A stretch of DNA of 56,786 bases from a virus, in the IMG/VR virus record IMGVR_UViG_3300046453_000187, positions 1-56,786 of that record. One strand, 5' to 3'. The translations under genes were made by a program, and so were the position numbers. How positions within the stretch are numbered: position 1 is the first letter of the stretch; every line of letters begins with the position of its first letter. The notes beneath the pieces were generated by a model, which saw only the letters and a program-made list of their open reading frames with translations, was not told the DNA's origin and did no database searches. Of this stretch, positions 1 to 56,786 are shown one piece after another.

Positions 1-1179
1 TCATGCCTGCCTCCTCTTCAGTATCGTCAGTACCGGACCCCTTGAGTCGGTAGCTGAAACCATATTTGCAGCCTCTATCAAATGCCCAAGCTCAGCGCCG
101 GAGTAATGACTGGTGATGCTGCCGTTCTTGTGGCCAAGTAGCGCCTTCCGATCCTCTTCTGTAACACCGGCTGCCCGAAGGCGGCGGCCGAATGTATGCT
201 TTAGGTCGTGAATCCTGATCGACAGATAGCCAGGGTGAGCGGGGCGAAGGTTTTCCTCCTGCCAGAGTTTCGCCGCGCGCACCCGCGCCTTCTTCCAGGC
301 TGAGTCGTTCATTCGGTGCATTGCGCTGCCGTTGTAAGGGAAAACCCAGTCCTTACTCAGCCCGCGCTGCTGATCAATGATCGACTTGGCCACGTTGTTC
401 AGCACGACCAATCGCTCGTCGCCATTCTTCACGCCCGACTTTGCATGTCTTCCACCGAAGTCCGCGGGTATCAGGAAAACGCTCGTTCCGAGTTCCGGTA
501 CCGATATCTCCCAATCCCACCTCAATTTGCAGACCTCCTGCTCACGGCAGCCAGTGTTCACCTTGAACAAAGCCATCGTTTGCAGGTGGGCGGGCAACTC
601 GCCGAAAAGAATCGACTGCTCAGTCCATGACATCGGATAGGGCTTCCTGCTCGATTTCCTCTCTTCCAGCTTTGTCAGCATCGGCACGCCATCCAGCCAT
701 GGGCGGCGCTCGTCGTCTCTCCACTTGCGAGCACACAGGGATAAAACCCTGACGACTCGCTCGATGGTGATGTTGACTGTCCGGTTACTGACTCCCTTCT
801 TTACCTTCCCGTCCTCCAGAGTGTGCGTCTGCAGGCGATGCTTGATGAAAGGCTCCAGAGCATGGTCATCAATGTGATTGAGCGGCATGTCGCCAATGAA
901 CGGGTCGAGTTGAGTCATGATCAGCGCCGAAAGCCTGAATGACGGCTGATCCTTGATCTCGACCAGAAACCTCATTGCCGCATCTCGCCATGTCCTGACC
1001 TGCCTGACCCCGTACACCTTCTGCTGTCGGATCTGCTCAAGACGGTGAATCAAGTACCGCTCTGCTTCTTGTCTGTCAGCTGTGCCAGTAGATTCGTAAA
1101 GTCTTTCGCCGTTGATTTTCTTGTCGATATGCCAGAGACCTTTCCTTTGGGAGAGGCCGGTGATCGTTTTGCGCGCCAT
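1..1179 (-). CDS. int: Tyrosine site-specific integrase
   Basis: Phage integrase of 392 residues that would integrate and excise the prophage by strand exchange at att sites. The N-terminal part (about 1-170) looks like arm-binding and SAM-like core-binding regions, and the catalytic domain follows. Catalytic residues visible are R212 (in NTGCREQE), H324, H350 (in LLGHK) and the tyrosine nucleophile Y359 (in SHYS). The box II H-x-x-R motif reads HDLK, so lysine (K327) replaces the usual second arginine. The start at 1179 is supported by an AGGAGAT ribosome site. The 5' end overlaps the excisionase-like gene by 130 bases. The window begins exactly at its stop codon, so the att site is probably just outside. 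Confidence 0.95.
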   Translation of the reverse strand: MARKTITGLSQRKGLWHIDKKINGERLYESTGTADRQEAERYLIHRLEQIRQQKVYGVRQVRTWRDAAMRFLVEIKDQPSFRLSALIMTQLDPFIGDMPLNHIDDHALEPFIKHRLQTHTLEDGKVKKGVSNRTVNITIERVVRVLSLCARKWRDDERRPWLDGVPMLTKLEERKSSRKPYPMSWTEQSILFGELPAHLQTMALFKVNTGCREQEVCKLRWDWEISVPELGTSVFLIPADFGGRHAKSGVKNGDERLVVLNNVAKSIIDQQRGLSKDWVFPYNGSAMHRMNDSAWKKARVRAAKLWQEENLRPAHPGYLSIRIHDLKHTFGRRLRAAGVTEEDRKALLGHKNGSITSHYSGAELGHLIEAANMVSATDSRGPVLTILKRRQA

Positions 1180-1454
1180 TTTGTATCTCCTTCCTGGCGC
1201 TCGCTGCGGGGCAATTGTTGCTCCCGTGCGCCTTTTTTATCAATTGCCTTGGCTGACACGTAGGAGGAAGCCCACTCATCAAGCTCCTGCCGGTCGAATC
1301 CGACCCCACGCTCACCGATGGGGAATTCGTTCACGTAAGGTCTGACGATTTCGTTGAAAAGTGCCAGGCACATGCTCAGGTATGCCGGAGCCTCGCCAGC
1401 CCTTACGAATCTCGGGGCGAGCGGTAGCTTCCTGGCCGATGCGTTTTTGGTCAT
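1050..1454 (-). CDS. Putative excisionase-like small DNA-binding protein
   Basis: A 134-residue basic protein directly upstream of the integrase, with a long out-of-frame overlap. The first half (APAYLSM, then PIGERGVGFDRQELDEW) has the layout of AlpA/MerR-type excisionase domains: a short helix-turn-helix followed by a wing. The C-terminal half is basic and looks unstructured. Position and size fit an excisionase or directionality factor cotranscribed with int. The family assignment is inferred from layout, and the specific function is not proven by the sequence. Confidence 0.65.
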   Translation of the reverse strand: MTKNASARKLPLAPRFVRAGEAPAYLSMCLALFNEIVRPYVNEFPIGERGVGFDRQELDEWASSYVSAKAIDKKGAREQQLPRSERQEGDTKWRAKRSPASPKGKVSGISTRKSTAKDFTNLLAQLTDKKQSGT

Positions 1455-1496
1455 TGGCTTACTGCTCCACGCCGCCCTATGGCGGCAGAAGGGGTT

Positions 1497-2012
1497 TTAG
1501 AATTTCTGCTTGGCGAGTACTTCTGCTGATGTAGCAATCGCTCGTCCGGCCGTCGCGGCGGGAATATCTCTCCCTGCCAAAGCATCCATCAGGCAGCCTG
1601 AAACGAGATCTAACGCAGATACCAGTTCTTCCCTGGTCGCTGCGGCCTCGCGGCCCATATCCCAGAATTGTTGCGCCCAGTGATCGTTAGGTGGCGGGCA
1701 CCGGTCCTGCGCTCCAAAGGCAAGGGTTCCAATGATCGAGTCGCACAGGTCGCGCTTGTAGGCGTTGTCGCCGTCAATGCTCGCGCCCATGCGTCGAAGG
1801 TTATTCAGCGTCATGTCGAAGTCTTCGCGCGTCATTTCGATAACGTTCTTGCTCAGAGCACGGTTCTCCGCGATTAACAGCGTTAGGGCGGCGGCTGATT
1901 CTTTGTGCAAAGCGATATCAGTCGCCAGCGGATCAGTTTTGCAGCCCTCATATTTACTGGCACGGGCTAGCAGCCGATCTTGGAGAGGCCGTTTATCAAA
2001 TGCATGAGACAT
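1497..2012 (-). CDS. Hypothetical phage protein
   Basis: A 171-residue soluble protein with no domain I recognise. It is rich in alpha-helix-forming residues and has no signal peptide or membrane segment. The start MSHAFDKR at 2012 is chosen because a GAGGA-type ribosome site lies just upstream; the longer frame to 2096 would use a proline-rich, unlikely N-terminus. It lies in the leftward early/accessory operon. Confidence 0.7.
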   Translation of the reverse strand: MSHAFDKRPLQDRLLARASKYEGCKTDPLATDIALHKESAAALTLLIAENRALSKNVIEMTREDFDMTLNNLRRMGASIDGDNAYKRDLCDSIIGTLAFGAQDRCPPPNDHWAQQFWDMGREAAATREELVSALDLVSGCLMDALAGRDIPAATAGRAIATSAEVLAKQKF

Positions 2013-2062
2013 AGAGAATCCTCGCCCGCCGATCACCGGCAGGCTTGAAGTAGGGGGAGGGG

Positions 2063-2296
2063 TTAGGAGATTTTGCCGGTCAAGCGCTCGCGCCACGTAA
2101 GGCGCCGGGGAAGATGTTCGCGGTCATCGACTTCCACCACCACGTAGGCGCATCGGTCGAAGCTGGCTTCACGCTGGTGTTTGAGCCAGCACGCTTCCTG
2201 TTCTGCGTACTCTAGTCGGCGCGCCTCAAGCTGATGCACGTTGAATCCATTGCTGTGGACGTGCCAGCCATGGATTACAGCGATAAAGCGGCTCAC
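2063..2296 (-). CDS. Small hypothetical phage protein
   Basis: A 77-residue protein starting at a GTG whose bases overlap the stop of the upstream gene (GTGA, four bases), which indicates translational coupling. This start beats the upstream TTG at 2326. The sequence begins MSRFIAVIHGWHVH and is charged and rich in Glu and Arg toward the C-terminus. No recognised domain. Confidence 0.6.
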   Translation of the reverse strand: MSRFIAVIHGWHVHSNGFNVHQLEARRLEYAEQEACWLKHQREASFDRCAYVVVEVDDREHLPRRLTWRERLTGKIS

Positions 2297-2898
2297 GGGG
2301 TGAAGGCTCGGCGGGCCCACCAGCAAACTGGTCCGTCGTCGGTGTCGTGGATCGCAAGGCAGAACCAGTCCTCACCATCTGGCCGGTCCGGCTCCCAGTA
2401 GCTGCAGTCAGGATCTCCGGCTTCGAAGTAGCGTTCAGAGACCGCTTCGTCGCTGTGATACTCGAGTTCAGCCTTGGCCACTTCAAGGCCTTGTTCAGTG
2501 ATCCAGGCCTTGCACCTATCGCCGTCACCTTCGTCGAAATCTGGAAGATCGGGGTGTTGGAAGAAACCGTTTTCGTCGCGGCGCACCGGCCAATGTCTGA
2601 TCAGTGGAAGCCGATCAAGCCGCTCGATTTCGGCCAGCAGCAGGGCGGCAGCCTTGACCAAGTCCCGGCGTCGATCGGCACTTGGCTTGAATTTCTCCTC
2701 ACCCCATGGCCACAGCGTAGTCATTGACCTGGGGCTTCCTGCGCAGGTGGCATATGCTGCCGCAGCGTCGGACATTTGGCCCTTCACATAGAGGTCATCG
2801 CGGTAGAGCGAATAACCTTCCGCTTCTACCTGACGCTGGCGCTCTGCAACCACATCACGTGCTGCGCTGTTGAGTTGAACTACCTTTGTTTCAGGCAT
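2293..2898 (-). CDS. Conserved phage protein with ERQRQVEAEG motif
   Basis: A 201-residue acidic soluble protein. Residues 15-55 carry a pattern common in phage accessory proteins (VVAERQRQVEAEGYS, later MSDAAAAYA). Residues 75-95 (RRRDLVKAAALLLAEIERLDR) form a helix typical of that group. The C-terminal half is Trp- and Asp-rich and unlike anything I can name. An AGGAC site precedes the ATG. It is the first gene of its small leftward cluster, and its 3' end overlaps the next gene. Confidence 0.75.
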   Translation of the reverse strand: MPETKVVQLNSAARDVVAERQRQVEAEGYSLYRDDLYVKGQMSDAAAAYATCAGSPRSMTTLWPWGEEKFKPSADRRRDLVKAAALLLAEIERLDRLPLIRHWPVRRDENGFFQHPDLPDFDEGDGDRCKAWITEQGLEVAKAELEYHSDEAVSERYFEAGDPDCSYWEPDRPDGEDWFCLAIHDTDDGPVCWWARRAFTP

Positions 2899-3093
2899 GA
2901 CTTCGTCCTTGCCGCATACGCAGCAGGCAAATGGTTAAAGATGGGGGGCAGTGGCGAGTGTGGCGGCTTAGTGGTGCATCTCTGTCATAGGACCGAAATA
3001 GACCGGTGACACATAGCCACGGATAGCAAGGTGCTAGCAGTTCTCAAAGTGTTGTAGGGGTGTAGCATCTCCTGCAGGATAAGGAGGTGTGTC

Positions 3094-3396
3094 GTGCGAA
3101 ATAGAGGCGAAACGTATTGGGCGTGGGCTGACTCCCCATTCCACAATAGAACTCATGATGAAGTGCTAGGCAACGGCAACAGCATCGATGTTCAGACAAG
3201 GCTGTCCGCAGCGGGAGCCACCCAGCTCTTCGTGGGAGCTTATAAGAGCAATGGCGATATTATCGTTGAGGAGTATTACCAAACCTTGCCCGGTGAAACG
3301 ATGACCAGGGCACTGCTTTGGGGAACTCAACGGGCGCGAGAGTTTGCTGAGGCGGTTGATCACTCTGAACCTGCAACAACGCGTAACGCTAGCTGA
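3094..3396 (+). CDS. Hypothetical protein, rightward in the leftward arm
   Basis: A 100-residue protein from a GTG start eight bases after a strong AAGGAGG. No recognised domain. It is oriented against its neighbours and meets the next leftward gene tail to tail with an eight-base overlap. About 80 bases upstream (3007-3030) is a sequence resembling the late-promoter copy before the holin gene, without its TTG element. Possibly an independently transcribed accessory gene. Confidence 0.65.
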   Translation: MRNRGETYWAWADSPFHNRTHDEVLGNGNSIDVQTRLSAAGATQLFVGAYKSNGDIIVEEYYQTLPGETMTRALLWGTQRAREFAEAVDHSEPATTRNAS

Positions 3397-3703
3397 AGCC
3401 TAGAGCGTTTATTTTGTTGGCTTGAACGACTCGCATGCCGAGATGCCCGGCCAGCTCGACCTCTAGGTTAGCGCCGCGCGAAATGCTCCAGTCAGGCAGC
3501 AGCGCGACCGTGTCACAAGTCAGCATCTGGCGCAGGGCTACGCGCATGTACAGCTCCCATGCTTCGCCAGGTTGGGCTGGGTTCTCTGCGGGGTTTTCAA
3601 TGGTGTAGCCCAGGGTGCGGAGGCGGGCCGCCTCGGCGTTGAAGGCCGGGTAGTTGTAGTCGGGCAGGCCGGTCATCGGCCCGCTCAGGTAGATTCGCTT
3701 CAT
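3389..3703 (-). CDS. DUF4406-like nucleoside deoxyribosyltransferase-fold protein
   Basis: A 104-residue protein opening with MKRIYLSGPMTG, the signature of the DUF4406 / nucleoside 2-deoxyribosyltransferase-like family. It also shows the family's DWSISRGANLEVELA segment with the conserved glutamate. The family has a Rossmann-like fold and is common in phages, where the substrate is usually unknown. The start at 3703 overlaps the upstream stop (ATGA) and has a GAAGGG site, so the frame extending to 3763 is not used. Confidence 0.85.
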   Translation of the reverse strand: MKRIYLSGPMTGLPDYNYPAFNAEAARLRTLGYTIENPAENPAQPGEAWELYMRVALRQMLTCDTVALLPDWSISRGANLEVELAGHLGMRVVQANKINALGFS

Positions 3704-4299
3704 GCTGAAAGCCCTTCGTGGAAGGCTTCCCAAGCCTCTTGGTCTGCGCTGGCGATATACCAAACCAAGGAACCGTCGCCTTCTTGGTCCCGCACCGAGC
3801 CGCCATACTTACAGCCGGGGAACTTGAACTTGGCAAGCATGGTTATTCGAGGCCAACCAATTTCGAATTCGGTGTAGTTCAGGTCTGGCCGCGCCTTTAT
3901 GACCGCCGACTTGAATGCCTCACCTTTGGCGTTCGCATCAGCGATCTGGTCAGCCCGTATTTCTTTGCACTCCGCGTCGCAGTAAGCATGCCGCCCGTCA
4001 TAAACGATCTGAAGTTGGTTTCCGTCCTCGTCCTCAGCATCTTCGTAAAGCTCGGTTTCGCAGTTGTTACAATAGAGCCACCAGCCTTGATCGTGGTACG
4101 CCTTGGCTGGGATAAACGCTTGGCCTGCGTACTGGTCTGCCCATGGCGCACGGCGGCAGAAGCTCACCTCCTCGAAGGTGAGATTCAATTCGTTGCCGCC
4201 CTCACGTCGCGCCTGTGCATTGGTTTTGGCGAACGTAATTACTTGCTTGCCTTCGTAGTCCTCCCCGACGTGGAAGGCCTTCAATGTTTCTGTGTTCAT
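3700..4299 (-). CDS. Hypothetical phage protein with Cys-rich centre
   Basis: A 199-residue soluble protein. A central segment contains CNNCETE and then YCDAECKE, a four-cysteine arrangement that could bind zinc. The C-terminal part is Trp-rich (EIGWP, LVWYIASADQEAWEAF). Translationally coupled to the DUF4406 gene by ATGA overlap. Function unknown. Confidence 0.75.
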   Translation of the reverse strand: MNTETLKAFHVGEDYEGKQVITFAKTNAQARREGGNELNLTFEEVSFCRRAPWADQYAGQAFIPAKAYHDQGWWLYCNNCETELYEDAEDEDGNQLQIVYDGRHAYCDAECKEIRADQIADANAKGEAFKSAVIKARPDLNYTEFEIGWPRITMLAKFKFPGCKYGGSVRDQEGDGSLVWYIASADQEAWEAFHEGLSA

Positions 4300-4343
4300 G
4301 GATATACCTCGGCGTTATGCTCACGACCTCAATGGAGGAAGCC

Positions 4344-4610
4344 ATGACATTTGAAATGGATTCGAAAGGACGGCCGAAAGACCAAAAATGCAGGTACTGC
4401 GAAGGGATGTTCACTTCGAAGTCGCTGAAGAAGCACCTCGAACGCTGTATGGGACCGCCTGGCGCACGTGTTTGCGACTTAACGGGAGCGGCGAGGGCGA
4501 GGCGATTAAAAGTTTTGTTCAGCGATGGACCACTGAAGAAAAAGAAACGCCGAAGCGTGTTCACTGTGCTGGGCGGCGCCTACGGCTTAGGTAAAAACAG
4601 GAACCACTGA
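4344..4610 (+). CDS. Small putative zinc-finger protein
   Basis: An 88-residue basic protein. Residues near 16-37 read CRYCEGMF...KHLERC, a C-x2-C-x9-H-x3-C arrangement like a C2HC zinc finger. The C-terminal half is lysine- and arginine-rich (PLKKKKRRS), which suggests nucleic-acid binding. The start at 4344 has GGAGG five bases upstream; earlier starts would overlap the divergent gene. It lies opposite to its neighbours and abuts the methyltransferase stop. Confidence 0.65.
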   Translation: MTFEMDSKGRPKDQKCRYCEGMFTSKSLKKHLERCMGPPGARVCDLTGAARARRLKVLFSDGPLKKKKRRSVFTVLGGAYGLGKNRNH

Positions 4611-5534
4611 TTAAGCGGACTCAAGCATTGCTTCGATGATTCGTTGCCCGGCAAGGGGTGGCACCGCGTTGCCAGCCATATGCATGGTCAGGCGATGGTT
4701 GTCGGGTCGTTTGGTGTCAGCCGGGAAGGACATTGCAGCCAGCGCTTCGTTGGCCGACAGCATTCGCATCTCATCCCCACGCACCAGCGCCCAGCGGTCC
4801 AGCGTGGTGATGGTACCGATCGGGCGTTGCAGACAGCGACCGGTAAGGCCTGACCCTGAGCCGTAGTAGGGCATGATGAATCGCTCGCCGAACCGCTCGC
4901 GGCCGTTCTTCACGCGGGTCAGGGTCGATTCGGCGCGGCCAGGCTTGACGACCTTGCTCCACTTTCCCGAATCAAAATCGATGAACGATGACGCCGGTAC
5001 ATGCTGGCGTTGGTGTAGCTGCAGGTTGAGAGGAGCCTTACTGCGGGTGCAGACGAGAAACAGCCGCACGCGATGCTGTGGCACGCCGAGGTCGGCGCAG
5101 TCGACGACGTGCGGGGCGATCATGTATCCGAGGGCGGCCATTGCCTGTGACCAAGCCGGGTAAAGCGCCCAGTCAGTGAACTCTTCGACGTTCTCCACCA
5201 GCACCACTTCCGGCCGGTGGAACTCGGCAGCCGAAACCACAGCCCATGCTGTCGATCGCGATGCGTCATGCTGGGCGTTACCGGACTTCTTGCCGCGGGC
5301 TTTCGAGTGACCCTGGCAGCAGGGCGAAGCCAGCATGATGTCGTGCGCTGGGACCATCGACCAGTCCGCCTGCTGGAGATCCTGGCAGATGTGGATTGCG
5401 TCGGGATGGTTGGCGCTGTGCCACTCGACCGCTACCGGCCAATGGTTGGCCGCCCAGAGAACTTCGATCCCCGCATTGCGGGCACCAGTGGACCATCCGC
5501 CGAGACCGGCGAACAAATCGATTGCTGTGGGCAT
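4611..5534 (-). CDS. C5-cytosine DNA methyltransferase
   Basis: A 307-residue enzyme that would transfer methyl from S-adenosylmethionine to cytosine C5 in DNA. Motif I is DLFAGLGG (6-13), the catalytic loop is SPCCQGHS with Cys72, motif VI is ENV (114-116), motif VIII is QHRVR (153-157) and motif X is GNAVPP near the C-terminus. The target-recognition region is short for the family. No cognate restriction gene is adjacent, so it is probably an orphan methylase protecting phage DNA. The start at 5534 is chosen because motif I must be near the N-terminus; its ribosome site is weak. Confidence 0.93.
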   Translation of the reverse strand: MPTAIDLFAGLGGWSTGARNAGIEVLWAANHWPVAVEWHSANHPDAIHICQDLQQADWSMVPAHDIMLASPCCQGHSKARGKKSGNAQHDASRSTAWAVVSAAEFHRPEVVLVENVEEFTDWALYPAWSQAMAALGYMIAPHVVDCADLGVPQHRVRLFLVCTRSKAPLNLQLHQRQHVPASSFIDFDSGKWSKVVKPGRAESTLTRVKNGRERFGERFIMPYYGSGSGLTGRCLQRPIGTITTLDRWALVRGDEMRMLSANEALAAMSFPADTKRPDNHRLTMHMAGNAVPPLAGQRIIEAMLESA

Positions 5535-5581
5535 GGCTATAGCTCGCGTATGATTCGTTATTGTCGAAAGGAGGAAGTGCA

Positions 5582-6229
5582 GTGGCACAATTGGAAAGCT
5601 TCAAAAATCTTTACAAAAAAATGGACGCAACATCAAAAACGCGATTTCACGCTTCTCGGCGCTTGAAATTACATGCGAAGTTGTCGACATACACGGTAGT
5701 TTGCCTGTCCCTTGTTTTGATCTTGGTCTCCCTGATGCAGGCATATGATCTAGGGGTCAACATACAAAAAAAAGAAGTAGTGCTGCTGCAGGTATTCGCG
5801 TCCATTGCAGTGCTTGTTTACTCATTACTGATTGAAAAAAATGATTTTTCCAGTAGGTCCGAGAAGATGTATTCCTGCGCGTCCAAACTTGGCGAGCTTA
5901 AGCAGAAGGCTCATCCATATAAAAATGATCAAGAGTTCAATCAAGCTGCCTACGGCGAATGTTGGAAGGAGTATCACGACGTTTTAAAGCTCTATGAGAC
6001 TCATTCAAGCAACGACTTCCGAGGCGATTACCTCCGGGCGAAGCTTGAGATGCCTGAAGACTATCCGCTTAACGGCTGGAGAAGGTTGCTTGGCACCTCT
6101 AAAGTTTGGTTCCTTTACTCTGTAAATTTCGTTACTTATCCGATAGTTGCTTTGGTGTTAATGACTGCTTTGTATTGGATATGGTTTGGATTCGCGCCTG
6201 CCTCTGTGCCACTGGCGATTTGGCGCTAA
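5582..6229 (+). CDS. SLATT-like membrane protein, putative defence or exclusion effector
   Basis: A 215-residue protein with a basic helical N-terminus (HASRRLKLHAKLS), two close membrane helices (about 40-60 and 67-85) followed by the amphipathic segment EKNDFSSRSEKMYSCASKL, and a third hydrophobic helix near 185-205. This matches the SLATT group of small two-helix membrane proteins, predicted effectors of nucleotide-signalled immunity; it looks closest to SLATT_5. The GTG start at 5582 has AGGAGG at normal spacing. A TATGAT -10-like box lies at 5549. Visibly more A+T-rich than its neighbours, divergent from the methyltransferase by 47 bases, and overlapping the next convergent gene by four: the look of a moron. 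Confidence 0.75.
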   Translation: MAQLESFKNLYKKMDATSKTRFHASRRLKLHAKLSTYTVVCLSLVLILVSLMQAYDLGVNIQKKEVVLLQVFASIAVLVYSLLIEKNDFSSRSEKMYSCASKLGELKQKAHPYKNDQEFNQAAYGECWKEYHDVLKLYETHSSNDFRGDYLRAKLEMPEDYPLNGWRRLLGTSKVWFLYSVNFVTYPIVALVLMTALYWIWFGFAPASVPLAIWR

Positions 6230-7089
6230 TCGCCGCAAAAACAGTCGATGTCTTCGGAGTAGCCGAAGGCATCTATCTGGCCTTTGTAGTTCTCTGCATA
6301 CCACGCTAAGTGGGAGTACTTCGGGCGGTCCATGCGGAAGACCTGATTGAATTTCTCTTCAGCCCCGGACCAGAAAATCACGCGTTCCGGCTCTGCCTGG
6401 ATAGCCTTGAATAGCTTGTCTTCTCCCTTCTTCCAGCAGAGGTCGCAGTTTCCAAGGTCTGAATCCATCCCAAGGTCGAACTCCTGAGCTTTCCAGAATT
6501 CAGCGACATCCTCTTTTGTAATGCCTGCAGCGTACGACGGGCATACATTGTCCCATCGTGTTCCGCCCCTGGCATTAGCGGCCATCATTCGGTGATATCG
6601 CCCGGCTTCGTCTTTGCGTATTCCTATTACGCAATCCCACTCGTCATAGCCGAGGGCGCGCATGTGTTTCTCGCCGATCTTAATCTTCAGGTAGGCGGTA
6701 CACATGTTGTTCGAGAAATTCGGCAGCACTGCCGCGAGTCCCTTTTCCTGCTTTCGGTACTCCGCGTAGTAGTCCAGCATCATCATGAATGGCTCGCCTT
6801 GTCGGCTGGCGGTTTCGAAATCTACCAAGCGATACCATGGGGCGTTATCGGCCTGGCCGTAGACTCGGCACCACTCCATCCATACCACCGGAATGCCCCA
6901 GCGTTTGGACATCTGTTCGACGAATACCAGTGTCTCTTCACGCTCCTTGCCAGTGTTCTGGAAAAAGAAGTGAACATCAGGCGGCAGGATGAAATTGTGT
7001 GCTTCCAGTATTTTCCAGGCCATGTGACCGCTGGTTCGGCCGCCGCTGAGCCCGATCTGGGCAGGGCCTGTGATCAGATAGGGGTTCAT
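6226..7089 (-). CDS. PAPS-reductase-like PP-loop protein
   Basis: A 287-residue member of the adenine-nucleotide alpha-hydrolase (PP-loop) superfamily of the phosphoadenosine phosphosulfate reductase type. The nucleotide loop is GLSGGRTSGHMAW (about 13-25), followed by FFFQNTGKE. Cysteines occur at NNMCTAYLK, NCDLCWKK and the C-terminal DCFCGD, which may hold a metal or cluster. Phage versions are common and their substrate is unknown; sulfur transfer or nucleobase/DNA modification are possibilities. A GAGGA site precedes the ATG. No dnd-type phosphorothioation partner genes are adjacent. Confidence 0.85.
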   Translation of the reverse strand: MNPYLITGPAQIGLSGGRTSGHMAWKILEAHNFILPPDVHFFFQNTGKEREETLVFVEQMSKRWGIPVVWMEWCRVYGQADNAPWYRLVDFETASRQGEPFMMMLDYYAEYRKQEKGLAAVLPNFSNNMCTAYLKIKIGEKHMRALGYDEWDCVIGIRKDEAGRYHRMMAANARGGTRWDNVCPSYAAGITKEDVAEFWKAQEFDLGMDSDLGNCDLCWKKGEDKLFKAIQAEPERVIFWSGAEEKFNQVFRMDRPKYSHLAWYAENYKGQIDAFGYSEDIDCFCGD

Positions 7090-7223
7090 CTGTGTCCTCG
7101 CCGGTGTGGCGTGATTCGTTGAAGTGGGCTTGTCGCCAGTTTGGAATAGGCGTTATAGCGACGTGATTTAAAGCGCGGGCACTGCCTGTCTAAGCTCATA
7201 TTTCAACCCAGGAGGGTTAAGAC

Positions 7224-7436
7224 ATGATCGACAAGCACGCAATGGAGCTGAAGCAGGCGCTCATAGCTGTATTTGCAACGGCAGCGAGCATGGGTATCGA
7301 TATCGACGAGCTGTCAGAGCAGGCGGCTGCCGACTTGACCGAAGAGGAAATGATTGGATGGTTCGACCAGTTCAAGCCAGGTGCGGTGCATGAGATTCGA
7401 TACTGCCGCGATCTGGTGAAGGGTGATGCGGATTAA
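7224..7436 (+). CDS. Small hypothetical protein
   Basis: A 70-residue acidic, mostly helical protein with an excellent CCAGGAGGG ribosome site. It is another rightward gene within the leftward arm, meeting the next leftward gene with a four-base tail overlap. No recognised domain. Confidence 0.65.
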   Translation: MIDKHAMELKQALIAVFATAASMGIDIDELSEQAAADLTEEEMIGWFDQFKPGAVHEIRYCRDLVKGDAD

Positions 7437-7774
7437 GCAGCGGGCCTTTCGATCTCGTCGTCTTCGTCCTGATCTGAATTGTTCAGGATAACGCCGACAC
7501 CGTGATCGTAAATTTCACGCGCCACGGTTTCGCGAACCATTATTTTGTGGCGCGGATATTTCACGAATAGCCGAAGCTCTTCATCTTCCATCAAGTCCAT
7601 CTTCATGATGGCGACCTGCAGAAGCTCGCTGGTTTCCATATCCTCGGCGCGAGCCCTGACCCTTTTCAGGGCCTCCTCAATGCCGGGGCGGACCCGGTGA
7701 CGTAATTCCTTCTCGGCGAACTTGGCCCGTTTGGCGGCGAGCTTCTCGTTGCGCTCTTTGGTGTCCATCGCCAT
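7433..7774 (-). CDS. Hypothetical charged helical phage protein
   Basis: A 113-residue highly charged protein (many Lys, Arg and Glu; start MAMDTKERNEKLAAKRAKF) predicted to be largely helical, with an acidic tail (DQDEDDE). No recognised domain. GGGGTGA upstream serves as the ribosome site and also ends the preceding gene, suggesting coupled translation. Confidence 0.7.
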   Translation of the reverse strand: MAMDTKERNEKLAAKRAKFAEKELRHRVRPGIEEALKRVRARAEDMETSELLQVAIMKMDLMEDEELRLFVKYPRHKIMVRETVAREIYDHGVGVILNNSDQDEDDEIERPAA

Positions 7775-7777
7775 AAG

Positions 7778-7987
7778 TCACCCCACCAATCGAGTGCGGT
7801 AAAGCACGATGTCTCGCGCCGTCGATATCCCGCATTGGAAAATTTCAGCCAGGTATCCGTAGCCGACGCCGCCGCTGTCGTAAATGTCGCGCATCTCATC
7901 TACCTGTGCAGTGGTCAGCTTGGCGCGGGGATGGGTTGGCCCGCTCCGCTGATGCGTTTGTCTGGTGGTCGCGGCTTGTATCTGCAT
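7778..7987 (-). CDS. Small helix-turn-helix protein
   Basis: A 69-residue protein whose C-terminal 45 residues (PRAKLTTAQVDEMRDIY ... STARDIVLYRTR) form a resolvase/HNH-associated type helix-turn-helix: helix, turn around GGVGYGYLAE, recognition helix. A probable phage DNA-binding protein; target unknown. Confidence 0.7.
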   Translation of the reverse strand: MQIQAATTRQTHQRSGPTHPRAKLTTAQVDEMRDIYDSGGVGYGYLAEIFQCGISTARDIVLYRTRLVG

Positions 7988-8065
7988 TTTTTAGCCCGCT
8001 CGGTGGAAGGTGGAGCTGTTCGGCCCGCCTGGCGTGGCGGACCCTTGCGCTGATCCGCTTAAGCA

Positions 8066-8254
8066 TCAGGCAACCCGGAACAGTTCGGACTTGAGGCTTT
8101 CGACCTGGCGCTCAAGATTGCGGATGGTGACTTCGCCGCGAGCGCGATCTGCAGCACTCCAGCTGCCGGAAGCCGCATGAAGCCGTTCGATGCTTTCGCG
8201 CAGATGATGCAGATGGGTTTGGCGGTTCTGGTGGACGATCAGGGTTGTGGTCAT
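8066..8254 (-). CDS. Small helical hypothetical protein
   Basis: A 62-residue protein beginning MTTTLIVHQNRQTHLHHL, with an AGGAGCC ribosome site before the ATG at 8254. The C-terminal half (EVTIRNLERQVESLKSELF) looks like a short coiled coil. No recognised family. Confidence 0.65.
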   Translation of the reverse strand: MTTTLIVHQNRQTHLHHLRESIERLHAASGSWSAADRARGEVTIRNLERQVESLKSELFRVA

Positions 8255-8264
8255 GGTCAGGCTC

Positions 8265-8732
8265 CTATGCTGCTGCCCATTGCCGCGAGTCATGCTCGCG
8301 ATGCAATTCGGCGTGGCAGGCAGAACAGAGCCAGACCACGCATAGCGGTTCGTTGTAGTGGGTGTGATGTCCTTGGATGTTTTCGGTGCTGAAGCATCCA
8401 GGAGATGTGCAGCACGGGGATTTCCAAAGCTTGCCGCGCTTAACCGCGCTTTCGACAAGGTTGTGGGCGTGCCGCTTATCACCATTTCGCTCTATGTAGG
8501 CTCGCTTGGCCAGCGTTGAGCGCTTCCGGCCCTCATCAGTTGCCGCATAGCTTTCTCTTGCCTCAATCCTGTGAGGCAGCGATGCTCGTCTCCGCTCATA
8601 TTCCCGGTATTGATCACGGTTTACGCTGTAATTTGCGCGAACGTTTGCCTTAACGCAGTCCTTGCAGGATGAGCGCTTAGGGTAGAAATCACTCTCGGAC
8701 TTATGAGCGCCACACTGTTTACAGTGCTTCAT
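8265..8732 (-). CDS. HNH-type endonuclease-like zinc protein
   Basis: A 155-residue protein. The N-terminal MKHCKQCGAHK ... SCKDC forms a four-cysteine zinc-ribbon. The C-terminal part has the HNH-like core GHHTHYNEPL and WLCSACHAELHR, with a CxxCH metal site. It would bind and possibly nick DNA. Phages carry such proteins in early regions as accessory endonucleases. A GAGG site precedes the ATG, and it sits immediately downstream of ssb. Confidence 0.8.
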   Translation of the reverse strand: MKHCKQCGAHKSESDFYPKRSSCKDCVKANVRANYSVNRDQYREYERRRASLPHRIEARESYAATDEGRKRSTLAKRAYIERNGDKRHAHNLVESAVKRGKLWKSPCCTSPGCFSTENIQGHHTHYNEPLCVVWLCSACHAELHREHDSRQWAAA

Positions 8733-8755
8733 TGGCGCCTCACTTCATGGCGGGG

Positions 8756-9238
8756 TCAGAATGGGATATCGGTGTCGTAGGCATCATCAGCGGGCTGATT
8801 CTGCTGTGGTGCCGCCTGCTGCTGTCGCGGTTGCGGTCGAGACTGCTGCTGCGGCTGTTGCTGATTGCGCTGACCCTGCTGATTACCTTCCTGCAGCCTC
8901 CCACCCAAAAGCTGCATCGTGCCCTGCATGTCCACGATGATTTCAGTGGTGTAGCGCTTGATGCCGTCCTTCTCCCATTCACGAGTGGAGAGCTTGCCCT
9001 CTATGTAAACCTGAGAGCCTTTGCGCAGGTACTCCCCGGCGATTTCCGCGACCTTGCCGAAGAGCGAGACCCGGTGCCATTCGGTCTTTTCGACTTTCTG
9101 GCCGGTCTGCTTGTCCGTCCATTGCTCGCTGGTAGCCAGACTAACGTTCGTAACCGCGTTACCGTTGGGTAGGTAGCGAACGTCTGGGTCTTGGCCGCAA
9201 GTGCCCACCAGAATTACTTTGTTGATACCACGGGCCAT
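8756..9238 (-). CDS. ssb: Single-stranded DNA-binding protein
   Basis: A 160-residue SSB. The OB fold occupies about 1-110 ([12 protein letters not shown] ... [13 protein letters not shown] ... [12 protein letters not shown]), followed by a Gln- and Pro-rich linker. The acidic tip DTDIPF normally docks partner proteins. It would coat ssDNA during phage replication and recombination, and it heads a module with the exonuclease and ERF annealing protein. Confidence 0.97.
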
Positions 9239-9246
9239 ATGGCCTC

Positions 9247-9864
9247 CTATGCGGCGATGCCGAGCACTTTATTCATGCGCTCGTCGAGGATTTCGTAAAA
9301 GGTTTTGACGCGCTCGCTGATCTTTCGAATCATCACCTCGTCGCGGTACATGCGCTTTACGAACAGCGGCATGCCGGGCCAATAGCTGATGAAGTCGATC
9401 CATTCACGCTCCGACGCCCAAAGGCCGCCTTGGCATTGTGCGACGTGTTCCTTCGGAACCTCGCCCGCCAGGATCACGCCGACCTGAAACTTGGGCAGCT
9501 TGGTTTTGATTTCGGTCAGGCCGTTGGCCCCTACGAGCGCGTCAGGCGAGTACCCGATGCCGTGATTGAGGATGATTCCGACCTCTTGAGTGCGGACTTC
9601 TTCACGCTGCTCGTAAAGGTCACGGGCGACTCCTTCCAGCTCATGACCTCGAATGGTCGCCTTGGTCTGGAATGGAATCTCAGCAGCCTCTTCCGTGATG
9701 CGCTCACCGATCAACTGGTCCATATAAGTGAATGCCGCGACTCCGAAACTGGCCTGGCCCTTGCCGCTAACCAGCAACACGTCGAGCTCGGACGCTGTGG
9801 CGATGCCCAAGCGCAAAGCCAGCCATTCAGGCGTGCCCTGCTTGATGTCAGTGACGATCCTCAT
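9247..9864 (-). CDS. YqaJ-family viral recombinase exonuclease
   Basis: A 205-residue lambda-Exo-like nuclease. Family hallmarks are [18 protein letters not shown] at the N-terminus, [14 protein letters not shown], the metal-binding SPDALVG and the catalytic EIKTKLPK. It would resect double-stranded ends to 3' tails for annealing by the neighbouring ERF protein, with which it is translationally coupled (four-base overlap). Confidence 0.95.
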
Positions 9865-10619
9865 TCGGACACCGCCGTTGCGGCCTCGGCCGCCTTGATT
9901 GCCTTGTTGAGCTGGCCGACCAGAACGTCATGACGAGCCTTTGGCACGCATGCAGCTGAGCCATATTCGCCGACGAACCAGTCGTTAGTTTTTTCAGTGC
10001 AGCGAGCGAGCAGGGCATTAATTCCCTTCGCCTGCGCTGGCGTGATGTTCGCCGTCGGCACTGCCGCGTGGCCGTCGTCATCCTCTCCGCGAGTGGTGAG
10101 GTTGAGCAGGGCGCTCATTACGTAACGCTTGCCATAGCTGGTAGATGAGCCAACCGCCTGGACAGCATTCTTGCTGCCACTAGTGTCGAGCGGCAGGAGC
10201 ATCGAGGTGCTTTCTCGGTGCCCGGCTCGGTGCATCAGGATGCCTGTCACATTCAGGCCTGCCTGAACATTCTCAACCTTAAAGGTGATCGCGAAGCCGT
10301 GCGCTTGCATGATCGGCTTGATCACGTCGTTGATGTCTTCGAAGGTGGCGTAGTCGCTGCGCTTCTGACCGTTAACCACAATCGCGCCACGCTCCGCGAT
10401 GCTTGGGATGTCGCTCTGCATGGCAGCCATTGCGGCATTGAACTCAGCCTCCGCGTCACGGGCCTGCATGCGCTCATGCATCAGCATCAAGCGCTCAAGC
10501 TTGTCGATATCGCAGGTAGGATCGGAAGCGGCGCGACTGATAACCGCCATGATGCTGGTGTCATTCGAGATGGTTGAAACCTGACGGCGCGGCTCAGGCA
10601 TGATGATTTCGGTAGACAT
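9861..10619 (-). CDS. erf: ERF-family single-strand annealing protein
   Basis: A 252-residue ERF-type recombinase. The core includes ARDAEAEFNAAMAAMQ, RSDYATFEDINDVIKP and AVGSSTSYGKRYVMSALLNL, features of the P22 Erf superfamily. It anneals complementary strands after exonuclease resection, for genome circularisation or recombination-dependent replication. Operon order SSB-Exo-ERF is typical. Confidence 0.95.
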   Translation of the reverse strand: MSTEIIMPEPRRQVSTISNDTSIMAVISRAASDPTCDIDKLERLMLMHERMQARDAEAEFNAAMAAMQSDIPSIAERGAIVVNGQKRSDYATFEDINDVIKPIMQAHGFAITFKVENVQAGLNVTGILMHRAGHRESTSMLLPLDTSGSKNAVQAVGSSTSYGKRYVMSALLNLTTRGEDDDGHAAVPTANITPAQAKGINALLARCTEKTNDWFVGEYGSAACVPKARHDVLVGQLNKAIKAAEAATAVSE

Positions 10620-10629
10620 GAGGTCCGCC

Positions 10630-11784
10630 TCAGTAGGTGATTTTGATGTTCGGGATCATGCCGCTGGCAATCAGCTTCACAGCCAGGCGAGCACAGTCTT
10701 CGGTCATGTTGTTATCCATGAAGGCTTCTTTTGCAGCCTTGTAGATCGCGCCCTTGTGAGCCTTGTCGGCTTCGCGGGCTGCTGCCTCACGGGCTAATTG
10801 AGCAGCGGCCTGTTCTTGCCGGGCGACCTCCTCAAGCCGTGCACGCTCGACCGCTGCGGCTTGGCGCTGCTCGGCTGCAATGCGCTCCTGCTCGCCGCGC
10901 TGGATGGCTGCGACCCGGTCGGCCTCGGCCTGTACCTTCAAGCGCTCGGCCTGTTCGGCAGCCAGTTGTAATTGAAGGGCTTGATTGGCTGCGGCCTGTT
11001 CGGCATCGCGGGCGGCCTGCTCAGCGGCGCGCTGCTGGGCGGCGGCTTGATCAATCAGCGCCTGCTCACGGGCGGCGGCTGCATCACGTTCGGCCTGGGC
11101 GGCAGCGGCTGCTTCGCGCTGGGCCTTTTCCACGGCTTCCCGTGCAATGGCGGCGTCACGCTCTTGCTGTTCACGCTGAGCCTTCTCCGCGTTGAACTTG
11201 GCAATCTCTGCCAGTTCGGCTTCGTGCTTGGTCCGGTCGGCCAGCAGGGCGCGCAGTGTTGCGAGCGACTTGTCCTTCACCTGGGCGGCTTCGGGCAGAA
11301 ACTCTTCCCAGCTGTCGTCGAGCGCTACCAGCTCCAGATCGGCGATTACCTGTGCGACGACCGCAGCAGTCGGCGTCTCGGCGAATACGGCTAGATCCTT
11401 GAGGTTCTGGATGGCTTGATTGTGGTCATCGACGCGCTTGTCTTCCTTCGCCTGCCATTCATTCAGTGGACGGCGAACTTCCTCCTGCCATGAATCCAGG
11501 GTGTCGCGAACCCGTTTTCGCTCAGCGTCGATCTTCTTCGGGATTTCTTTCAGGTCGGCGACCAGCTTCTTGCCGACATCATCCAGCGCCGTTTTGGACC
11601 GAGCGACCTTGTAGGCCATCGAGGCGATTGCTTCGCGACCCTTACGACTTGTGATGTCCGGGGTGAAGCCGTCGATCTCGACGCGAATCTGCTGTAGCCA
11701 CGGCTCAAGGCCCTTTTCGGCACTGAACACTGCCATGGCGGTTTCTTGCGGTGGCACAACGGCCAATTGGGTTTCATTAGACAT
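10630..11784 (-). CDS. Long coiled-coil phage protein of the recombination module
   Basis: A 384-residue protein. The first 200 residues are helical (from MSNETQLAVV). Residues about 200-340 are an alanine-, glutamate- and arginine-rich coiled coil with many REQ/AEQ repeats, and a short globular C-terminus follows. Similar proteins sit beside ERF genes in Pseudomonas phages; the role is unknown, perhaps a scaffold for recombination proteins. The start at 11784 has AAGGAGATAG; the longer frame to 11997 reads through the upstream gene. Confidence 0.8.
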   Translation of the reverse strand: MSNETQLAVVPPQETAMAVFSAEKGLEPWLQQIRVEIDGFTPDITSRKGREAIASMAYKVARSKTALDDVGKKLVADLKEIPKKIDAERKRVRDTLDSWQEEVRRPLNEWQAKEDKRVDDHNQAIQNLKDLAVFAETPTAAVVAQVIADLELVALDDSWEEFLPEAAQVKDKSLATLRALLADRTKHEAELAEIAKFNAEKAQREQQERDAAIAREAVEKAQREAAAAAQAERDAAAAREQALIDQAAAQQRAAEQAARDAEQAAANQALQLQLAAEQAERLKVQAEADRVAAIQRGEQERIAAEQRQAAAVERARLEEVARQEQAAAQLAREAAAREADKAHKGAIYKAAKEAFMDNNMTEDCARLAVKLIASGMIPNIKITY

Positions 11785-11839
11785 GACTATCTCCTTGCGC
11801 CATGCAGTTGCCGGGGCGCTGCGGTTAAATGGGGAAGGG

Positions 11840-12037
11840 TTACTGAGAGGCTTGCTGCTGGACGCGGTAGCGGAGCACTTGAAGAACTCGGCCACGATAG
11901 CCGGGCTCAGCGTACTGCTCGACTGGAGGGCCGTAGTAGCCGCGCAGTTCAGCAAGGCGGTAGGCTTCACGAAGGTTGTGAGCGCTGATTTCTTCAAGCT
12001 GCTCGTCGATCAGAGACGGGTAGAGTGGGGTGCTCAT
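11840..12037 (-). CDS. Small hypothetical protein
   Basis: A 65-residue protein (MSTPLYPSLIDEQLEEI ... GYRGRVLQVLRYRVQQQ) coupled by ATGA overlap to the upstream gene. Basic C-terminus. No recognised domain. Confidence 0.7.
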   Translation of the reverse strand: MSTPLYPSLIDEQLEEISAHNLREAYRLAELRGYYGPPVEQYAEPGYRGRVLQVLRYRVQQQASQ

Positions 12038-12612
12038 GGCTTCACCTGCTGACGGTATTGCGCGTCGTAGAGATATCCAGCACCAACAACATCGCAGCGG
12101 CCCATCGAGTCTTCCACGATCTTGTTGATGGCGGCGAGTCGCTGCTCTTCGGCAATCTGCTCAGGTGTGCGGATAGGTCGAAAGCAACCATGCGCACCCT
12201 GTGCAACACGAAGAGAACCAAAGTCAGCGGCACTGTTGAAGGTAAAAGCCGCAACCTGAACGCATCCGCTAAGGTAATGGGCGATAACCGTAACGTTGTC
12301 GCCTACAGCTGGATCACTAGGCAGCGTCTCCTCCGGATTGAATCCGGCGAACTCGCACACAGTCCCAACGGGCGGCAGGCCTTCGCCATTCCAGTTCTCA
12401 GGCTTGCTGATGGCCGAATAAGCGATGAATGATGGGCATCCTTCCGGGCCATAACGGAAGTGGTCTTTCACTTCGTGAAGATCGGGCTCCATGGCCCACG
12501 CTTCGAGAGCTATTTCGTCCTCGACACGCCAAAACACTGGCCGCTGATTTGGACTGTTCGGCAGGCTCAAGTGTGTTGAGCCCACTGGGGCTTTACTCCA
12601 GTCAATCTTCAT
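12034..12612 (-). CDS. Hypothetical phage protein
   Basis: A 192-residue soluble protein beginning MKIDWSKAPVGSTHL. The C-terminal RPIRTPEQIAEEQRLAAINKI is a motif shared by several lambdoid accessory proteins of unknown role. Part of a run of four coupled genes (12034-13222) joined by four-base overlaps. Confidence 0.75.
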   Translation of the reverse strand: MKIDWSKAPVGSTHLSLPNSPNQRPVFWRVEDEIALEAWAMEPDLHEVKDHFRYGPEGCPSFIAYSAISKPENWNGEGLPPVGTVCEFAGFNPEETLPSDPAVGDNVTVIAHYLSGCVQVAAFTFNSAADFGSLRVAQGAHGCFRPIRTPEQIAEEQRLAAINKIVEDSMGRCDVVGAGYLYDAQYRQQVKP

Positions 12613-12803
12613 GCCGCTCTCCTTGGCTGGCGCGCCTGGCTCTCGGCCCGAATCTGCGCGCAGTAGTCATTGAATTCGTCGGAGTCGATGACCTGCGACG
12701 TGAAGTAAGCGATGACGAGGCCCTCGGCCAGCCCTGAGGCAAGGTCTGGGTTTTCGTGAGCCGGTATGTCGGCAATGGCCGCTTCGATTATTTCGCGGCT
12801 CAC
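12609..12803 (-). CDS. Small hypothetical acidic protein
   Basis: A 64-residue protein (MSREIIEAAIADIPAHEN), acidic with a basic tail, coupled at both ends by overlapping start and stop codons. No recognised family. Confidence 0.7.
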   Translation of the reverse strand: MSREIIEAAIADIPAHENPDLASGLAEGLVIAYFTSQVIDSDEFNDYCAQIRAESQARQPRRAA

Positions 12804-13222
12804 AGTGCGTCCTCTTCGGCCTTGGCGATCAGCGCGTCATCGACAAGAGGCCGAAGTAGGGCCTCAGCGATTTCGAAAAGCTTGGCCATGGGGTGGCCGG
12901 TGCCAACCAGGTAGCCCGCGATGGTCGGCGATGCGTACCCGTAGGCGTTGTTCAGGACGAGCTGGGCCAGCCAGTCCTCCTTGTCTTCGCCGTCGATCTG
13001 CTGCTGGCTCAGGTGATCCTGAAGGGCGACCAGATACTCAGCGTGCCTGACACCTTGTTCTGGGTGCCCGATGCGCTTGAAGCGAACATCCGACCGGTGC
13101 CGGACGATCTGCTCGCACGACTCAGCCAGCCATTCAGCCGCTGCCGTCTCCCGCGCCTCATCATCCTCAGGAGGCAACGCACGGTCGTAGTTCAGTTGCG
13201 CAATCTGCAATGCTGCGTTCAT
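12800..13222 (-). CDS. Hypothetical phage protein
   Basis: A 140-residue acidic, helical protein (start MNAALQIAQLNYDRALPPEDD). No motif or membrane segment I recognise. First gene of a coupled four-gene run. Confidence 0.7.
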   Translation of the reverse strand: MNAALQIAQLNYDRALPPEDDEARETAAAEWLAESCEQIVRHRSDVRFKRIGHPEQGVRHAEYLVALQDHLSQQQIDGEDKEDWLAQLVLNNAYGYASPTIAGYLVGTGHPMAKLFEIAEALLRPLVDDALIAKAEEDAL

Positions 13223-13246
13223 GGTCGCCTCCGTGGGCTGGGTTAG

Positions 13247-13834
13247 TTAGGAGTCGGCTGCGATGTCTGCAAGGATTTGGGCCTTGCGCTTCTCGAAGCG
13301 AGCGCTCCAAGTCGGCTTACCCTCTACGCGCCAGATGGTTGCGCCTCGCTTGCGGAGCTTTCGAGCACGAGCAGGAGAAACTCGATTCCCCCATTTCTCT
13401 GTTCGGTAAATGGCTTCCCAGTACTCGACTGTCTCGCGCTTGTCATACTTGTAGTACCGGCTGCTTGGATTATTTTTAGATAGCCATTCGTTCATCAGTG
13501 ATACGTCAACTGTGGCCGAACTAAACACGTAGCAACGCTCAAGAGACTCAAGGGTTCCGACGCCCATCTGCGCGGTAGGCACGCCAACATCAACGCCGCA
13601 CGACCAGACCTGACCCTTGCATTCGAGGGTTGACCCATCTGTAAGCTTGATCGTGAATTCACGTCCAGCGAAGGCATCGCGCGTTCCAGGTTCAATCTTC
13701 AGGAAGTCGTAGAAACCACCGTCATTCGATACCAGAAGGTTCCCGGTTCTCTCGTAGACGAGGCGTGGCAATTCGTCGAGCAGCAAGAACGTCTGCCCTT
13801 GCTTCGTCCTGATCACATCAATGATCTTTGGCAT
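13247..13834 (-). CDS. Hypothetical phage protein
   Basis: A 195-residue protein with a beta-rich first half (LPRLVYERTGNLLVSNDGGFYDFLKIE) and a basic C-terminal third (PARARKLRKRGATIWRVEGK). AGAGG lies upstream of the ATG. No recognised domain. It is the last clear gene before a region of about 0.9 kb without large genes. Confidence 0.7.
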   Translation of the reverse strand: MPKIIDVIRTKQGQTFLLLDELPRLVYERTGNLLVSNDGGFYDFLKIEPGTRDAFAGREFTIKLTDGSTLECKGQVWSCGVDVGVPTAQMGVGTLESLERCYVFSSATVDVSLMNEWLSKNNPSSRYYKYDKRETVEYWEAIYRTEKWGNRVSPARARKLRKRGATIWRVEGKPTWSARFEKRKAQILADIAADS

Positions 13835-13987
13835 CGCGAAAACCTCTGTTGTTAGTTCAAATCCACTCGCTCATCCCTCGGCCGCTCGCTATTGCCGGTG
13901 GGCGCAAGGGGAGGACTGACGGGTGGATTCGGGAAAGGGGGTGCCGGTTACGTTGTCCGGCGCCATAGTGCCAATGGCCGCACTCGT

Positions 13988-14130
13988 TCAGGTCCGCCGC
14001 AAGGCCTTCTGGCTATCGGGGCTGGTAGCAAGCCAGCGCACTCCGGGGCCGATATTCTCTCGTCGGTCCAAGCGCCCAGCTCTGTAGTGGCTGGTTACTG
14101 TCGCGCGGCGACCTTGCGTTGTTACTTCAT
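13988..14130 (-). pseudogene. Frameshifted small ORF
   Basis: A good AGGAG site precedes ATG-AAG-TAA, which stops after two codons. One extra base in the short A run after the ATG would open a 47-codon frame. That frame would begin MKVTTQGRRATVTSHY and end SPDSQKALRRT, closing at 13988. I infer a one-base loss; a sequencing error or chance are the alternatives. Confidence 0.35.
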
Positions 14131-14174
14131 GGCGATATCTCCTGTCGCTCGCTCACTGGGCAGGCAGTGGCCAC

Positions 14175-14354
14175 CTATGAAGCTGCATTGGAATGTCGGT
14201 CCTGACCAAGATGCCTAACTACGTCCGCCCGTTCGCATACAAACAGTTGGCCTGGATCAGCTTTTTTCATGGGGCGCCGACATTCCGATACAGCCTCGCC
14301 TTCGCAGGTAAAAACCTCCAGCAAGGTGATCGGTCCGTCTATTCCGGCTGTCAC
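14175..14354 (-). CDS. Possible 59-residue Cys-containing protein
   Basis: A GTG-started frame with four cysteines (TCEGEAVSECRRPMKK ... LFVCERADVVRHLG), reminiscent of small zinc-binding phage proteins. The ribosome site is weak (AGG only) and codon use is not decisive, but the residue content looks protein-like, and no better coding solution exists on either strand here. Confidence 0.4.
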   Translation of the reverse strand: MTAGIDGPITLLEVFTCEGEAVSECRRPMKKADPGQLFVCERADVVRHLGQDRHSNAAS

Positions 14355-14431
14355 ACTGCCTGTGCTTTATCGACGAACCTTCGCAGTGATTCCCGTCGTT
14401 GCAGATGGCCGGTTAACCCGGGCCGCTACGT

Positions 14432-14521
14432 CTATTTGAAGATCGCCCTAGCTCGCTCATTGTCCAGGGCCACGCCCGCTTTCATCTGCGTGCTGGTCAC
14501 GTCTCCAGCGCCGAGTTCCAC
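14432..14521 (-). CDS. Possible 29-residue micropeptide ORF
   Basis: GTG-started frame of 29 codons (begins MELGAGDVTSTQMKAG, ends ARAIFK) between the 59-residue ORF and the inverted-repeat element. Weak ribosome site. Several other tiny frames overlap it. Listed so that the content of this stretch is recorded; it may be a remnant. Confidence 0.2.
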   Translation of the reverse strand: MELGAGDVTSTQMKAGVALDNERARAIFK

Positions 14522-14607
14522 GGTCCGTATTCATTTCGCCAGCGCTCGATAACAACCGATTCTGGGCGATTGACGCAGGGGGCCGCTTTCGCGGTGTGTA
14601 CTCATCC

Positions 14608-14731
14608 GCATCGGGGTGTGATCTGCCGTCCGGGGTAGCCTGTCCGGATTACTGGTGGGAGCCTGCTAAATCACCTGCCTCCAAACCGAGAGGCATATGT
14701 TTTAAGGTGCATTCAGATCACACCCCGATGC
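14608..14731 (-). ncRNA. Structured element closed by an 18-bp perfect inverted repeat
   Basis: Arms 14608-14625 and 14714-14731 are exact reverse complements (GCATCGGGGTGTGATCTG on + at the left arm). As leftward RNA, the 88-base interior has a nested hairpin, CACCT...AGGTG enclosing GCCTC/GAGGC, and a second hairpin TCCGG/CCGGA. A 15-codon frame (14649-14696, MPLGLEAGDLAGSHQ) lies inside. There is no U-run after the 3' arm, so it is not a simple terminator. It could be a cis-regulatory RNA, a small RNA or a small palindromic insertion; I see no flanking target duplication. Confidence 0.5.
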
Positions 14732-14756
14732 GCTCTCTCTGAGAGGATCGGGCAAT

Positions 14757-15074
14757 TTATGCGGTTGCTTTGCGGATGGCGGCGCGAGCACTTTCGATTG
14801 CGTGCTTCATGCCTGGATTCGTGCTTGGCGAATCCATATCGAAGCGCTCAGTGATGTCGCCTACCAAGTCCTCAAGCGCCTCAAACAAATCCTGCGAGGC
14901 AGCCATTACCTTGGCTCGATAAAGCGCCTCTTCATGAGAGATTTCGCAATCACGAATGGTGGGGTGCGCATCGCGCTGAATTACTAGCGCCACGCCCTGG
15001 TATGACAGATGGCGGTCCGTATCGATGATCCGGTACCCGCCAGTTACTTCCGTAGTGTCGACTTCAAGAGCCAT
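14757..15074 (-). CDS. Small hypothetical early protein
   Basis: A 105-residue protein beginning MALEVDTTEVTGGYRI, with a helical acidic C-terminus (ASQDLFEALEDLVGDITERF). The start at 15074 is preferred: GAGGA is at good spacing, and the preceding bases belong to an intergenic leader repeated before the two neighbouring genes. An in-frame start at 15137 would read that leader as protein. Function unknown. Confidence 0.65.
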   Translation of the reverse strand: MALEVDTTEVTGGYRIIDTDRHLSYQGVALVIQRDAHPTIRDCEISHEEALYRAKVMAASQDLFEALEDLVGDITERFDMDSPSTNPGMKHAIESARAAIRKATA

Positions 15075-15133
15075 GTCATGTCCTCTGTTGATTTCCCGTC
15101 TAGCCCTGTCGCCAAGGCCAGCCAGTGAAATCT

Positions 15134-15319
15134 TCATGCTGCGAACAGTTCTTTCTGTTGTGGCTCCGGCGTCACGAACGCAACCAGCTTCTCGCTGGAC
15201 CAGTCCGTTACATCGATCCAGTCGGCGTGCATCGCCTTCCAAATGTTCGGTGCAAGCCAGCGAGCGTCTTGTTTGTTTGGGCTTACGCAGAAGCGGTGGC
15301 CTTGGTCTTTCAGGCTCAT
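15134..15319 (-). CDS. Small hypothetical early protein
   Basis: A 61-residue protein (MSLKDQGHRFCVSPNKQDAR ... WSSEKLVAFVTPEPQQ) with GGAGG upstream of 15319. Its leader shares the AAATCAAC-N-GAGG motif with the genes on both sides. No recognised domain. Confidence 0.65.
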   Translation of the reverse strand: MSLKDQGHRFCVSPNKQDARWLAPNIWKAMHADWIDVTDWSSEKLVAFVTPEPQQKELFAA

Positions 15320-15381
15320 GCTGTGTTCCTCCGTTGATTTCCAATGCCGCCTCATCGAATCGGCATCTGTAAATGTGTGGG

Positions 15382-15618
15382 TCAGCCCTGCGCATACGGG
15401 ACGTTGTTGTCGAGCAGCCAGTACTCCATCCAGCCGTTGGCTGACGTGTCCATGTGGCGGCAATCGAAGTTGAGTGAGTCATCGCAGTTGCTGCCGATGA
15501 ACCTGCCGTCTGACAGAGTTACTTTCATCCATGCTCCCTGCTGTCCATGCCCTTCAATGTGAAGAGTTGCACCGGCTCTCATCAGGTTTACTGGGTCCAC
15601 AGTTACTTGCCTTCCCAT
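15382..15618 (-). CDS. First small gene of the leftward early operon
   Basis: A 78-residue protein (MGRQVTVDPVNLMRAG), beta-rich with several Trp and Asn in the C-terminal half. CTGGAGGG precedes the ATG. It is the first gene after the leftward promoter and nut-like site, the position of lambda N, but it is not arginine-rich and I see no N-like motif. Function unknown. Confidence 0.65.
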   Translation of the reverse strand: MGRQVTVDPVNLMRAGATLHIEGHGQQGAWMKVTLSDGRFIGSNCDDSLNFDCRHMDTSANGWMEYWLLDNNVPYAQG

Positions 15619-15807
15619 CTCGAATCCCTCCAGTTGATTTTCCGGATGCCCCTGTCTCCAAGGGCATCGAGGAAATCTGTTCTCGAACCAGGCACCGGTC
15701 GCTCATCCGGTATCACGCTTCCCACTTCACTCGGGGCCTGCGTGTCGCTTGAATGACAGCTTCATGGCCGTCACACCTGTTCGCAGCTCGCCCTGTTGGG
15801 TCTGCTG

Positions 15808-15853
15808 GCCTTCTATGCCTGAAGGCTCGGCGGTCTATCGATGTTAAAGAGCG
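15808..15853 (-). promoter_or_regulatory. nut-like antitermination site (boxA plus hairpin)
   Basis: On the leftward strand CGCTCTTTAACA (15853-15842) is a full match to the boxA core known from rrn and lambdoid nut sites. Fifteen bases on, GCCTTC-AGGCATA-GAAGGC (15826-15808) forms a six-pair hairpin in the boxB position. It lies between the leftward promoter and the first early gene, so it probably loads Nus factors for antitermination. The cognate phage factor is not identified. Confidence 0.6.
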
Positions 15854-15909
15854 GGCGGGGCCTTTCAGTCCCTGTCGCGGCTTCGGTTTGTCGCTGCGAT
15901 GGGTGAACA

Positions 15910-15949
15910 TTACCTGTAGGTAACTCATATCGTCAATACCCGTGGGTAA
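15910..15949 (-). promoter_or_regulatory. Leftward early promoter with two repressor operators
   Basis: Leftward -35 TTGACG (15936-15931) and a TAATGT-like -10 at 18-base spacing. Palindromic 14-mers of form TTACC-N4-GGTAA lie at 15910-15923 (over the -10) and 15936-15949 (at the -35; first base A). The same palindrome recurs three times beside the repressor start, so this is probably the repressed early leftward promoter. Confidence 0.65.
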
Positions 15950-15965
15950 TCTTTTTTTGAGTGGC

Positions 15966-15993
15966 CATAAAAAAACCCGCACATGGCGGGTTT
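15966..15993 (-). terminator. Rho-independent terminator of the repressor operon
   Basis: Leftward reading gives AAACCCGC-CATGT-GCGGGTTT followed by a T run, just after the stop of the 306-residue gene. It separates the repressor-kinase operon from the leftward early promoter that lies immediately beyond. Confidence 0.85.
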
Positions 15994-16016
15994 GTTGTTC
16001 TTTGGGTGGGGGAGCG

Positions 16017-16937
16017 CTAAGCGTCCTCAAGTATCCTTTTGGCAAAAGGCATTGCCGCCTCGGCCTGATCTATCCCTCCGTCAGCAAGCACGTACTCGAC
16101 TCCCGCTCGATTGGCGGCGAATTCAAGCTCGGTCGTGTATGCGCCGAAGATATCTTCCTGATGAGGGTTGAGATCTTTACCTGGAATCCAAAGACCTAGC
16201 ATTAGATGGTCTTTGTTATGCCCAATATCAATCTCGCGCAGAGCCAGGAGCTGGTTGATGCGCCTGTGAGCAGCGTCGCGCTGCTGCGAGCAGGAAGTAA
16301 CGGTAACGTCTAGAGACGTTAGATTGATGGCAAGGTGGGTTCCAACATATGAGATTGGTACTTTTGCCCGCCCACCGTATAGCGCCATCTTTGGATTGAA
16401 GCGAATCTTCATTCCCTCTCGGGAAGCAAGGACGATTTGCTTGATCTTTTCCTGGAACCTGGTCAGTGACCTATCCCCAGACTCACCGGTGCCTGACGCA
16501 TCATTGATCTTAGCGCTGAAAATTGAAGAGTGGGTCAGCGCTGATTGAAGAATCGCTTCCAGAGAGGTGTTCTTTGTGGGGATAACTCTACCCGCATAAA
16601 CTCCCGACATCTCTGGTCGCCAGGATTTGAGCTGCCCGCCAGTTAGTAGATAAGCCTGAAGCTCGGCGTTCACGCTACCTGCGAGATTAAAGAGATCCTT
16701 ACCATATCGTCCAAACACCTTCTCCAAGGGCTCAGCAGACAGGGTGCCAATGACGCGTGGCGCAGATCCGTCATCAGGGACAATTGCAATTCCGGAGGTG
16801 ATCCGCTCTCCGGAAAAGGTGATCGGCTCAAGGTGGACAGCCATCCATCGTGCGCCGAAAAGGTTTCGCGAAGCACGACCCTTTAGAAATGTTTCGGCGG
16901 CATCAAAGACAGATGACCCAACTGGAGACGATTGCAT
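16017..16937 (-). CDS. Partner protein of the HipA-like kinase, function unknown
   Basis: A 306-residue soluble protein, last gene of the repressor operon. It starts inside the kinase gene (55-base overlap), so the two are tightly coupled. Residues about 30-75 (MAVHLEPITFSGERITSGIAIVP) vaguely recall DUF3037 proteins, which often accompany HipA_2 kinases, but the protein is far longer and I do not claim membership. The C-terminal part has QRDAAHRRINQLL and DIGHNKDHLMLGLW. No good ribosome site is visible, as expected for coupled translation. A phage exclusion, toxin-antitoxin or defence partner role is inferred from location only. Confidence 0.75.
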   Translation of the reverse strand: MQSSPVGSSVFDAAETFLKGRASRNLFGARWMAVHLEPITFSGERITSGIAIVPDDGSAPRVIGTLSAEPLEKVFGRYGKDLFNLAGSVNAELQAYLLTGGQLKSWRPEMSGVYAGRVIPTKNTSLEAILQSALTHSSIFSAKINDASGTGESGDRSLTRFQEKIKQIVLASREGMKIRFNPKMALYGGRAKVPISYVGTHLAINLTSLDVTVTSCSQQRDAAHRRINQLLALREIDIGHNKDHLMLGLWIPGKDLNPHQEDIFGAYTTELEFAANRAGVEYVLADGGIDQAEAAMPFAKRILEDA

Positions 16938-17728
16938 AGCAGTGGCACCGTGTGATGAATTCGTTCACGCAGGAATTTGATGATGTCCTGCCTATCCGTG
17001 GCTGGGTCAATTTTGGCGAAATAGCCGTCCTGGTCAAGCTCATCCAGACAAAGCGCCGCGCATTTATTAACCAGGCCATGGGCCTTTTTCAGGACTCTGT
17101 TCCGTACAGATTCATCCCATTCAGAGACGCTATTGTCGACCAGAAGGTTCCTAACTTCTACAGCTGGATCGTCAAGCCCCCACAAATCCCAATAGGTGCC
17201 GGTAAGTGATCGGCCGTGATCAATTAGCCAGAACTCCTGCTTGCCCGGGGCGTAGATGATATTCCCCTGGTGACGATCATCATTCGCGACGAACTCGTCA
17301 AGAGCGATAGTCCCATCCAGGTCGAACTGAGTATGCACAGCCTTGGCGAAAGCTTGAGTTGGATTTCTCATCGCTCGTTCAAGGCTATAACTGCGATTCC
17401 CAGCTTGCTGACTAGCGAAGCAAACCATCACCCCGCGACCATAGAAAGAAGACTCAAAGCCTTCAAGGTCATCGGTATTCAGCAGAACGACAAACGGCCT
17501 AGGGATGTTCATTCCAAGGGCTCTGCCTACTTGAGCAGTCGTCAATTCCGCAATGATCCGACGTGGGTCTAGGCTCAGCTTTACATAGCCGGTAACTGTC
17601 TCACCGGCCGCATCAAGCAGCTCGGCTTTATAGGTCTCACCATCTCCACCCTCGCTAATTTGCCCGAGAATGGTGGTGACTTCAGCGTGGCCTATAGGCT
17701 CAAGACTGGTCTTTGTTGAGTTCTTCAA
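16883..17728 (-). CDS. HipA-like Ser/Thr kinase-fold protein
   Basis: About 281 residues. The glycine loop region is ISEGGDGETYKAEL, with a candidate ATP lysine in GYVKLSL (K50), the catalytic-loop equivalent FVANDDRHQGNII (D150/D151, N156) and the metal-binding aspartate in LIDHG (D170). This matches the HipA_2 branch of HipA-type kinases, which lack the classical HipA N-terminal subdomain. It lies between the CI-like repressor and the 306-residue gene in one leftward operon. There is no ATG near the N-terminus; the TTG at 17728, inside the repressor's 3' end, is the best guess. It could phosphorylate a host factor to block superinfecting phages. Confidence 0.8.
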   Translation of the reverse strand: MKNSTKTSLEPIGHAEVTTILGQISEGGDGETYKAELLDAAGETVTGYVKLSLDPRRIIAELTTAQVGRALGMNIPRPFVVLLNTDDLEGFESSFYGRGVMVCFASQQAGNRSYSLERAMRNPTQAFAKAVHTQFDLDGTIALDEFVANDDRHQGNIIYAPGKQEFWLIDHGRSLTGTYWDLWGLDDPAVEVRNLLVDNSVSEWDESVRNRVLKKAHGLVNKCAALCLDELDQDGYFAKIDPATDRQDIIKFLRERIHHTVPLLCNRLQLGHLSLMPPKHF

Positions 17729-18155
17729 AGCGAGAAGCAATCCCTTCAAGTAATACCAGATCCGTCTCTTTGAGTCGGCCAGCAATAGCGGCTTTCTCAA
17801 TTCGCTTGATAACTGCAAGGCTGCGCGGAGTAACAATGCCCTTGAGGTTCGCAATGGCCTTGAAGGCTACGGAATCGAAAGGGTCATCGGATTCTTTGGG
17901 CGGCACAGCCTCTGCACCTTCTTCTGAAATCGGACTATCCATCTCGTAGCGCTTAAGCCCCAGCGCTTCCTCAATTTGGCGAGCAAATTCCTCGCCGATC
18001 TTTTTTCTATTTTCGGGCGCGATAGTCAGCGACAAGCACCTGGCGATGTAGCTCGGGCTTTTACCCAGCTTATCCGCTAGGCGCACCTTGGCCCCTCCAA
18101 AACGAGTGGTCATGAGGGTCCGGAGGTTTTCGCGTCGTATCTCTGAAATGTCCAT
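17700..18155 (-). CDS. CI-like prophage repressor
   Basis: About 151 residues, with an N-terminal helix-turn-helix (ENLRTLMTTRFGGAKVRLADKL ... SPSYIARCLS) and a helical C-terminal region (RSLAVIKRIEKAAIAGRL) that probably dimerises. No S24 peptidase domain, so it should not self-cleave like lambda CI. It would bind the TTACC-N4-GGTAA operators. The ATG at 18155 is chosen; a TTG at 18182 would lie inside an operator. No ribosome site precedes either, so a leaderless or near-leaderless message is possible. Confidence 0.85.
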   Translation of the reverse strand: MDISEIRRENLRTLMTTRFGGAKVRLADKLGKSPSYIARCLSLTIAPENRKKIGEEFARQIEEALGLKRYEMDSPISEEGAEAVPPKESDDPFDSVAFKAIANLKGIVTPRSLAVIKRIEKAAIAGRLKETDLVLLEGIASRFEELNKDQS

Positions 18156-18175
18156 TTGCGAATGATCACTATCTG

Positions 18176-18232
18176 TTACCAAAAGGTAAATTCCCTATGG
18201 GTATTGCTTTGATGATTACCTGCGGGTAATAA
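18176..18232 (+). promoter_or_regulatory. Right operator cluster and rightward early promoter
   Basis: Three palindromes: TTACC-AAAA-GGTAA (18176-18189), TTCCC-TATG-GGTAT (18191-18204) and TTACC-TGCG-GGTAA (18216-18229). A rightward promoter, TTGCTT (18204-18209), 17 bases, TAATAA (18227-18232), overlaps the last two. The first lies next to the repressor start and probably controls its own promoter. The layout is like lambda OR. Confidence 0.75.
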
Positions 18233-18258
18233 TCGCCATATCTAGAAGGAGGTTCCTC

Positions 18259-18489
18259 ATGCGGAGCAAGAACCAAAGCCTGCTTGCCTGGCTGAAAACG
18301 GCAACAGACGCCCAGGTCGAAGGGACTGGCACCACGCGGGCCTACCTTCGACTTATCGCCTATGGGCACAAAACAGCTTCGGCAGAAATTGCCGCCCGAA
18401 CTGAATCCGCCACATCTGGAGCTGTTTCAAGGCGCGACCTGCGCCCTGAAGACTGGAGACAGATTTGGCCTGAGCTTTCTGCTGCCTAA
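18259..18489 (+). CDS. Cro-like repressor
   Basis: A 76-residue HTH protein (LLAWLKTATDAQVEGTGTTRAYLRLIAYG ... SAEIAARTE) of the YdaS/Cro type found in Pseudomonas phages; the C-terminus RPEDWRQIWPELS is typical. First gene from the rightward promoter, AGGAGG upstream. It would compete with the CI-like protein at the shared operators to commit to lysis. Confidence 0.88.
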   Translation: MRSKNQSLLAWLKTATDAQVEGTGTTRAYLRLIAYGHKTASAEIAARTESATSGAVSRRDLRPEDWRQIWPELSAA

Positions 18490-18523
18490 CCCACCAATTT
18501 ATTAGCCACAAGGAGCAACACCG

Positions 18524-18712
18524 ATGCACTTCGACCCAAGCCACATGCACGACAAGCCGACAAAGGTCCGCCTCGACGAGGTGGCCGACGATCTGCTGAC
18601 TGCCATGGCGAGATACCAGCGTACGCAGAAAGCAGTTTTGGCCCGGGAAATCCTGGAGCGCGGCCTGAACCAGATGATGGAAGAGCTTACCGCAAAGACT
18701 GATGTGGCCTGA
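18524..18712 (+). CDS. Ribbon-helix-helix-like small regulator
   Basis: A 62-residue protein. The pattern PTKVRLDEVADDLLTAMARYQRT fits the beta strand and first helix of Arc/MetJ-type ribbon-helix-helix DNA-binding proteins. Third position after the repressor pair suggests an early regulator, occupying the place of lambda cII. Confidence 0.7.
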   Translation: MHFDPSHMHDKPTKVRLDEVADDLLTAMARYQRTQKAVLAREILERGLNQMMEELTAKTDVA

Positions 18713-18730
18713 AGTTGCCGAGGAGGCCCT

Positions 18731-18922
18731 GTGCCTGAAAGAAAACAGCTGGATGTCCAGCTCGAATGGGAAGGAGTCAGCAAGCTGGAGTTTTTGGCCA
18801 GAAAAGCGGGCGTAGAACCAGAAGAGCTGGCAGCAACAATCATCAATAAGGAATTGGACCGAATGTCCCGACCACCTCCCAGTCGGAGCAAGGTCAGGTC
18901 AATCGGGCGAAGGGCTGATTAG
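18731..18922 (+). CDS. Small early protein, possibly RHH-like
   Basis: A 63-residue protein from a GTG with AGGAGG four bases upstream. The sequence (RKQLDVQLEWEGVSKLEFLARKAG) may be a degenerate ribbon-helix-helix; the tail is basic (SRSKVRSIGRRAD). Cotranscribed with cro. Confidence 0.6.
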   Translation: MPERKQLDVQLEWEGVSKLEFLARKAGVEPEELAATIINKELDRMSRPPPSRSKVRSIGRRAD

Positions 18923-18983
18923 CCCCTTAGGGACTCTTGAGGAACTGCCGAATGAGACACCCGATCACCAAACAGCAGGCACA

Positions 18984-19015
18984 AAAAAACCGACGGATCA
19001 GGTCGGTTCTTTTTA
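18984..19015 (+). terminator. Rho-independent terminator after the cro cluster
   Basis: AACCGAC-GGATCAG-GTCGGTT (18988-19008) followed by CTTTTT, with an A run upstream so it may work in both directions. It corresponds in position to lambda tR1. Confidence 0.85.
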
Positions 19016-19046
19016 CAGCGCTTGCAAATAAGTTCTGGAGCGAATA

Positions 19047-19853
19047 ATGCCCATTTCCCAATACGCCGTCAACTCTCACCAATCCGCGCCACGTTTTGAG
19101 CATTCGCAAATCGTGGCGCGAACCATGTCTTCCCAGGAAATTGCCGATCTGGTTGGCTCTCGTCACGACAGTGTGAAGCGAGCCATTGAAAGGCTTGCCG
19201 CGAAGGGCGTGATCGATATCCCACCGACGGTGGAGAAGCCCACGGGCGGCCGCCCGATTGAGGAATACGTTTTCTCAGGAGAAAAGGGTAAGCGCGATAG
19301 CCTTGTCGTGGTCGCACAGCTGAGTCCTGAATTTACTGGCGCGCTGGTTGATCGATGGCACGAACTGGAAGAGTCTACCGCCAAACCTGTCTTCGATATT
19401 TCCAGCCTTAACGATCCAAAGGTTCTACTGGCCTTGCTGACTGATAACGTTCGCAAGGTCGTGCACCTGGAAGCTGACAACACTGAACTCAGTCAGGAAA
19501 ACCACCTGCTTGAGCAGAAGGTTGTCGCCGACGCGCCCAAGGTTGAGTTCTTCAACGCCGTCATTACTTCGACCAGCATCCATTCAGTCCGGGAGGTGGC
19601 CCAGTCCATCGGCACCGGGCAAAACCGTCTGTTTGCGTTCATGCGGCAGCAGCGCTGGGTCGACCGTCACAACACGCCATATCAGGGCCGTGCCGAATCG
19701 GGGCATCTGGTAGCCGAACCGCACTCCTACAGCTGCCCTGAAACGGGTGAGCGAAAAACTAAGTTCACCTGCAAGGTTACCGGCAAGGGCTTTGCCAAGC
19801 TTCAGGCGCTGTGGGCGGGTCGAGACAAGGAAATCCTGGGCGGTGCCGCATGA
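19047..19853 (+). CDS. Rha/KilAC-type phage antirepressor
   Basis: A 268-residue protein with two domains. An N-terminal pRha-like winged helix (about 25-110: MSSQEIADLVGSRHDSVKRA ... RPIEEYVF) is followed by a short coiled linker (LEADNTELSQENHLLEQ). The C-terminal KilAC/ANT domain is at about 165-262 (SIHSVREVAQSIGTGQNRLF, RAESGHLV, CKVTGKGFAKL). Such proteins antagonise repressors or reprogram transcription. It lies just downstream of the early terminator. Confidence 0.9.
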   Translation: MPISQYAVNSHQSAPRFEHSQIVARTMSSQEIADLVGSRHDSVKRAIERLAAKGVIDIPPTVEKPTGGRPIEEYVFSGEKGKRDSLVVVAQLSPEFTGALVDRWHELEESTAKPVFDISSLNDPKVLLALLTDNVRKVVHLEADNTELSQENHLLEQKVVADAPKVEFFNAVITSTSIHSVREVAQSIGTGQNRLFAFMRQQRWVDRHNTPYQGRAESGHLVAEPHSYSCPETGERKTKFTCKVTGKGFAKLQALWAGRDKEILGGAA

Positions 19854-20080
19854 GCAGGATAACCGTGGTCCTCGAAAACCCTACAGAGCCAATCCGGCTG
19901 GGCATGACACTGGCAGGTGGGCGACTTACCAGCGCCTGCCTCGGCGATCAGTCTGAGCTTCTAGAAGCAACCAAGAAGCTCCAGCGCGCTCTTTTTTATT
20001 ACAACCAGATGCCAGAAGCCGAGCGACTCGCGATAGAACGCGAAGCTGCGCGTGTCATTGCCAAATTGGAGGCCGCGTAA
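19850..20080 (+). CDS. Small hypothetical protein before the replication genes
   Basis: A 76-residue protein starting at an ATGA overlap with the antirepressor (MSRITVVLENPTEPIRLGMT), ending in a helix (AERLAIEREAARVIAKLE). The bases CGCTCTTTTTTATTA near 19988 resemble a boxA but lie in coding sequence. No recognised domain. Confidence 0.7.
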   Translation: MSRITVVLENPTEPIRLGMTLAGGRLTSACLGDQSELLEATKKLQRALFYYNQMPEAERLAIEREAARVIAKLEAA

Positions 20081-20859
20081 TGGCCGGAGACTGGATCAAA
20101 ATGCGAGTCGACCTTCAGACGCATCCGAAAGTTTTCCGCATGGTGTCCGCATTGAAGGCGGACAGATTGCGGATTATCGGCGGACTGCACATCGCTTGGA
20201 GCATCTTCGATACCCACTCAGACGACGGCGTTCTGCACGGTTACAGCATCGACGCTATGGACGCGGTAGTGGGCTGGCCGGGCTTCACACAAGCCATGAT
20301 CGACGTTGAGTGGGCATCCGTACAGGACGATGGAAGCCTTGTTATGCCTCGTTTTGACGAGCACAACGGGGCAAGCGCTAAACGTCGCGCCAATGACTCT
20401 GAACGCAAGCGCAATGAGCGCAAACAACCTGTCCGCAATTTGTCCGCTTCGGATGCGGACAAAACTGGGACCAGAGAAGAGAAGAGAAGAGAAGAGAAGA
20501 AAGAGCAAGATCAAAAGCAGAGCGCTGGCGCGCTGGTGAAGAATCCCAAATTCGACCCTTTGGCTGCAAAACCGGAAAATGTGTCCGACAAGGCGTGGGC
20601 GGACTGGTGCCAGCATCGGAAGGAAATCCGCAAGCCACTGACCGCCAAAAGCTGTGAGCAGCAGGCCAAAGCGCTGATAGGGCATGCCGCGCCTGACCAA
20701 GTGCTCGCCACATCGATTTCCAACGGCTGGACCGGAATCTTCCCGGACAAGGTTACCAGCAACGTTCACCAGTTCCCCGCATCGCGCCATACCGGTTTCG
20801 CCGAGCGCGATTACAAGGCCGGTCTGAAAGAGCGGGAGGACGGCACCTATGCGTTCTGA
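20080..20859 (+). CDS. Phage replication initiator-like protein
   Basis: A 259-residue protein. The N-terminal winged-helix region (MAGDWIKMRVDLQTHPKVFRM ... IIGGLHIAWSIFDTHSDDGVL) resembles phage O/DnaD-like initiators. The middle is a charged linker (KRREEKKEQDQKQ) encoded over a pentanucleotide repeat, followed by a C-terminal domain (NVSDKAWADWCQHRKEIRKPLT). It would bind the phage origin and recruit the loader encoded next; their genes overlap by 11 bases. Confidence 0.8.
   Translation: MAGDWIKMRVDLQTHPKVFRMVSALKADRLRIIGGLHIAWSIFDTHSDDGVLHGYSIDAMDAVVGWPGFTQAMIDVEWASVQDDGSLVMPRFDEHNGASAKRRANDSERKRNERKQPVRNLSASDADKTGTREEKRREEKKEQDQKQSAGALVKNPKFDPLAAKPENVSDKAWADWCQHRKEIRKPLTAKSCEQQAKALIGHAAPDQVLATSISNGWTGIFPDKVTSNVHQFPASRHTGFAERDYKAGLKEREDGTYAF
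20473..20500 (+). repeat. (AGAGA)5 pentanucleotide repeat in the replication gene
   Basis: Five tandem AGAGA units plus a partial unit lie inside the initiator gene and encode the Arg/Glu/Lys-rich linker. The unit length is not a multiple of three, so slippage by one unit would shift the frame. A purine-rich tract inside an O-like gene could also be part of the origin. Confidence 0.8.
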
Positions 20860-21655
20860 ACTCGCTACTCAGGCCCCGGAGTATCCACCGGGCACCCGTA
20901 TCCAGCCGGCCGACTGCGCAACTCACGGTCAGTTTGAGCAGAAGGTGTTCCCAGTGCTTGGCCGGGAAATGAAAACTTCCTGCCCTGAGTGCTCCCGGCT
21001 GACCCAGGAGGCCGCCGAAACCGCCGAGCGTGAAAGCCAGGCGCTGATGATCCGCATGGCGATGGAGCGCAAGCTCGGCGCGGCGCTGATCCCGAAGCGG
21101 TTCGTGAGCAAGACCTTCGAAGGCTATCTGGCGACCACCGACGAGCAGCGCAAGGCCCTGAACACTTGCCGCCGCTATGCCGCTGAGTTCTCAAAAATCG
21201 CTGAAGCTGGGCGCTGCCTGTTGCTGCTGGGCAAGCCCGGTACCGGCAAGACTCACCTGTCCGTAGCGATCGCCAACGAGATCATGGCCAAGTCCGCCGC
21301 CACGGCCGTGTACCGAACTGTTGGCGCGGTGCTGCAGGCGATCCGGGCCAGCTACGACCGGTCAACGGACCAGAGCGAAGCGCAGATTCTGTCGAGCCTC
21401 GTCAGTCCCTCGCTGCTGATCCTTGATGAGATCGGCGTCAGCAAGGAAAAGCCAAGCGACTTCGAGCTGACCACGCTGTTCGCAATCATCAACGGCCGGT
21501 ACGAACAACAGCTCCCCACCGTAATCGTCTCGAACCTGGACGCCAAGGCGCTGCCCGGTGCCATCGGCGAGCGCTGCGCAGACCGTCTGCGGGAGGGCGG
21601 GGTGATCGTGCTCCCGTTCGAATGGGAATCTCAGCGCGGCAAGGAGGGTTTCTGA
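20849..21655 (+). CDS. DnaC-like helicase loader, AAA+ ATPase
   Basis: A 268-residue ATPase of the DnaC/IstB type. An N-terminal Cys/His cluster (CATHG, CPEC) is followed by Walker A GKPGTGKT (128-135), Walker B LLILDEIG (188-195) and a sensor region (TVIVSNLD). It should load the host replicative helicase at the phage origin together with the overlapping initiator gene. Confidence 0.93.
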   Translation: MRSELATQAPEYPPGTRIQPADCATHGQFEQKVFPVLGREMKTSCPECSRLTQEAAETAERESQALMIRMAMERKLGAALIPKRFVSKTFEGYLATTDEQRKALNTCRRYAAEFSKIAEAGRCLLLLGKPGTGKTHLSVAIANEIMAKSAATAVYRTVGAVLQAIRASYDRSTDQSEAQILSSLVSPSLLILDEIGVSKEKPSDFELTTLFAIINGRYEQQLPTVIVSNLDAKALPGAIGERCADRLREGGVIVLPFEWESQRGKEGF

Positions 21656-21894
21656 TGAGCAACGACAAGATGCGTGAAGAGTTTGAAACCGCAGTTGCAC
21701 TTGAGGCCGGAGAGCCAGTGCTTGCGGTTTACCTGAGTCGCAGAAACGAAACCTACAGCACCAGCGCCCTGCATTTCGCATGGTGGGCTTGGAAAGCATC
21801 CCATGCGGCGCTGCTGAAAAAGCAAGTCAAGGAGCAAGAAGAGTTCCTTGACCACCTTGCCGACTTTGAGCACGAGGACACTTTCCATGGCTGA
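21655..21894 (+). CDS. Small hypothetical phage protein
   Basis: A 79-residue protein (MSNDKMREEFETAVAL) with Trp-rich middle ALHFAWWAWKASHAAL, a pattern shared with the next gene (LALEAWQASREALV), so the two may be diverged duplicates. AAGGAGGG upstream; one-base overlap with the loader stop. Confidence 0.7.
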   Translation: MSNDKMREEFETAVALEAGEPVLAVYLSRRNETYSTSALHFAWWAWKASHAALLKKQVKEQEEFLDHLADFEHEDTFHG

Positions 21895-22207
21895 CATCAA
21901 CAACAAAAAGCGTGATGAGTTCGAGGCGTGGGCCAGAAAAATGTCCATGGACCTTGAATACCGCAACATTCCCGGCGTCGGCCAATTCTATGAGTGCCCA
22001 AGAACTCTGCTGGCGCTTGAAGCATGGCAGGCCTCCCGCGAGGCGCTGGTGATTGAGCTGCCAGACGACGGTATCGAAGATTGCCGAAAGGAATGGCCTG
22101 AGCGCGGGGAGAAGTACAGCTATGACACATTCGATACCGGCTATCTCTATGCCTGCAAAAAGCACGAGCAGGCTATCGAAGCAGCTGGCCTGAAGGTGTC
22201 GCAATGA
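21887..22207 (+). CDS. Small hypothetical phage protein
   Basis: A 106-residue protein starting inside the preceding gene (eight-base overlap). It shares with it the opening KRDEFEAWA type segment and the W-x-A-S-x-E/H-A-L helix common to many phage accessory proteins. Ends with YLYACKKHEQAIEAAG. Function unknown. Confidence 0.7.
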   Translation: MADINNKKRDEFEAWARKMSMDLEYRNIPGVGQFYECPRTLLALEAWQASREALVIELPDDGIEDCRKEWPERGEKYSYDTFDTGYLYACKKHEQAIEAAGLKVSQ

Positions 22208-22695
22208 CCGGCCTCATCGAAATGAAAACCGCCGACATCACCGGCGAGGCGCTGAACTGGTCTGTCGCCAAGGCTCTGGGCCTGAGCGTGTACCTGGCTG
22301 AGCCGCATTACATGAATGCTCACCGGGTGATGGTCCGCTTCACGCCGGATGGCTGCCACTTTGAGCAGGAGAAGCGGTTCCAGCCTTCGACTGACTGGGC
22401 GCAGGGTGGGCCTTTGCTGGATTCAAACCAGATATTCCTCGATCCGCCGCACGACATGCACCGCGCAAACTACGACGAAAAGACCGGAAAAGTTAAGGGG
22501 TGTTGGGAAACCTACGAAAGCTGGCATGCAACTGTCAGCGCTCGGGTTCGAACGCTTCCGCCCAAGGTTGAAGGTTTTCCTGGGCGTGTTGGGAGAGGGG
22601 AAGGCTCTACACCTCTAATCGCCGCCTGCCGCGCCATCGTCGCCTCTGTACTTGGCGACACCGTAAGCGTGCCAAAGGAGCTTTGCCATGACTGA
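22204..22695 (+). CDS. ninX: NinX-like protein (DUF2591)
   Basis: A 163-residue protein whose start (LIEMKTADITGEALNWSVAKA) is the hallmark of the NinX/DUF2591 family of lambdoid nin regions; GCHFEQEKRFQPSTDWAQGG follows the family. Function is not known. Coupled to both neighbours by overlapping codons. Confidence 0.85.
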   Translation: MTGLIEMKTADITGEALNWSVAKALGLSVYLAEPHYMNAHRVMVRFTPDGCHFEQEKRFQPSTDWAQGGPLLDSNQIFLDPPHDMHRANYDEKTGKVKGCWETYESWHATVSARVRTLPPKVEGFPGRVGRGEGSTPLIAACRAIVASVLGDTVSVPKELCHD

Positions 22696-23224
22696 GTACA
22701 CCGAACTGAAGCGGCTGGCTGAGGCATTTCCCGCCGACTTGGACTGGGATGGCAATACCGAGCCTTTCTTCAATGGCCCCTCAGGCGAATCACTTGGCGG
22801 CGGCGCGACAGGCTTCTACTGCGTCTACGGAAAACCATTCCGCCTCGAAGGTGAGGACTACGACTATGACGGTCCGACCTATGTCGAGCAGTGCAACGTC
22901 GACTTCGCGAAGTTCATGGTAGCTGCGCGCGATGGTGTTCTGGCCCTGATAGCCGAGAACGAGCGCCTGAACTCAGAAAACAAGCAACTGATCCTTCTGG
23001 AATGCCACGGCGGCACCGCTGAAGCCGCGATAAACCTGCTGGCCGAGCGCGAACAGCTCAAGGCTGAGTGCGAAGGGCTGAGGAAGGATGCTGGGCTTGG
23101 GCAAATCCTCCTCGCGTTCATTGATCGAATGTCTGATCCATCCGATTGCGACCCAATCGAGAAAAGCGCCGGTGAGCTGGTAGCAGCCTTTGACGCAGTC
23201 ATGGGCAAGGGAGAGCAGTCATGA
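22688..23224 (+). CDS. Ead/Ea22-like phage protein
   Basis: A 178-residue acidic protein. The opening MTEYTELKRLAEA and central helix AARDGVLALIAENERLNSEN are typical of Ead/Ea22-like accessory proteins. The coiled region continues to about residue 130. Role unknown. Confidence 0.7.
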   Translation: MTEYTELKRLAEAFPADLDWDGNTEPFFNGPSGESLGGGATGFYCVYGKPFRLEGEDYDYDGPTYVEQCNVDFAKFMVAARDGVLALIAENERLNSENKQLILLECHGGTAEAAINLLAEREQLKAECEGLRKDAGLGQILLAFIDRMSDPSDCDPIEKSAGELVAAFDAVMGKGEQS

Positions 23225-23691
23225 CAGCCAAAATCAGCGTCAACTGCCAAGCCAAGCTGACCGAGGCAATCACCAGCTTAACCACTATGTACCGCGACAA
23301 GCGCTTCGTGGTCGTGTCACTGCGCCCGGGCAAGGACCGCACTCTGGACCAGAACGCACTCTGGTTCGCAATGTACAAGCGCATCTCCAAGATGACCCAG
23401 ATCGGCGACCCAGCCGAGGCGCGCAAGTACTGCAAGCTGCACATCGGCGTGCATATCCTGCTGAACGAGGACGCCGGGTTTCAGGCCGAGTGGTACCGGG
23501 TCATGCGTCACCTGAACTACGAAACGAAGCTGGACATGATGGGCGGGTGCCATTTGTTCGGGCCGGATGGATTCCCGGTGACCAGCCTGTTCAATCGGGC
23601 GCAGGGAATCGCCTACACCGACCGCATCGTCGCGCACTTCTCCCGTCACGGCGTTGTGTTCTCGGATCTGTTGGGCGGGGTGGCGGCATGA
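23221..23691 (+). CDS. ninB: NinB-like recombination mediator
   Basis: A 156-residue protein with the NinB/Orf signature KDRTLDQNALWFAMYKRIS and the following RKYCKLHIGVHILLNED. Lambda NinB (Orf) is a mediator protein that binds ssDNA-SSB and substitutes for RecFOR. Coupled start (ATGA) to the upstream gene. Confidence 0.9.
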   Translation: MTAKISVNCQAKLTEAITSLTTMYRDKRFVVVSLRPGKDRTLDQNALWFAMYKRISKMTQIGDPAEARKYCKLHIGVHILLNEDAGFQAEWYRVMRHLNYETKLDMMGGCHLFGPDGFPVTSLFNRAQGIAYTDRIVAHFSRHGVVFSDLLGGVAA

Positions 23692-23945
23692 TCCGGCCAT
23701 CTGCGTACCGCGTTGAGGTTCAGCCTGCCGACTATTCGTTCTTTACCCCGGATCAGTTCCGCATATCTGGGTTTCGAACGTCTCGCTGCTGGGCGCTGTT
23801 CGACGATCCTGTCGCTGCCGGATCTGAAGAGGTCGCCGTGTATCAAGGCTGGTGCTGGGTCCAGCCTAAATACTCCAAAGGCCATGATTTGTCAGGATTC
23901 AAACCACTGTACCTCGGGCCGCGCGCAATCCCGGAGGCCTCATGA
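23688..23945 (+). CDS. Small hypothetical nin-region protein
   Basis: An 85-residue protein (MIRPSAYRVEVQPADYSFF) rich in aromatic residues with WCWVQPKYSKG near the C-terminus. Both ends overlap neighbours by four bases. The position between ninB and ninG suggests a nin-region accessory role. No recognised domain. Confidence 0.65.
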   Translation: MIRPSAYRVEVQPADYSFFTPDQFRISGFRTSRCWALFDDPVAAGSEEVAVYQGWCWVQPKYSKGHDLSGFKPLYLGPRAIPEAS

Positions 23946-24547
23946 AGCGTACTCCGCTGCAGCGCAAAACCCCACTCACGTCCGGCGGACCACGGCGCAA
24001 GCGCTGCCCGTCGTGCCGGGTGATGTTCACGCCGTCCAGGAGCTCGCAGGCGGTGTGCGGGGAAGTCGAGTGCGCCATCGCTTACGGACAGTCGGAGAAG
24101 GGCCGGGCTATCGCCGGGAAAGCGCTGGCTGAAGTAGGTCGTCGCGAGATCAGGGTCCGCAAGGAGAAGCTGAAGAGCAGGGCGGATCACCTCAAGGACA
24201 CGCAGCAGGCGTTCAACGCGTGGATTCGCGAACGTGATGCAGCATTGCCGTGCGTGAGCTGTGGTCGTCATCACGAGGGCCAATGGCACGCAGGTCATTT
24301 CAGGTCGGCCGGCGGACACCCTGAACTCAGGTTCGAGCCTCTAAACGTATGGAAGCAGTGCGCGCCATGCAATACGCATAAGTCGGGCGACCTGGTGAAT
24401 TATCGGGCTGAGCTGGTTCGGCGGATCGGTGCTGAAAAAGTTGAGTGGCTAGAAGGACCGCATGAGCCGAAGAAATACACCGTTGAGGAGCTCAAATCCA
24501 TGACGGCCGACTACCGTGCGCGAGTCAGAGAACTGAAGAGGGCCTAA
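23942..24547 (+). CDS. ninG: NinG/Rap-like recombination nuclease
   Basis: A 201-residue protein with the NinG layout: basic N-terminus, CPSCRVMFTP zinc site, coiled middle, and C-terminal HNH-like core PCVSCGRHHEGQWHAGHF with QCAPCNTHKSGDL. Lambda Rap (NinG) cuts recombination junctions. Last clearly assigned gene of the early rightward operon. Confidence 0.93.
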   Translation: MKRTPLQRKTPLTSGGPRRKRCPSCRVMFTPSRSSQAVCGEVECAIAYGQSEKGRAIAGKALAEVGRREIRVRKEKLKSRADHLKDTQQAFNAWIRERDAALPCVSCGRHHEGQWHAGHFRSAGGHPELRFEPLNVWKQCAPCNTHKSGDLVNYRAELVRRIGAEKVEWLEGPHEPKKYTVEELKSMTADYRARVRELKRA

Positions 24548-24549
24548 TT

Positions 24550-24822
24550 ATGGACCAGCATTCTCCGCAGCAACTGAGCATCGACTTCACTGCCCTTGTG
24601 ATTCGGATACCGAGATCGCCCATCCGTAGCACGGTGTGTGCTGGCGCAACACTGATCACACGAGATGGAATAACCCTGCCTGCCGCCGAGTGGGCGGCAA
24701 GACTGGGGTTGAAGTGGCAGACGGTGAAGATGCGCAGGATGCGCGGAGAGAGCTGGACAGAGGCGCTAACCCCAGAGTTGAGGCGCACCACATTCATGTC
24801 CCGCTGGAAGATGCACGGTTAG
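24550..24822 (+). CDS. Small HTH protein, candidate late regulator
   Basis: A 90-residue basic protein. Residues about 45-75 (TLPAAEWAARLGLKWQTVKM ... RRMRGESW) look like a helix-turn-helix. It is the last gene before the lysis cassette, the position of lambda Q, so it is a candidate for the factor acting at the AGTCACATA sites. That role is inference from position; the sequence gives no direct homology to known Q or RinA proteins. Confidence 0.6.
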   Translation: MDQHSPQQLSIDFTALVIRIPRSPIRSTVCAGATLITRDGITLPAAEWAARLGLKWQTVKMRRMRGESWTEALTPELRRTTFMSRWKMHG

Positions 24823-25085
24823 CGCCAGACGTGCAGCACCTTGTCCCCATCGCCCTCTGATTCGGCGCGGGACTTCAGCTCGTCAACCAGCGCCTGGAGT
24901 CGTGCGAGCTTATCGGCATTCAGCGTGCCGCCGACGATGGCGTTCTCGCTGTGCTTCGACAGGCTGATGACTAAGAGTGCGTCAGAAGGGTTTGTGTCCA
25001 TAGCGTCGGCAGCCAGGCCCATTACTTCAGTGATCGCCATGAATGCCGAGTCTCGGGTCGAGCCAACAAAGTTCTTTGTAGTCAT
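24819..25085 (-). CDS. Small leftward protein with its own late-type promoter
   Basis: An 88-residue protein (MTTKNFVGSTRDSAFMAI ... DELKSRAESEGDG) with no recognised domain; helical, acidic. The start at 25085 is preferred over 25121. A copy of the late motif (AGTCACATG with TTG 13 bases upstream) lies 34 bases before the start, back to back with the copy before the holin. Antisense to the late operon direction. Confidence 0.65.
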   Translation of the reverse strand: MTTKNFVGSTRDSAFMAITEVMGLAADAMDTNPSDALLVISLSKHSENAIVGGTLNADKLARLQALVDELKSRAESEGDGDKVLHVWR

Positions 25086-25118
25086 GAGTAGTGCCCCTTT
25101 GGAATTGAGTCTCCAGTG

Positions 25119-25143
25119 CATGTGACTGGCGGTAGTGGCGCAA
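25119..25143 (-). promoter_or_regulatory. Late-motif copy B, leftward (near match)
   Basis: On the minus strand TTG, 13 bases, AGTCACATG: one base longer in the spacer and one mismatch from the consensus TTG-N12-AGTCACATA. It faces away from copy A with three bases between their TTG elements. Confidence 0.55.
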
Positions 25144-25146
25144 GGC

Positions 25147-25170
25147 TTGTACCGACAATTGAGTCACATA
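25147..25170 (+). promoter_or_regulatory. Late-motif copy A, before the lysis genes
   Basis: TTG at 25147-25149, 12 bases, AGTCACATA at 25162-25170. It precedes the first holin-like gene by about 80 bases. A perfect member of the late motif family described in the findings. Confidence 0.75.
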
Positions 25171-25249
25171 GCCTCGGCAGCAAGTAGCAACTCAGCCGAA
25201 GGGCCTTATATGACTTACGAATCCAGCAGTACTGCAGCGAGGGCCGGAC

Positions 25250-25573
25250 ATGGAGTTCGTAGTCCGCTTGCTCGATAAGGTCGATGTCCTGATTGCGGGG
25301 TTCATCGGCGCACTGGTTGCAAGCTGGTGGAGCCGCGATGACATCGCCAACTGGAAGTCATGGGTGTTCTTCATCATCACTGGAATCGCCTGCGCAACCT
25401 ACCTGACAGGAATGGTCAGCTCCCACCTCGGAATTGAAGACCCAGGCAATGTCGCTGGGGTGGGATTTCTCATTGGAGCCTTCGGTGGTTCTCTTCTGAC
25501 CGCCATCAACCGCGCCATCAAAGCCGCTGACCTGTGGGCGCTCATCCGCTCCAAGTTCGGAGGGGGCACTTAA
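25250..25573 (+). CDS. Holin-like membrane protein
   Basis: A 107-residue protein with three predicted membrane segments (about 12-27, 37-60 and 68-87) and a charged end (KAADLWALIRSKFGG), the layout of phage holin families. First gene of the lysis cassette holin-holin-endolysin-Rz. It would form inner-membrane lesions releasing the endolysin. It overlaps the next gene by one base. Confidence 0.8.
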   Translation: MEFVVRLLDKVDVLIAGFIGALVASWWSRDDIANWKSWVFFIITGIACATYLTGMVSSHLGIEDPGNVAGVGFLIGAFGGSLLTAINRAIKAADLWALIRSKFGGGT

Positions 25574-25893
25574 TGGACACTCAAACCCTGAGCACCTTAT
25601 TCATCGGCACCATCGTCGCATGGGCATTCTGGTCGGTATTCAGCAGAAAGGTCCGAGACGGTGTGATTGGAAAGCTCATCTACGCCGCGATCGCGCTGTC
25701 TGGTTACGCCATCGTGCAGCGCAGCGAGACATTCTTCATAACCCCAACCGTGGCGGGGGTCACGTTTCACGGATCACTCGCACTCGCAGGCCTGAGGCAT
25801 ATTTTCATGGTGACTTACTGGGTTCGGGTGAAGCGCTGGCTGTGCAGCCACATCGGTTGTGATAACTGCGTGCACTCGGAGGACTCGAAATGA
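25573..25893 (+). CDS. Second holin-like or accessory lysis membrane protein
   Basis: A 106-residue protein with about three hydrophobic segments (TLFIGTIVAWAFWSVF, then LIYAAIALSGYAIV, then a weaker one) and a Cys-rich tail (CSHIGCDNC). Paired small membrane proteins upstream of an endolysin usually act as holin and antiholin or pinholin; which is which cannot be told here. Confidence 0.75.
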   Translation: MDTQTLSTLFIGTIVAWAFWSVFSRKVRDGVIGKLIYAAIALSGYAIVQRSETFFITPTVAGVTFHGSLALAGLRHIFMVTYWVRVKRWLCSHIGCDNCVHSEDSK

Positions 25894-26306
25894 ACATGAG
25901 CCCCAAAGGGTCCGCCATCCTCTCAGTCCGCGAAGGAGAGAGGCTGAAGGCCTACGTCGATACGGTTGGAGTGCTGACAATCGGGGTAGGGCACACCGGC
26001 CCAGATGTGAAGCCAGGCATGACCATCACCAGAGAGCAGTCGCAAGCTTTGCTCAAGAAAGACCTGGAGTGGGCAGAGGCCGCAGTCAACAAGGTGAGGG
26101 TGCCGCTCAATCAGAACCAGTTCGACGCCCTGGTCAGCTTCGTATTCAACATCGGTGCGACCGCATTCGCAAAATCCACTCTTCTGAAGTTGCTTAACGC
26201 AGGTGATTACAGCGGTGCGGCGGCGCAGTTCATGGTGTGGACCAAACAGAAAGAGCTGACCGGCCGCCGACAAGGTGAGCGTGACCAGTTCATGAGCAGG
26301 CCATGA
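25890..26306 (+). CDS. Endolysin, T4-type lysozyme (GH24)
   Basis: A 138-residue muramidase without a signal peptide or anchor, so it needs the holin for export. The catalytic triad fits E15 (VREGERLKAY), D24 and T30 (LTIGVGHTG) with the E-8-D-5-T spacing of the family; LNQNQFDALVSFVFNIG is also typical. It cleaves the MurNAc-GlcNAc bond of peptidoglycan. Confidence 0.96.
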   Translation: MNMSPKGSAILSVREGERLKAYVDTVGVLTIGVGHTGPDVKPGMTITREQSQALLKKDLEWAEAAVNKVRVPLNQNQFDALVSFVFNIGATAFAKSTLLKLLNAGDYSGAAAQFMVWTKQKELTGRRQGERDQFMSRP

Positions 26307-26776
26307 CAGCCCTCTTTAAGTTGATTCCAGTCTGGTTGTGGGTCGGCATCGCTGCTGCTCTGGCCATCTGGCTGATGTGGTCGCGATTAGAGGTTGTGGC
26401 AGCTGAGCGTGACCTACAGATCGAGAGGGTAGGCCAGCTAACAGCGGCTAATGAATCCAGAAAGAAAACCCAGAAGCTGCTGCTCGATCTGGATACCGCT
26501 CACGCCCTGGAACAGGCCAAAGCCGATGAAACAAACACGCCCATGCTTACTGCTGTCGCTACTGGTGCTCAGCGGGTGTATGTCAAAGCCAGCTGCCCCG
26601 CAGTGCGAGCCGCCCCAATCGCCCCCGGCAAGCCTGATGAAGAAGGTAGAGCCGAACTTGACCCAGCGACTGCGGAAAGAATTCTCCATACCGGAGTCGA
26701 CGGTGACGACGCCATCCGGCAACTAACTGCGTTGCAGGATTACGTGAGTAAGGTTTGCATGGGGGGCTCGCAATGA
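26303..26776 (+). CDS. Inner-membrane spanin (Rz-like)
   Basis: A 157-residue type II membrane protein: N-terminal helix (about 7-27: IPVWLWVGIAAALAIWLM) then a long periplasmic coiled coil. It matches Rz-type i-spanins that disrupt the outer membrane with the nested o-spanin. Four-base overlap with the endolysin. Confidence 0.88.
   Translation: MTALFKLIPVWLWVGIAAALAIWLMWSRLEVVAAERDLQIERVGQLTAANESRKKTQKLLLDLDTAHALEQAKADETNTPMLTAVATGAQRVYVKASCPAVRAAPIAPGKPDEEGRAELDPATAERILHTGVDGDDAIRQLTALQDYVSKVCMGGSQ
26526..26726 (+). CDS. Outer-membrane spanin lipoprotein (Rz1-like), nested
   Basis: A 66-residue lipoprotein in a different frame, wholly inside the Rz-like gene. Signal MKQTRPCLLLSLLVLSGC ends at a lipobox (LSGC); the mature part is Pro-rich (QCEPPQSPP). 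The nested Rz/Rz1 arrangement is as in lambda. Confidence 0.88.
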   Translation: MKQTRPCLLLSLLVLSGCMSKPAAPQCEPPQSPPASLMKKVEPNLTQRLRKEFSIPESTVTTPSGN

Positions 26777-27399
26777 CCGACAAGGCCTCGCCCGACTGGG
26801 AATTGATCGAAAGCCATTACAGGGCGGGCGTCCTGTCGTTACGAGAGATCGCCGCGGCTTGCCCAGGCGCAAACCATGTCGCTATAGCCAGGCGCGCCAA
26901 GAAGTTCGGGTGGGTTCAAGACCTGTCCGCAAAGATCAAGGCAAAGGCAAACGACCTTGTAACAAGACAGGCTGTAACAGAAGCTGTAACAGCGAGTAGG
27001 GCTGTTTCAGATCGAAACGTGATTGAGGCGAACGCACAGGCGATCGCTGACATCCGTATGGCGCATCGGGGTGACATCGGGCGCAACCGTCGACTCGCGC
27101 TGAAGATGATGGAAGAGCTGGAGTCGATGACCGACAACCGCGAACTCTTCGAGCAGCTTCGCGACCTGATCGCTGGCGTGGAAGAAGGCGAGGACGGCAC
27201 CTCTGACGCCTACGAGAAGATGCAGCAGGCTTTCCGAGGTGCGCTCTCACTACCGGGGCGGGTGAAGATGAGCAAAGACCTGAGTGAGACTCTGCGCGTG
27301 CTGATCGCCCTTGAGCGCCAGGCTTACGGGATCGACGAAGGTTCGTCCGAAGAATCCTACGAGGATCGCCTCGCTCGATTGATGGGGGTGAAGGAATGA
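26773..27399 (+). CDS. Terminase small subunit-like protein
   Basis: A 208-residue protein with an N-terminal helix-turn-helix (LREIAAACPGANHVAIARRAKKFGWV), central helices and a C-terminal segment (LERQAYGIDE). This fits phage terminase small subunits that recognise the packaging site. It starts by ATGA overlap with the spanin gene. Unusually, about 2.3 kb of accessory genes separates it from the large subunit. Confidence 0.75.
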   Translation: MTDKASPDWELIESHYRAGVLSLREIAAACPGANHVAIARRAKKFGWVQDLSAKIKAKANDLVTRQAVTEAVTASRAVSDRNVIEANAQAIADIRMAHRGDIGRNRRLALKMMEELESMTDNRELFEQLRDLIAGVEEGEDGTSDAYEKMQQAFRGALSLPGRVKMSKDLSETLRVLIALERQAYGIDEGSSEESYEDRLARLMGVKE

Positions 27400-27758
27400 A
27401 GCTCTGCGACAATTATGCAATTCATGCCGAAGCGCTGCGTCGGCTGGGATATCGGAAAGGTGTGGACCCGGCAAGCCTGACAATCGTCAAATTCGACAGA
27501 TTTCTTGAAATGGCCGACTCGATAAAGCTGTGCGCCGGTCCGCATCAGAACGTAGTGATCTGCGTCGATTGCTCAGCTGTTCACGATTGCCCGCATGATG
27601 CGCAGTTTGAAACCGCGTTCACTTACCGCAAGGTCTGCGGTAGTTGTGGGTCTAGATCAGGCTTCCGTGACGTAGTTGGACGCTGGGTACCATTCTCCAC
27701 ATGGTGGAAACCACTTTCGTGGGGTCGCGGTTGCTGGGCGTTCGAGTTCTGCACTTGA
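27396..27758 (+). CDS. Cys-rich hypothetical protein
   Basis: A 120-residue protein with CVDCSAVHDCPHDA and VCGSCGSRSG, suggesting one or two zinc sites, and a Trp-rich tail (STWWKPLSWGRGCW). Coupled to the terminase small-subunit gene. No family recognised. Confidence 0.65.
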   Translation: MKLCDNYAIHAEALRRLGYRKGVDPASLTIVKFDRFLEMADSIKLCAGPHQNVVICVDCSAVHDCPHDAQFETAFTYRKVCGSCGSRSGFRDVVGRWVPFSTWWKPLSWGRGCWAFEFCT

Positions 27759-27802
27759 ACCGCGCCACGAAATCCAATCAAGCGACATCGTGGCGCGCAA
27801 TA

Positions 27803-28606
27803 TTAGTCGTTAGCCTGTGTGCGTTTAGGTAAGACCAGAAGGCTCCGATAGGCGGCTTCATCAAGTTTATAAAGTTCGGATGGTGTGATCTCAATCCAGC
27901 TTGGCCCGGGCTCCATGCCTTTTGGCATATCCGAGAAGTTAAATAGGATACCTCCGTCAGCCGTCTTCTCGTTCAAGGCGAAGGAAGGATAGGCCCAGTG
28001 CGTAAACTGCTCTTTGATGACTTCCGTTATCGCCTGCAGCATTTCTTCTGAAGCGCCTGCGGAAGCAAGTGTGTTCAGCACAATCTCATTGGCTTGCTCT
28101 GTGGTGACTCTTGGGTCGTGGTATGACCAAGCCCTAAGTATTGAAAAGTCGCGCCCCTGCTTGTGAGGGGCATAGAAAAACCTAGTCGCCCGGTAGGGGG
28201 CCGGCCCGTAGATGCCAAAGTATCTCAGCGCATCTTCGATTGGCTCGATCTTAGATGAGTGCAGGAAATCTACGAGGCGGTCGCCTTGCACCGGGCGCAC
28301 GCCAAGAAGCCTGCAAAGATCAGCTTTGCGCAACTGCCTGGCCATCACGGCGTTCCATAGCTCTATCTTTGCAATGGTCACAGCAGGCAAGCGAACGACA
28401 TATTGCCCTGGGCGCGGCTCTGAGGCCTTAGGAATAGCACGTCGCTGGTCAACGTAGATCGATAGTGCCGTCTCAATTCCATCGATAGATTCGCGCAGCG
28501 CATGAGCGATATTGTCACCGGCGCTGTTGAATTCTGGCAGGTCTTCGCAGGTAACGGCTACGCCCGGGTTTTCATCTGCATGAATTGTTACTGGGTAATC
28601 AAACAT
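27803..28606 (-). CDS. hicB: HicB antitoxin with a long C-terminal extension
   Basis: 267 residues. Residues 1-60 are a HicB-type degraded RNase-H-like domain (MFDYPVTIHADENPGVAV ... TALSIYVDQRR), and 68-130 a DNA-binding HTH (LWNAVMARQLRKADLCRLLG ... DRLVDFLHSSKIE). Ordinary HicB ends near here. About 135 further residues follow (PAPYRATRFFYAPHK ... WIEITPSELYKLDEAAY) with no family I recognise. It neutralises HicA and autoregulates. The pair is opposite to the late genes and separated by 69 bases. Confidence 0.88.
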   Translation of the reverse strand: MFDYPVTIHADENPGVAVTCEDLPEFNSAGDNIAHALRESIDGIETALSIYVDQRRAIPKASEPRPGQYVVRLPAVTIAKIELWNAVMARQLRKADLCRLLGVRPVQGDRLVDFLHSSKIEPIEDALRYFGIYGPAPYRATRFFYAPHKQGRDFSILRAWSYHDPRVTTEQANEIVLNTLASAGASEEMLQAITEVIKEQFTHWAYPSFALNEKTADGGILFNFSDMPKGMEPGPSWIEITPSELYKLDEAAYRSLLVLPKRTQAND

Positions 28607-28675
28607 TTCTAAGCCTCCGCGGGCGTCTGGGTGCTTCAGATGCAGAGATGATCAAAGCGAGTGAGCTGGGGCTCA

Positions 28676-28855
28676 TTAAAGCCCCAGCTGTTTGATGATT
28701 CCTTTGCGGGTTGGCTCTTTCATTTCTTTGGAGCCGTGATCCGCAAAGACCGAATGATTGCCCTTGTAGTGAATCTTGAAATGGCTACCTCCTTTGCCTT
28801 TCTCAAATTCAACCCCTTGAGCCTTCAACCATCGCCTGAACTCGCTATATTTCAT
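28676..28855 (-). CDS. hicA: HicA toxin, mRNA interferase
   Basis: A 59-residue toxin with the HicA core WLKAQGVEFEKGKGGSHFKI containing the catalytic glycine-serine-histidine, and KEPTRKGIIKQLGL at the C-terminus. It cleaves mRNA when freed from HicB. The start at 28855 has GAGG upstream. First gene of the operon, as usual for hicAB. Confidence 0.92.
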   Translation of the reverse strand: MKYSEFRRWLKAQGVEFEKGKGGSHFKIHYKGNHSVFADHGSKEMKEPTRKGIIKQLGL

Positions 28856-28890
28856 CACCTCGCCTCGTTATTTGGTGAGATCATTATGCT

Positions 28891-28920
28891 ACGTGCGCGT
28901 GTCAAATGCAACGCGTACGT
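28891..28920 (-). promoter_or_regulatory. Inverted repeat upstream of hicA, probable HicB operator
   Basis: ACGTGCGCGT (28891-28900) and ACGCGTACGT (28911-28920) are inverted repeats with one mismatch, ten bases apart, about 36 bases before hicA. A CATAAT box follows on the leftward strand. Likely the autoregulatory operator. Confidence 0.5.
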
Positions 28921-28935
28921 GTAATTATTGTCTGG

Positions 28936-28959
28936 TTGCAATCCAGCCCCAGTCACAAA
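28936..28959 (+). promoter_or_regulatory. Late-motif copy C (near match)
   Basis: TTG at 28936-28938, exactly 12 bases, then AGTCACAAA, eight of nine matching AGTCACATA. It lies 57 bases before the secreted-protein gene and diverges from hicA. Confidence 0.6.
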
Positions 28960-29015
28960 CTCTCAAGACTCCTGATAACGAAATCTTGTTTCGCCAACCA
29001 ATCGGAGCCCTACCC

Positions 29016-29321
29016 ATGAAACGATTCGCTTCCTATCTCTGCGCAGCCTTTGCGCTGGTCCTGTCTTGCGGTTATGCCTCGGCATCGGTGGAGCCGCATC
29101 ACTACATCTTCAGTAGCACCGGTGCGACCGGTCACTTCTACGTCCATGCTGGCGAGTCTGTCGCGGCCAAGGTCACGCATGAGCTGGCGCTGATCGAGTG
29201 GCAGCATGCGGTTGCAAAAGAGTCGCGCTTCTCTCGGTCTGACATGCATACATCTGGCGGTGGCCTGGTCTTCACTGCCATTCATGGCGAGCCTGGCACT
29301 GACGAAACACTGACTGCGTAA
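29016..29321 (+). CDS. Small secreted protein (moron)
   Basis: A 101-residue protein with a clear signal peptide (MKRFASYLCAAFALVLSCG then ASA cleavage region). The mature part is unknown. It has its own late-type motif upstream and a strong terminator downstream, so it is a self-contained transcription unit between the terminase genes. The start at 29016 follows CGGAG. Confidence 0.7.
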   Translation: MKRFASYLCAAFALVLSCGYASASVEPHHYIFSSTGATGHFYVHAGESVAAKVTHELALIEWQHAVAKESRFSRSDMHTSGGGLVFTAIHGEPGTDETLTA

Positions 29322-29343
29322 ATACCGGGCTTCCGCCGCGATG

Positions 29344-29372
29344 AAAAAGCCCGGCTTGCGCTGGGCTTTTTT
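29344..29372 (+). terminator. Rho-independent terminator after the secreted-protein gene
   Basis: AAAAAGCCCGGC-TTGC-GCTGGGCTTTTTT, a long stem with one G-T pair and a T tract. It isolates the accessory block from the next late unit, whose motif starts eight bases later. Confidence 0.88.
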
Positions 29373-29379
29373 ACGCCTG

Positions 29380-29403
29380 TTGCGCAACAAATCCAGTCAC
29401 ATA
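29380..29403 (+). promoter_or_regulatory. Late-motif copy D, before acb2-like and terminase genes
   Basis: TTG at 29380-29382, 12 bases, AGTCACATA at 29395-29403; 45 bases before the Acb2-like start. Directly follows the terminator, as expected of a promoter that restarts transcription. Confidence 0.75.
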
Positions 29404-29448
29404 ACGTCGCCCTTGTCATTTCGATAATCGAAAAAGGGGCAGCGACAC

Positions 29449-29679
29449 ATGGATAACCAGCACAAGAAGATCACCGGCTACCGCGATCTTTCGCAGTCTG
29501 AGATTGATGGTATGAATTCAATCAAGGCGCTCGAGGCGGATACCGGCGAACTGTTCAAGCAGATCGGCCAGATTGAAGGCGTCGACCCTCGATTGCTGGC
29601 TCTGGCAAAGACAAACCTGCAGCAGGGCTTCATGTGGTTTGTGCGTTCTATTGCAAAACCTGCCGACCCGTTCGCCTAA
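29449..29679 (+). CDS. acb2: Acb2-like cyclic-nucleotide sponge (anti-CBASS)
   Basis: A 76-residue helical protein. The pattern HKKITGYRDLSQSEIDGMNSI at the start and DPRLLALAKTNLQQGFM followed by VRSIAKP at the end is that of the Acb2 family (relatives of T4 Vs.4). Acb2 forms hexamers that sequester the cyclic di- and trinucleotides made by CBASS immunity. It lies immediately upstream of the large terminase under late motif D. Identification is by pattern recall; the binding residues were not checked against a structure. Confidence 0.75.
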   Translation: MDNQHKKITGYRDLSQSEIDGMNSIKALEADTGELFKQIGQIEGVDPRLLALAKTNLQQGFMWFVRSIAKPADPFA

Positions 29680-29682
29680 TCA

Positions 29683-31221
29683 ATGTCAGCCGACGCCATG
29701 CTCACCCAACTCATCACCGGCGATGAGCTCTACTGCGCACGTAATTTGAAGATCCGCACGAAGGAAGGGGAAATCCTGCCGTTCGTGTGGAATGACGCGC
29801 AAAGGATGCTGCATGCACGGCTTGAAGCTCAGGCGGCAGATAAGGGATGGGTGCGGGTCATTACGCTCAAGGGTCGGCAACAGGGCGTCAGCACTTACAC
29901 AGCCGCACGATTCTACAAGCGCACCAGCATGGGCTTCGGCAAGCGCACGATGATCCTGACTCACCTCGACGCAGCAACCCAGAACCTGTTTGGGATGGCC
30001 AAGACCTTCTTCGAGTTGAGCGACGCGACATTGCGCCCGACCACAAAGGCCAACTCCGGCACCGAACTGTCATTCGCCAAACTCCGCAGCGGCTACAAGG
30101 TCGCAACGGCCGGCAGTCCAGGCGCAGGACGTTCCGACACCATTCAATACCTGCACGGCTCTGAGATGGCTTTCTGGCCCAATGCCCAGAAGATCATGGC
30201 TGGACTCGGGCAAACCGTCCCGCTGATTGAGGGGAGCGAGGTGGTCATTGAGTCCACCGCCAACGGGATGGGCAACTTGTTCCACCAGATGTGGGTCTTG
30301 GCGGTATCTGGAAAGTCCGACTACATGGCCGTGTTCATCCCGTGGTTCGTAGAGCGCGGATATCGCCGCTCAGTGCCGAAAGGCTTTGAGATGAGCGAGG
30401 ACGACTACGAGTACATGGAGGCCTACAGCCTCGATGAAGAGCAGATGGCCTGGCGCAGGGCGAAGATTGATACCGACTTTGCTGGCGACGAGGACTGGTT
30501 TAACCAGGAGTATCCGGCAACCCCTGATCTGGCTTTCCAGAAGGTTGGGCACAAGCCGCTGATCAAGACCGTCAAGGTCTCGCTGGCTCGCAAGCAAGAA
30601 ATCAAACACATGCAGCGCATCGGCGCTCACGTTGTCGGCCTCGACCCGGCGCGCGGAGGCGATACGTCGACATTCATCCATCGCCAAGGCCGAGTGGCTT
30701 GGGGTATTGAGCGCAACAACGTTCCAGACACCATGGCGGTGGCTGGACAGGCCGCCCGCATGCTCATGGATGACAAGACCATCCGCATGATGTTCATCGA
30801 TATCGGCGGGCTGGGCGCCGGGATCTATGACCGGCTTGTCGAGTTGGGATTTGGCGATCGCGTCACCGCCGTCAACTTCGGATCAGCCGCCACCGACACC
30901 CGCAAGTACTTCAACAAGCGCTGCGAGATGTGGGGCGACATGGCCGAGTGGATTCACGACGACATCACTCCTTGCATTCCGGATGACGACCAGCTCCATG
31001 GCGACCTGACGTCTGCATCCAAAGACAAGTACACCAGCAATGGGCAGCTCAAGCTTATGCCGAAAGAAGACGCCAAGAAGGCAATTGGCCGATCCCCCGA
31101 TGACGGTGACGCACTGGCTCTGACATTTGCAGAGCCTGTTTCCGCCGACGATGTTCATGTTGACGACTGGAAGGCCAAGTTAATGCGCCGAAATGCCCGT
31201 AAATCTGCGATGAGTGCCTGA
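29683..31221 (+). CDS. Terminase large subunit
   Basis: A 512-residue packaging motor. Its ATPase has a Walker A-like loop KGRQQGVST (63-71) and a Walker B region YLHGSE (156-161). The nuclease has a RuvC-like fold with D321 (GLDPARGGD), D373 (FIDIGG) and DDGDAL near 480. It translocates DNA into the procapsid and cuts the concatemer. It starts three bases after the Acb2-like stop with a weak ribosome site, so coupled translation is likely. Confidence 0.95.
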   Translation: MSADAMLTQLITGDELYCARNLKIRTKEGEILPFVWNDAQRMLHARLEAQAADKGWVRVITLKGRQQGVSTYTAARFYKRTSMGFGKRTMILTHLDAATQNLFGMAKTFFELSDATLRPTTKANSGTELSFAKLRSGYKVATAGSPGAGRSDTIQYLHGSEMAFWPNAQKIMAGLGQTVPLIEGSEVVIESTANGMGNLFHQMWVLAVSGKSDYMAVFIPWFVERGYRRSVPKGFEMSEDDYEYMEAYSLDEEQMAWRRAKIDTDFAGDEDWFNQEYPATPDLAFQKVGHKPLIKTVKVSLARKQEIKHMQRIGAHVVGLDPARGGDTSTFIHRQGRVAWGIERNNVPDTMAVAGQAARMLMDDKTIRMMFIDIGGLGAGIYDRLVELGFGDRVTAVNFGSAATDTRKYFNKRCEMWGDMAEWIHDDITPCIPDDDQLHGDLTSASKDKYTSNGQLKLMPKEDAKKAIGRSPDDGDALALTFAEPVSADDVHVDDWKAKLMRRNARKSAMSA

Positions 31222-31222
31222 C

Positions 31223-33394
31223 ATGGCTGATGAAAAGCAAAGTCCATCCGACAAGCAAAAGGCCAGAGAGAATTGGGCTCGTTATGAGTATGGGCTAAAT
31301 CGCGGTCACGCTGACTACATCGACCAGGCGCGGCAGTGCGAAGACTTCTATCTGGGCGGCGGATGTCAGTGGACTGTTCAGGACAGGCAGGTCCTTGCCG
31401 CATCAGGCCGCCCCGCGCTTGAGTTCAACCAGATCAAGAACAAGGTCAATTCCGCCGCCGGATATCAGATCGGCAACCGTATGGATATTGGCTTCCGGCC
31501 TCGCGCCGGTGCTGCAGATGCCGAGACTGCCAGTACGCTATCGAAGCTCGCAATGCAGGTCGCTGACAACGTTCAGCTCCACTTCAAGGAAAGCGAAGTA
31601 TTCCGAGATGGCCTTATCCAGCAGCGCGGCTACTTTGATGTCCGCATGAGCTACGCCGACACCATTCTGGGCGAAGTCGCCGTGGACGTGCTCGACCCCC
31701 TGGACGTGATCCCTGACCCGGATGCCAACAGCTACAACCCTGACGACTGGGCTGATGTGATCATCAATCGCAATCTCACGATGGACGAGATCGAGGTCCT
31801 GTACGGCACTGGCTCAACCAAAAAGATCGATGAAGACGAGATGTCCGGGTCGGTATTCGGCAATGAGAGTATTGATAGCGAAGCTGAGCGTAACGGTTTC
31901 GGCAATGACGACACCGGCATCGCCGACTACTCGCTGGCGGATGGCAAGGACAAATCCACAAAGCGCTATCGCGTCATTGATCGTCAGTTTTGGCAGATGG
32001 ATAAGGCCAAGGTGATCGTGACGGCTACCGGTGACATCCGACTCATTGAAAACATGAGCGAGCAAGCCGTAGCGGCGATGGTGGAGCAGGGCGGGGTAAC
32101 TACAGAGCGCCGCACTAAGCGAGTCCGCTGGCTGATCACAACCCAGGACCAGGTCCTGCATGATGACTGGTCACCATTCAGTCATTTCACGGTCGTGCCT
32201 TTCTTCCCAACATTTCGTCGCGGCAAGACGCGGGGTATTGTTGATGACGCTATCGGTCCCCAGCAGTTGGTCAACAAGTCGATGAGTGCATTCCTGCACA
32301 CCATCAGCACTTCTGCGAACAGCGGATGGATGAGTGTCGCAGGGACCATGGCGAACATGCGCGACGATGAGCTTGCTGATCGGGGCGCAGAGACCGGCCT
32401 TCATATCGTGCTCAAGAAAGATACCAAGGCCGAGGACCGGCCGCAGAAGATCGCGCCAAACCAAGTGCCGAGTGGGATTGACCGATTCATTGACCGGTCT
32501 GTGGCAATGCTTGAACAGTCCACTGGTGTTAACGAGGCGATGTCAGGCAACCAGGGTAATGAGGTGTCCGGGATAGCCATTCAGACCCGTCAGTTCGCCG
32601 CACAACAGCAATTGGCAGTGCCCTTGGACAACCTTGCCAGAACACGTGGAATGCTCGCCAAGCGCATGCTGGAGATGTTCCAGCAGTTCTACGATCAGCC
32701 TCGCATCATACGGATTACTGAAACTGATCCTCGCGGCGTTGAATCCACAGCCGAGCTGCCTCTGAACTGGCCCGCGGCAGACGATCGGATTCTGAATGAT
32801 CTGACCATCGGCGAGTACGACGTAATTGTCACCGAGGCGCCAGCGCAGATCACGTTTGAGAACAGCCAATTCCTTCAGGCGATTGAGCTCAACGAGAAAG
32901 GGGCAAACATCCCTTGGTCGTTCATCATTGGCTATTCAAATCTTGCCAATAAGCAAGAGATTATCGATGCCATGGAGCAGCAACCCGCCCCGCCAGTAGA
33001 TCCAACTCTACAGGCCAAGGCAGAGCTGCTGTCCGCTCAGGGGCAGAAGGCTCAAGCAGATGCGTCCAAGGCGCAGACCGGCGTTGAGCTGGCCCGAGCC
33101 CAGATCGACCAAGTTAAGGCTGAGACCGTCGCCAAGTCAGTTGAATCCGTCTATTCAGCCATTCAAACGGCAGGCGTTATCGCGATGCAGCCCGCCACAT
33201 CGAATCTGGCAGACGCGATCCTGTTGTCATCGAATTACGTAGATCACGACGCGGCGCCGATCGTGCCTGAGTACGACGGCTCGGTGTTGTCGGCCGAATT
33301 GCCAACAAATACCAATCCATTAACACCAGCGAATCCAGGCGTTGGCCTGAATGCCGGTATCGAAACCCCAACGATCGAAGGAGTTCCAGCATGA
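31223..33394 (+). CDS. Portal protein, P22-like
   Basis: A 723-residue protein of the P22 portal type: long, with the N-terminal EDFYLGGGCQWTVQDRQVL, DPLDVIPDPDA in the core, and a helical Ala/Gln-rich barrel-like C-terminal region (about 590-640: AKAELLSAQGQKAQADASKA). It forms the DNA-entry vertex and binds the terminase. Confidence 0.93.
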   Translation: MADEKQSPSDKQKARENWARYEYGLNRGHADYIDQARQCEDFYLGGGCQWTVQDRQVLAASGRPALEFNQIKNKVNSAAGYQIGNRMDIGFRPRAGAADAETASTLSKLAMQVADNVQLHFKESEVFRDGLIQQRGYFDVRMSYADTILGEVAVDVLDPLDVIPDPDANSYNPDDWADVIINRNLTMDEIEVLYGTGSTKKIDEDEMSGSVFGNESIDSEAERNGFGNDDTGIADYSLADGKDKSTKRYRVIDRQFWQMDKAKVIVTATGDIRLIENMSEQAVAAMVEQGGVTTERRTKRVRWLITTQDQVLHDDWSPFSHFTVVPFFPTFRRGKTRGIVDDAIGPQQLVNKSMSAFLHTISTSANSGWMSVAGTMANMRDDELADRGAETGLHIVLKKDTKAEDRPQKIAPNQVPSGIDRFIDRSVAMLEQSTGVNEAMSGNQGNEVSGIAIQTRQFAAQQQLAVPLDNLARTRGMLAKRMLEMFQQFYDQPRIIRITETDPRGVESTAELPLNWPAADDRILNDLTIGEYDVIVTEAPAQITFENSQFLQAIELNEKGANIPWSFIIGYSNLANKQEIIDAMEQQPAPPVDPTLQAKAELLSAQGQKAQADASKAQTGVELARAQIDQVKAETVAKSVESVYSAIQTAGVIAMQPATSNLADAILLSSNYVDHDAAPIVPEYDGSVLSAELPTNTNPLTPANPGVGLNAGIETPTIEGVPA

Positions 33395-33555
33395 AGCCAG
33401 TAGCGGATTCGGACAGTGACAAAAGGTGGCAGACAGAAGATGACCTGCGCACCTTGCAGCGCGCGGCAGAAATCAACAAAGACGCCAAGCGAATGGCCGC
33501 CTGTAAGGCTCTTGCCAAGGAAAAACTTGGCGAGCTCAAGGCCATCGCTGACTAA
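33391..33555 (+). CDS. Small protein after the portal gene
   Basis: A 54-residue charged helical protein (MKPVADSDSDKRWQ ... LGELKAIAD) that begins at the ATGA overlap with the portal stop, with GAAGGAG upstream. Function unknown; a small ORF here is plausible in this phage group. Confidence 0.7.
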   Translation: MKPVADSDSDKRWQTEDDLRTLQRAAEINKDAKRMAACKALAKEKLGELKAIAD

Positions 33556-33580
33556 CCAATAGCAATCAATGGGGCAGAAC

Positions 33581-34522
33581 ATGAAAACCGACCAAGCAGC
33601 AGTAGCAGAAACTCCAGAAGAAATTGAAGCGCGCCTTAAGCAGGAGGCCATCGACAGCGGTGAGGACTTCGCGCCATCAGGTGACGGCCTGGCCGACTCG
33701 GGCGAAGGCAGTGGCGCCACCAAGCCAAATGCTGATGGCGCGATTGACGCTGAGTTCCTCGAGGCTTTGGCCGGTGAAGAGAAGCCGAAGATGATCCCTC
33801 ACGCCCGCTTCAATGAAGTGAATGAGGAGAGCAAGGAGCGCGCAAGACGCATCCAGGAGCTGGAACTGGCCCTGGCAAGAATGGAGGGCAAGGCTGAAGC
33901 CTCGGCACCAAAACCTGAAAAGAAAGACGATGCCAAGGCCGATGCGTATGACTTCGATGCTGCCGAGGACCTTTATTCTGCGGCAATCCTCGATGGCGAC
34001 CCATCAAAAGCCAAGGCGATCCGCGCCGAGATCCGCAAGCACGAACAGGCCGACTTCGAAGCCCGCGCAGAGGCATTGGCTGACAAGCGTTACGACACTC
34101 GCAGGGCAGAGGATGAGGCCAAACGCACAAAGCTGGAGTTTGAGCTGGAGCTGAGCAAGGCATACCAGGCATATCCATTTCTTGATGGCAGCAGCGCAGA
34201 GCCGAATGCTGCCGCCATCGAAGAAACCATGGTCTGGACTCAGTACTTCCTGAATAAAGGCAAGACATCTGCGGAGGCGCTCTCGGCAGCAGTGGCTAAG
34301 GTCGGCCCAGCTCACGCACCAAAAGAGTCTGTGCAGGCTGCCAAGACTGAAGCACCCAAGGTCGACGTGAAGCTAGGCATGGACAGGGCAGGGAAGATTC
34401 CAGCCAAGCCTGAAGGCATCGGTGAGCGAGCAAGCACCGTGGACGTCAGCAAGATGTCCGCCAAAGACATCAAGGCACTGCCTTCAGACGTAGAGGCTCG
34501 GCTTGCCGGCGATGTCGTTTAG
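33581..34522 (+). CDS. Scaffolding-like protein
   Basis: A 313-residue acidic, highly charged helical protein between portal and capsid genes, the usual scaffold position. Residues about 75-115 are coiled coil (EESKERARRIQELELAL), and a Lys/Pro-rich C-terminus follows. It should direct procapsid assembly and then leave. The ATG at 33581 is preferred (GGGG seven bases before); 33569 is possible. Confidence 0.75.
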   Translation: MKTDQAAVAETPEEIEARLKQEAIDSGEDFAPSGDGLADSGEGSGATKPNADGAIDAEFLEALAGEEKPKMIPHARFNEVNEESKERARRIQELELALARMEGKAEASAPKPEKKDDAKADAYDFDAAEDLYSAAILDGDPSKAKAIRAEIRKHEQADFEARAEALADKRYDTRRAEDEAKRTKLEFELELSKAYQAYPFLDGSSAEPNAAAIEETMVWTQYFLNKGKTSAEALSAAVAKVGPAHAPKESVQAAKTEAPKVDVKLGMDRAGKIPAKPEGIGERASTVDVSKMSAKDIKALPSDVEARLAGDVV

Positions 34523-34546
34523 TTGACAGGCCGATCCAGTCACATA
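34523..34546 (+). promoter_or_regulatory. Late-motif copy E, before the capsid gene
   Basis: TTG at 34523-34525 (as TTGACA), 12 bases, AGTCACATA at 34538-34546. It begins on the base after the scaffold stop codon. About 220 bases of leader follow before the capsid ATG, with a hairpin CACCG-AGTCA-CGGTG near 34636. Confidence 0.75.
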
Positions 34547-34766
34547 ATTTGCACCTTGCAGTAGCCATCGGGACAGGGACGTCAACTCCGCTCAAGCGGC
34601 ATTGATACAGGAACCAACAGGCTGCTGCTCGCTCACCGAGTCACGGTGTTCTCGCCGACAGGGCGTAAAGCTGACCAGATTCGAGCGCATCAGGAGCGTA
34701 CAAACCTGTCCTCGCAAGGGTGGCGACATACCCAGAACCAACAGCCACCTTTATAGGAATGCCCTC

Positions 34767-35888
34767 ATGGCAGTTACCAACTTTGCGGCTCTGCAGCCGC
34801 AGCAAAAAGTGTACTGGTCCAAGAAAGTCTGGACCGAAGCCCGCGACGACATGTTCCTCAACAAATTCTTGGGCGATGGCACCTCCGCTGTCGTGCAGCA
34901 CATTACCGAGCTGACCCAGACCGAAAAGGGCACCTCCGCCCTGATGGCGATGGTTGCTGATCTGGTCGGTGACGGCGTCACTGGTGACAACTGGCGCGAA
35001 GGTAACGAGGAAGAGATGTCCTCCTCGTGGCAGGAAATCAACATCGATCTGATTTCCAACCAGGTGCGCGACAAGGGCAAGCTGTCCAACCAACAGTCGG
35101 TTATCGATTTCCGCCGCATGGCGAAGGATCGTCTGGCCTACTGGCTGGCGAACCGCGTCGACGAACTCGCGATTCTCACTCTTTCTGGCATTTCCTACAG
35201 TTTCAATACTGATGGTAGTGCCCGTGTCGGGTCGTCGTTCCCAGGTCTGTCTTTTGCCGCCGACGTGAGTGCCCCCTCATCCAAGCGGTATTTGACCTGG
35301 AACGGCACTGATTTGGTACCGGGCGACAACACCACGATCACTTCCGCAGGTTTGCCGAAGTACAAAATGATCGTGGATCTGATCGCTTACGCCAAAAGCC
35401 ATTACATCCGTCCTGTGACGTCGAATGGCAAGAAGTACTACGTGCTGCTGGTTCAGCCTGGCACCTTGGCGGCCCTGAAAATGGATCCGCTGTGGCAGAA
35501 CGGCCTGACCAATGCTGGCGTGCGTGGCGACCAAAATCCTTGGTTCACTGGCGCGACCGTGACCGTGGACGGCGCAATCATCCACGAATCGAACATGGTC
35601 TACAGCACCACCGGCGCTGCATCGGGCTCGAAGTGGGGTGCTGGCGGCCTCGTCAACGGTACTCGCACTCTGCTGCTCGGCGCTCAGGCCCTGGGCTTTG
35701 CCGATATCGAACAGGAAGGTCGCACCGCCTGGGTAGAAAAACTTTTCGATTACGACAGCAAGATGGGTATCTCCATCGATCGCTTCGTAGGATTCGTCAA
35801 ACCCAAGTTCTATAGCACTCACGACAAGTCGGTTGAAGACTTCGGCGTGATCGCAGTGGACCACTACCTGCCGAACTCTGGCCAGTAA
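34767..35888 (+). CDS. Major capsid protein, N4-gp56-like family
   Basis: A 373-residue capsid subunit. The N-terminus (MAVTNFAALQPQQKVYWSKK) and conserved inner part (DNWREGNEEEMSSSWQEI, NQVRDKGKLSNQQS) fit the N4-gp56/P22-coat-like HK97-fold group. The start at 34767 follows AGGAA; the upstream in-frame region to 34602 is the untranslated leader. A private late motif and long leader suit a very highly expressed gene. Confidence 0.92.
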   Translation: MAVTNFAALQPQQKVYWSKKVWTEARDDMFLNKFLGDGTSAVVQHITELTQTEKGTSALMAMVADLVGDGVTGDNWREGNEEEMSSSWQEINIDLISNQVRDKGKLSNQQSVIDFRRMAKDRLAYWLANRVDELAILTLSGISYSFNTDGSARVGSSFPGLSFAADVSAPSSKRYLTWNGTDLVPGDNTTITSAGLPKYKMIVDLIAYAKSHYIRPVTSNGKKYYVLLVQPGTLAALKMDPLWQNGLTNAGVRGDQNPWFTGATVTVDGAIIHESNMVYSTTGAASGSKWGAGGLVNGTRTLLLGAQALGFADIEQEGRTAWVEKLFDYDSKMGISIDRFVGFVKPKFYSTHDKSVEDFGVIAVDHYLPNSGQ

Positions 35889-35898
35889 GGAGCAGACC

Positions 35899-36294
35899 AT
35901 GAACATTTTTGTCTATGAGCGCCAATGGCCTCTGGTTGGCTATCAGGATCTGGTTCCGGCCGACTTCGCATCAGCGGCTGCCGTCAACATTGCGGGCCTC
36001 CCGCAAGGCGCGACCATCACCCATGCATGGATTGACGTGAAGGTGGCCTTCAACTCGGCCACCACCGGCACTCTGAGCATCGGTGACGCCGCCTTGGCAA
36101 CCCGCTACGGCAATGCCATCGACGTTAAAACCACTGGCCGTAAGGCCTTGGCTAACGCCGCAGGCTTTACCACTCCGGGCGCTGGTCAGTTGGTCGCTAC
36201 GTTCGCTCAAACCGGAACTGCCGCCACTGCTGGCCAGGCGCGCGTGTACTTCCAGTATGTCGTCGAGCGTAAAGCTGACGAGATCCAGGATTGA
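35899..36294 (+). CDS. Putative capsid decoration or head protein
   Basis: A 131-residue beta-rich protein (TTGTLSIGDAALATRYG ... ARVYFQYVVERK) right after the capsid gene with AAGGAG upstream. Position and composition suggest a head decoration or cement protein; no family recognised. Confidence 0.65.
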   Translation: MNIFVYERQWPLVGYQDLVPADFASAAAVNIAGLPQGATITHAWIDVKVAFNSATTGTLSIGDAALATRYGNAIDVKTTGRKALANAAGFTTPGAGQLVATFAQTGTAATAGQARVYFQYVVERKADEIQD

Positions 36295-36313
36295 TTCAAA
36301 GCTGATCCATGTC

Positions 36314-36331
36314 GCCCCGGCTCGCCGGGGC
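36314..36331 (+). other. GC-rich hairpin between head genes
   Basis: GCCCCGG-CTCG-CCGGGGC, a seven-pair stem without a T tract. It may stabilise or separate the capsid-region message; not a clear terminator. Confidence 0.5.
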
Positions 36332-36357
36332 TTCACCAACAATGAGGGGCAAAAAAG

Positions 36358-36744
36358 ATGTCTGACGAACTCCGCTTCAATCCGCCTGCTGGCATGAATT
36401 CGCTCTCCATTGTCACGCTTTCCGGTCACAGCATGTGCGTACATCGCACTAATCCTGTGGACGATCTGCCTGGCACCGCTGTTTCTGTGCGATTCCGTAA
36501 GGAAGCCATCAGTAAGGGCTGCGTACCTGTGGGCGTCGAGGTCGATGAAGACGAGGAGGAGGGTGACAGCAAGGCAACCCTCATCCTGAAGGCCGTAGAG
36601 GCCGTCATTGATCGTAATGACGCCGATGAAGTTGACGCCACCGGCCGGCCAAAGTTGGCCGCAGTGAAGAAGCAGGCAGGCTTTGGCGTGACTAAAGCTG
36701 AGATGGATGTAGCTTTTGAAGCCTTCGAAAAGTCGCTGGCATAA
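36358..36744 (+). CDS. Putative head protein
   Basis: A 128-residue protein. Its first part (SLSIVTLSGHSMCVHR) is beta-rich, an acidic stretch (VEVDEDEEEGD) follows, and the C-terminus is helical. Located between capsid and connector genes. Function unknown. Confidence 0.65.
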   Translation: MSDELRFNPPAGMNSLSIVTLSGHSMCVHRTNPVDDLPGTAVSVRFRKEAISKGCVPVGVEVDEDEEEGDSKATLILKAVEAVIDRNDADEVDATGRPKLAAVKKQAGFGVTKAEMDVAFEAFEKSLA

Positions 36745-36747
36745 GAC

Positions 36748-37410
36748 ATGGCCTACGAAACCGTCGCTAAACTCATTGAAGCCTTCCGTGAAGACGAGAA
36801 GGACGCCGTCGAGCCATTTTTCTGGTCCGATAAACAGCTTGTACGCTGGGTGAATGAGGGGTTGACGGTTTTCGCCGAGGAGTCGCGCAGCATTTACGAT
36901 GAGGAAAGCCTCGTCACCGAGATTCCCTACGGCATCGAAGAGCACAAATTCACCCTCGATCCCTGCATCATCGATGTTGTGGATGCATGGGTCGACGGCC
37001 AGCCGCACTGCCGCCTGACGCGCTTGGCCACTGGGTTCGGCAACGCCTTCCGGGGCGGGTACTGGCTGGCCTACAGCGGCTGTTCGTCACACTTCCATTT
37101 CAACCCTGCCGGCCTGCTGATACTGCATCCGAAGCCGTCTGCCGCCGGTGCGGTGCGCCTGCAGGTGATCCGCCGTCCGCTCCGCGATCTGGAAAAATGC
37201 GACAAGGTTCCGGACATGCTTCCCGCTGATCGCCGTCACTTGCTGTCATACATGGCCTACAAGGCCTACCGTGTGAACGAGGGTGATACCTACAGCATTG
37301 AATCCTCGGACAACCATCTCGCTCGCTTCATGCAGGCCTGCCAGAAAGTCTTGGAGTCCTCGATCCTGCGCCGAGGGGCGTGTAACCGGCCGATCAGGAG
37401 TTACTTTTGA
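36748..37410 (+). CDS. Head-tail adaptor-like protein
   Basis: A 220-residue protein in the position of P22 gp4-type adaptors. The N-terminal helices (AKLIEAFREDEKDAVEPFFW, QLVRWVNEGLTVFAEES) and a conserved helical end (LPADRRHLLSYMAYKAYRVN) resemble podovirus connector proteins bound to the portal. Confidence 0.75.
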   Translation: MAYETVAKLIEAFREDEKDAVEPFFWSDKQLVRWVNEGLTVFAEESRSIYDEESLVTEIPYGIEEHKFTLDPCIIDVVDAWVDGQPHCRLTRLATGFGNAFRGGYWLAYSGCSSHFHFNPAGLLILHPKPSAAGAVRLQVIRRPLRDLEKCDKVPDMLPADRRHLLSYMAYKAYRVNEGDTYSIESSDNHLARFMQACQKVLESSILRRGACNRPIRSYF

Positions 37411-38621
37411 TGACCGGGTCCAGCCCGGTGTTGCGCGGCCCTTGGCCTGTAGGCATCAACAACAAGTCCAACGAAAAGGCTGTTCCTGAAGGCTCTGTGC
37501 GCGACTCGATCAACTATGACCCTGCCGTCGATGGTGTTCTTCGGGCTCGCACCGGCTACCAGAAGGTTCTGCCTGGGGCGAATATTCGCGGCGCGTTGGC
37601 GGTAGGCGATCACGTCCTCGTTGCGGATGGCGAAAGCCTTGTCTTATTCAATACCGAGACAAGCTCGTCAACCGTTCTTCAGTCCATCGCGGGTTCCGGG
37701 CGCTTTGCTGGAGCGGTTCTGAATGACGAACTGTTTTTTTGCACAGAGAACGAAACGCTTCGCTATAAAAATGGCGTGCTGCGCCGGTGGGGCGTGCCTA
37801 CCGTAACGAACCAACCTGTTCCGGCCATTGGCTCTGGCGCATTGCAGGCTGGCACATACCAGTGCGCCGCCACGTTTGTCGACGCTCACGGCGATGAGGG
37901 CGGAACCACAAACTCAATCATCATCACGGTGCCTGCTGGCAGCTCCTTGCGTTTTCCCGCGCTGCTGCCTCCGCCTGGCGGTCGAGTGCGCCTGTATGTC
38001 GGCTCTGTGAATGGCGGGACTCCATACCTGCAGTATGACGGTGACAGCGACTACACCTGTTCGAGCATCAACGATGCAACTGCCCGACTTGAGACCCAGT
38101 TCATGCAAGAGCCAACGCCAGGCGATCGCATAGAGGCTCATAACGGTGTGGTTCTGACGGCTGACGGCTCACTCCTTCATATGAGTCTCCCGCTTCGCCC
38201 GCATCTGCGAAGTGCCATCAAGGGATGGTTTCAGTTCCCCTCCCAGGTCGACATGGTGATATCGGGAGACGGCGGCGTGTTCGTTTCAGCCGACAAGACC
38301 TACTTCCTGACTGATATCGAAAGCCAGAACCCGGGCAGCAGGAAAATATTCGACTTCGGCGCTCTGCGAGGAAGCGAAACCAAGGGATTGCGCACGGATG
38401 TCATGTGGATGACCCGCTACGGGCTGGCTAAGAGTGACGGCCTTGGCAATGCCACTCTCTTGAGTGAGGCAAATTTCGTCCCCGATTTGGCGTCGGCGGG
38501 CCATTCAACGCTGCTTGAAAGCAATGGCAGCCAAATGGTCGTCACGACCATGCAAGCCGTAAAAGGCCCAAACCCCCTCGCCGCGAGCGATACCTACGAC
38601 GTGGAGATCGTAAACCCATGA
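37410..38621 (+). CDS. Virion stabilisation or tail-hub-like protein
   Basis: A 403-residue, beta-rich protein with repeated short blade-like elements (GALAVGDHVLVADGESLVLF, FAGAVLNDELFFC, GGVFVSADKTYFLT) that suggest a propeller. It occupies the place of P22 gp10-type needle-proximal proteins. One-base stop/start overlap with the adaptor gene. Confidence 0.65.
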   Translation: MTGSSPVLRGPWPVGINNKSNEKAVPEGSVRDSINYDPAVDGVLRARTGYQKVLPGANIRGALAVGDHVLVADGESLVLFNTETSSSTVLQSIAGSGRFAGAVLNDELFFCTENETLRYKNGVLRRWGVPTVTNQPVPAIGSGALQAGTYQCAATFVDAHGDEGGTTNSIIITVPAGSSLRFPALLPPPGGRVRLYVGSVNGGTPYLQYDGDSDYTCSSINDATARLETQFMQEPTPGDRIEAHNGVVLTADGSLLHMSLPLRPHLRSAIKGWFQFPSQVDMVISGDGGVFVSADKTYFLTDIESQNPGSRKIFDFGALRGSETKGLRTDVMWMTRYGLAKSDGLGNATLLSEANFVPDLASAGHSTLLESNGSQMVVTTMQAVKGPNPLAASDTYDVEIVNP

Positions 38622-39139
38622 GCAACCGAGAACACAACGAGCAGGCCTTGCCCCTGGGCTTTGTCTACACCGCGGAGGTGTTGGACGAGAACGGTAACGT
38701 CACCGAATCGCAGACCGTTAAGAACATCATTCCTCAGGTTGGTGTGAATCATATTGTCGGCCTGATCCGTGGTAGCACTACTACTATTTCTAGTTGGTAT
38801 GTCGGCGTGTACGAGGGCAACTATGTTCCAGCCTCGGGAACCACGGCGGCAAATCTGCAGACCGACGCCCAAGAGTCTGTCGCCTACAGCGAGATCACCC
38901 GCCCTGAATGGCAGGATGTCTATGACGGCACGCAGCTAATCAGCAACCTTGCCAACCGTGCAGAGTTCACCTTCACGGCTACCAAACGCATTTACGGCGG
39001 CTTTATCTCGGCCAATAGCGCCAAAGGATCAAATACGGGCGTTTTACTATCGATTGCTCGCTTCGCATCGCCAATGGATGTCCCGGTCGGATCCGTTCTG
39101 CGTCTTGGCATCTCCATCACTATTATCCCAGCGTCCTGA
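38618..39139 (+). CDS. Virion protein of unknown role
   Basis: A 173-residue beta-rich protein (GFVYTAEVLDENGNVTESQT ... ISSWYVGVYEGNY). Coupled by ATGA overlap. Similar small proteins precede large tail genes in podoviruses; assignment by position only. Confidence 0.7.
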   Translation: MSNREHNEQALPLGFVYTAEVLDENGNVTESQTVKNIIPQVGVNHIVGLIRGSTTTISSWYVGVYEGNYVPASGTTAANLQTDAQESVAYSEITRPEWQDVYDGTQLISNLANRAEFTFTATKRIYGGFISANSAKGSNTGVLLSIARFASPMDVPVGSVLRLGISITIIPAS

Positions 39140-39149
39140 GGGTAGATCG

Positions 39150-39545
39150 ATGTCAATGTCTCCCGCAATTGCTCAGGACTCGCTCAGCTACTACTTCACC
39201 GCTGATTCGGTATCCACTCGTCCATCTGGCTGGGAGATCAGCCTGCACACCGGCAACCCAGGCGATGCCGGATTGGCAAACGAGGTCGCTGATTCTGCGT
39301 ACGCCCGCCGTCCCGCAACATTCAGGATCGAGGCAGCTGACGCCGCTGCGCCTCAAGCAGAGAACGCGGAAACAATCGCCTTCGCCAGCGCTGTCGACGG
39401 CTATACGGTCACTCATGTTGTCATTTGGGAAACCGCTAACGGTCGCCCTCTGGCTATCCAGCGCCTCATAACAGAAAAAGCTATTCCCGCCGGCAGTCCT
39501 GCTCAGTTCTTGCCGGGTGAACTCATCGTTGGAGGTCGTAACTAA
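39150..39545 (+). CDS. Virion protein of unknown role
   Basis: A 131-residue protein (MSMSPAIAQDSLSYYF) with GWEISLHTGNPGDAG near residue 28, a motif seen in phage tail and putative fibre-base proteins. GAGGG precedes the start at 39150; the upstream reading frame is a shadow of the previous gene. Confidence 0.7.
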   Translation: MSMSPAIAQDSLSYYFTADSVSTRPSGWEISLHTGNPGDAGLANEVADSAYARRPATFRIEAADAAAPQAENAETIAFASAVDGYTVTHVVIWETANGRPLAIQRLITEKAIPAGSPAQFLPGELIVGGRN

Positions 39546-39982
39546 TGAAACGAAGCACTGGCTTTCGCAATGCCATGCTCAGCACTGGCGCTATTCCATC
39601 CCTGAGTGGACTGGTTATCAAAATATTCAACGGAGCAACCATCCCTGCGTCGGCTGATGATGCGCTTGCGTCCGGGACGACCCTCCTATGTACCGTCACG
39701 GTCGGTGATACCGGTGTTGGTCTGACATTTGGCGCGCCAAGCGGCGGCCAGGTCTCCAAAAACACCGGTGAGATATGGTCCGGTACCGTGGTTGCAAATG
39801 GCACGGCCAATTTTTTCCGCATGGAGGCTGCGGCTGACGCCGGAGCGTCCTCGACAGCCAATGTTCGAATTCAGGGGACTGTCGGCCTGGATGGAGCGGA
39901 CATGAACTTCGGCAGTACCGCCCTCGTAGCGGGCAACCTTCGTCAAATCAATTTGTTCGTGCTGTCCATTAGTGCTGGCTGA
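39545..39982 (+). CDS. Virion protein of unknown role
   Basis: A 145-residue beta-rich, Gly/Ala/Thr-rich protein (NAMLSTGAIPSLSGLVIKIF ... GTVGLDGADMNFGS). Overlaps the previous stop by one base. Probably part of the tail or capsid surface; no family recognised. Confidence 0.7.
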   Translation: MKRSTGFRNAMLSTGAIPSLSGLVIKIFNGATIPASADDALASGTTLLCTVTVGDTGVGLTFGAPSGGQVSKNTGEIWSGTVVANGTANFFRMEAAADAGASSTANVRIQGTVGLDGADMNFGSTALVAGNLRQINLFVLSISAG

Positions 39983-39992
39983 GGTGTAGACG

Positions 39993-41831
39993 ATGGCTCA
40001 CCGGCTGATTAAGCAAGCTGTCGCAGCCTATTTGCCTGCCATTCAAGAGGTGATAGCTCGCCCAGCCTACTCTGAGGTCATCTACACCCTTGAGAGTGTT
40101 CTCAAGTACAAAAAGACATATCAGACCGTAAACCTGACGTACTACGTTAACGGTAGATACTTTACGATTCCGACCAGGCTGTACAGCAGTACTGCGTATT
40201 GGGTTGACGAGATGGTCGCGACCTACATCAATCACCCAGCCGTTGAAGCGGTAGAGGGGCGAGATGCGCAGTACCTGACAGATAGCCAGATCGGATGGAA
40301 TGGTGGCGCGCAAAGCCTTGCTGTTAGCTCTGGCGACTTCTTCATGCAGGCCACGGTTAACTCCTCCGTTCAGGGTGTTCTGGTCGGCATCCAGGGTTCA
40401 GGCTTGCCGAGCGGCGTTTTCAATTCTCTCGAACACGCCGTGCTGGTGTCTGGCTCAAGGGTTTCTATTGTCGAGTCCGGAAATACCGTTCTGGATGCGG
40501 TCGCTTTCGCTGGCGACTTGCTTATAACAATCCAGCGTATCGGCAGTCAGATCACCTATCAAGCAGGCTCCCTAATTGATTATGTGAGCACTAGGCCGTC
40601 CACTGGATCAAAGGCTATGTCGGCAGTTCTTTATGCCGGCACTGACTATGTGGACGACCCCTCATTTGGCGCGCCTGGTCTTATGTCATCTCGCGGTGAT
40701 TGGGCGTGGGGGGATGGCAGCGGCGTCTATTCACTCAAGGTTTCATCACCTTGGCAGTGGCCAGGTTTTGCATCTCTGAACGATGGAGAGTTGAGCCTAA
40801 TCATTGATATGGATATGCGGGCGTCGGACGAGGATTACTCGGCTGTAACGCTCGAAATGGATGAGCCGATCATCTCAAAGGCTGCCGGCTTCAGCGAGGT
40901 CGATCTGGCGGTCGCAACGGTCGACATTCCAGTGGTTATGCAGGCCCTAGGAATAGATATCGATATCGGACGATCCTCGATGTCTTTCGGATCCACCATG
41001 CGCGCCTCCGATTATGACTATGGCGAGGTTGCGCTGGTTATGGATGAACCTTCTTTGACCGCTATATCCGAGGAGCTGCCGGAAGGCGAGGTGAACGCTG
41101 CAGACTTGGTCTACGTAGGCGATTACTACATTGTCGATCCGATGGCTTATGTGGATGTCGTCGAAAGTCTGTCGGTAGGCTCAGGATTTGAGTTGATCCT
41201 GGGTATGTCGGTCGATTTGGCAGACTACCTGTCGCTTTTCGATGAGATCGACGTTCGCCAGATAATCCTGGCGCTTCTGACGAACAACATCGGGCTGGCC
41301 GATTCCTCCCTGCGGTCGTCCAGGGACGTGTTCGACTATATCGACAGCGTTACCGGTTTGGCTGGGAGCTATGACTTCAGTGGCCACACCTACGCAACAA
41401 ATATCGTCAGCGGAGCGGTCGGCCGTTATGCGGGGTTCGATTTCGACGGGTTCTGCCGTGTGGGGATGAACTCCTATGGCATTCGCTCAGATGGTCTCTA
41501 CAAGCTCGGTTCGGAAAACGACAACGGATCCGCTATCGGTACCAGGGTGGACCTTTCTGCGGAAGACTTTGGCTCAGCGCAAGGCAAGCGGGTCGGAAAC
41601 ATCTTCATGGGGTTGAGCACCGATGGAAAGGTGTACGTCCGGATGACTGATGACGCAAAACAAGAGTTTATCTACCGGGCTTACCAGCGAAGGGATGAGT
41701 ACAGGGCGGACATGGGGCGGGGAAGCAAATCCCGCTTCTGGCGACTTCGCCTTGAGGTTGTAGATGCATCGCGTACAGAGCTCGACAACATCGAGTGGGT
41801 GATCACATCAACTGGACGCAGATCTAGTTAA
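39993..41831 (+). CDS. Large virion/tail protein
   Basis: A 612-residue protein. The N-terminal 200 residues look globular (YYVNGRYFTIPTRLYSSTAY). Duplicated elements then occur in the middle: DMRASDEDYSAVTLEMDEPI and, about 60 residues on, MRASDYDYGEVALVMDEP. The C-terminal 200 residues are beta-rich. Predicted structural, acting in tail or ejection apparatus. Confidence 0.7.
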   Translation: MAHRLIKQAVAAYLPAIQEVIARPAYSEVIYTLESVLKYKKTYQTVNLTYYVNGRYFTIPTRLYSSTAYWVDEMVATYINHPAVEAVEGRDAQYLTDSQIGWNGGAQSLAVSSGDFFMQATVNSSVQGVLVGIQGSGLPSGVFNSLEHAVLVSGSRVSIVESGNTVLDAVAFAGDLLITIQRIGSQITYQAGSLIDYVSTRPSTGSKAMSAVLYAGTDYVDDPSFGAPGLMSSRGDWAWGDGSGVYSLKVSSPWQWPGFASLNDGELSLIIDMDMRASDEDYSAVTLEMDEPIISKAAGFSEVDLAVATVDIPVVMQALGIDIDIGRSSMSFGSTMRASDYDYGEVALVMDEPSLTAISEELPEGEVNAADLVYVGDYYIVDPMAYVDVVESLSVGSGFELILGMSVDLADYLSLFDEIDVRQIILALLTNNIGLADSSLRSSRDVFDYIDSVTGLAGSYDFSGHTYATNIVSGAVGRYAGFDFDGFCRVGMNSYGIRSDGLYKLGSENDNGSAIGTRVDLSAEDFGSAQGKRVGNIFMGLSTDGKVYVRMTDDAKQEFIYRAYQRRDEYRADMGRGSKSRFWRLRLEVVDASRTELDNIEWVITSTGRRSS

Positions 41832-41841
41832 GGGGTAAGTC

Positions 41842-42948
41842 ATGGCATCAGAATACAGCAGCACAACTAGCCAGCTTTTTTCGCAAGCTTCCCGGGCGGT
41901 TTCCTTGGCTAGCGGCAGCGCTGGGCGGATCACCGCCTCTGCAAAACCGAGCCTCGCCGCAGTCTCGCTCTCGTATTCGGATAATGTGCCGAGCTTCGGA
42001 TATTCCGGGAATGCGCCAGCTTTCAACTATTCAGCTGGCTCAATTGCCGTAGGTGATATGCCGAAGTTTTCCGACCTTTTTGATGGTGCGGACAATTCGA
42101 ACCCTTTGATTGCTGATCTCAACAACAAGGTCGATGAGTGGCTGGCGAAATACTTTCCATCCATCAATGGTTCATTTCGAAACCTCACCGAGGACTGGTG
42201 TGCGAGTGTAATCGGCGGTACCAAGCCATTTGGGACAGCAGCTACCATTTTCGAAATGGTCTGGCAGCAGGCCAGAGACCGGGCGTACCGCACTGCGTCC
42301 AGCGAGCAGCGGCAGATTGAGGCATCTATGTCGTCCCGCGGCTTCAGTTTGCCTGTGGGCGCATTGGCCGATCTTCTAAGTCAATCCGAGCAAGCCGCAA
42401 CCTCGGCAATTCTGGATGTGAGCCGCGAACAGGCTATCAAAGATGCGGACATCAAGGCTGACTTGCTGAAACACGCAACATCCATTGCGACACAGCTAAA
42501 ACTTGGCATCCTGAGCGCCAGTGCCGACTACTTCAGGGCAATCTATTCCGTCCACGGGACCGCAATCGAGAAGGCGCGTATCCAGGCTCAACTCTACAGC
42601 ACCTACTACGGGGCGCTCTCCAACTACGCCAATGTCGAAGTATCCATTGAAGAACTTCGCCTTCGCGCCGCCCAGACAGAAGCTAACGTCAAGCTTTCTG
42701 GTGAGGACCTGAAGTTGCGCGCAGCCCAGGCATCCGCAGGAGTGGCGGTCAGTGGCCAGCAACTCAGGCTGCAGGCCGCTGAAGCCCGTGCCAACACTCT
42801 TATTGCAAGTGACCGCAATAAGGTCGGTCTGTACGGAGGCGATGCCCAGCCTGGCGCGCACGCGCAGGCCGCAAGGGGGTTCAGTGATGCTGCGGCGGCC
42901 GCATATAGCGCGGCTGGGTCGCTTACCGCGCAGATCGAGTCCGTTTAA
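41842..42948 (+). CDS. Helical virion protein with tandem coiled repeats
   Basis: A 368-residue protein with a low-complexity Ser-rich N-terminus, then long helices. Near residue 270 are three tandem copies of an 18-residue unit (RLRAAQTEANVKLSG / KLRAAQASAGVAVSG / RLQAAEARANTLIAS). Likely an internal or tail-associated virion protein. AAGGGG upstream. Confidence 0.7.
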   Translation: MASEYSSTTSQLFSQASRAVSLASGSAGRITASAKPSLAAVSLSYSDNVPSFGYSGNAPAFNYSAGSIAVGDMPKFSDLFDGADNSNPLIADLNNKVDEWLAKYFPSINGSFRNLTEDWCASVIGGTKPFGTAATIFEMVWQQARDRAYRTASSEQRQIEASMSSRGFSLPVGALADLLSQSEQAATSAILDVSREQAIKDADIKADLLKHATSIATQLKLGILSASADYFRAIYSVHGTAIEKARIQAQLYSTYYGALSNYANVEVSIEELRLRAAQTEANVKLSGEDLKLRAAQASAGVAVSGQQLRLQAAEARANTLIASDRNKVGLYGGDAQPGAHAQAARGFSDAAAAAYSAAGSLTAQIESV

Positions 42949-44960
42949 TGCCCCTGCTCATCACTAACCGGCTCCTGACCCGGGTCGGTACGGTTTTTTT
43001 GCGTACAGCAAGAGAGCTGGCTAAGGCTGCGTATCTCTCAAGGCAGCTAAACAAATATCAGATCATCAACGGTTTTCTGCTGCGTGCCAGCGGGCGCATC
43101 TCTGAATCTTCTGGACAGCCCATAGAAAAGGACAAGGGGTCCTATATTGCTGCGATCATGGATTTTCCGGGATACCTGTTTTTTGCGGGTCCAACAAAGA
43201 TTTCCGTAGGGTCCGTCGTGGGTATAGCGGTTCCTGTTGGGATTCGTGATGACTTCCAGCATCCCGGTAGCGAAAGCTCCTATGCAGTAACCGACAAGCA
43301 AAGCTATTTGCTTCTTCCTTCACCATCTCGTCAGAGCGCCGCACCTCAGCAGTACGCTACGGATTGGTTCCCAGCAATACAGCAGCGTGCATGGTTTCTA
43401 GGGTATAGCAGACTTGATATTCCGACCCTGCAGGCCTTTCCTGACACCATAAACTGGTATCTTGATGATGAAAGATACTTCGATTACGGTTGCGAGGTCG
43501 CTCTAACCGGTTCGATCACATCGCTATTTACGTCAGCTCGGAGCTTGAAGATTGAGAATGGCGGAATCACTATAGGCGAGGTTGCATCCAGCTATTTTCT
43601 GAGAAACCAGTACGCCATTGATGAGGGTGATCTTCCGCAAGAGTGGAAGCTTTATCCTAGGCGCCTTGTGCCTCTCAATCAGTCATCTGGCGCGGTTGCT
43701 GTACGCCGTTACCCTGGGGATACTTTGAATGGATTCGCCATCATCCCTGCTTCTGCGGAAACAACTCTTGAGGGGGATGACCGATATTGTCACGCCGCGA
43801 GAACCTTTCGCCAGAGCCAACAGATATGGGGAAATTCGAGTACTGGTTTCGCTTACGACAAGTATGGCGAGCAAGGACTACTGATCGCGGTCGGCTCCCA
43901 GAATCGATCCGATTACGACCCGGAAGCGGGCGCCCAGGTCTTCGCCGATACAGAGAGGATGCTAATCGTCTCGCCGTTTGATCTAGCGCCCAATTACCTC
44001 CAGCCATATCCTGCGACAATCCCGGCAGACATCACGAGTGGGCGCCCAGAACTCCCGAACTTCGGCACCTTTTACTACCCGACGCCGGTTCAGTGCGGAG
44101 AGGACTTCGCGGTATTCAGTGCCTACACAACATATCGAGACATGGAAGATATCGAGAACCCTGCAACCTCTGGGATGGCCGGCGATCTCTGGTCAGTTTT
44201 GACAACCCTGCCAAACGGCCAGACGATCTCGATAAGAGCTGATTGGAACGCACCTAACGGAGAGATTCCGACAGGCGTGGCTGGAGAGTTCATGCAGCCA
44301 TGGATTGTCGGCGGCGCCCCGGTCCTGACCGGCGATAACAAAGCGACGGCCTATTGCCTGGTGTGGGAGCAAACCTATCTGAGAGATTCAAGTACTGCTG
44401 TTCGAGGTGAATGGGCTATGTACTCAACAAGCGGCGCCGCACCAGTCAGGCTCGTATTCACAGGTGGGGCGCCTTTGTTCTCGATTTTGCTCAGAAATGG
44501 TCCCTATCTAGTTACTAATTCAAGCTATGACATAGCGAACCCAAAGTCTGCTTTGTATTACGCCGGCGAAAACAAGCTTGTAACGGCCTGCACGGATTAC
44601 CCGCCATCCCCGACAAGCAAGTCAATAAAGTGCGCGATATTCGATGTTGCGTCCGGGTCGTTGACTATTGGAGGAGAGATAGCTGTTTCTACCAGTCAGT
44701 TGGACAAGTGCGTAGTGACCGTCGCAAGGCCGTTTATGGCTGCAGTAGCAGGCGGCGAGGAGACTCCTGCTGTTCTTTTAGCCTCCGTGACGGAGCAGCT
44801 CGTGGGTAATAACGGGGCAGGGAAAACATACATCTCAATCGACGGTGGTGACAGCTGGCGTGAATACGTAACCGATGCTGGCGGTCAGGGTGGGTCATTC
44901 TACGTTGGCAACAAGCTGTGGAAGTTCGACCTAACTAAAGGCCTGGATGGAAGATCATGA
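42948..44960 (+). CDS. Large virion protein of unknown role
   Basis: A 670-residue protein, mostly beta-rich, with an N-terminal helical stretch (LRTARELAKAAYLSRQLNKY). No lyase, hydrolase or fibre motif seen. It lies in the row of large virion genes and its ATG overlaps the previous stop by one base. Visibly more A+T-rich than the neighbouring capsid genes. Confidence 0.7.
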   Translation: MPLLITNRLLTRVGTVFLRTARELAKAAYLSRQLNKYQIINGFLLRASGRISESSGQPIEKDKGSYIAAIMDFPGYLFFAGPTKISVGSVVGIAVPVGIRDDFQHPGSESSYAVTDKQSYLLLPSPSRQSAAPQQYATDWFPAIQQRAWFLGYSRLDIPTLQAFPDTINWYLDDERYFDYGCEVALTGSITSLFTSARSLKIENGGITIGEVASSYFLRNQYAIDEGDLPQEWKLYPRRLVPLNQSSGAVAVRRYPGDTLNGFAIIPASAETTLEGDDRYCHAARTFRQSQQIWGNSSTGFAYDKYGEQGLLIAVGSQNRSDYDPEAGAQVFADTERMLIVSPFDLAPNYLQPYPATIPADITSGRPELPNFGTFYYPTPVQCGEDFAVFSAYTTYRDMEDIENPATSGMAGDLWSVLTTLPNGQTISIRADWNAPNGEIPTGVAGEFMQPWIVGGAPVLTGDNKATAYCLVWEQTYLRDSSTAVRGEWAMYSTSGAAPVRLVFTGGAPLFSILLRNGPYLVTNSSYDIANPKSALYYAGENKLVTACTDYPPSPTSKSIKCAIFDVASGSLTIGGEIAVSTSQLDKCVVTVARPFMAAVAGGEETPAVLLASVTEQLVGNNGAGKTYISIDGGDSWREYVTDAGGQGGSFYVGNKLWKFDLTKGLDGRS

Positions 44961-44961
44961 A

Positions 44962-45939
44962 ATGAAGATCAGCATAGCCAAAGGTTCTACCTCATCGAAA
45001 ACGCTCTATGAGCTCGACTCCTCCACCAACATCGGACAGGACCTATATTGGGATGCCGACCTGGGTTCCGATGAGATTCGCGCCTTTAGCTTTATGAATA
45101 GGAAGGTGCGTGGCGTTCTATCTGACTCGGGAGGAATTTACCGAGCATTCAACGGAACTGCCAGCCTTGCGCCGACGAAGATAGCAACGAGCGCGATAAC
45201 CAGAATGGCGATCGCAAGTGGGAGTATGATTTTCTCGCCTGGCGGGAACACAGCACTGGCTTTGTCTGCGTCAGGCACCGCCTGGATATCTGTCGATTTT
45301 AGCAGCGGAATTCCCGAGTCCAGGACGCAGCCAGCTGGCAATTTTCCTAAGTCTGCGGAGAGGGGCATGATGTCCTTTGACGACGGCACATCGAGGCTGC
45401 TCCAAGTCGACGCTGGTGCGGGCGTCGTCAGACTCTCCACTGTTGTCGGAAATGGGGCTCCGCTCAACATCGCGACGACCATGCCCATAGGCGCTCTTAC
45501 CATCACAGGTAACGAGGGAGAGACAACACCACTGATCTACATAGCCGGCAGTGTGAACTGCACCGTCGTAATGGGCAGGCTTGCTCGGCAGATCGCTGCC
45601 GAAGGGCTGGGTACCGCGCTGTCCTTTGATATGTGGATCATTCTTCCGGGTGAGCCGCTGGGACTGCCAGCCAAATATTTTTCAGCGAAATATACGGGCC
45701 AGGCATCAGCGCCGAGTCCGAGCGGGGTGCAGACGCTAGGGTTTGCTGACTTCACTGTAGCGCCGCCCTTAATCAAGGAGATTGAGGTCTACCCGGATTT
45801 TACATACTCAACAGCTTACGAGCAGGCGGTTCCATTCTCCGATCTTATGGGCTTCATCGGCTTTAATGTTGCCCCATCAACCGCCAAGCAATTCTGGTCA
45901 CGATACGTACGATCATTCGAACTCGCCGAGGAAGCTTGA
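44962..45939 (+). CDS. Virion protein of unknown role
   Basis: A 325-residue beta-rich protein (MKISIAKGSTSSKTLYEL). GGAAG lies eight bases before the ATG at 44962; an in-frame ATG at 44947 overlapping the previous gene is an alternative. It ends just before late motif F. Function unknown. Confidence 0.7.
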   Translation: MKISIAKGSTSSKTLYELDSSTNIGQDLYWDADLGSDEIRAFSFMNRKVRGVLSDSGGIYRAFNGTASLAPTKIATSAITRMAIASGSMIFSPGGNTALALSASGTAWISVDFSSGIPESRTQPAGNFPKSAERGMMSFDDGTSRLLQVDAGAGVVRLSTVVGNGAPLNIATTMPIGALTITGNEGETTPLIYIAGSVNCTVVMGRLARQIAAEGLGTALSFDMWIILPGEPLGLPAKYFSAKYTGQASAPSPSGVQTLGFADFTVAPPLIKEIEVYPDFTYSTAYEQAVPFSDLMGFIGFNVAPSTAKQFWSRYVRSFELAEEA

Positions 45940-45959
45940 TCTGCCTTTAGAGTCACATA
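45936..45959 (+). promoter_or_regulatory. Late-motif copy F, before the internal virion genes
   Basis: TTG at 45936-45938 (overlapping the stop codon of the previous gene), 12 bases, AGTCACATA at 45951-45959; 33 bases before the next start. Confidence 0.75.
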
Positions 45960-45992
45960 GCCTTAGGCGAAACCGCTTAAGGAGTGACCGAA

Positions 45993-47705
45993 ATGGCTAT
46001 TGGCGAAATCGTCGGAGATCTGGCGACGATGTACCTGACACCCGCCCAGCGAGCCGCGCAGGCGCTAAAGTCTTCCGGCGCTTCCGGCGTGGTGGGTCGG
46101 GCCCAGCAACAGTTACCTACTGCTGCAGGCCTCGCATCGTTTGCGCCAGGTGGGCAAGCGCAAAGCGCCCCAGCCGTAGCGCCACAAACAGCCAACCTCT
46201 CAAGTTTGTCTCCTGGCGCCACAACACTCAAGGCAGCAGCGCCAGCAACGGCTGATAAGCCATTGAACCTGTCATCGCTCGCGCCTACAGGTGTCCTTCC
46301 GACTGCCAACTCGCCGGCCTATCCAGTGCCAGCGCAGCAGCGCGCCATGGATCTTCGCGATATGGGTCCAGCGGACAGTCCGCTGCCAGCACCCACCGCC
46401 AATCTTGAGTCGATGTACCGACCTACAGGCATTGGGCAGGGCAGCAATGCCATTGCAGGCCGAATGGGGGCTGACGGAACAGCGGAGTTCTCCAACGCCA
46501 AGCCCGACCTTGCGAGCGCCGCAGGTCTCGCGAGCCTGAACACAGTTCCACAACCCGGCCAAGAGGCGGCTCCCCTGTCGCTCGCCGATCTTGCTCCAGG
46601 CGGCAAAGCCAATCCGGGCGCGAATGCTGATTTCGCATCACTGGGATCGGCTCGAAATCTGGGCGATGGGGTGGGGACATTTAGCCAAGCGGCGCCGGGT
46701 GACTCGGCCTTGGCTCTGTCACGCTTCGGCCGCGCCAACGAAATCCGCCGCGCAGGCGCAGAGCAAGACAGCCTTGATCTGGCAAACGCCCGGAACTTGC
46801 AGGCTAACCAGCTCGGCGTGGTTCGAGATAGCAGCCAGCCGGTTACGCGTAGCGAAGTGGCCGCCGCAGGCCTTGAGCGGCAGAATCGCCTGAACCTCGC
46901 TGACGCCGCCAACTTTGCCCAAAGCGTCGTAAACAATCGACGTACCGGCCAGAGCGCCGATCGCCAGGAACGCCAGGCTATGCGGCTCGAGGATATTCTC
47001 ACAGCCGGTACCGCCCCGAACGCGACACCTGAGCAGCGAGCTGCCGCCCAGCGCGCTCAAGACCCGGACGGCTCAAAAGCCCTTGCTCGGCAACTCACTC
47101 AATCTCAGATCGACGAAAAGCAGGCAAGCACTACTAAGACGCGAGCAGAAACAGCCGCGATCGGGACGGCCGGGCCAAAGTTGACCGAGGGGCAGTCTAA
47201 AGACTTGAACTACTTTGGCCGTGGGAATGTGGCCAATGGGAGGCTTGAAGAACAGGCTGGAGCGCTTACAGGTATCTCTGACACCTTGATCAGAGGAATA
47301 CCCGTGATAGGCGATTCAGCAGTTGGCAATGCACTCGTATCCAGTGAGCGACAACTGGCCGAACAATCAGGCAAAGAATTTGTATCGGCGATCCTGAGGA
47401 AGGACAGCGGTGCAGCGATTACCAAAGAAGAGATGGACACCTACGGGAAGATGTATCTTCCGCAATCCGGCGACAGTCCGGACACCATCAAGCAAAAGCA
47501 CGAAGCCCGCACGCAAGCACTCCAGGGTATCCGCGATGGACTAGGGACCGCGCAGATTTTAGCTGCCCCAGTAGCTAAACCCGCCGCTCCCACTACAGCG
47601 CAGCCCCGACCAGCAGCATCCGCTCCAGCTGTTGGCACAATTCAGCAAGGCTACGTTTTTCTTGGCGGTGATCCAGCGAGCCAAGCTAACTGGAGGGCGC
47701 AGTAA
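45993..47705 (+). CDS. Internal virion/ejection protein with short repeats
   Basis: A 570-residue Ala-, Gln- and Pro-rich, low-complexity protein. A short motif, NLSSLAP/LADLAPGG/LASFAPGG-like, recurs about every 30-40 residues through the first 210 residues. The rest is helical. Large Ala-rich proteins at the end of podovirus virion clusters are usually ejected with DNA. AAGGAG is eight bases before the ATG. Confidence 0.75.
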   Translation: MAIGEIVGDLATMYLTPAQRAAQALKSSGASGVVGRAQQQLPTAAGLASFAPGGQAQSAPAVAPQTANLSSLSPGATTLKAAAPATADKPLNLSSLAPTGVLPTANSPAYPVPAQQRAMDLRDMGPADSPLPAPTANLESMYRPTGIGQGSNAIAGRMGADGTAEFSNAKPDLASAAGLASLNTVPQPGQEAAPLSLADLAPGGKANPGANADFASLGSARNLGDGVGTFSQAAPGDSALALSRFGRANEIRRAGAEQDSLDLANARNLQANQLGVVRDSSQPVTRSEVAAAGLERQNRLNLADAANFAQSVVNNRRTGQSADRQERQAMRLEDILTAGTAPNATPEQRAAAQRAQDPDGSKALARQLTQSQIDEKQASTTKTRAETAAIGTAGPKLTEGQSKDLNYFGRGNVANGRLEEQAGALTGISDTLIRGIPVIGDSAVGNALVSSERQLAEQSGKEFVSAILRKDSGAAITKEEMDTYGKMYLPQSGDSPDTIKQKHEARTQALQGIRDGLGTAQILAAPVAKPAAPTTAQPRPAASAPAVGTIQQGYVFLGGDPASQANWRAQ

Positions 47706-50086
47706 TGGCTGGCCCATGGGAGCAATACCAAACACCGGCAGCCGCCTCAACTGAGGACAATTCGCCAGCTCAGGTGTCGGACGGTCCATGGTCTCAGTAT
47801 CAGCCTGCAGCCCAGACGGCCACAGCGGCTCCTGCATCACCAGTGGCAACATCCGTTGAGCCGACTAAAAAATCGCCCGAGATCTCCGTCGCTGACGCCG
47901 CGGTAAACAAGACATTCACGGGGCTGCTCGGTAATTACTGGGATGAGATCGGGGCTGGGATCGATGCTGCAATCAAGCCGGTTACTGGAGATTTCGGTAA
48001 CCCTGGCAGCAATGCCGATACCTTTTCCCAGCGTTACGACGAAAACCTCGCGACCAACCGAGCGGCACTGAAGGCTGCGTCGGATCAGCATCCAGTTGTT
48101 AGCGTTGCTGGTGAAATCGCTGGCGGCATCGTCCCTGCTTTGTTGACGGGCGGGGCTGCAGCACCTGCTTCGCTGGGCGGCGCGGTTGTACGCGGAGCGG
48201 CCACGGGTGCAGGGTATGGCGCGGTATATGGATCGGGCGGCGCAGAGGGCGACCTTACTGATCGCCTGGTTGAAGGCGGGCAGGGCGCACTTGTCGGCGC
48301 AGCTCTGGGCGGTGCCATACCTGGAGTGCTCGCAGGAGCATCTTCGCTGGCCAGAAAGGCCGCAACACCATCTACCGCGAGTCGCATCGCGAACGACATG
48401 CCGGACCAGGCGGCGCCTCCCGCATCAGCGACCCCCAGTGCACCAGTCTCTGGGGCTATGGATGCGACCGAATCCGCCTCCCAGCAGGCAACTCAGGCCA
48501 TCGTAAATGCAGCGAACGCATCCAAGTCCGGCCGTGAGCTTGCCCAAGGCGAATTGGCCGCAGTCGTGCAACCTCAGCAGTCTGTTATTGATGCAGCCGG
48601 CCGATTGGGCGTGGATGGATTGACCCCAGCTCAAGTATCGGGCAGTCAGGCTTATCGCAATATCGAAGGCGCGCTGTCCGCCATCCCCGGGAGCGCATTA
48701 AACGAGCAGAAGAAAAGCAGCTACATGCAGCTTGCTCAGAAAGCTGACGAGTTCATCACGGAATTCGGCGGTAACACGGATAAGGCCGCATTCTCGGATC
48801 AGTTCAAGCGCAATGCGCTGTCGACGATTGACGGGCTTAAAACGCAGGCTGACGACCTGTACGGATACATCGGGAAGCAGATCCCGAGGACAACACAGGC
48901 CCCCGCCAGTAACACCGTCGCTTACATTGAGGGTAAGGTCGCCGATCTTGGTGGCGCGCCTTTGCTGAATGGTGATGAGCGCAAAGCATTGAGCATCTTA
49001 TCGCCGGTCAGCAGAACCGAGCCGAATCCGCTGGTGCCGGGCACTGTGCAGACCATCGTCAAAAACCCTACATACGCTGCGCTGGACATGGTCCGCAAGC
49101 AAGTTGGTCAGGGCTACAGTAGAGCCGGCCCCTTCAAGGATATGCAAACCGGCCAGCTGGACGCTCTATATAGCTCTCTGACACGAGATCAAGAGGCGCT
49201 GGTGAACTCTATCAGCCCGGAACTGGCATCAATTTATCAAGGTGCAAAGGGTGTTGTCGCGCAGCGCAAGGGCCTGGAGGAGGGCTTGCAGTCTGTTCTG
49301 GGCAAAGACCTGTCGGGATCCATTGCGACCAGCCTCGGATCATCTGTAAAGCAATTGGCGTCAGGCAACTTCAAGAACTTCGACAACATCATCCAGAACA
49401 TCCCTGAGGGGAGTCGTCAGGATGCGATCGTTACCGCTCTGAATGACGCCTTTACTAACAAGTCAGGAGCTCAGAAACAACTGAGCACCTCCGGCTTCGT
49501 AGACTGGTACGGCGACCTCAGCCGGAATAATGCTGCCCGGTCAAGGATCGCAAAGTATCTACCCGAGGATGCCCAGAAGCGGCTGGACGACATTTACACC
49601 GTGGCCAAGGGCATGAAGGATGCCTCCGACGAGGTCGTCAAGACGGGTGTTTCGCTTGGGGTGTTGAAGGATTATGCGGCCCAGGGCGGGCTTCTGAGTC
49701 GGATATGGGATGTGGCCAAGCCAGCCGCGGCTGCTGAAGGGCTGACCAGCACAATCGGCCTGCCGGGCGTCGGGGCTATTGGAGTCATCGCCAGCGCGGC
49801 TGCTAAGCCTCGCACTCCGATCCAAGAGAGTGCAGGCAACCTGATCGCCTCGCCACAGTTTCAAAACATGGTTAAGGCCTACTCTTCGAGCGGGGGGCAG
49901 CTCAAAGCCAACGTTCTCGCACGTGAGAAGCAACTGGTCCGCACTCAGGCTTATAGGAATTGGGAATCGAGCTTGAGCGAAGCTTCGCGCCAGAGCGTCA
50001 AGGCGGTTGGTCCGCTTGCATATCTTACCGCTCCGGCGCCGAAGCCCGCTCCAGTCGAGTTGCCAGCTACCACCATCACCCCATAA
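47705..50086 (+). CDS. Large internal virion/DNA-ejection protein
   Basis: A 793-residue protein. The N-terminus carries two copies of a GPW-x-QYQ motif (GPWEQYQ, GPWSQYQ). A glycine-rich hydrophobic region follows (about 140-225: GGIVPALLTGGAAAPASLGG ... ALVGAALGGAIPGVLAG) and could insert in membrane. The remainder is helical. Fits podovirus ejection proteins that form a trans-envelope channel. One-base overlap with the previous gene. Confidence 0.78.
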   Translation: MAGPWEQYQTPAAASTEDNSPAQVSDGPWSQYQPAAQTATAAPASPVATSVEPTKKSPEISVADAAVNKTFTGLLGNYWDEIGAGIDAAIKPVTGDFGNPGSNADTFSQRYDENLATNRAALKAASDQHPVVSVAGEIAGGIVPALLTGGAAAPASLGGAVVRGAATGAGYGAVYGSGGAEGDLTDRLVEGGQGALVGAALGGAIPGVLAGASSLARKAATPSTASRIANDMPDQAAPPASATPSAPVSGAMDATESASQQATQAIVNAANASKSGRELAQGELAAVVQPQQSVIDAAGRLGVDGLTPAQVSGSQAYRNIEGALSAIPGSALNEQKKSSYMQLAQKADEFITEFGGNTDKAAFSDQFKRNALSTIDGLKTQADDLYGYIGKQIPRTTQAPASNTVAYIEGKVADLGGAPLLNGDERKALSILSPVSRTEPNPLVPGTVQTIVKNPTYAALDMVRKQVGQGYSRAGPFKDMQTGQLDALYSSLTRDQEALVNSISPELASIYQGAKGVVAQRKGLEEGLQSVLGKDLSGSIATSLGSSVKQLASGNFKNFDNIIQNIPEGSRQDAIVTALNDAFTNKSGAQKQLSTSGFVDWYGDLSRNNAARSRIAKYLPEDAQKRLDDIYTVAKGMKDASDEVVKTGVSLGVLKDYAAQGGLLSRIWDVAKPAAAAEGLTSTIGLPGVGAIGVIASAAAKPRTPIQESAGNLIASPQFQNMVKAYSSSGGQLKANVLAREKQLVRTQAYRNWESSLSEASRQSVKAVGPLAYLTAPAPKPAPVELPATTITP

Positions 50087-50119
50087 CCGATAAGATGTGC
50101 ATCTACGATGGAGCGCCCG

Positions 50120-50356
50120 ATGCAGCCAGTTAAAATACGATTTGCTTACAAAAGAGGATTCAGAAGGACTTTCCTCTGCGTAGCCGCTCTTTGGCTTGCC
50201 CTCGTTGGATTTGCCCGATGGGGAAGGGCTGCTGGCAATTTTCCTGATTTCTTGGAGAGTTTCTTCCAGATAGGAGTCTTGCCAATGCTCGCCCTCTACC
50301 TGTTCGGCGTCATCTGCGTCTGGATCATCGAAGGCTTCGCGCGGGCCGATCGCTAG
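50120..50356 (+). CDS. Small two-helix membrane protein
   Basis: A 78-residue protein with a basic N-terminus (KIRFAYKRGFRRTF), two hydrophobic helices (FLCVAALWLALVGF and VLPMLALYLFGVICVWII) and a short tail. The ATG at 50120 has GGAG upstream; 50108 is alternative. Could act in envelope modification or superinfection exclusion; unknown. Confidence 0.65.
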   Translation: MQPVKIRFAYKRGFRRTFLCVAALWLALVGFARWGRAAGNFPDFLESFFQIGVLPMLALYLFGVICVWIIEGFARADR

Positions 50357-50754
50357 CATCCCTCCCTGGCCTTTCCCGCGAAAGCCGCTGCCTTGTTGAA
50401 CTGCCCAAACCCAGATCGCGACTGGGTTACGTAGGCGACTCCTTTGTCAGCATCAACAGCCCATACCTCGGTGTTTGATTGAGGTGTGGCATACACATAG
50501 ATGATCATTGAGTCGCTTATGCGGATCATCTTCCCCTCGCTATAGGAGGAGGGAGACCCGGCCACTTGGACGGAAGGGTTTTCGCTGATTCTCAGCACAA
50601 ATACGCTCGTGCTGAATCCGTCCTTGGTGAACTCATAGCCGTCCGAGGCGGAAGCTGAGGCACCTTTCAGGTCAGTTATTATCCAGCAGCTATCAGCAGA
50701 TGCCTGGCCTGCAGCGAGCAGGAGAGCGAGCCCAGCCAACAAATTCCATTTCAT
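50353..50754 (-). CDS. Secreted protein on the opposite strand (moron)
   Basis: A 133-residue protein with a clear signal peptide (MKWNLLAGLALLLAAGQASA). The mature protein is beta-rich with two cysteines that could pair (near the mature start and at the C-terminal end). It is antisense to the late genes and needs its own promoter, so lysogenic expression is likely. Function unknown. Confidence 0.7.
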   Translation of the reverse strand: MKWNLLAGLALLLAAGQASADSCWIITDLKGASASASDGYEFTKDGFSTSVFVLRISENPSVQVAGSPSSYSEGKMIRISDSMIIYVYATPQSNTEVWAVDADKGVAYVTQSRSGFGQFNKAAAFAGKAREGC

Positions 50755-50914
50755 AAATCGTCCTTGGCTGATATTCAGTTTCTATTTTTGCCATGATAGC
50801 CGTATCTTCGGCATATGGATGAGCTCACGTACCGTCCGTCGAATCACCTAGCGAGTCGATTCACGGCCCGTGCAGCCTACAAAGCACTCAGCCCAGATTC
50901 GATTTACACATATA

Positions 50915-50967
50915 TTGACAATGTCAGGTTGCGCATTAGTATGACGCGACCTATAACTATTATAGGT
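50915..50967 (+). promoter_or_regulatory. Promoter and palindromic operator of the toxin-antitoxin pair
   Basis: TTGACA (50915-50920), 16 bases, TAGTAT (50937-50942), then a perfect palindrome ACCTATAA-CTA-TTATAGGT (50949-50967). The palindrome ends five bases before the toxin ATG and contains the only ribosome-site-like bases, so repressor binding could block both transcription and translation starts. Confidence 0.65.
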
Positions 50968-50971
50968 AGAT

Positions 50972-51289
50972 ATGAGCATACCATCTGCACCATGGACGAC
51001 AGCGCAGCTAGAGAAGATGGTGAATCAGCTCTCAATGACCTCTGCGAACGTGGCGTTAACCGACCATTTCATGGACAGGCTTTTGCAGAGAGGCATCACT
51101 CTGGATGAAGCGTTCAGGTGTATGCAGAGGGGCGTCATTGTCAGAGGGCCAACGTTTAACCCGACCTACGGAACATTTGAATTCCGAATGGAAGAGAAAA
51201 AGCCCAACGACATAGTTTGCGTCGCCCTGGCGATCGCTCCGCTGGCTAATCCCGCTGGCACCATAGCTTTGACAGCTTGGGAGATATGA
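50972..51289 (+). CDS. DUF4258-like putative toxin
   Basis: A 105-residue protein. The core LTDHFMDRLLQRGITLDEAFRCMQRG fits the DUF4258 family (H-x3-R-x2-R-G-I), small RelE/MqsR-like putative toxins. Followed two bases later by an HTH gene, the order toxin then antitoxin. Confidence 0.72.
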   Translation: MSIPSAPWTTAQLEKMVNQLSMTSANVALTDHFMDRLLQRGITLDEAFRCMQRGVIVRGPTFNPTYGTFEFRMEEKKPNDIVCVALAIAPLANPAGTIALTAWEI

Positions 51290-51291
51290 AA

Positions 51292-51729
51292 ATGTTTGAA
51301 TATAAGGGTTGTGGCTTCAGGGGTGTTTTCCTGGAGGATGGATATACCGTCGTGGACACGCCCTACGGAAGTGGCGTGACAATCACCGACATCGACAGGT
51401 TGCATGCAGCAATCGCAGACGAGCTCATCGAGCAAGAACATGAAATGACTGGGCAGCAGTTCCGGTTCTTGCGCAAGCAATTGGGAATGACCCAAGAAGA
51501 CTTGACGCCGCTATTCGGCGTTGATGTTCAGACGATAGCGAACTGGGAAAAGAGACAGGAGGGCGTTATTCCTCGGACGTCCAGCCTTGCCATGCGTTAC
51601 GTCTATAAGATGGTTAACGGGCGCGGACTCGACTGCCTGTATGTGCAGCAGAGAGCTATTGAGACTGAGGGAATTGTGTTCGCCCACGCGAATGACGAAT
51701 GGCTTGAGAAAAAAGAAGAATGCGCTTAA
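51292..51729 (+). CDS. HTH antitoxin partner
   Basis: A 145-residue protein with a C-terminal XRE-type helix-turn-helix (FRFLRKQLGMTQEDLTPLFG ... QTIANWEKRQ) and an N-terminal region that probably binds the toxin. The layout resembles MqsA without its zinc cysteines. ATG at 51292 has GGGAG; 51286 is possible. Likely autoregulates through the palindrome upstream of the toxin. Confidence 0.78.
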   Translation: MFEYKGCGFRGVFLEDGYTVVDTPYGSGVTITDIDRLHAAIADELIEQEHEMTGQQFRFLRKQLGMTQEDLTPLFGVDVQTIANWEKRQEGVIPRTSSLAMRYVYKMVNGRGLDCLYVQQRAIETEGIVFAHANDEWLEKKEECA

Positions 51730-51734
51730 TCATC

Positions 51735-51760
51735 AACCCGGCAGAATAGCCGGGTTTTTT
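51735..51760 (+). terminator. Rho-independent terminator after the toxin-antitoxin pair
   Basis: AACCCGGC-AGAATA-GCCGGGTT followed by TTTT. It ends the TA unit; late motif G starts 17 bases on. Confidence 0.9.
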
Positions 51761-51776
51761 GTGTCATCTGTTTTTG

Positions 51777-51800
51777 TTGCCCGGCTAGTCCAGTCACATA
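51777..51800 (+). promoter_or_regulatory. Late-motif copy G, before the tail-fibre operon
   Basis: TTG at 51777-51779, 12 bases, AGTCACATA at 51792-51800; 28 bases before the next ATG. Follows a terminator, as copy D does. Confidence 0.75.
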
Positions 51801-51828
51801 CGCTCACCGGAAATCGCTGGAGATTTCC

Positions 51829-52434
51829 ATGGGCGCACCTGTCGTCGACATCAATATCGTCAAGGGCAAGACCTTCGAGTTCATGTACCGCTATGCGGAC
51901 GAGGAACTGGTCTACCTGCCGATTTCTGGAATGCCCAGCACTGCTCCTGTTCGCCTGACGGTTGTCTCCCACGGCATTCCTGACGGCTGGCCCGTACGCA
52001 TTGAATCCCTCCGCCATCCAGTCGAGCTAAATAACTCAAGTGACGACTGCTACATCGCCACTTCGGTAGATCCGGACACCATCGAGCTAAACGCTGTACG
52101 TGCTGATGGCTGGCGCCCTTACACGTCAGGCGGCCTGGTCATCTTCAATCGTCCATTCGACCTGACAGATTGCTCTGCGAGGATGCAGATTCGATCTCGT
52201 GTTAACGGCCCGATCCTCATCTCGGCATCGTCAGAGCCGCTCCTCGGTGCTGACGGAGAGATAGAGGTTGATCCCGATCTGGCCGCATTGGTCGTTCGCT
52301 TCTCACCAGTAGTGACGGCCGATATCGAATGGCTTCGCGGCGTTTATGATCTCGAACTGCTTACCCCATCTGGCGACATCTACCCCATTACAGCGATCAG
52401 CAAGGTCTCTGTAGGTGCGGAGGTGACCAGGTGA
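51829..52434 (+). CDS. Tail or baseplate-region protein
   Basis: A 201-residue protein (MGAPVVDINIVKGKTFEFMY) with a beta-rich fold. FDLTDCSARMQIRS is a pattern recurring in phage proteins preceding fibre genes. First gene after motif G; function inferred from position. Confidence 0.68.
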   Translation: MGAPVVDINIVKGKTFEFMYRYADEELVYLPISGMPSTAPVRLTVVSHGIPDGWPVRIESLRHPVELNNSSDDCYIATSVDPDTIELNAVRADGWRPYTSGGLVIFNRPFDLTDCSARMQIRSRVNGPILISASSEPLLGADGEIEVDPDLAALVVRFSPVVTADIEWLRGVYDLELLTPSGDIYPITAISKVSVGAEVTR

Positions 52435-52898
52435 ATTCAGCATTCGTTATTAGAGGCTCCGAAGGCTGCAGCCTGCGTCGTGATAGTGGTGCATTCACGA
52501 TCATGGCAGGCCAGCGTGGCCGCCAAGGGCGCCCGGGCACAGACAGCGGGGGAGGCGTTCAAGTCGTAATCCGCCAAGCGGGCGAGACCGTGAGCGCTCT
52601 CCGCGTTGTTTACGAGAGCGAGTCAAAAGCCTATCTCGTCGACCCGAATACAGACTCAGTGCATCTGGCTCTCGGCGTAACGCTCACATCAAGCGCTCCT
52701 GACGGCGAACTCAGCATTCAAACCCAAGGATTCATTGATGACCCTGCATGGTCTTGGGCAGAAGGTCTTGTTTGGTGCGGCTCCGGCGGAGCCTTGACTC
52801 AAACGCCACCCGAAACCGGCTGGGATTTTGTAATCGGATTCGCAACAAGCCCAACACGGCTTTATATCGACTTAAACGAGCCAGTGCTACTGGCGTAG
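52431..52898 (+). CDS. Tail-region protein
   Basis: A 155-residue protein with a short collagen-like or flexible segment (GQRGRQGRPGTDSGGG) followed by a beta-rich region. Coupled to the previous gene. Possibly a fibre-base component; not recognised further. Confidence 0.65.
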   Translation: MNSAFVIRGSEGCSLRRDSGAFTIMAGQRGRQGRPGTDSGGGVQVVIRQAGETVSALRVVYESESKAYLVDPNTDSVHLALGVTLTSSAPDGELSIQTQGFIDDPAWSWAEGLVWCGSGGALTQTPPETGWDFVIGFATSPTRLYIDLNEPVLLA

Positions 52899-52908
52899 GA
52901 GAGCAGTA

Positions 52909-53427
52909 ATGGCTGGCAAAAAATACCAAACACGCGTAGCGGGTCAGAACGTACTGGTCGCAGCTACTCAGGTTTCGGCAGGTGCTGCGAACGCGGGCGA
53001 CCTCGTTGCGTTGGGCAGCGACGGCAAGATCGACTCTTCCATGGTCACCGGCGGTTCCGGTCCATCGACTACGCCGTATGTGGCGAGCGAGGCCATCGGC
53101 GCGGGCAAGTTCGTGAACATCTACTCGAACGCGGGCACGATGAACATCCGCTTGGCTGACAACTCGAACGCTCGTCCGGCGCACGGTTTCGTGATCGCAG
53201 CAGTGGCGAACGCGGGTACGGGTTCGGTCTACGAACTGGACGCGGTCAACACTGCGCTGACTGGGCTTACTCCCGGGTCCAACTACTTCCTCGGCACCGC
53301 AGGCGGGGCAATCACCCCAGCACTGGACGCGGCAACTGCCACTACTGGGAGCATCGACCAGAAGCTTGGCTTCGCTAAGTCGACGTCCGAGTTGAAGACA
53401 GACGACTACGAATACGTGGTGCTCTGA
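52909..53427 (+). CDS. Virion surface protein, beta-rich
   Basis: A 172-residue Ala/Gly-rich protein (ASEAIGAGKFVNIYS ... RPAHGFVIAAVANAGTG). The pattern is seen in phage decoration or head-fibre proteins with capsid-cement-like folds. AGGAG precedes the ATG; one-base overlap with the fibre gene. Confidence 0.65.
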   Translation: MAGKKYQTRVAGQNVLVAATQVSAGAANAGDLVALGSDGKIDSSMVTGGSGPSTTPYVASEAIGAGKFVNIYSNAGTMNIRLADNSNARPAHGFVIAAVANAGTGSVYELDAVNTALTGLTPGSNYFLGTAGGAITPALDAATATTGSIDQKLGFAKSTSELKTDDYEYVVL

Positions 53428-55499
53428 TGGCACGCCGCAAGCCGATAGCGCGCGTAGGCGGTCAGGCCACTCAATTACCGGTGGGCGACTCCCTGCAGCT
53501 CACAGGCGCGCTTGACGACCCTTCGGCGCAGACACTTGCGAGCGCCGCAACGGTAGACATCGGCGCTTCTACCTCCAGTCTTATCCGAATCTCGGGTACA
53601 ACGGCAATCACGTCACTGGGGACAGCTCCGGCCGGCATCCGGCGAAAGCTGCTGTTCGTCTCTTCGGGTGTGGTGCTGACGTACAACGCCGCGACGCTGC
53701 AGTTGCCGACCAGCGCGAACATAACTGCCGCTGCCAACGACACCGTGGATGCGTATTCGCTCGGCAGCGGTAACTGGCTGCTGCACGGGTACCAGCGGTT
53801 CAGCGGGGCTGCGCTGTCTGGAGCGAGTGGGAACAGTAACGTGTTCGGTGAGCTGCGCACCCTGCCAAGCCGCTCGATCACGGTCCCGGGCATTCCGTAT
53901 GCCGACGGGCAGCTTATCTCCAGTGCGTCGACGCTGTACCCCGACGTGGTAACAAACCTCAAAAGCGCCACGCCCTCAGTGCCCGTGACGACCCCGGCAC
54001 TCTGGCTGTCTGATCCGACCCTGAGGGCGTGCTGGGCGTATGACCAAACAAACGACCAGATCCGGGTACCGGACCTTAATGGCAAGGCCTCCGGATCTAT
54101 CGGCCCGCTCATGTTCAGGGCGGACGGCTCTCTTGGTTTTGCGGCAGGCAAGATCCGTCAGGATCAGCTTCAGAACATCACTGGCACGATCGACGAGGGC
54201 GGAGCGAAGTTAACTACCGCGTCAGGTACAACCGGTGCGTTCGCCCCGGCAGCAGCAAGCACGGCCAACCGGCCGAGCCCTGCATCTAGTCAAGGCTATG
54301 CGATCACATTTGACGCTTCGCGGGTAGCCCGTACTGGCACCGAGACATTCCCAACTCACTTCGTCGGGGTCTGGGGTGTAGTTCTGTTTGGAGCAGTGAT
54401 CAACGCAGGCTCTGTAGACGCCGCAGCACTGGCCACAAAGGTAGCAAACCTCGAATCCAGCCTGAGTAAAGCTGTGTTTGGTGAAATGCGGTCGCTGCCC
54501 AGCCGCAACATTACCCAGCCAGGGATCGTTTACGCAGACGGCCAGTTACTAAGCAACGCATCGACCCAGTACCCGGATGCGTACGCTGCGCTCCAGCTCG
54601 CCACGCCCCCTGTGCCCGTTACGACGGCTGCGCTGTGGTTGTCAGACCCTACGCTTCGCGGGTGCTGGGCAGTTGATACGGCGAACAACCAGATCAGGGT
54701 TCCTGACCTCAACGGAAAAGTAGCCGGTTCAATTGGCCCGGTGATGTTCCGTGCTGACGGCACTTTAGGTTTTGCACCTGGCAATATTCGACAGGACCAG
54801 ATTCAGAACATAGTGGGCCAAGCTGGTACAGACGCAACAGCGGGACTGCTACGTCCTAATGCACCCTTGAGCGGGGCATTTACTAAAGGGACTTCTCGGG
54901 CGAACGTCCCTACTTATGGTGCAGCAGCGGGGATGTCCGATCTTCGATTCGATGCATCCCTCGTTGCTCGTACAGGTACAGAAACCTTCCCAACCCACGT
55001 AGTCGGTGTGTGGGGGGTTGTGCTCTTCGGCGCGGTTATCAACGCCGGTGCAGCCGACGCAGCTGCACTGGCTACCAGCTACGCGAGTTTGTCGAGTCGC
55101 GTTCAGACGCTGGAAGGTGCTTCCGTGGGAGGCGTCGACTACGTTCTGCTCTACCCCGGCGGTACATCTACTTCTCCGGACGAAATAAACACAAACGTTA
55201 TAAAAGGGCCTATAGCGAACCCGTTTCCCGGTCACCCCGTGATCCTAAAGGTCGAGGTATACGGAACTACCACGGCTACCGGCGGCGAGTGGGCTGACAT
55301 AGGCTTTATCGGGATAGCAGGGGCTACCGGCACTTACGGCGTGCGCGCTTTCCATCACTGGTTTGCCGACACTATATTTATAAGAAGCGGGTCTGGCGCA
55401 GTGACCCTGCCAGCGGCGTCCCAGGGCACCAACTTCACTAACACCGCTACCATAGCCGGTATGATGTACAGGCTTCACGTATGGAGGGTAAAAGGATGA
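53427..55499 (+). CDS. Tail fibre with an internal tandem duplication
   Basis: A 690-residue fibre. Residues 1-135 look like an attachment region. Two consecutive modules of about 205 residues follow (about 139-345 and 350-556), each starting VFGE-L/M-R-LPSR, containing ALWLSDPTLR, DLNGK, GSIGP, FRADG, GFA, IRQDQ, and ending HxVGVWGVVLFGAVINAG. They resemble collar/receptor-binding fibre tips of Pseudomonas phages. A different C-terminal domain (about 560-690) may be the receptor-binding tip. Confidence 0.82.
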   Translation: MARRKPIARVGGQATQLPVGDSLQLTGALDDPSAQTLASAATVDIGASTSSLIRISGTTAITSLGTAPAGIRRKLLFVSSGVVLTYNAATLQLPTSANITAAANDTVDAYSLGSGNWLLHGYQRFSGAALSGASGNSNVFGELRTLPSRSITVPGIPYADGQLISSASTLYPDVVTNLKSATPSVPVTTPALWLSDPTLRACWAYDQTNDQIRVPDLNGKASGSIGPLMFRADGSLGFAAGKIRQDQLQNITGTIDEGGAKLTTASGTTGAFAPAAASTANRPSPASSQGYAITFDASRVARTGTETFPTHFVGVWGVVLFGAVINAGSVDAAALATKVANLESSLSKAVFGEMRSLPSRNITQPGIVYADGQLLSNASTQYPDAYAALQLATPPVPVTTAALWLSDPTLRGCWAVDTANNQIRVPDLNGKVAGSIGPVMFRADGTLGFAPGNIRQDQIQNIVGQAGTDATAGLLRPNAPLSGAFTKGTSRANVPTYGAAAGMSDLRFDASLVARTGTETFPTHVVGVWGVVLFGAVINAGAADAAALATSYASLSSRVQTLEGASVGGVDYVLLYPGGTSTSPDEINTNVIKGPIANPFPGHPVILKVEVYGTTTATGGEWADIGFIGIAGATGTYGVRAFHHWFADTIFIRSGSGAVTLPAASQGTNFTNTATIAGMMYRLHVWRVKG

Positions 55500-56005
55500 G
55501 ATATTGGGCTTTGCTCGGCGAGAACCTAGTGTACGAATCTATGGTTTCTCCCGGACCTGACTTCATCGAGATGTCAGGTCCGAGACCGAACGACGAGAAT
55601 ACCACCCGGTACACGGCGCAAGCCGACGGTACATGGAAGATCGTCGTAACGAAGGCAGAGGCCATCGCAGCGCTGAACGCAGATTTCGAAGCGGCAGGTA
55701 CGCGTGCGACCGCGGGCTGGCCGGAGTTTGAAATCCAGACCTGGTCCATCCAGGCGGAAGAGGCGAGGCAGTGGACAGCTGCAGCTACTGCAGACAAACC
55801 GCCAACTCCTTTCCTCACTCAGTTATGGACCGACCGCAAAGCGCTCGGCTGGACGGAAGAATTTAGCGCTTTGGTTGCCCGGGTGATTAGCAACAACGCA
55901 GCGTACGTCCTCGCTACCGCCAACCTGCTGGCTATTCGGCACTCGGCGGAGCGAGACATCAATGCCGTATCAGAACCAGCATCAGTTACATGGGCGTTTC
56001 CGTAG
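55496..56005 (+). CDS. Tail fibre assembly-like protein
   Basis: A 169-residue protein starting at an ATGA overlap with the fibre gene (MRYWALLGENLVYE). DUF4376/fibre-assembly-like parts include FEIQTWSIQAEEARQW and the C-terminal helices ISNNAAYVLATANL and IRHSAERDIN. It probably chaperones folding of the fibre encoded immediately upstream. Confidence 0.75.
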   Translation: MRYWALLGENLVYESMVSPGPDFIEMSGPRPNDENTTRYTAQADGTWKIVVTKAEAIAALNADFEAAGTRATAGWPEFEIQTWSIQAEEARQWTAAATADKPPTPFLTQLWTDRKALGWTEEFSALVARVISNNAAYVLATANLLAIRHSAERDINAVSEPASVTWAFP

Positions 56006-56172
56006 GTCGCCATTTCTGCGATCTCAGCCGTGAAATTAAATGGTTTGAACTGAACCTCTCGCTCAGATCGAGAAGATTGGCCTGGTAATCGCTACATCCT
56101 AAAGCGCGCTGATGTGGTCGTGCACAGGAACAAGACCAATATGGTCTTCCGTCAGAAACCCCTCATCCAATA

Positions 56173-56215
56173 TTGACCAGCCCATATCCAGAAGAAATAC
56201 TGTATGCACATACAG
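56173..56215 (+). promoter_or_regulatory. SOS promoter with a perfect LexA box
   Basis: CTGTATGCACATACAG (56200-56215) matches CTGT-N8-ACAG exactly. It overlaps the end of a likely -10 (AATACT, 56196-56201) with TTGACC (56173-56178) 17 bases before. Host LexA should repress the two genes downstream until DNA damage. Confidence 0.82.
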
Positions 56216-56230
56216 TATCTGGTAAAGGCA

Positions 56231-56527
56231 ATGCATTACCTCATCGTCCGGCGACGTCACTTTGGTGTGGCTATTGAAAAGATCGAGCTCAGAAAGATCG
56301 AGCCGGTTCGTGCTGATATCCAGATAACCGAGATACCGAACGATCGGCTTGGCCGGACCACCATCAGTGCCTGGCTATTCAGCAGCGCACCGAATGCACC
56401 GGATATCCTGCCTCCGCTTCTTGATGTTCGCATAACCAGCATGGCGACCAACGGAATGAGCCTGAGTGGAGTAGAGCAGATCGGTGATGCGTTCTACGCG
56501 CAGTCGTGGTGGTGCCGGATTGAGTAG
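56231..56527 (+). CDS. LexA-controlled hypothetical protein
   Basis: A 98-residue protein (MHYLIVRRRHFGVAIEKIEL). The start at 56231 is chosen because an earlier one would lie in the LexA box; AAAGGC is upstream. A mixed alpha/beta sequence with no family I can name. It is the first gene behind the SOS box, so induced with the prophage. Confidence 0.68.
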   Translation: MHYLIVRRRHFGVAIEKIELRKIEPVRADIQITEIPNDRLGRTTISAWLFSSAPNAPDILPPLLDVRITSMATNGMSLSGVEQIGDAFYAQSWWCRIE

Positions 56528-56786
56528 CTATATAAAGGAAGGTGCGCTTTCGGAGTGGGAGAAGGGCATCAAGGATCAGATGGCGTTTCTTGCTGAGTCG
56601 GATCAGCATCGGAACAAGATGCTCGGGCTTGCGCATGAAGCGTACCGGGTGAGGGCGATCGATAGCGATCAACTGTCGGATATGCTCGAGTGGCTGGATT
56701 CCGCCAGAGTTTGGGCTGAGGTTGAATTGTCTGAAGCGGAGAGGATTGGTTTGTTCGTTGGCAGGACGCCGGGGAAGGGTGCGTGA
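56520..56786 (+). CDS. LexA-operon second gene, hypothetical
   Basis: An 88-residue helical acidic protein. A TTG start (MSSYIKEGALSEWEKG) overlapping the previous stop is the likeliest; no better start is near. Middle part LAHEAYRVRAIDSDQLSDML. It ends at the last base of the window. Function unknown. Confidence 0.6.
   Translation: MSSYIKEGALSEWEKGIKDQMAFLAESDQHRNKMLGLAHEAYRVRAIDSDQLSDMLEWLDSARVWAEVELSEAERIGLFVGRTPGKGA

Follow-up and report, generated by a model that had tools for sequence, protein, structure and literature searches.

A HipA-like kinase and a putative, very divergent DUF3037/HipD-type partner in the rexAB position of a temperate Pseudomonas-type phage

The stretch of viral DNA analysed here (IMG/VR record IMGVR_UViG_3300046453_000187, positions 1 to 56,786; below, the window means this whole stretch of 56,786 nucleotides) encodes a phage integrase, an ERF recombinase and a Rha/KilAC antirepressor, and its DNA matches are mostly to Pseudomonas phages, so it was assigned to a temperate phage of the Pseudomonas type. 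Three overlapping open reading frames are transcribed leftward, encoding a CI-like repressor of 151 amino acids (17700..18155, minus strand), a HipA-like kinase of 281 amino acids (16883..17728, minus strand) and a partner protein of 306 amino acids (16017..16937, minus strand). The repressor and kinase genes overlap by 29 bp and the kinase and partner genes by 55 bp; the operon is closed by a bidirectional intrinsic terminator (15973..15993) with an 8-bp stem and a T-run in the leftward direction. An earlier note on this DNA, made from the letters and the reading frames, had described the same overlapping trio and its terminator, and both are as it said.

Operator-like palindromes lie on both sides of the operon: TTACCTGTAGGTAA (15910..15923) and ATACCCGTGGGTAA (15936..15949) on the OL side, and TTACCAAAAGGTAA (18176..18189) and TTACCTGCGGGTAA (18216..18229) on the OR side. 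These four, two on either side, are the only palindromes of the TTACCnnnnGGTAA type in the 56.8-kb window, against 0.18 expected, and we infer that they are putative repressor-binding sites. Two TTACCnnnnGGTAA-type sites are likewise present on each side of the operon in loci L001, L007 and L009, which encode the window's repressor DNA-binding domain, and L079 has two on the repressor side, the side that the scan of this locus covered. Operator pairs were not recognised in loci with other types of DNA-binding domain (L010, L014, L015, L025 and L031). A small divergent gene, placed by position alone from the list of reading frames, takes the cro position (18259..18489, plus strand), and a Rha/KilAC-type antirepressor-like protein is encoded at 19047..19853 (plus strand; Pfam ANT, 80 bits), a possible route to the inactivation of a repressor without an S24 domain. 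Since the operator-like palindromes flank the operon and a small rightward frame occupies the cro position, the immunity region has the OL/OR arrangement of lambda, with the kinase and its partner replacing rexAB, as the earlier note proposed. Elsewhere in the window, the leftward early region contains proteins judged by eye to be cytosine-C5 methyltransferase-like and PAPS-reductase-like (4611-5588 and 6226-7089), and a frame with a HicB antitoxin-like start lies on the minus strand (27803-28606) within the late rightward region.

The repressor, which is recognised by PHROGs transcriptional regulator families, has two parts. Its N-terminal DNA-binding part (residues about 1-97) is followed by a conserved tail (residues 98-147; 17715..17864, minus strand) that opens with an invariant [TS]-P-R-[ST] motif. 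Pfam finds no S24 (LexA-like) peptidase domain in the window repressor, whereas the CI proteins of Cruim01, psageK9 and phiPSA1 at the corresponding locus have one. In a comparison of the window with Pseudomonas sp. LD120 (L021), the DNA-binding parts are 17% identical, which is background, whereas the tail, the kinase and the partner are 88%, 90% and 89% identical, respectively; the DNA homology of the two starts at the tail and spans 17850 to 15842. L021 has another palindrome, ATAAGCnnnCTTAT, two copies near each operon end, and zero sites of the window's type. The opposite combination is seen in L079, where the DNA-binding part is 71% identical to that of the window and the operators are common to both, but the tail is only 42% and the kinase 24% identical. 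Given these reciprocal exchange patterns, the tail, the kinase and the partner form a mobile block. Neither the exchange of repressor halves nor the two operator sets had been mentioned in the earlier note. At the level of sequence comparison, the exchange suggests that the repressor tail may contact the kinase module, and the link between tail and kinase is seen again in about three distinct clades of kinases, one of them including Pseudomonas phage vB_PaeS-D14P.

Exclusivity of the tail to kinase operons was considered and rejected, as a kinase-less repressor family accounts for most of the tail matches in 399 Pseudomonas genomes. Repressors of this kind were found beside small regulator-like genes at L070-L072, L074-L078, L080, L082-L084 and L086, where they probably sit in prophage remnants; L073 and L079 of this series, by contrast, have a kinase. 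Because a common Pseudomonas repressor family has the tail without a kinase, the tail may serve more generally in oligomerisation, and adjacency may account for part of its linkage to the kinase.

The kinase frame as listed can be extended to 17854, but the family alignment favours the shorter form of 281 amino acids, most likely starting from the TTG at 17728; the residue numbers D150, D151 and D170 of the earlier note fit this form. The Pfam HipA_2 model scores 25.9 bits against the protein, just short of its 27-bit cut-off, and the classical HipA_C domain (PF07804) gives no match. Ten residues are invariant in 20 relatives: K50, E61, D144, N149, D151, R152, N156, I169, D170 and H171. In the family alignment D151, N156 and D170 are the candidate catalytic residues, and K50 and E61 belong to the ATP site, so that the candidate catalytic residues reported previously as intact indeed are, with D151 and D170 among the invariant ones. 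The PADLOC model PDC-M66A gives the window kinase an E-value of 0.0035 and its relatives values up to 3e-14; comparison with PDB sequences yielded chance-level matches only. The family HMM detects the HipA protein of Escherichia phage PhiR5_1 at 1e-20, and the catalytic and metal residues are common to the two kinases, while beyond the catalytic core the alignment is loose (42/228 identical). In an unrooted tree with long branches, a 100/100 branch divides the kinases that occur with a partner of the window type, as one group, from those of HipAD.

Comparison of the partner with Pfam, NCBIfam and PADLOC gave no match, and in the window it is unmatched by the HMMs for DUF3037 (at the cut-off of Pfam PF11236) and PDC-M66B; it does match PHROGs family 21150, whose function is unknown. 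Profile-profile comparison nevertheless relates it to DUF3037. With hhalign, the comparison to ten DUF3037 proteins alone is weak (probability 19.5%, E 0.0012, 236 collinear columns), whereas column-shuffled controls (n=40) never exceeded 0.3% probability. Adding the HipD protein of PhiR5_1 to the DUF3037 profile raised the probability to 87% (E 4e-6, 234 collinear columns), and further adding the bridge protein of phage D14P raised it to 96% (E 3e-9). AlphaFold modelled the partner with a pLDDT of 85 and a DUF3037 protein with one of 87; the two models have a nearly identical order of strands and helices, and separate BFVD searches with them returned the same top two matches, A0A516KZK0 and A0A516KTX2 (1e-19 and 2e-9 for the partner; 2e-8 and 1e-9 for the DUF3037 protein). 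The partner comprises a DUF3037-like N-terminal domain (about 27-125) and a restriction-endonuclease-like C-terminal domain (about 152-306). The model of the latter aligns best with restriction-endonuclease-like folds, namely CdiA-CT (Z 9.8), ERCC1 (Z 8.8) and Can2 (Z 8.2), and the C-terminal domain of the DUF3037 model with Cdn1 (Z 8.7) and BstEII (Z 8.5) among such folds; all these Z values are moderate. Comparison of the partner with PDB sequences gave chance-level matches only, and a Foldseek search of its model against PDB gave none below E 0.001. An active nuclease is not favoured for the C-terminal domain, in which the family alignment, inspected by eye, lacks an invariant acidic/lysine set. 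On the strength of the profile-profile alignment, the common viral matches of the two AlphaFold models and the gene order, we read the partner, which the earlier note had called unknown, as a very divergent protein of the DUF3037/HipD type with a putative role of antitoxin or sensor.

A lack of co-occurrence of the two genes elsewhere had been named in the earlier note as grounds for dropping its proposal. A search of a genome collection with the partner profile found 25 loci, and in 22 of them the kinase gene is directly upstream, always in the same order and usually with an overlap of a few bases; the complete set of repressor, kinase and partner is present on all nine viral contigs found via the kinase. 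With 22/25 genome loci and 9/9 viral contigs, the pairing is far from chance. The same holds for DUF3037 genes proper, as in 299 genomes of the phylum all 16 cases have an HMM-recognised kinase directly upstream. Many pairs occur without a tail-bearing repressor, among others in Rahnella, Shewanella, Pseudoalteromonas, Alteromonas and Methylococcales. For six such loci, ten neighbour proteins were picked by eye and run through PADLOC, and four of the ten had strong matches to defence families: Septu PtuA and PtuB (L026), a type I-like methyltransferase (L027) and a retron reverse transcriptase (L033). As the neighbours were chosen by eye, this association with defence genes is suggestive only.

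Several variants of the pair were also encountered. In Acinetobacter phage vB_AbaS_qsb1 (L002:6016-7660) it lies among tail genes, outside the immunity region, and adjoins Arc-like and antirepressor-like genes. A 4.4-kb contig of Methylovulum contains two copies of the partner (L030:98-823 and 3434-4359), one of which follows a kinase gene. The DUF3037-like N-terminal half is encoded as a separate short protein with no kinase nearby on large P. aeruginosa plasmids (L005:4944-5345 and L006:4788-5348), and a short stand-alone protein of this type was also found at L041 and L045; an orphan antitoxin or an anti-kinase would be a possible role for it.

Pairs of a HipA-like kinase and a DUF3037 protein have been described as both a defence system and a toxin-antitoxin pair (PMC12548924, PMC13092281). 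Without the HipA kinase, defence against Bas51 was abolished, and removing the DUF3037 gene proved toxic (PMC12548924); for DS-6A, a catalytic mutant lost defence, and AlphaFold3 predicted a strong contact between DS-6A and DS-6B (PMC13092281). The system, named HipAD, DS-6 or PDC-M66, resembles the window pair in the order of the overlapping kinase and partner genes, in the HipA-like catalytic residues and in the two-domain fold of the partner; it differs in that the window partner stays below all Pfam and PADLOC thresholds, the window kinase falls into a separate tree group, and the window repressor lacks S24 and has the shared tail. HipAD is reportedly due to Brenes and Laub (2025; PMID 40409266).

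The location, too, has a precedent. In Escherichia phage PhiR5_1 (PV340545) the annotated order is cro, cI, HipA toxin, HipD antitoxin, kil, gam, which puts hipA-hipD in the rexAB position directly after cI, although about 120 bp separate cI from hipA, whereas in the window the repressor and kinase genes overlap; by homology, Klebsiella phage Kp4864-1 has the cI-hipA-hipD order as well. Pseudomonas phage vB_PaeS-D14P (BK061589, genes 29533-31818) has a tail-bearing repressor, a kinase and a partner in the window order. Its kinase is 22% identical to that of the window and the partner match is not significant by simple pairwise alignment, but the D14P partner has weak matches to DUF3037 and PDC-M66B, and these genes are a natural bridge to HipAD. 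Thus the window pair is a variant of a described kind, for which the rexAB-like location is already recorded, and the suggestion of the earlier note that the system may be undescribed is not sustained. New here are the S24-less repressor and the tail that travels with the kinase and the partner while the DNA-binding domain and the operators are exchanged.

Other systems share single aspects of this arrangement. Like lambda rexAB, the two genes share an operon with cI and are located between it and the OL-side operators, presumably expressed in the lysogen from the repressor promoter and presumably excluding phages. Rex proteins are sensor and ion-channel proteins, whereas the window encodes kinase- and antitoxin-like ones, and the operon proteins have no match to Rex families in Pfam, NCBIfam or PHROGs. 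HipBST likewise encodes a DNA-binding protein together with a kinase and a further protein or antitoxin in a single operon, but its gene order is B-S-T, and the window differs from HipBST and HipBA in the missing HipA_C match and in the DUF3037-like partner. In the lambdoid immunity region of cryptic prophage CP-933P, paaR2-paaA2-parE2 has a toxin-antitoxin pair behind a CI-like regulator; the toxin is of the ParE type rather than a kinase (PMC8630535).

The homology to HipAD favours a defence or toxin-antitoxin type of operon, as the earlier note had suspected, and by analogy to the published pairs we infer a toxic kinase, an antitoxin role of the partner and a role in defence. The operon is probably a prophage HipAD-like module in which a kinase restrained by its partner excludes other phages by abortive infection from the rexAB position. 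In the lysogen, the repressor promoter would drive the repressor, the kinase and the partner together, and the partner would bind the kinase and hold it inactive. Infection by another phage would disturb the complex, and the freed kinase would phosphorylate a host target (the translation machinery in the HipA and HipT precedents), stopping growth or phage production. A pure addiction module, which would prevent loss of the prophage or its immunity region with no real anti-phage role, would share the toxin-antitoxin architecture of a kinase and a neutralising partner, and paaR2-paaA2-parE2, which is addictive and controlled by a CI-like regulator, is a precedent for which a role in limiting rearrangements of the immunity region has been proposed (PMC8630535). 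We regard this as unlikely, since the published HipA/DUF3037 relatives do protect against phages (PMC12548924, PMC13092281) and three stand-alone relatives adjoin known defence genes. A decayed or neutral passenger operon is very improbable, since relatives down to about 20% identity, and from several bacterial orders, have kept the frames open, the catalytic residues intact and the genes in the same order.

The kinase and the partner could instead serve mainly as a lysis-lysogeny switch acting on the repressor through its tail, for example by phosphorylating it or controlling its oligomerisation, and so replace the RecA-triggered self-cleavage of S24-type CI. The absence of S24 from a repressor whose counterparts in related phages have it, the joint movement of tail, kinase and partner while the DNA-binding domain and operators change, the repeated combination of tail and kinase in about three clades, and the invariant motif at the start of the tail would all fit. 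Yet many pairs do without a tail-bearing repressor, the tail is found on Pseudomonas repressors without a kinase, a KilAC-type antirepressor is encoded nearby, and E. coli HipAD is accompanied by a separate CI with the length usual for S24-like ones, so we consider a switch as the main function quite improbable. A combined function, in which the repressor tail is a docking or phosphorylation site and the module both excludes phages and controls its own repressor, is rather doubtful; if true, it would be a kinase-based substitute for induction of the RecA/LexA type, attachable to unrelated repressor DNA-binding domains.

The favoured reading as a partner-restrained exclusion module adds to the HipA/DUF3037 defence pair a branch missed by Pfam and PADLOC, and ties an orphan of 306 residues to a known antitoxin fold. 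In Escherichia, Klebsiella and Pseudomonas phages alike, such pairs stand where lambda has rexAB. Finally, the constant block of tail, kinase and partner makes it testable whether the kinase complex touches the lysogeny repressor.
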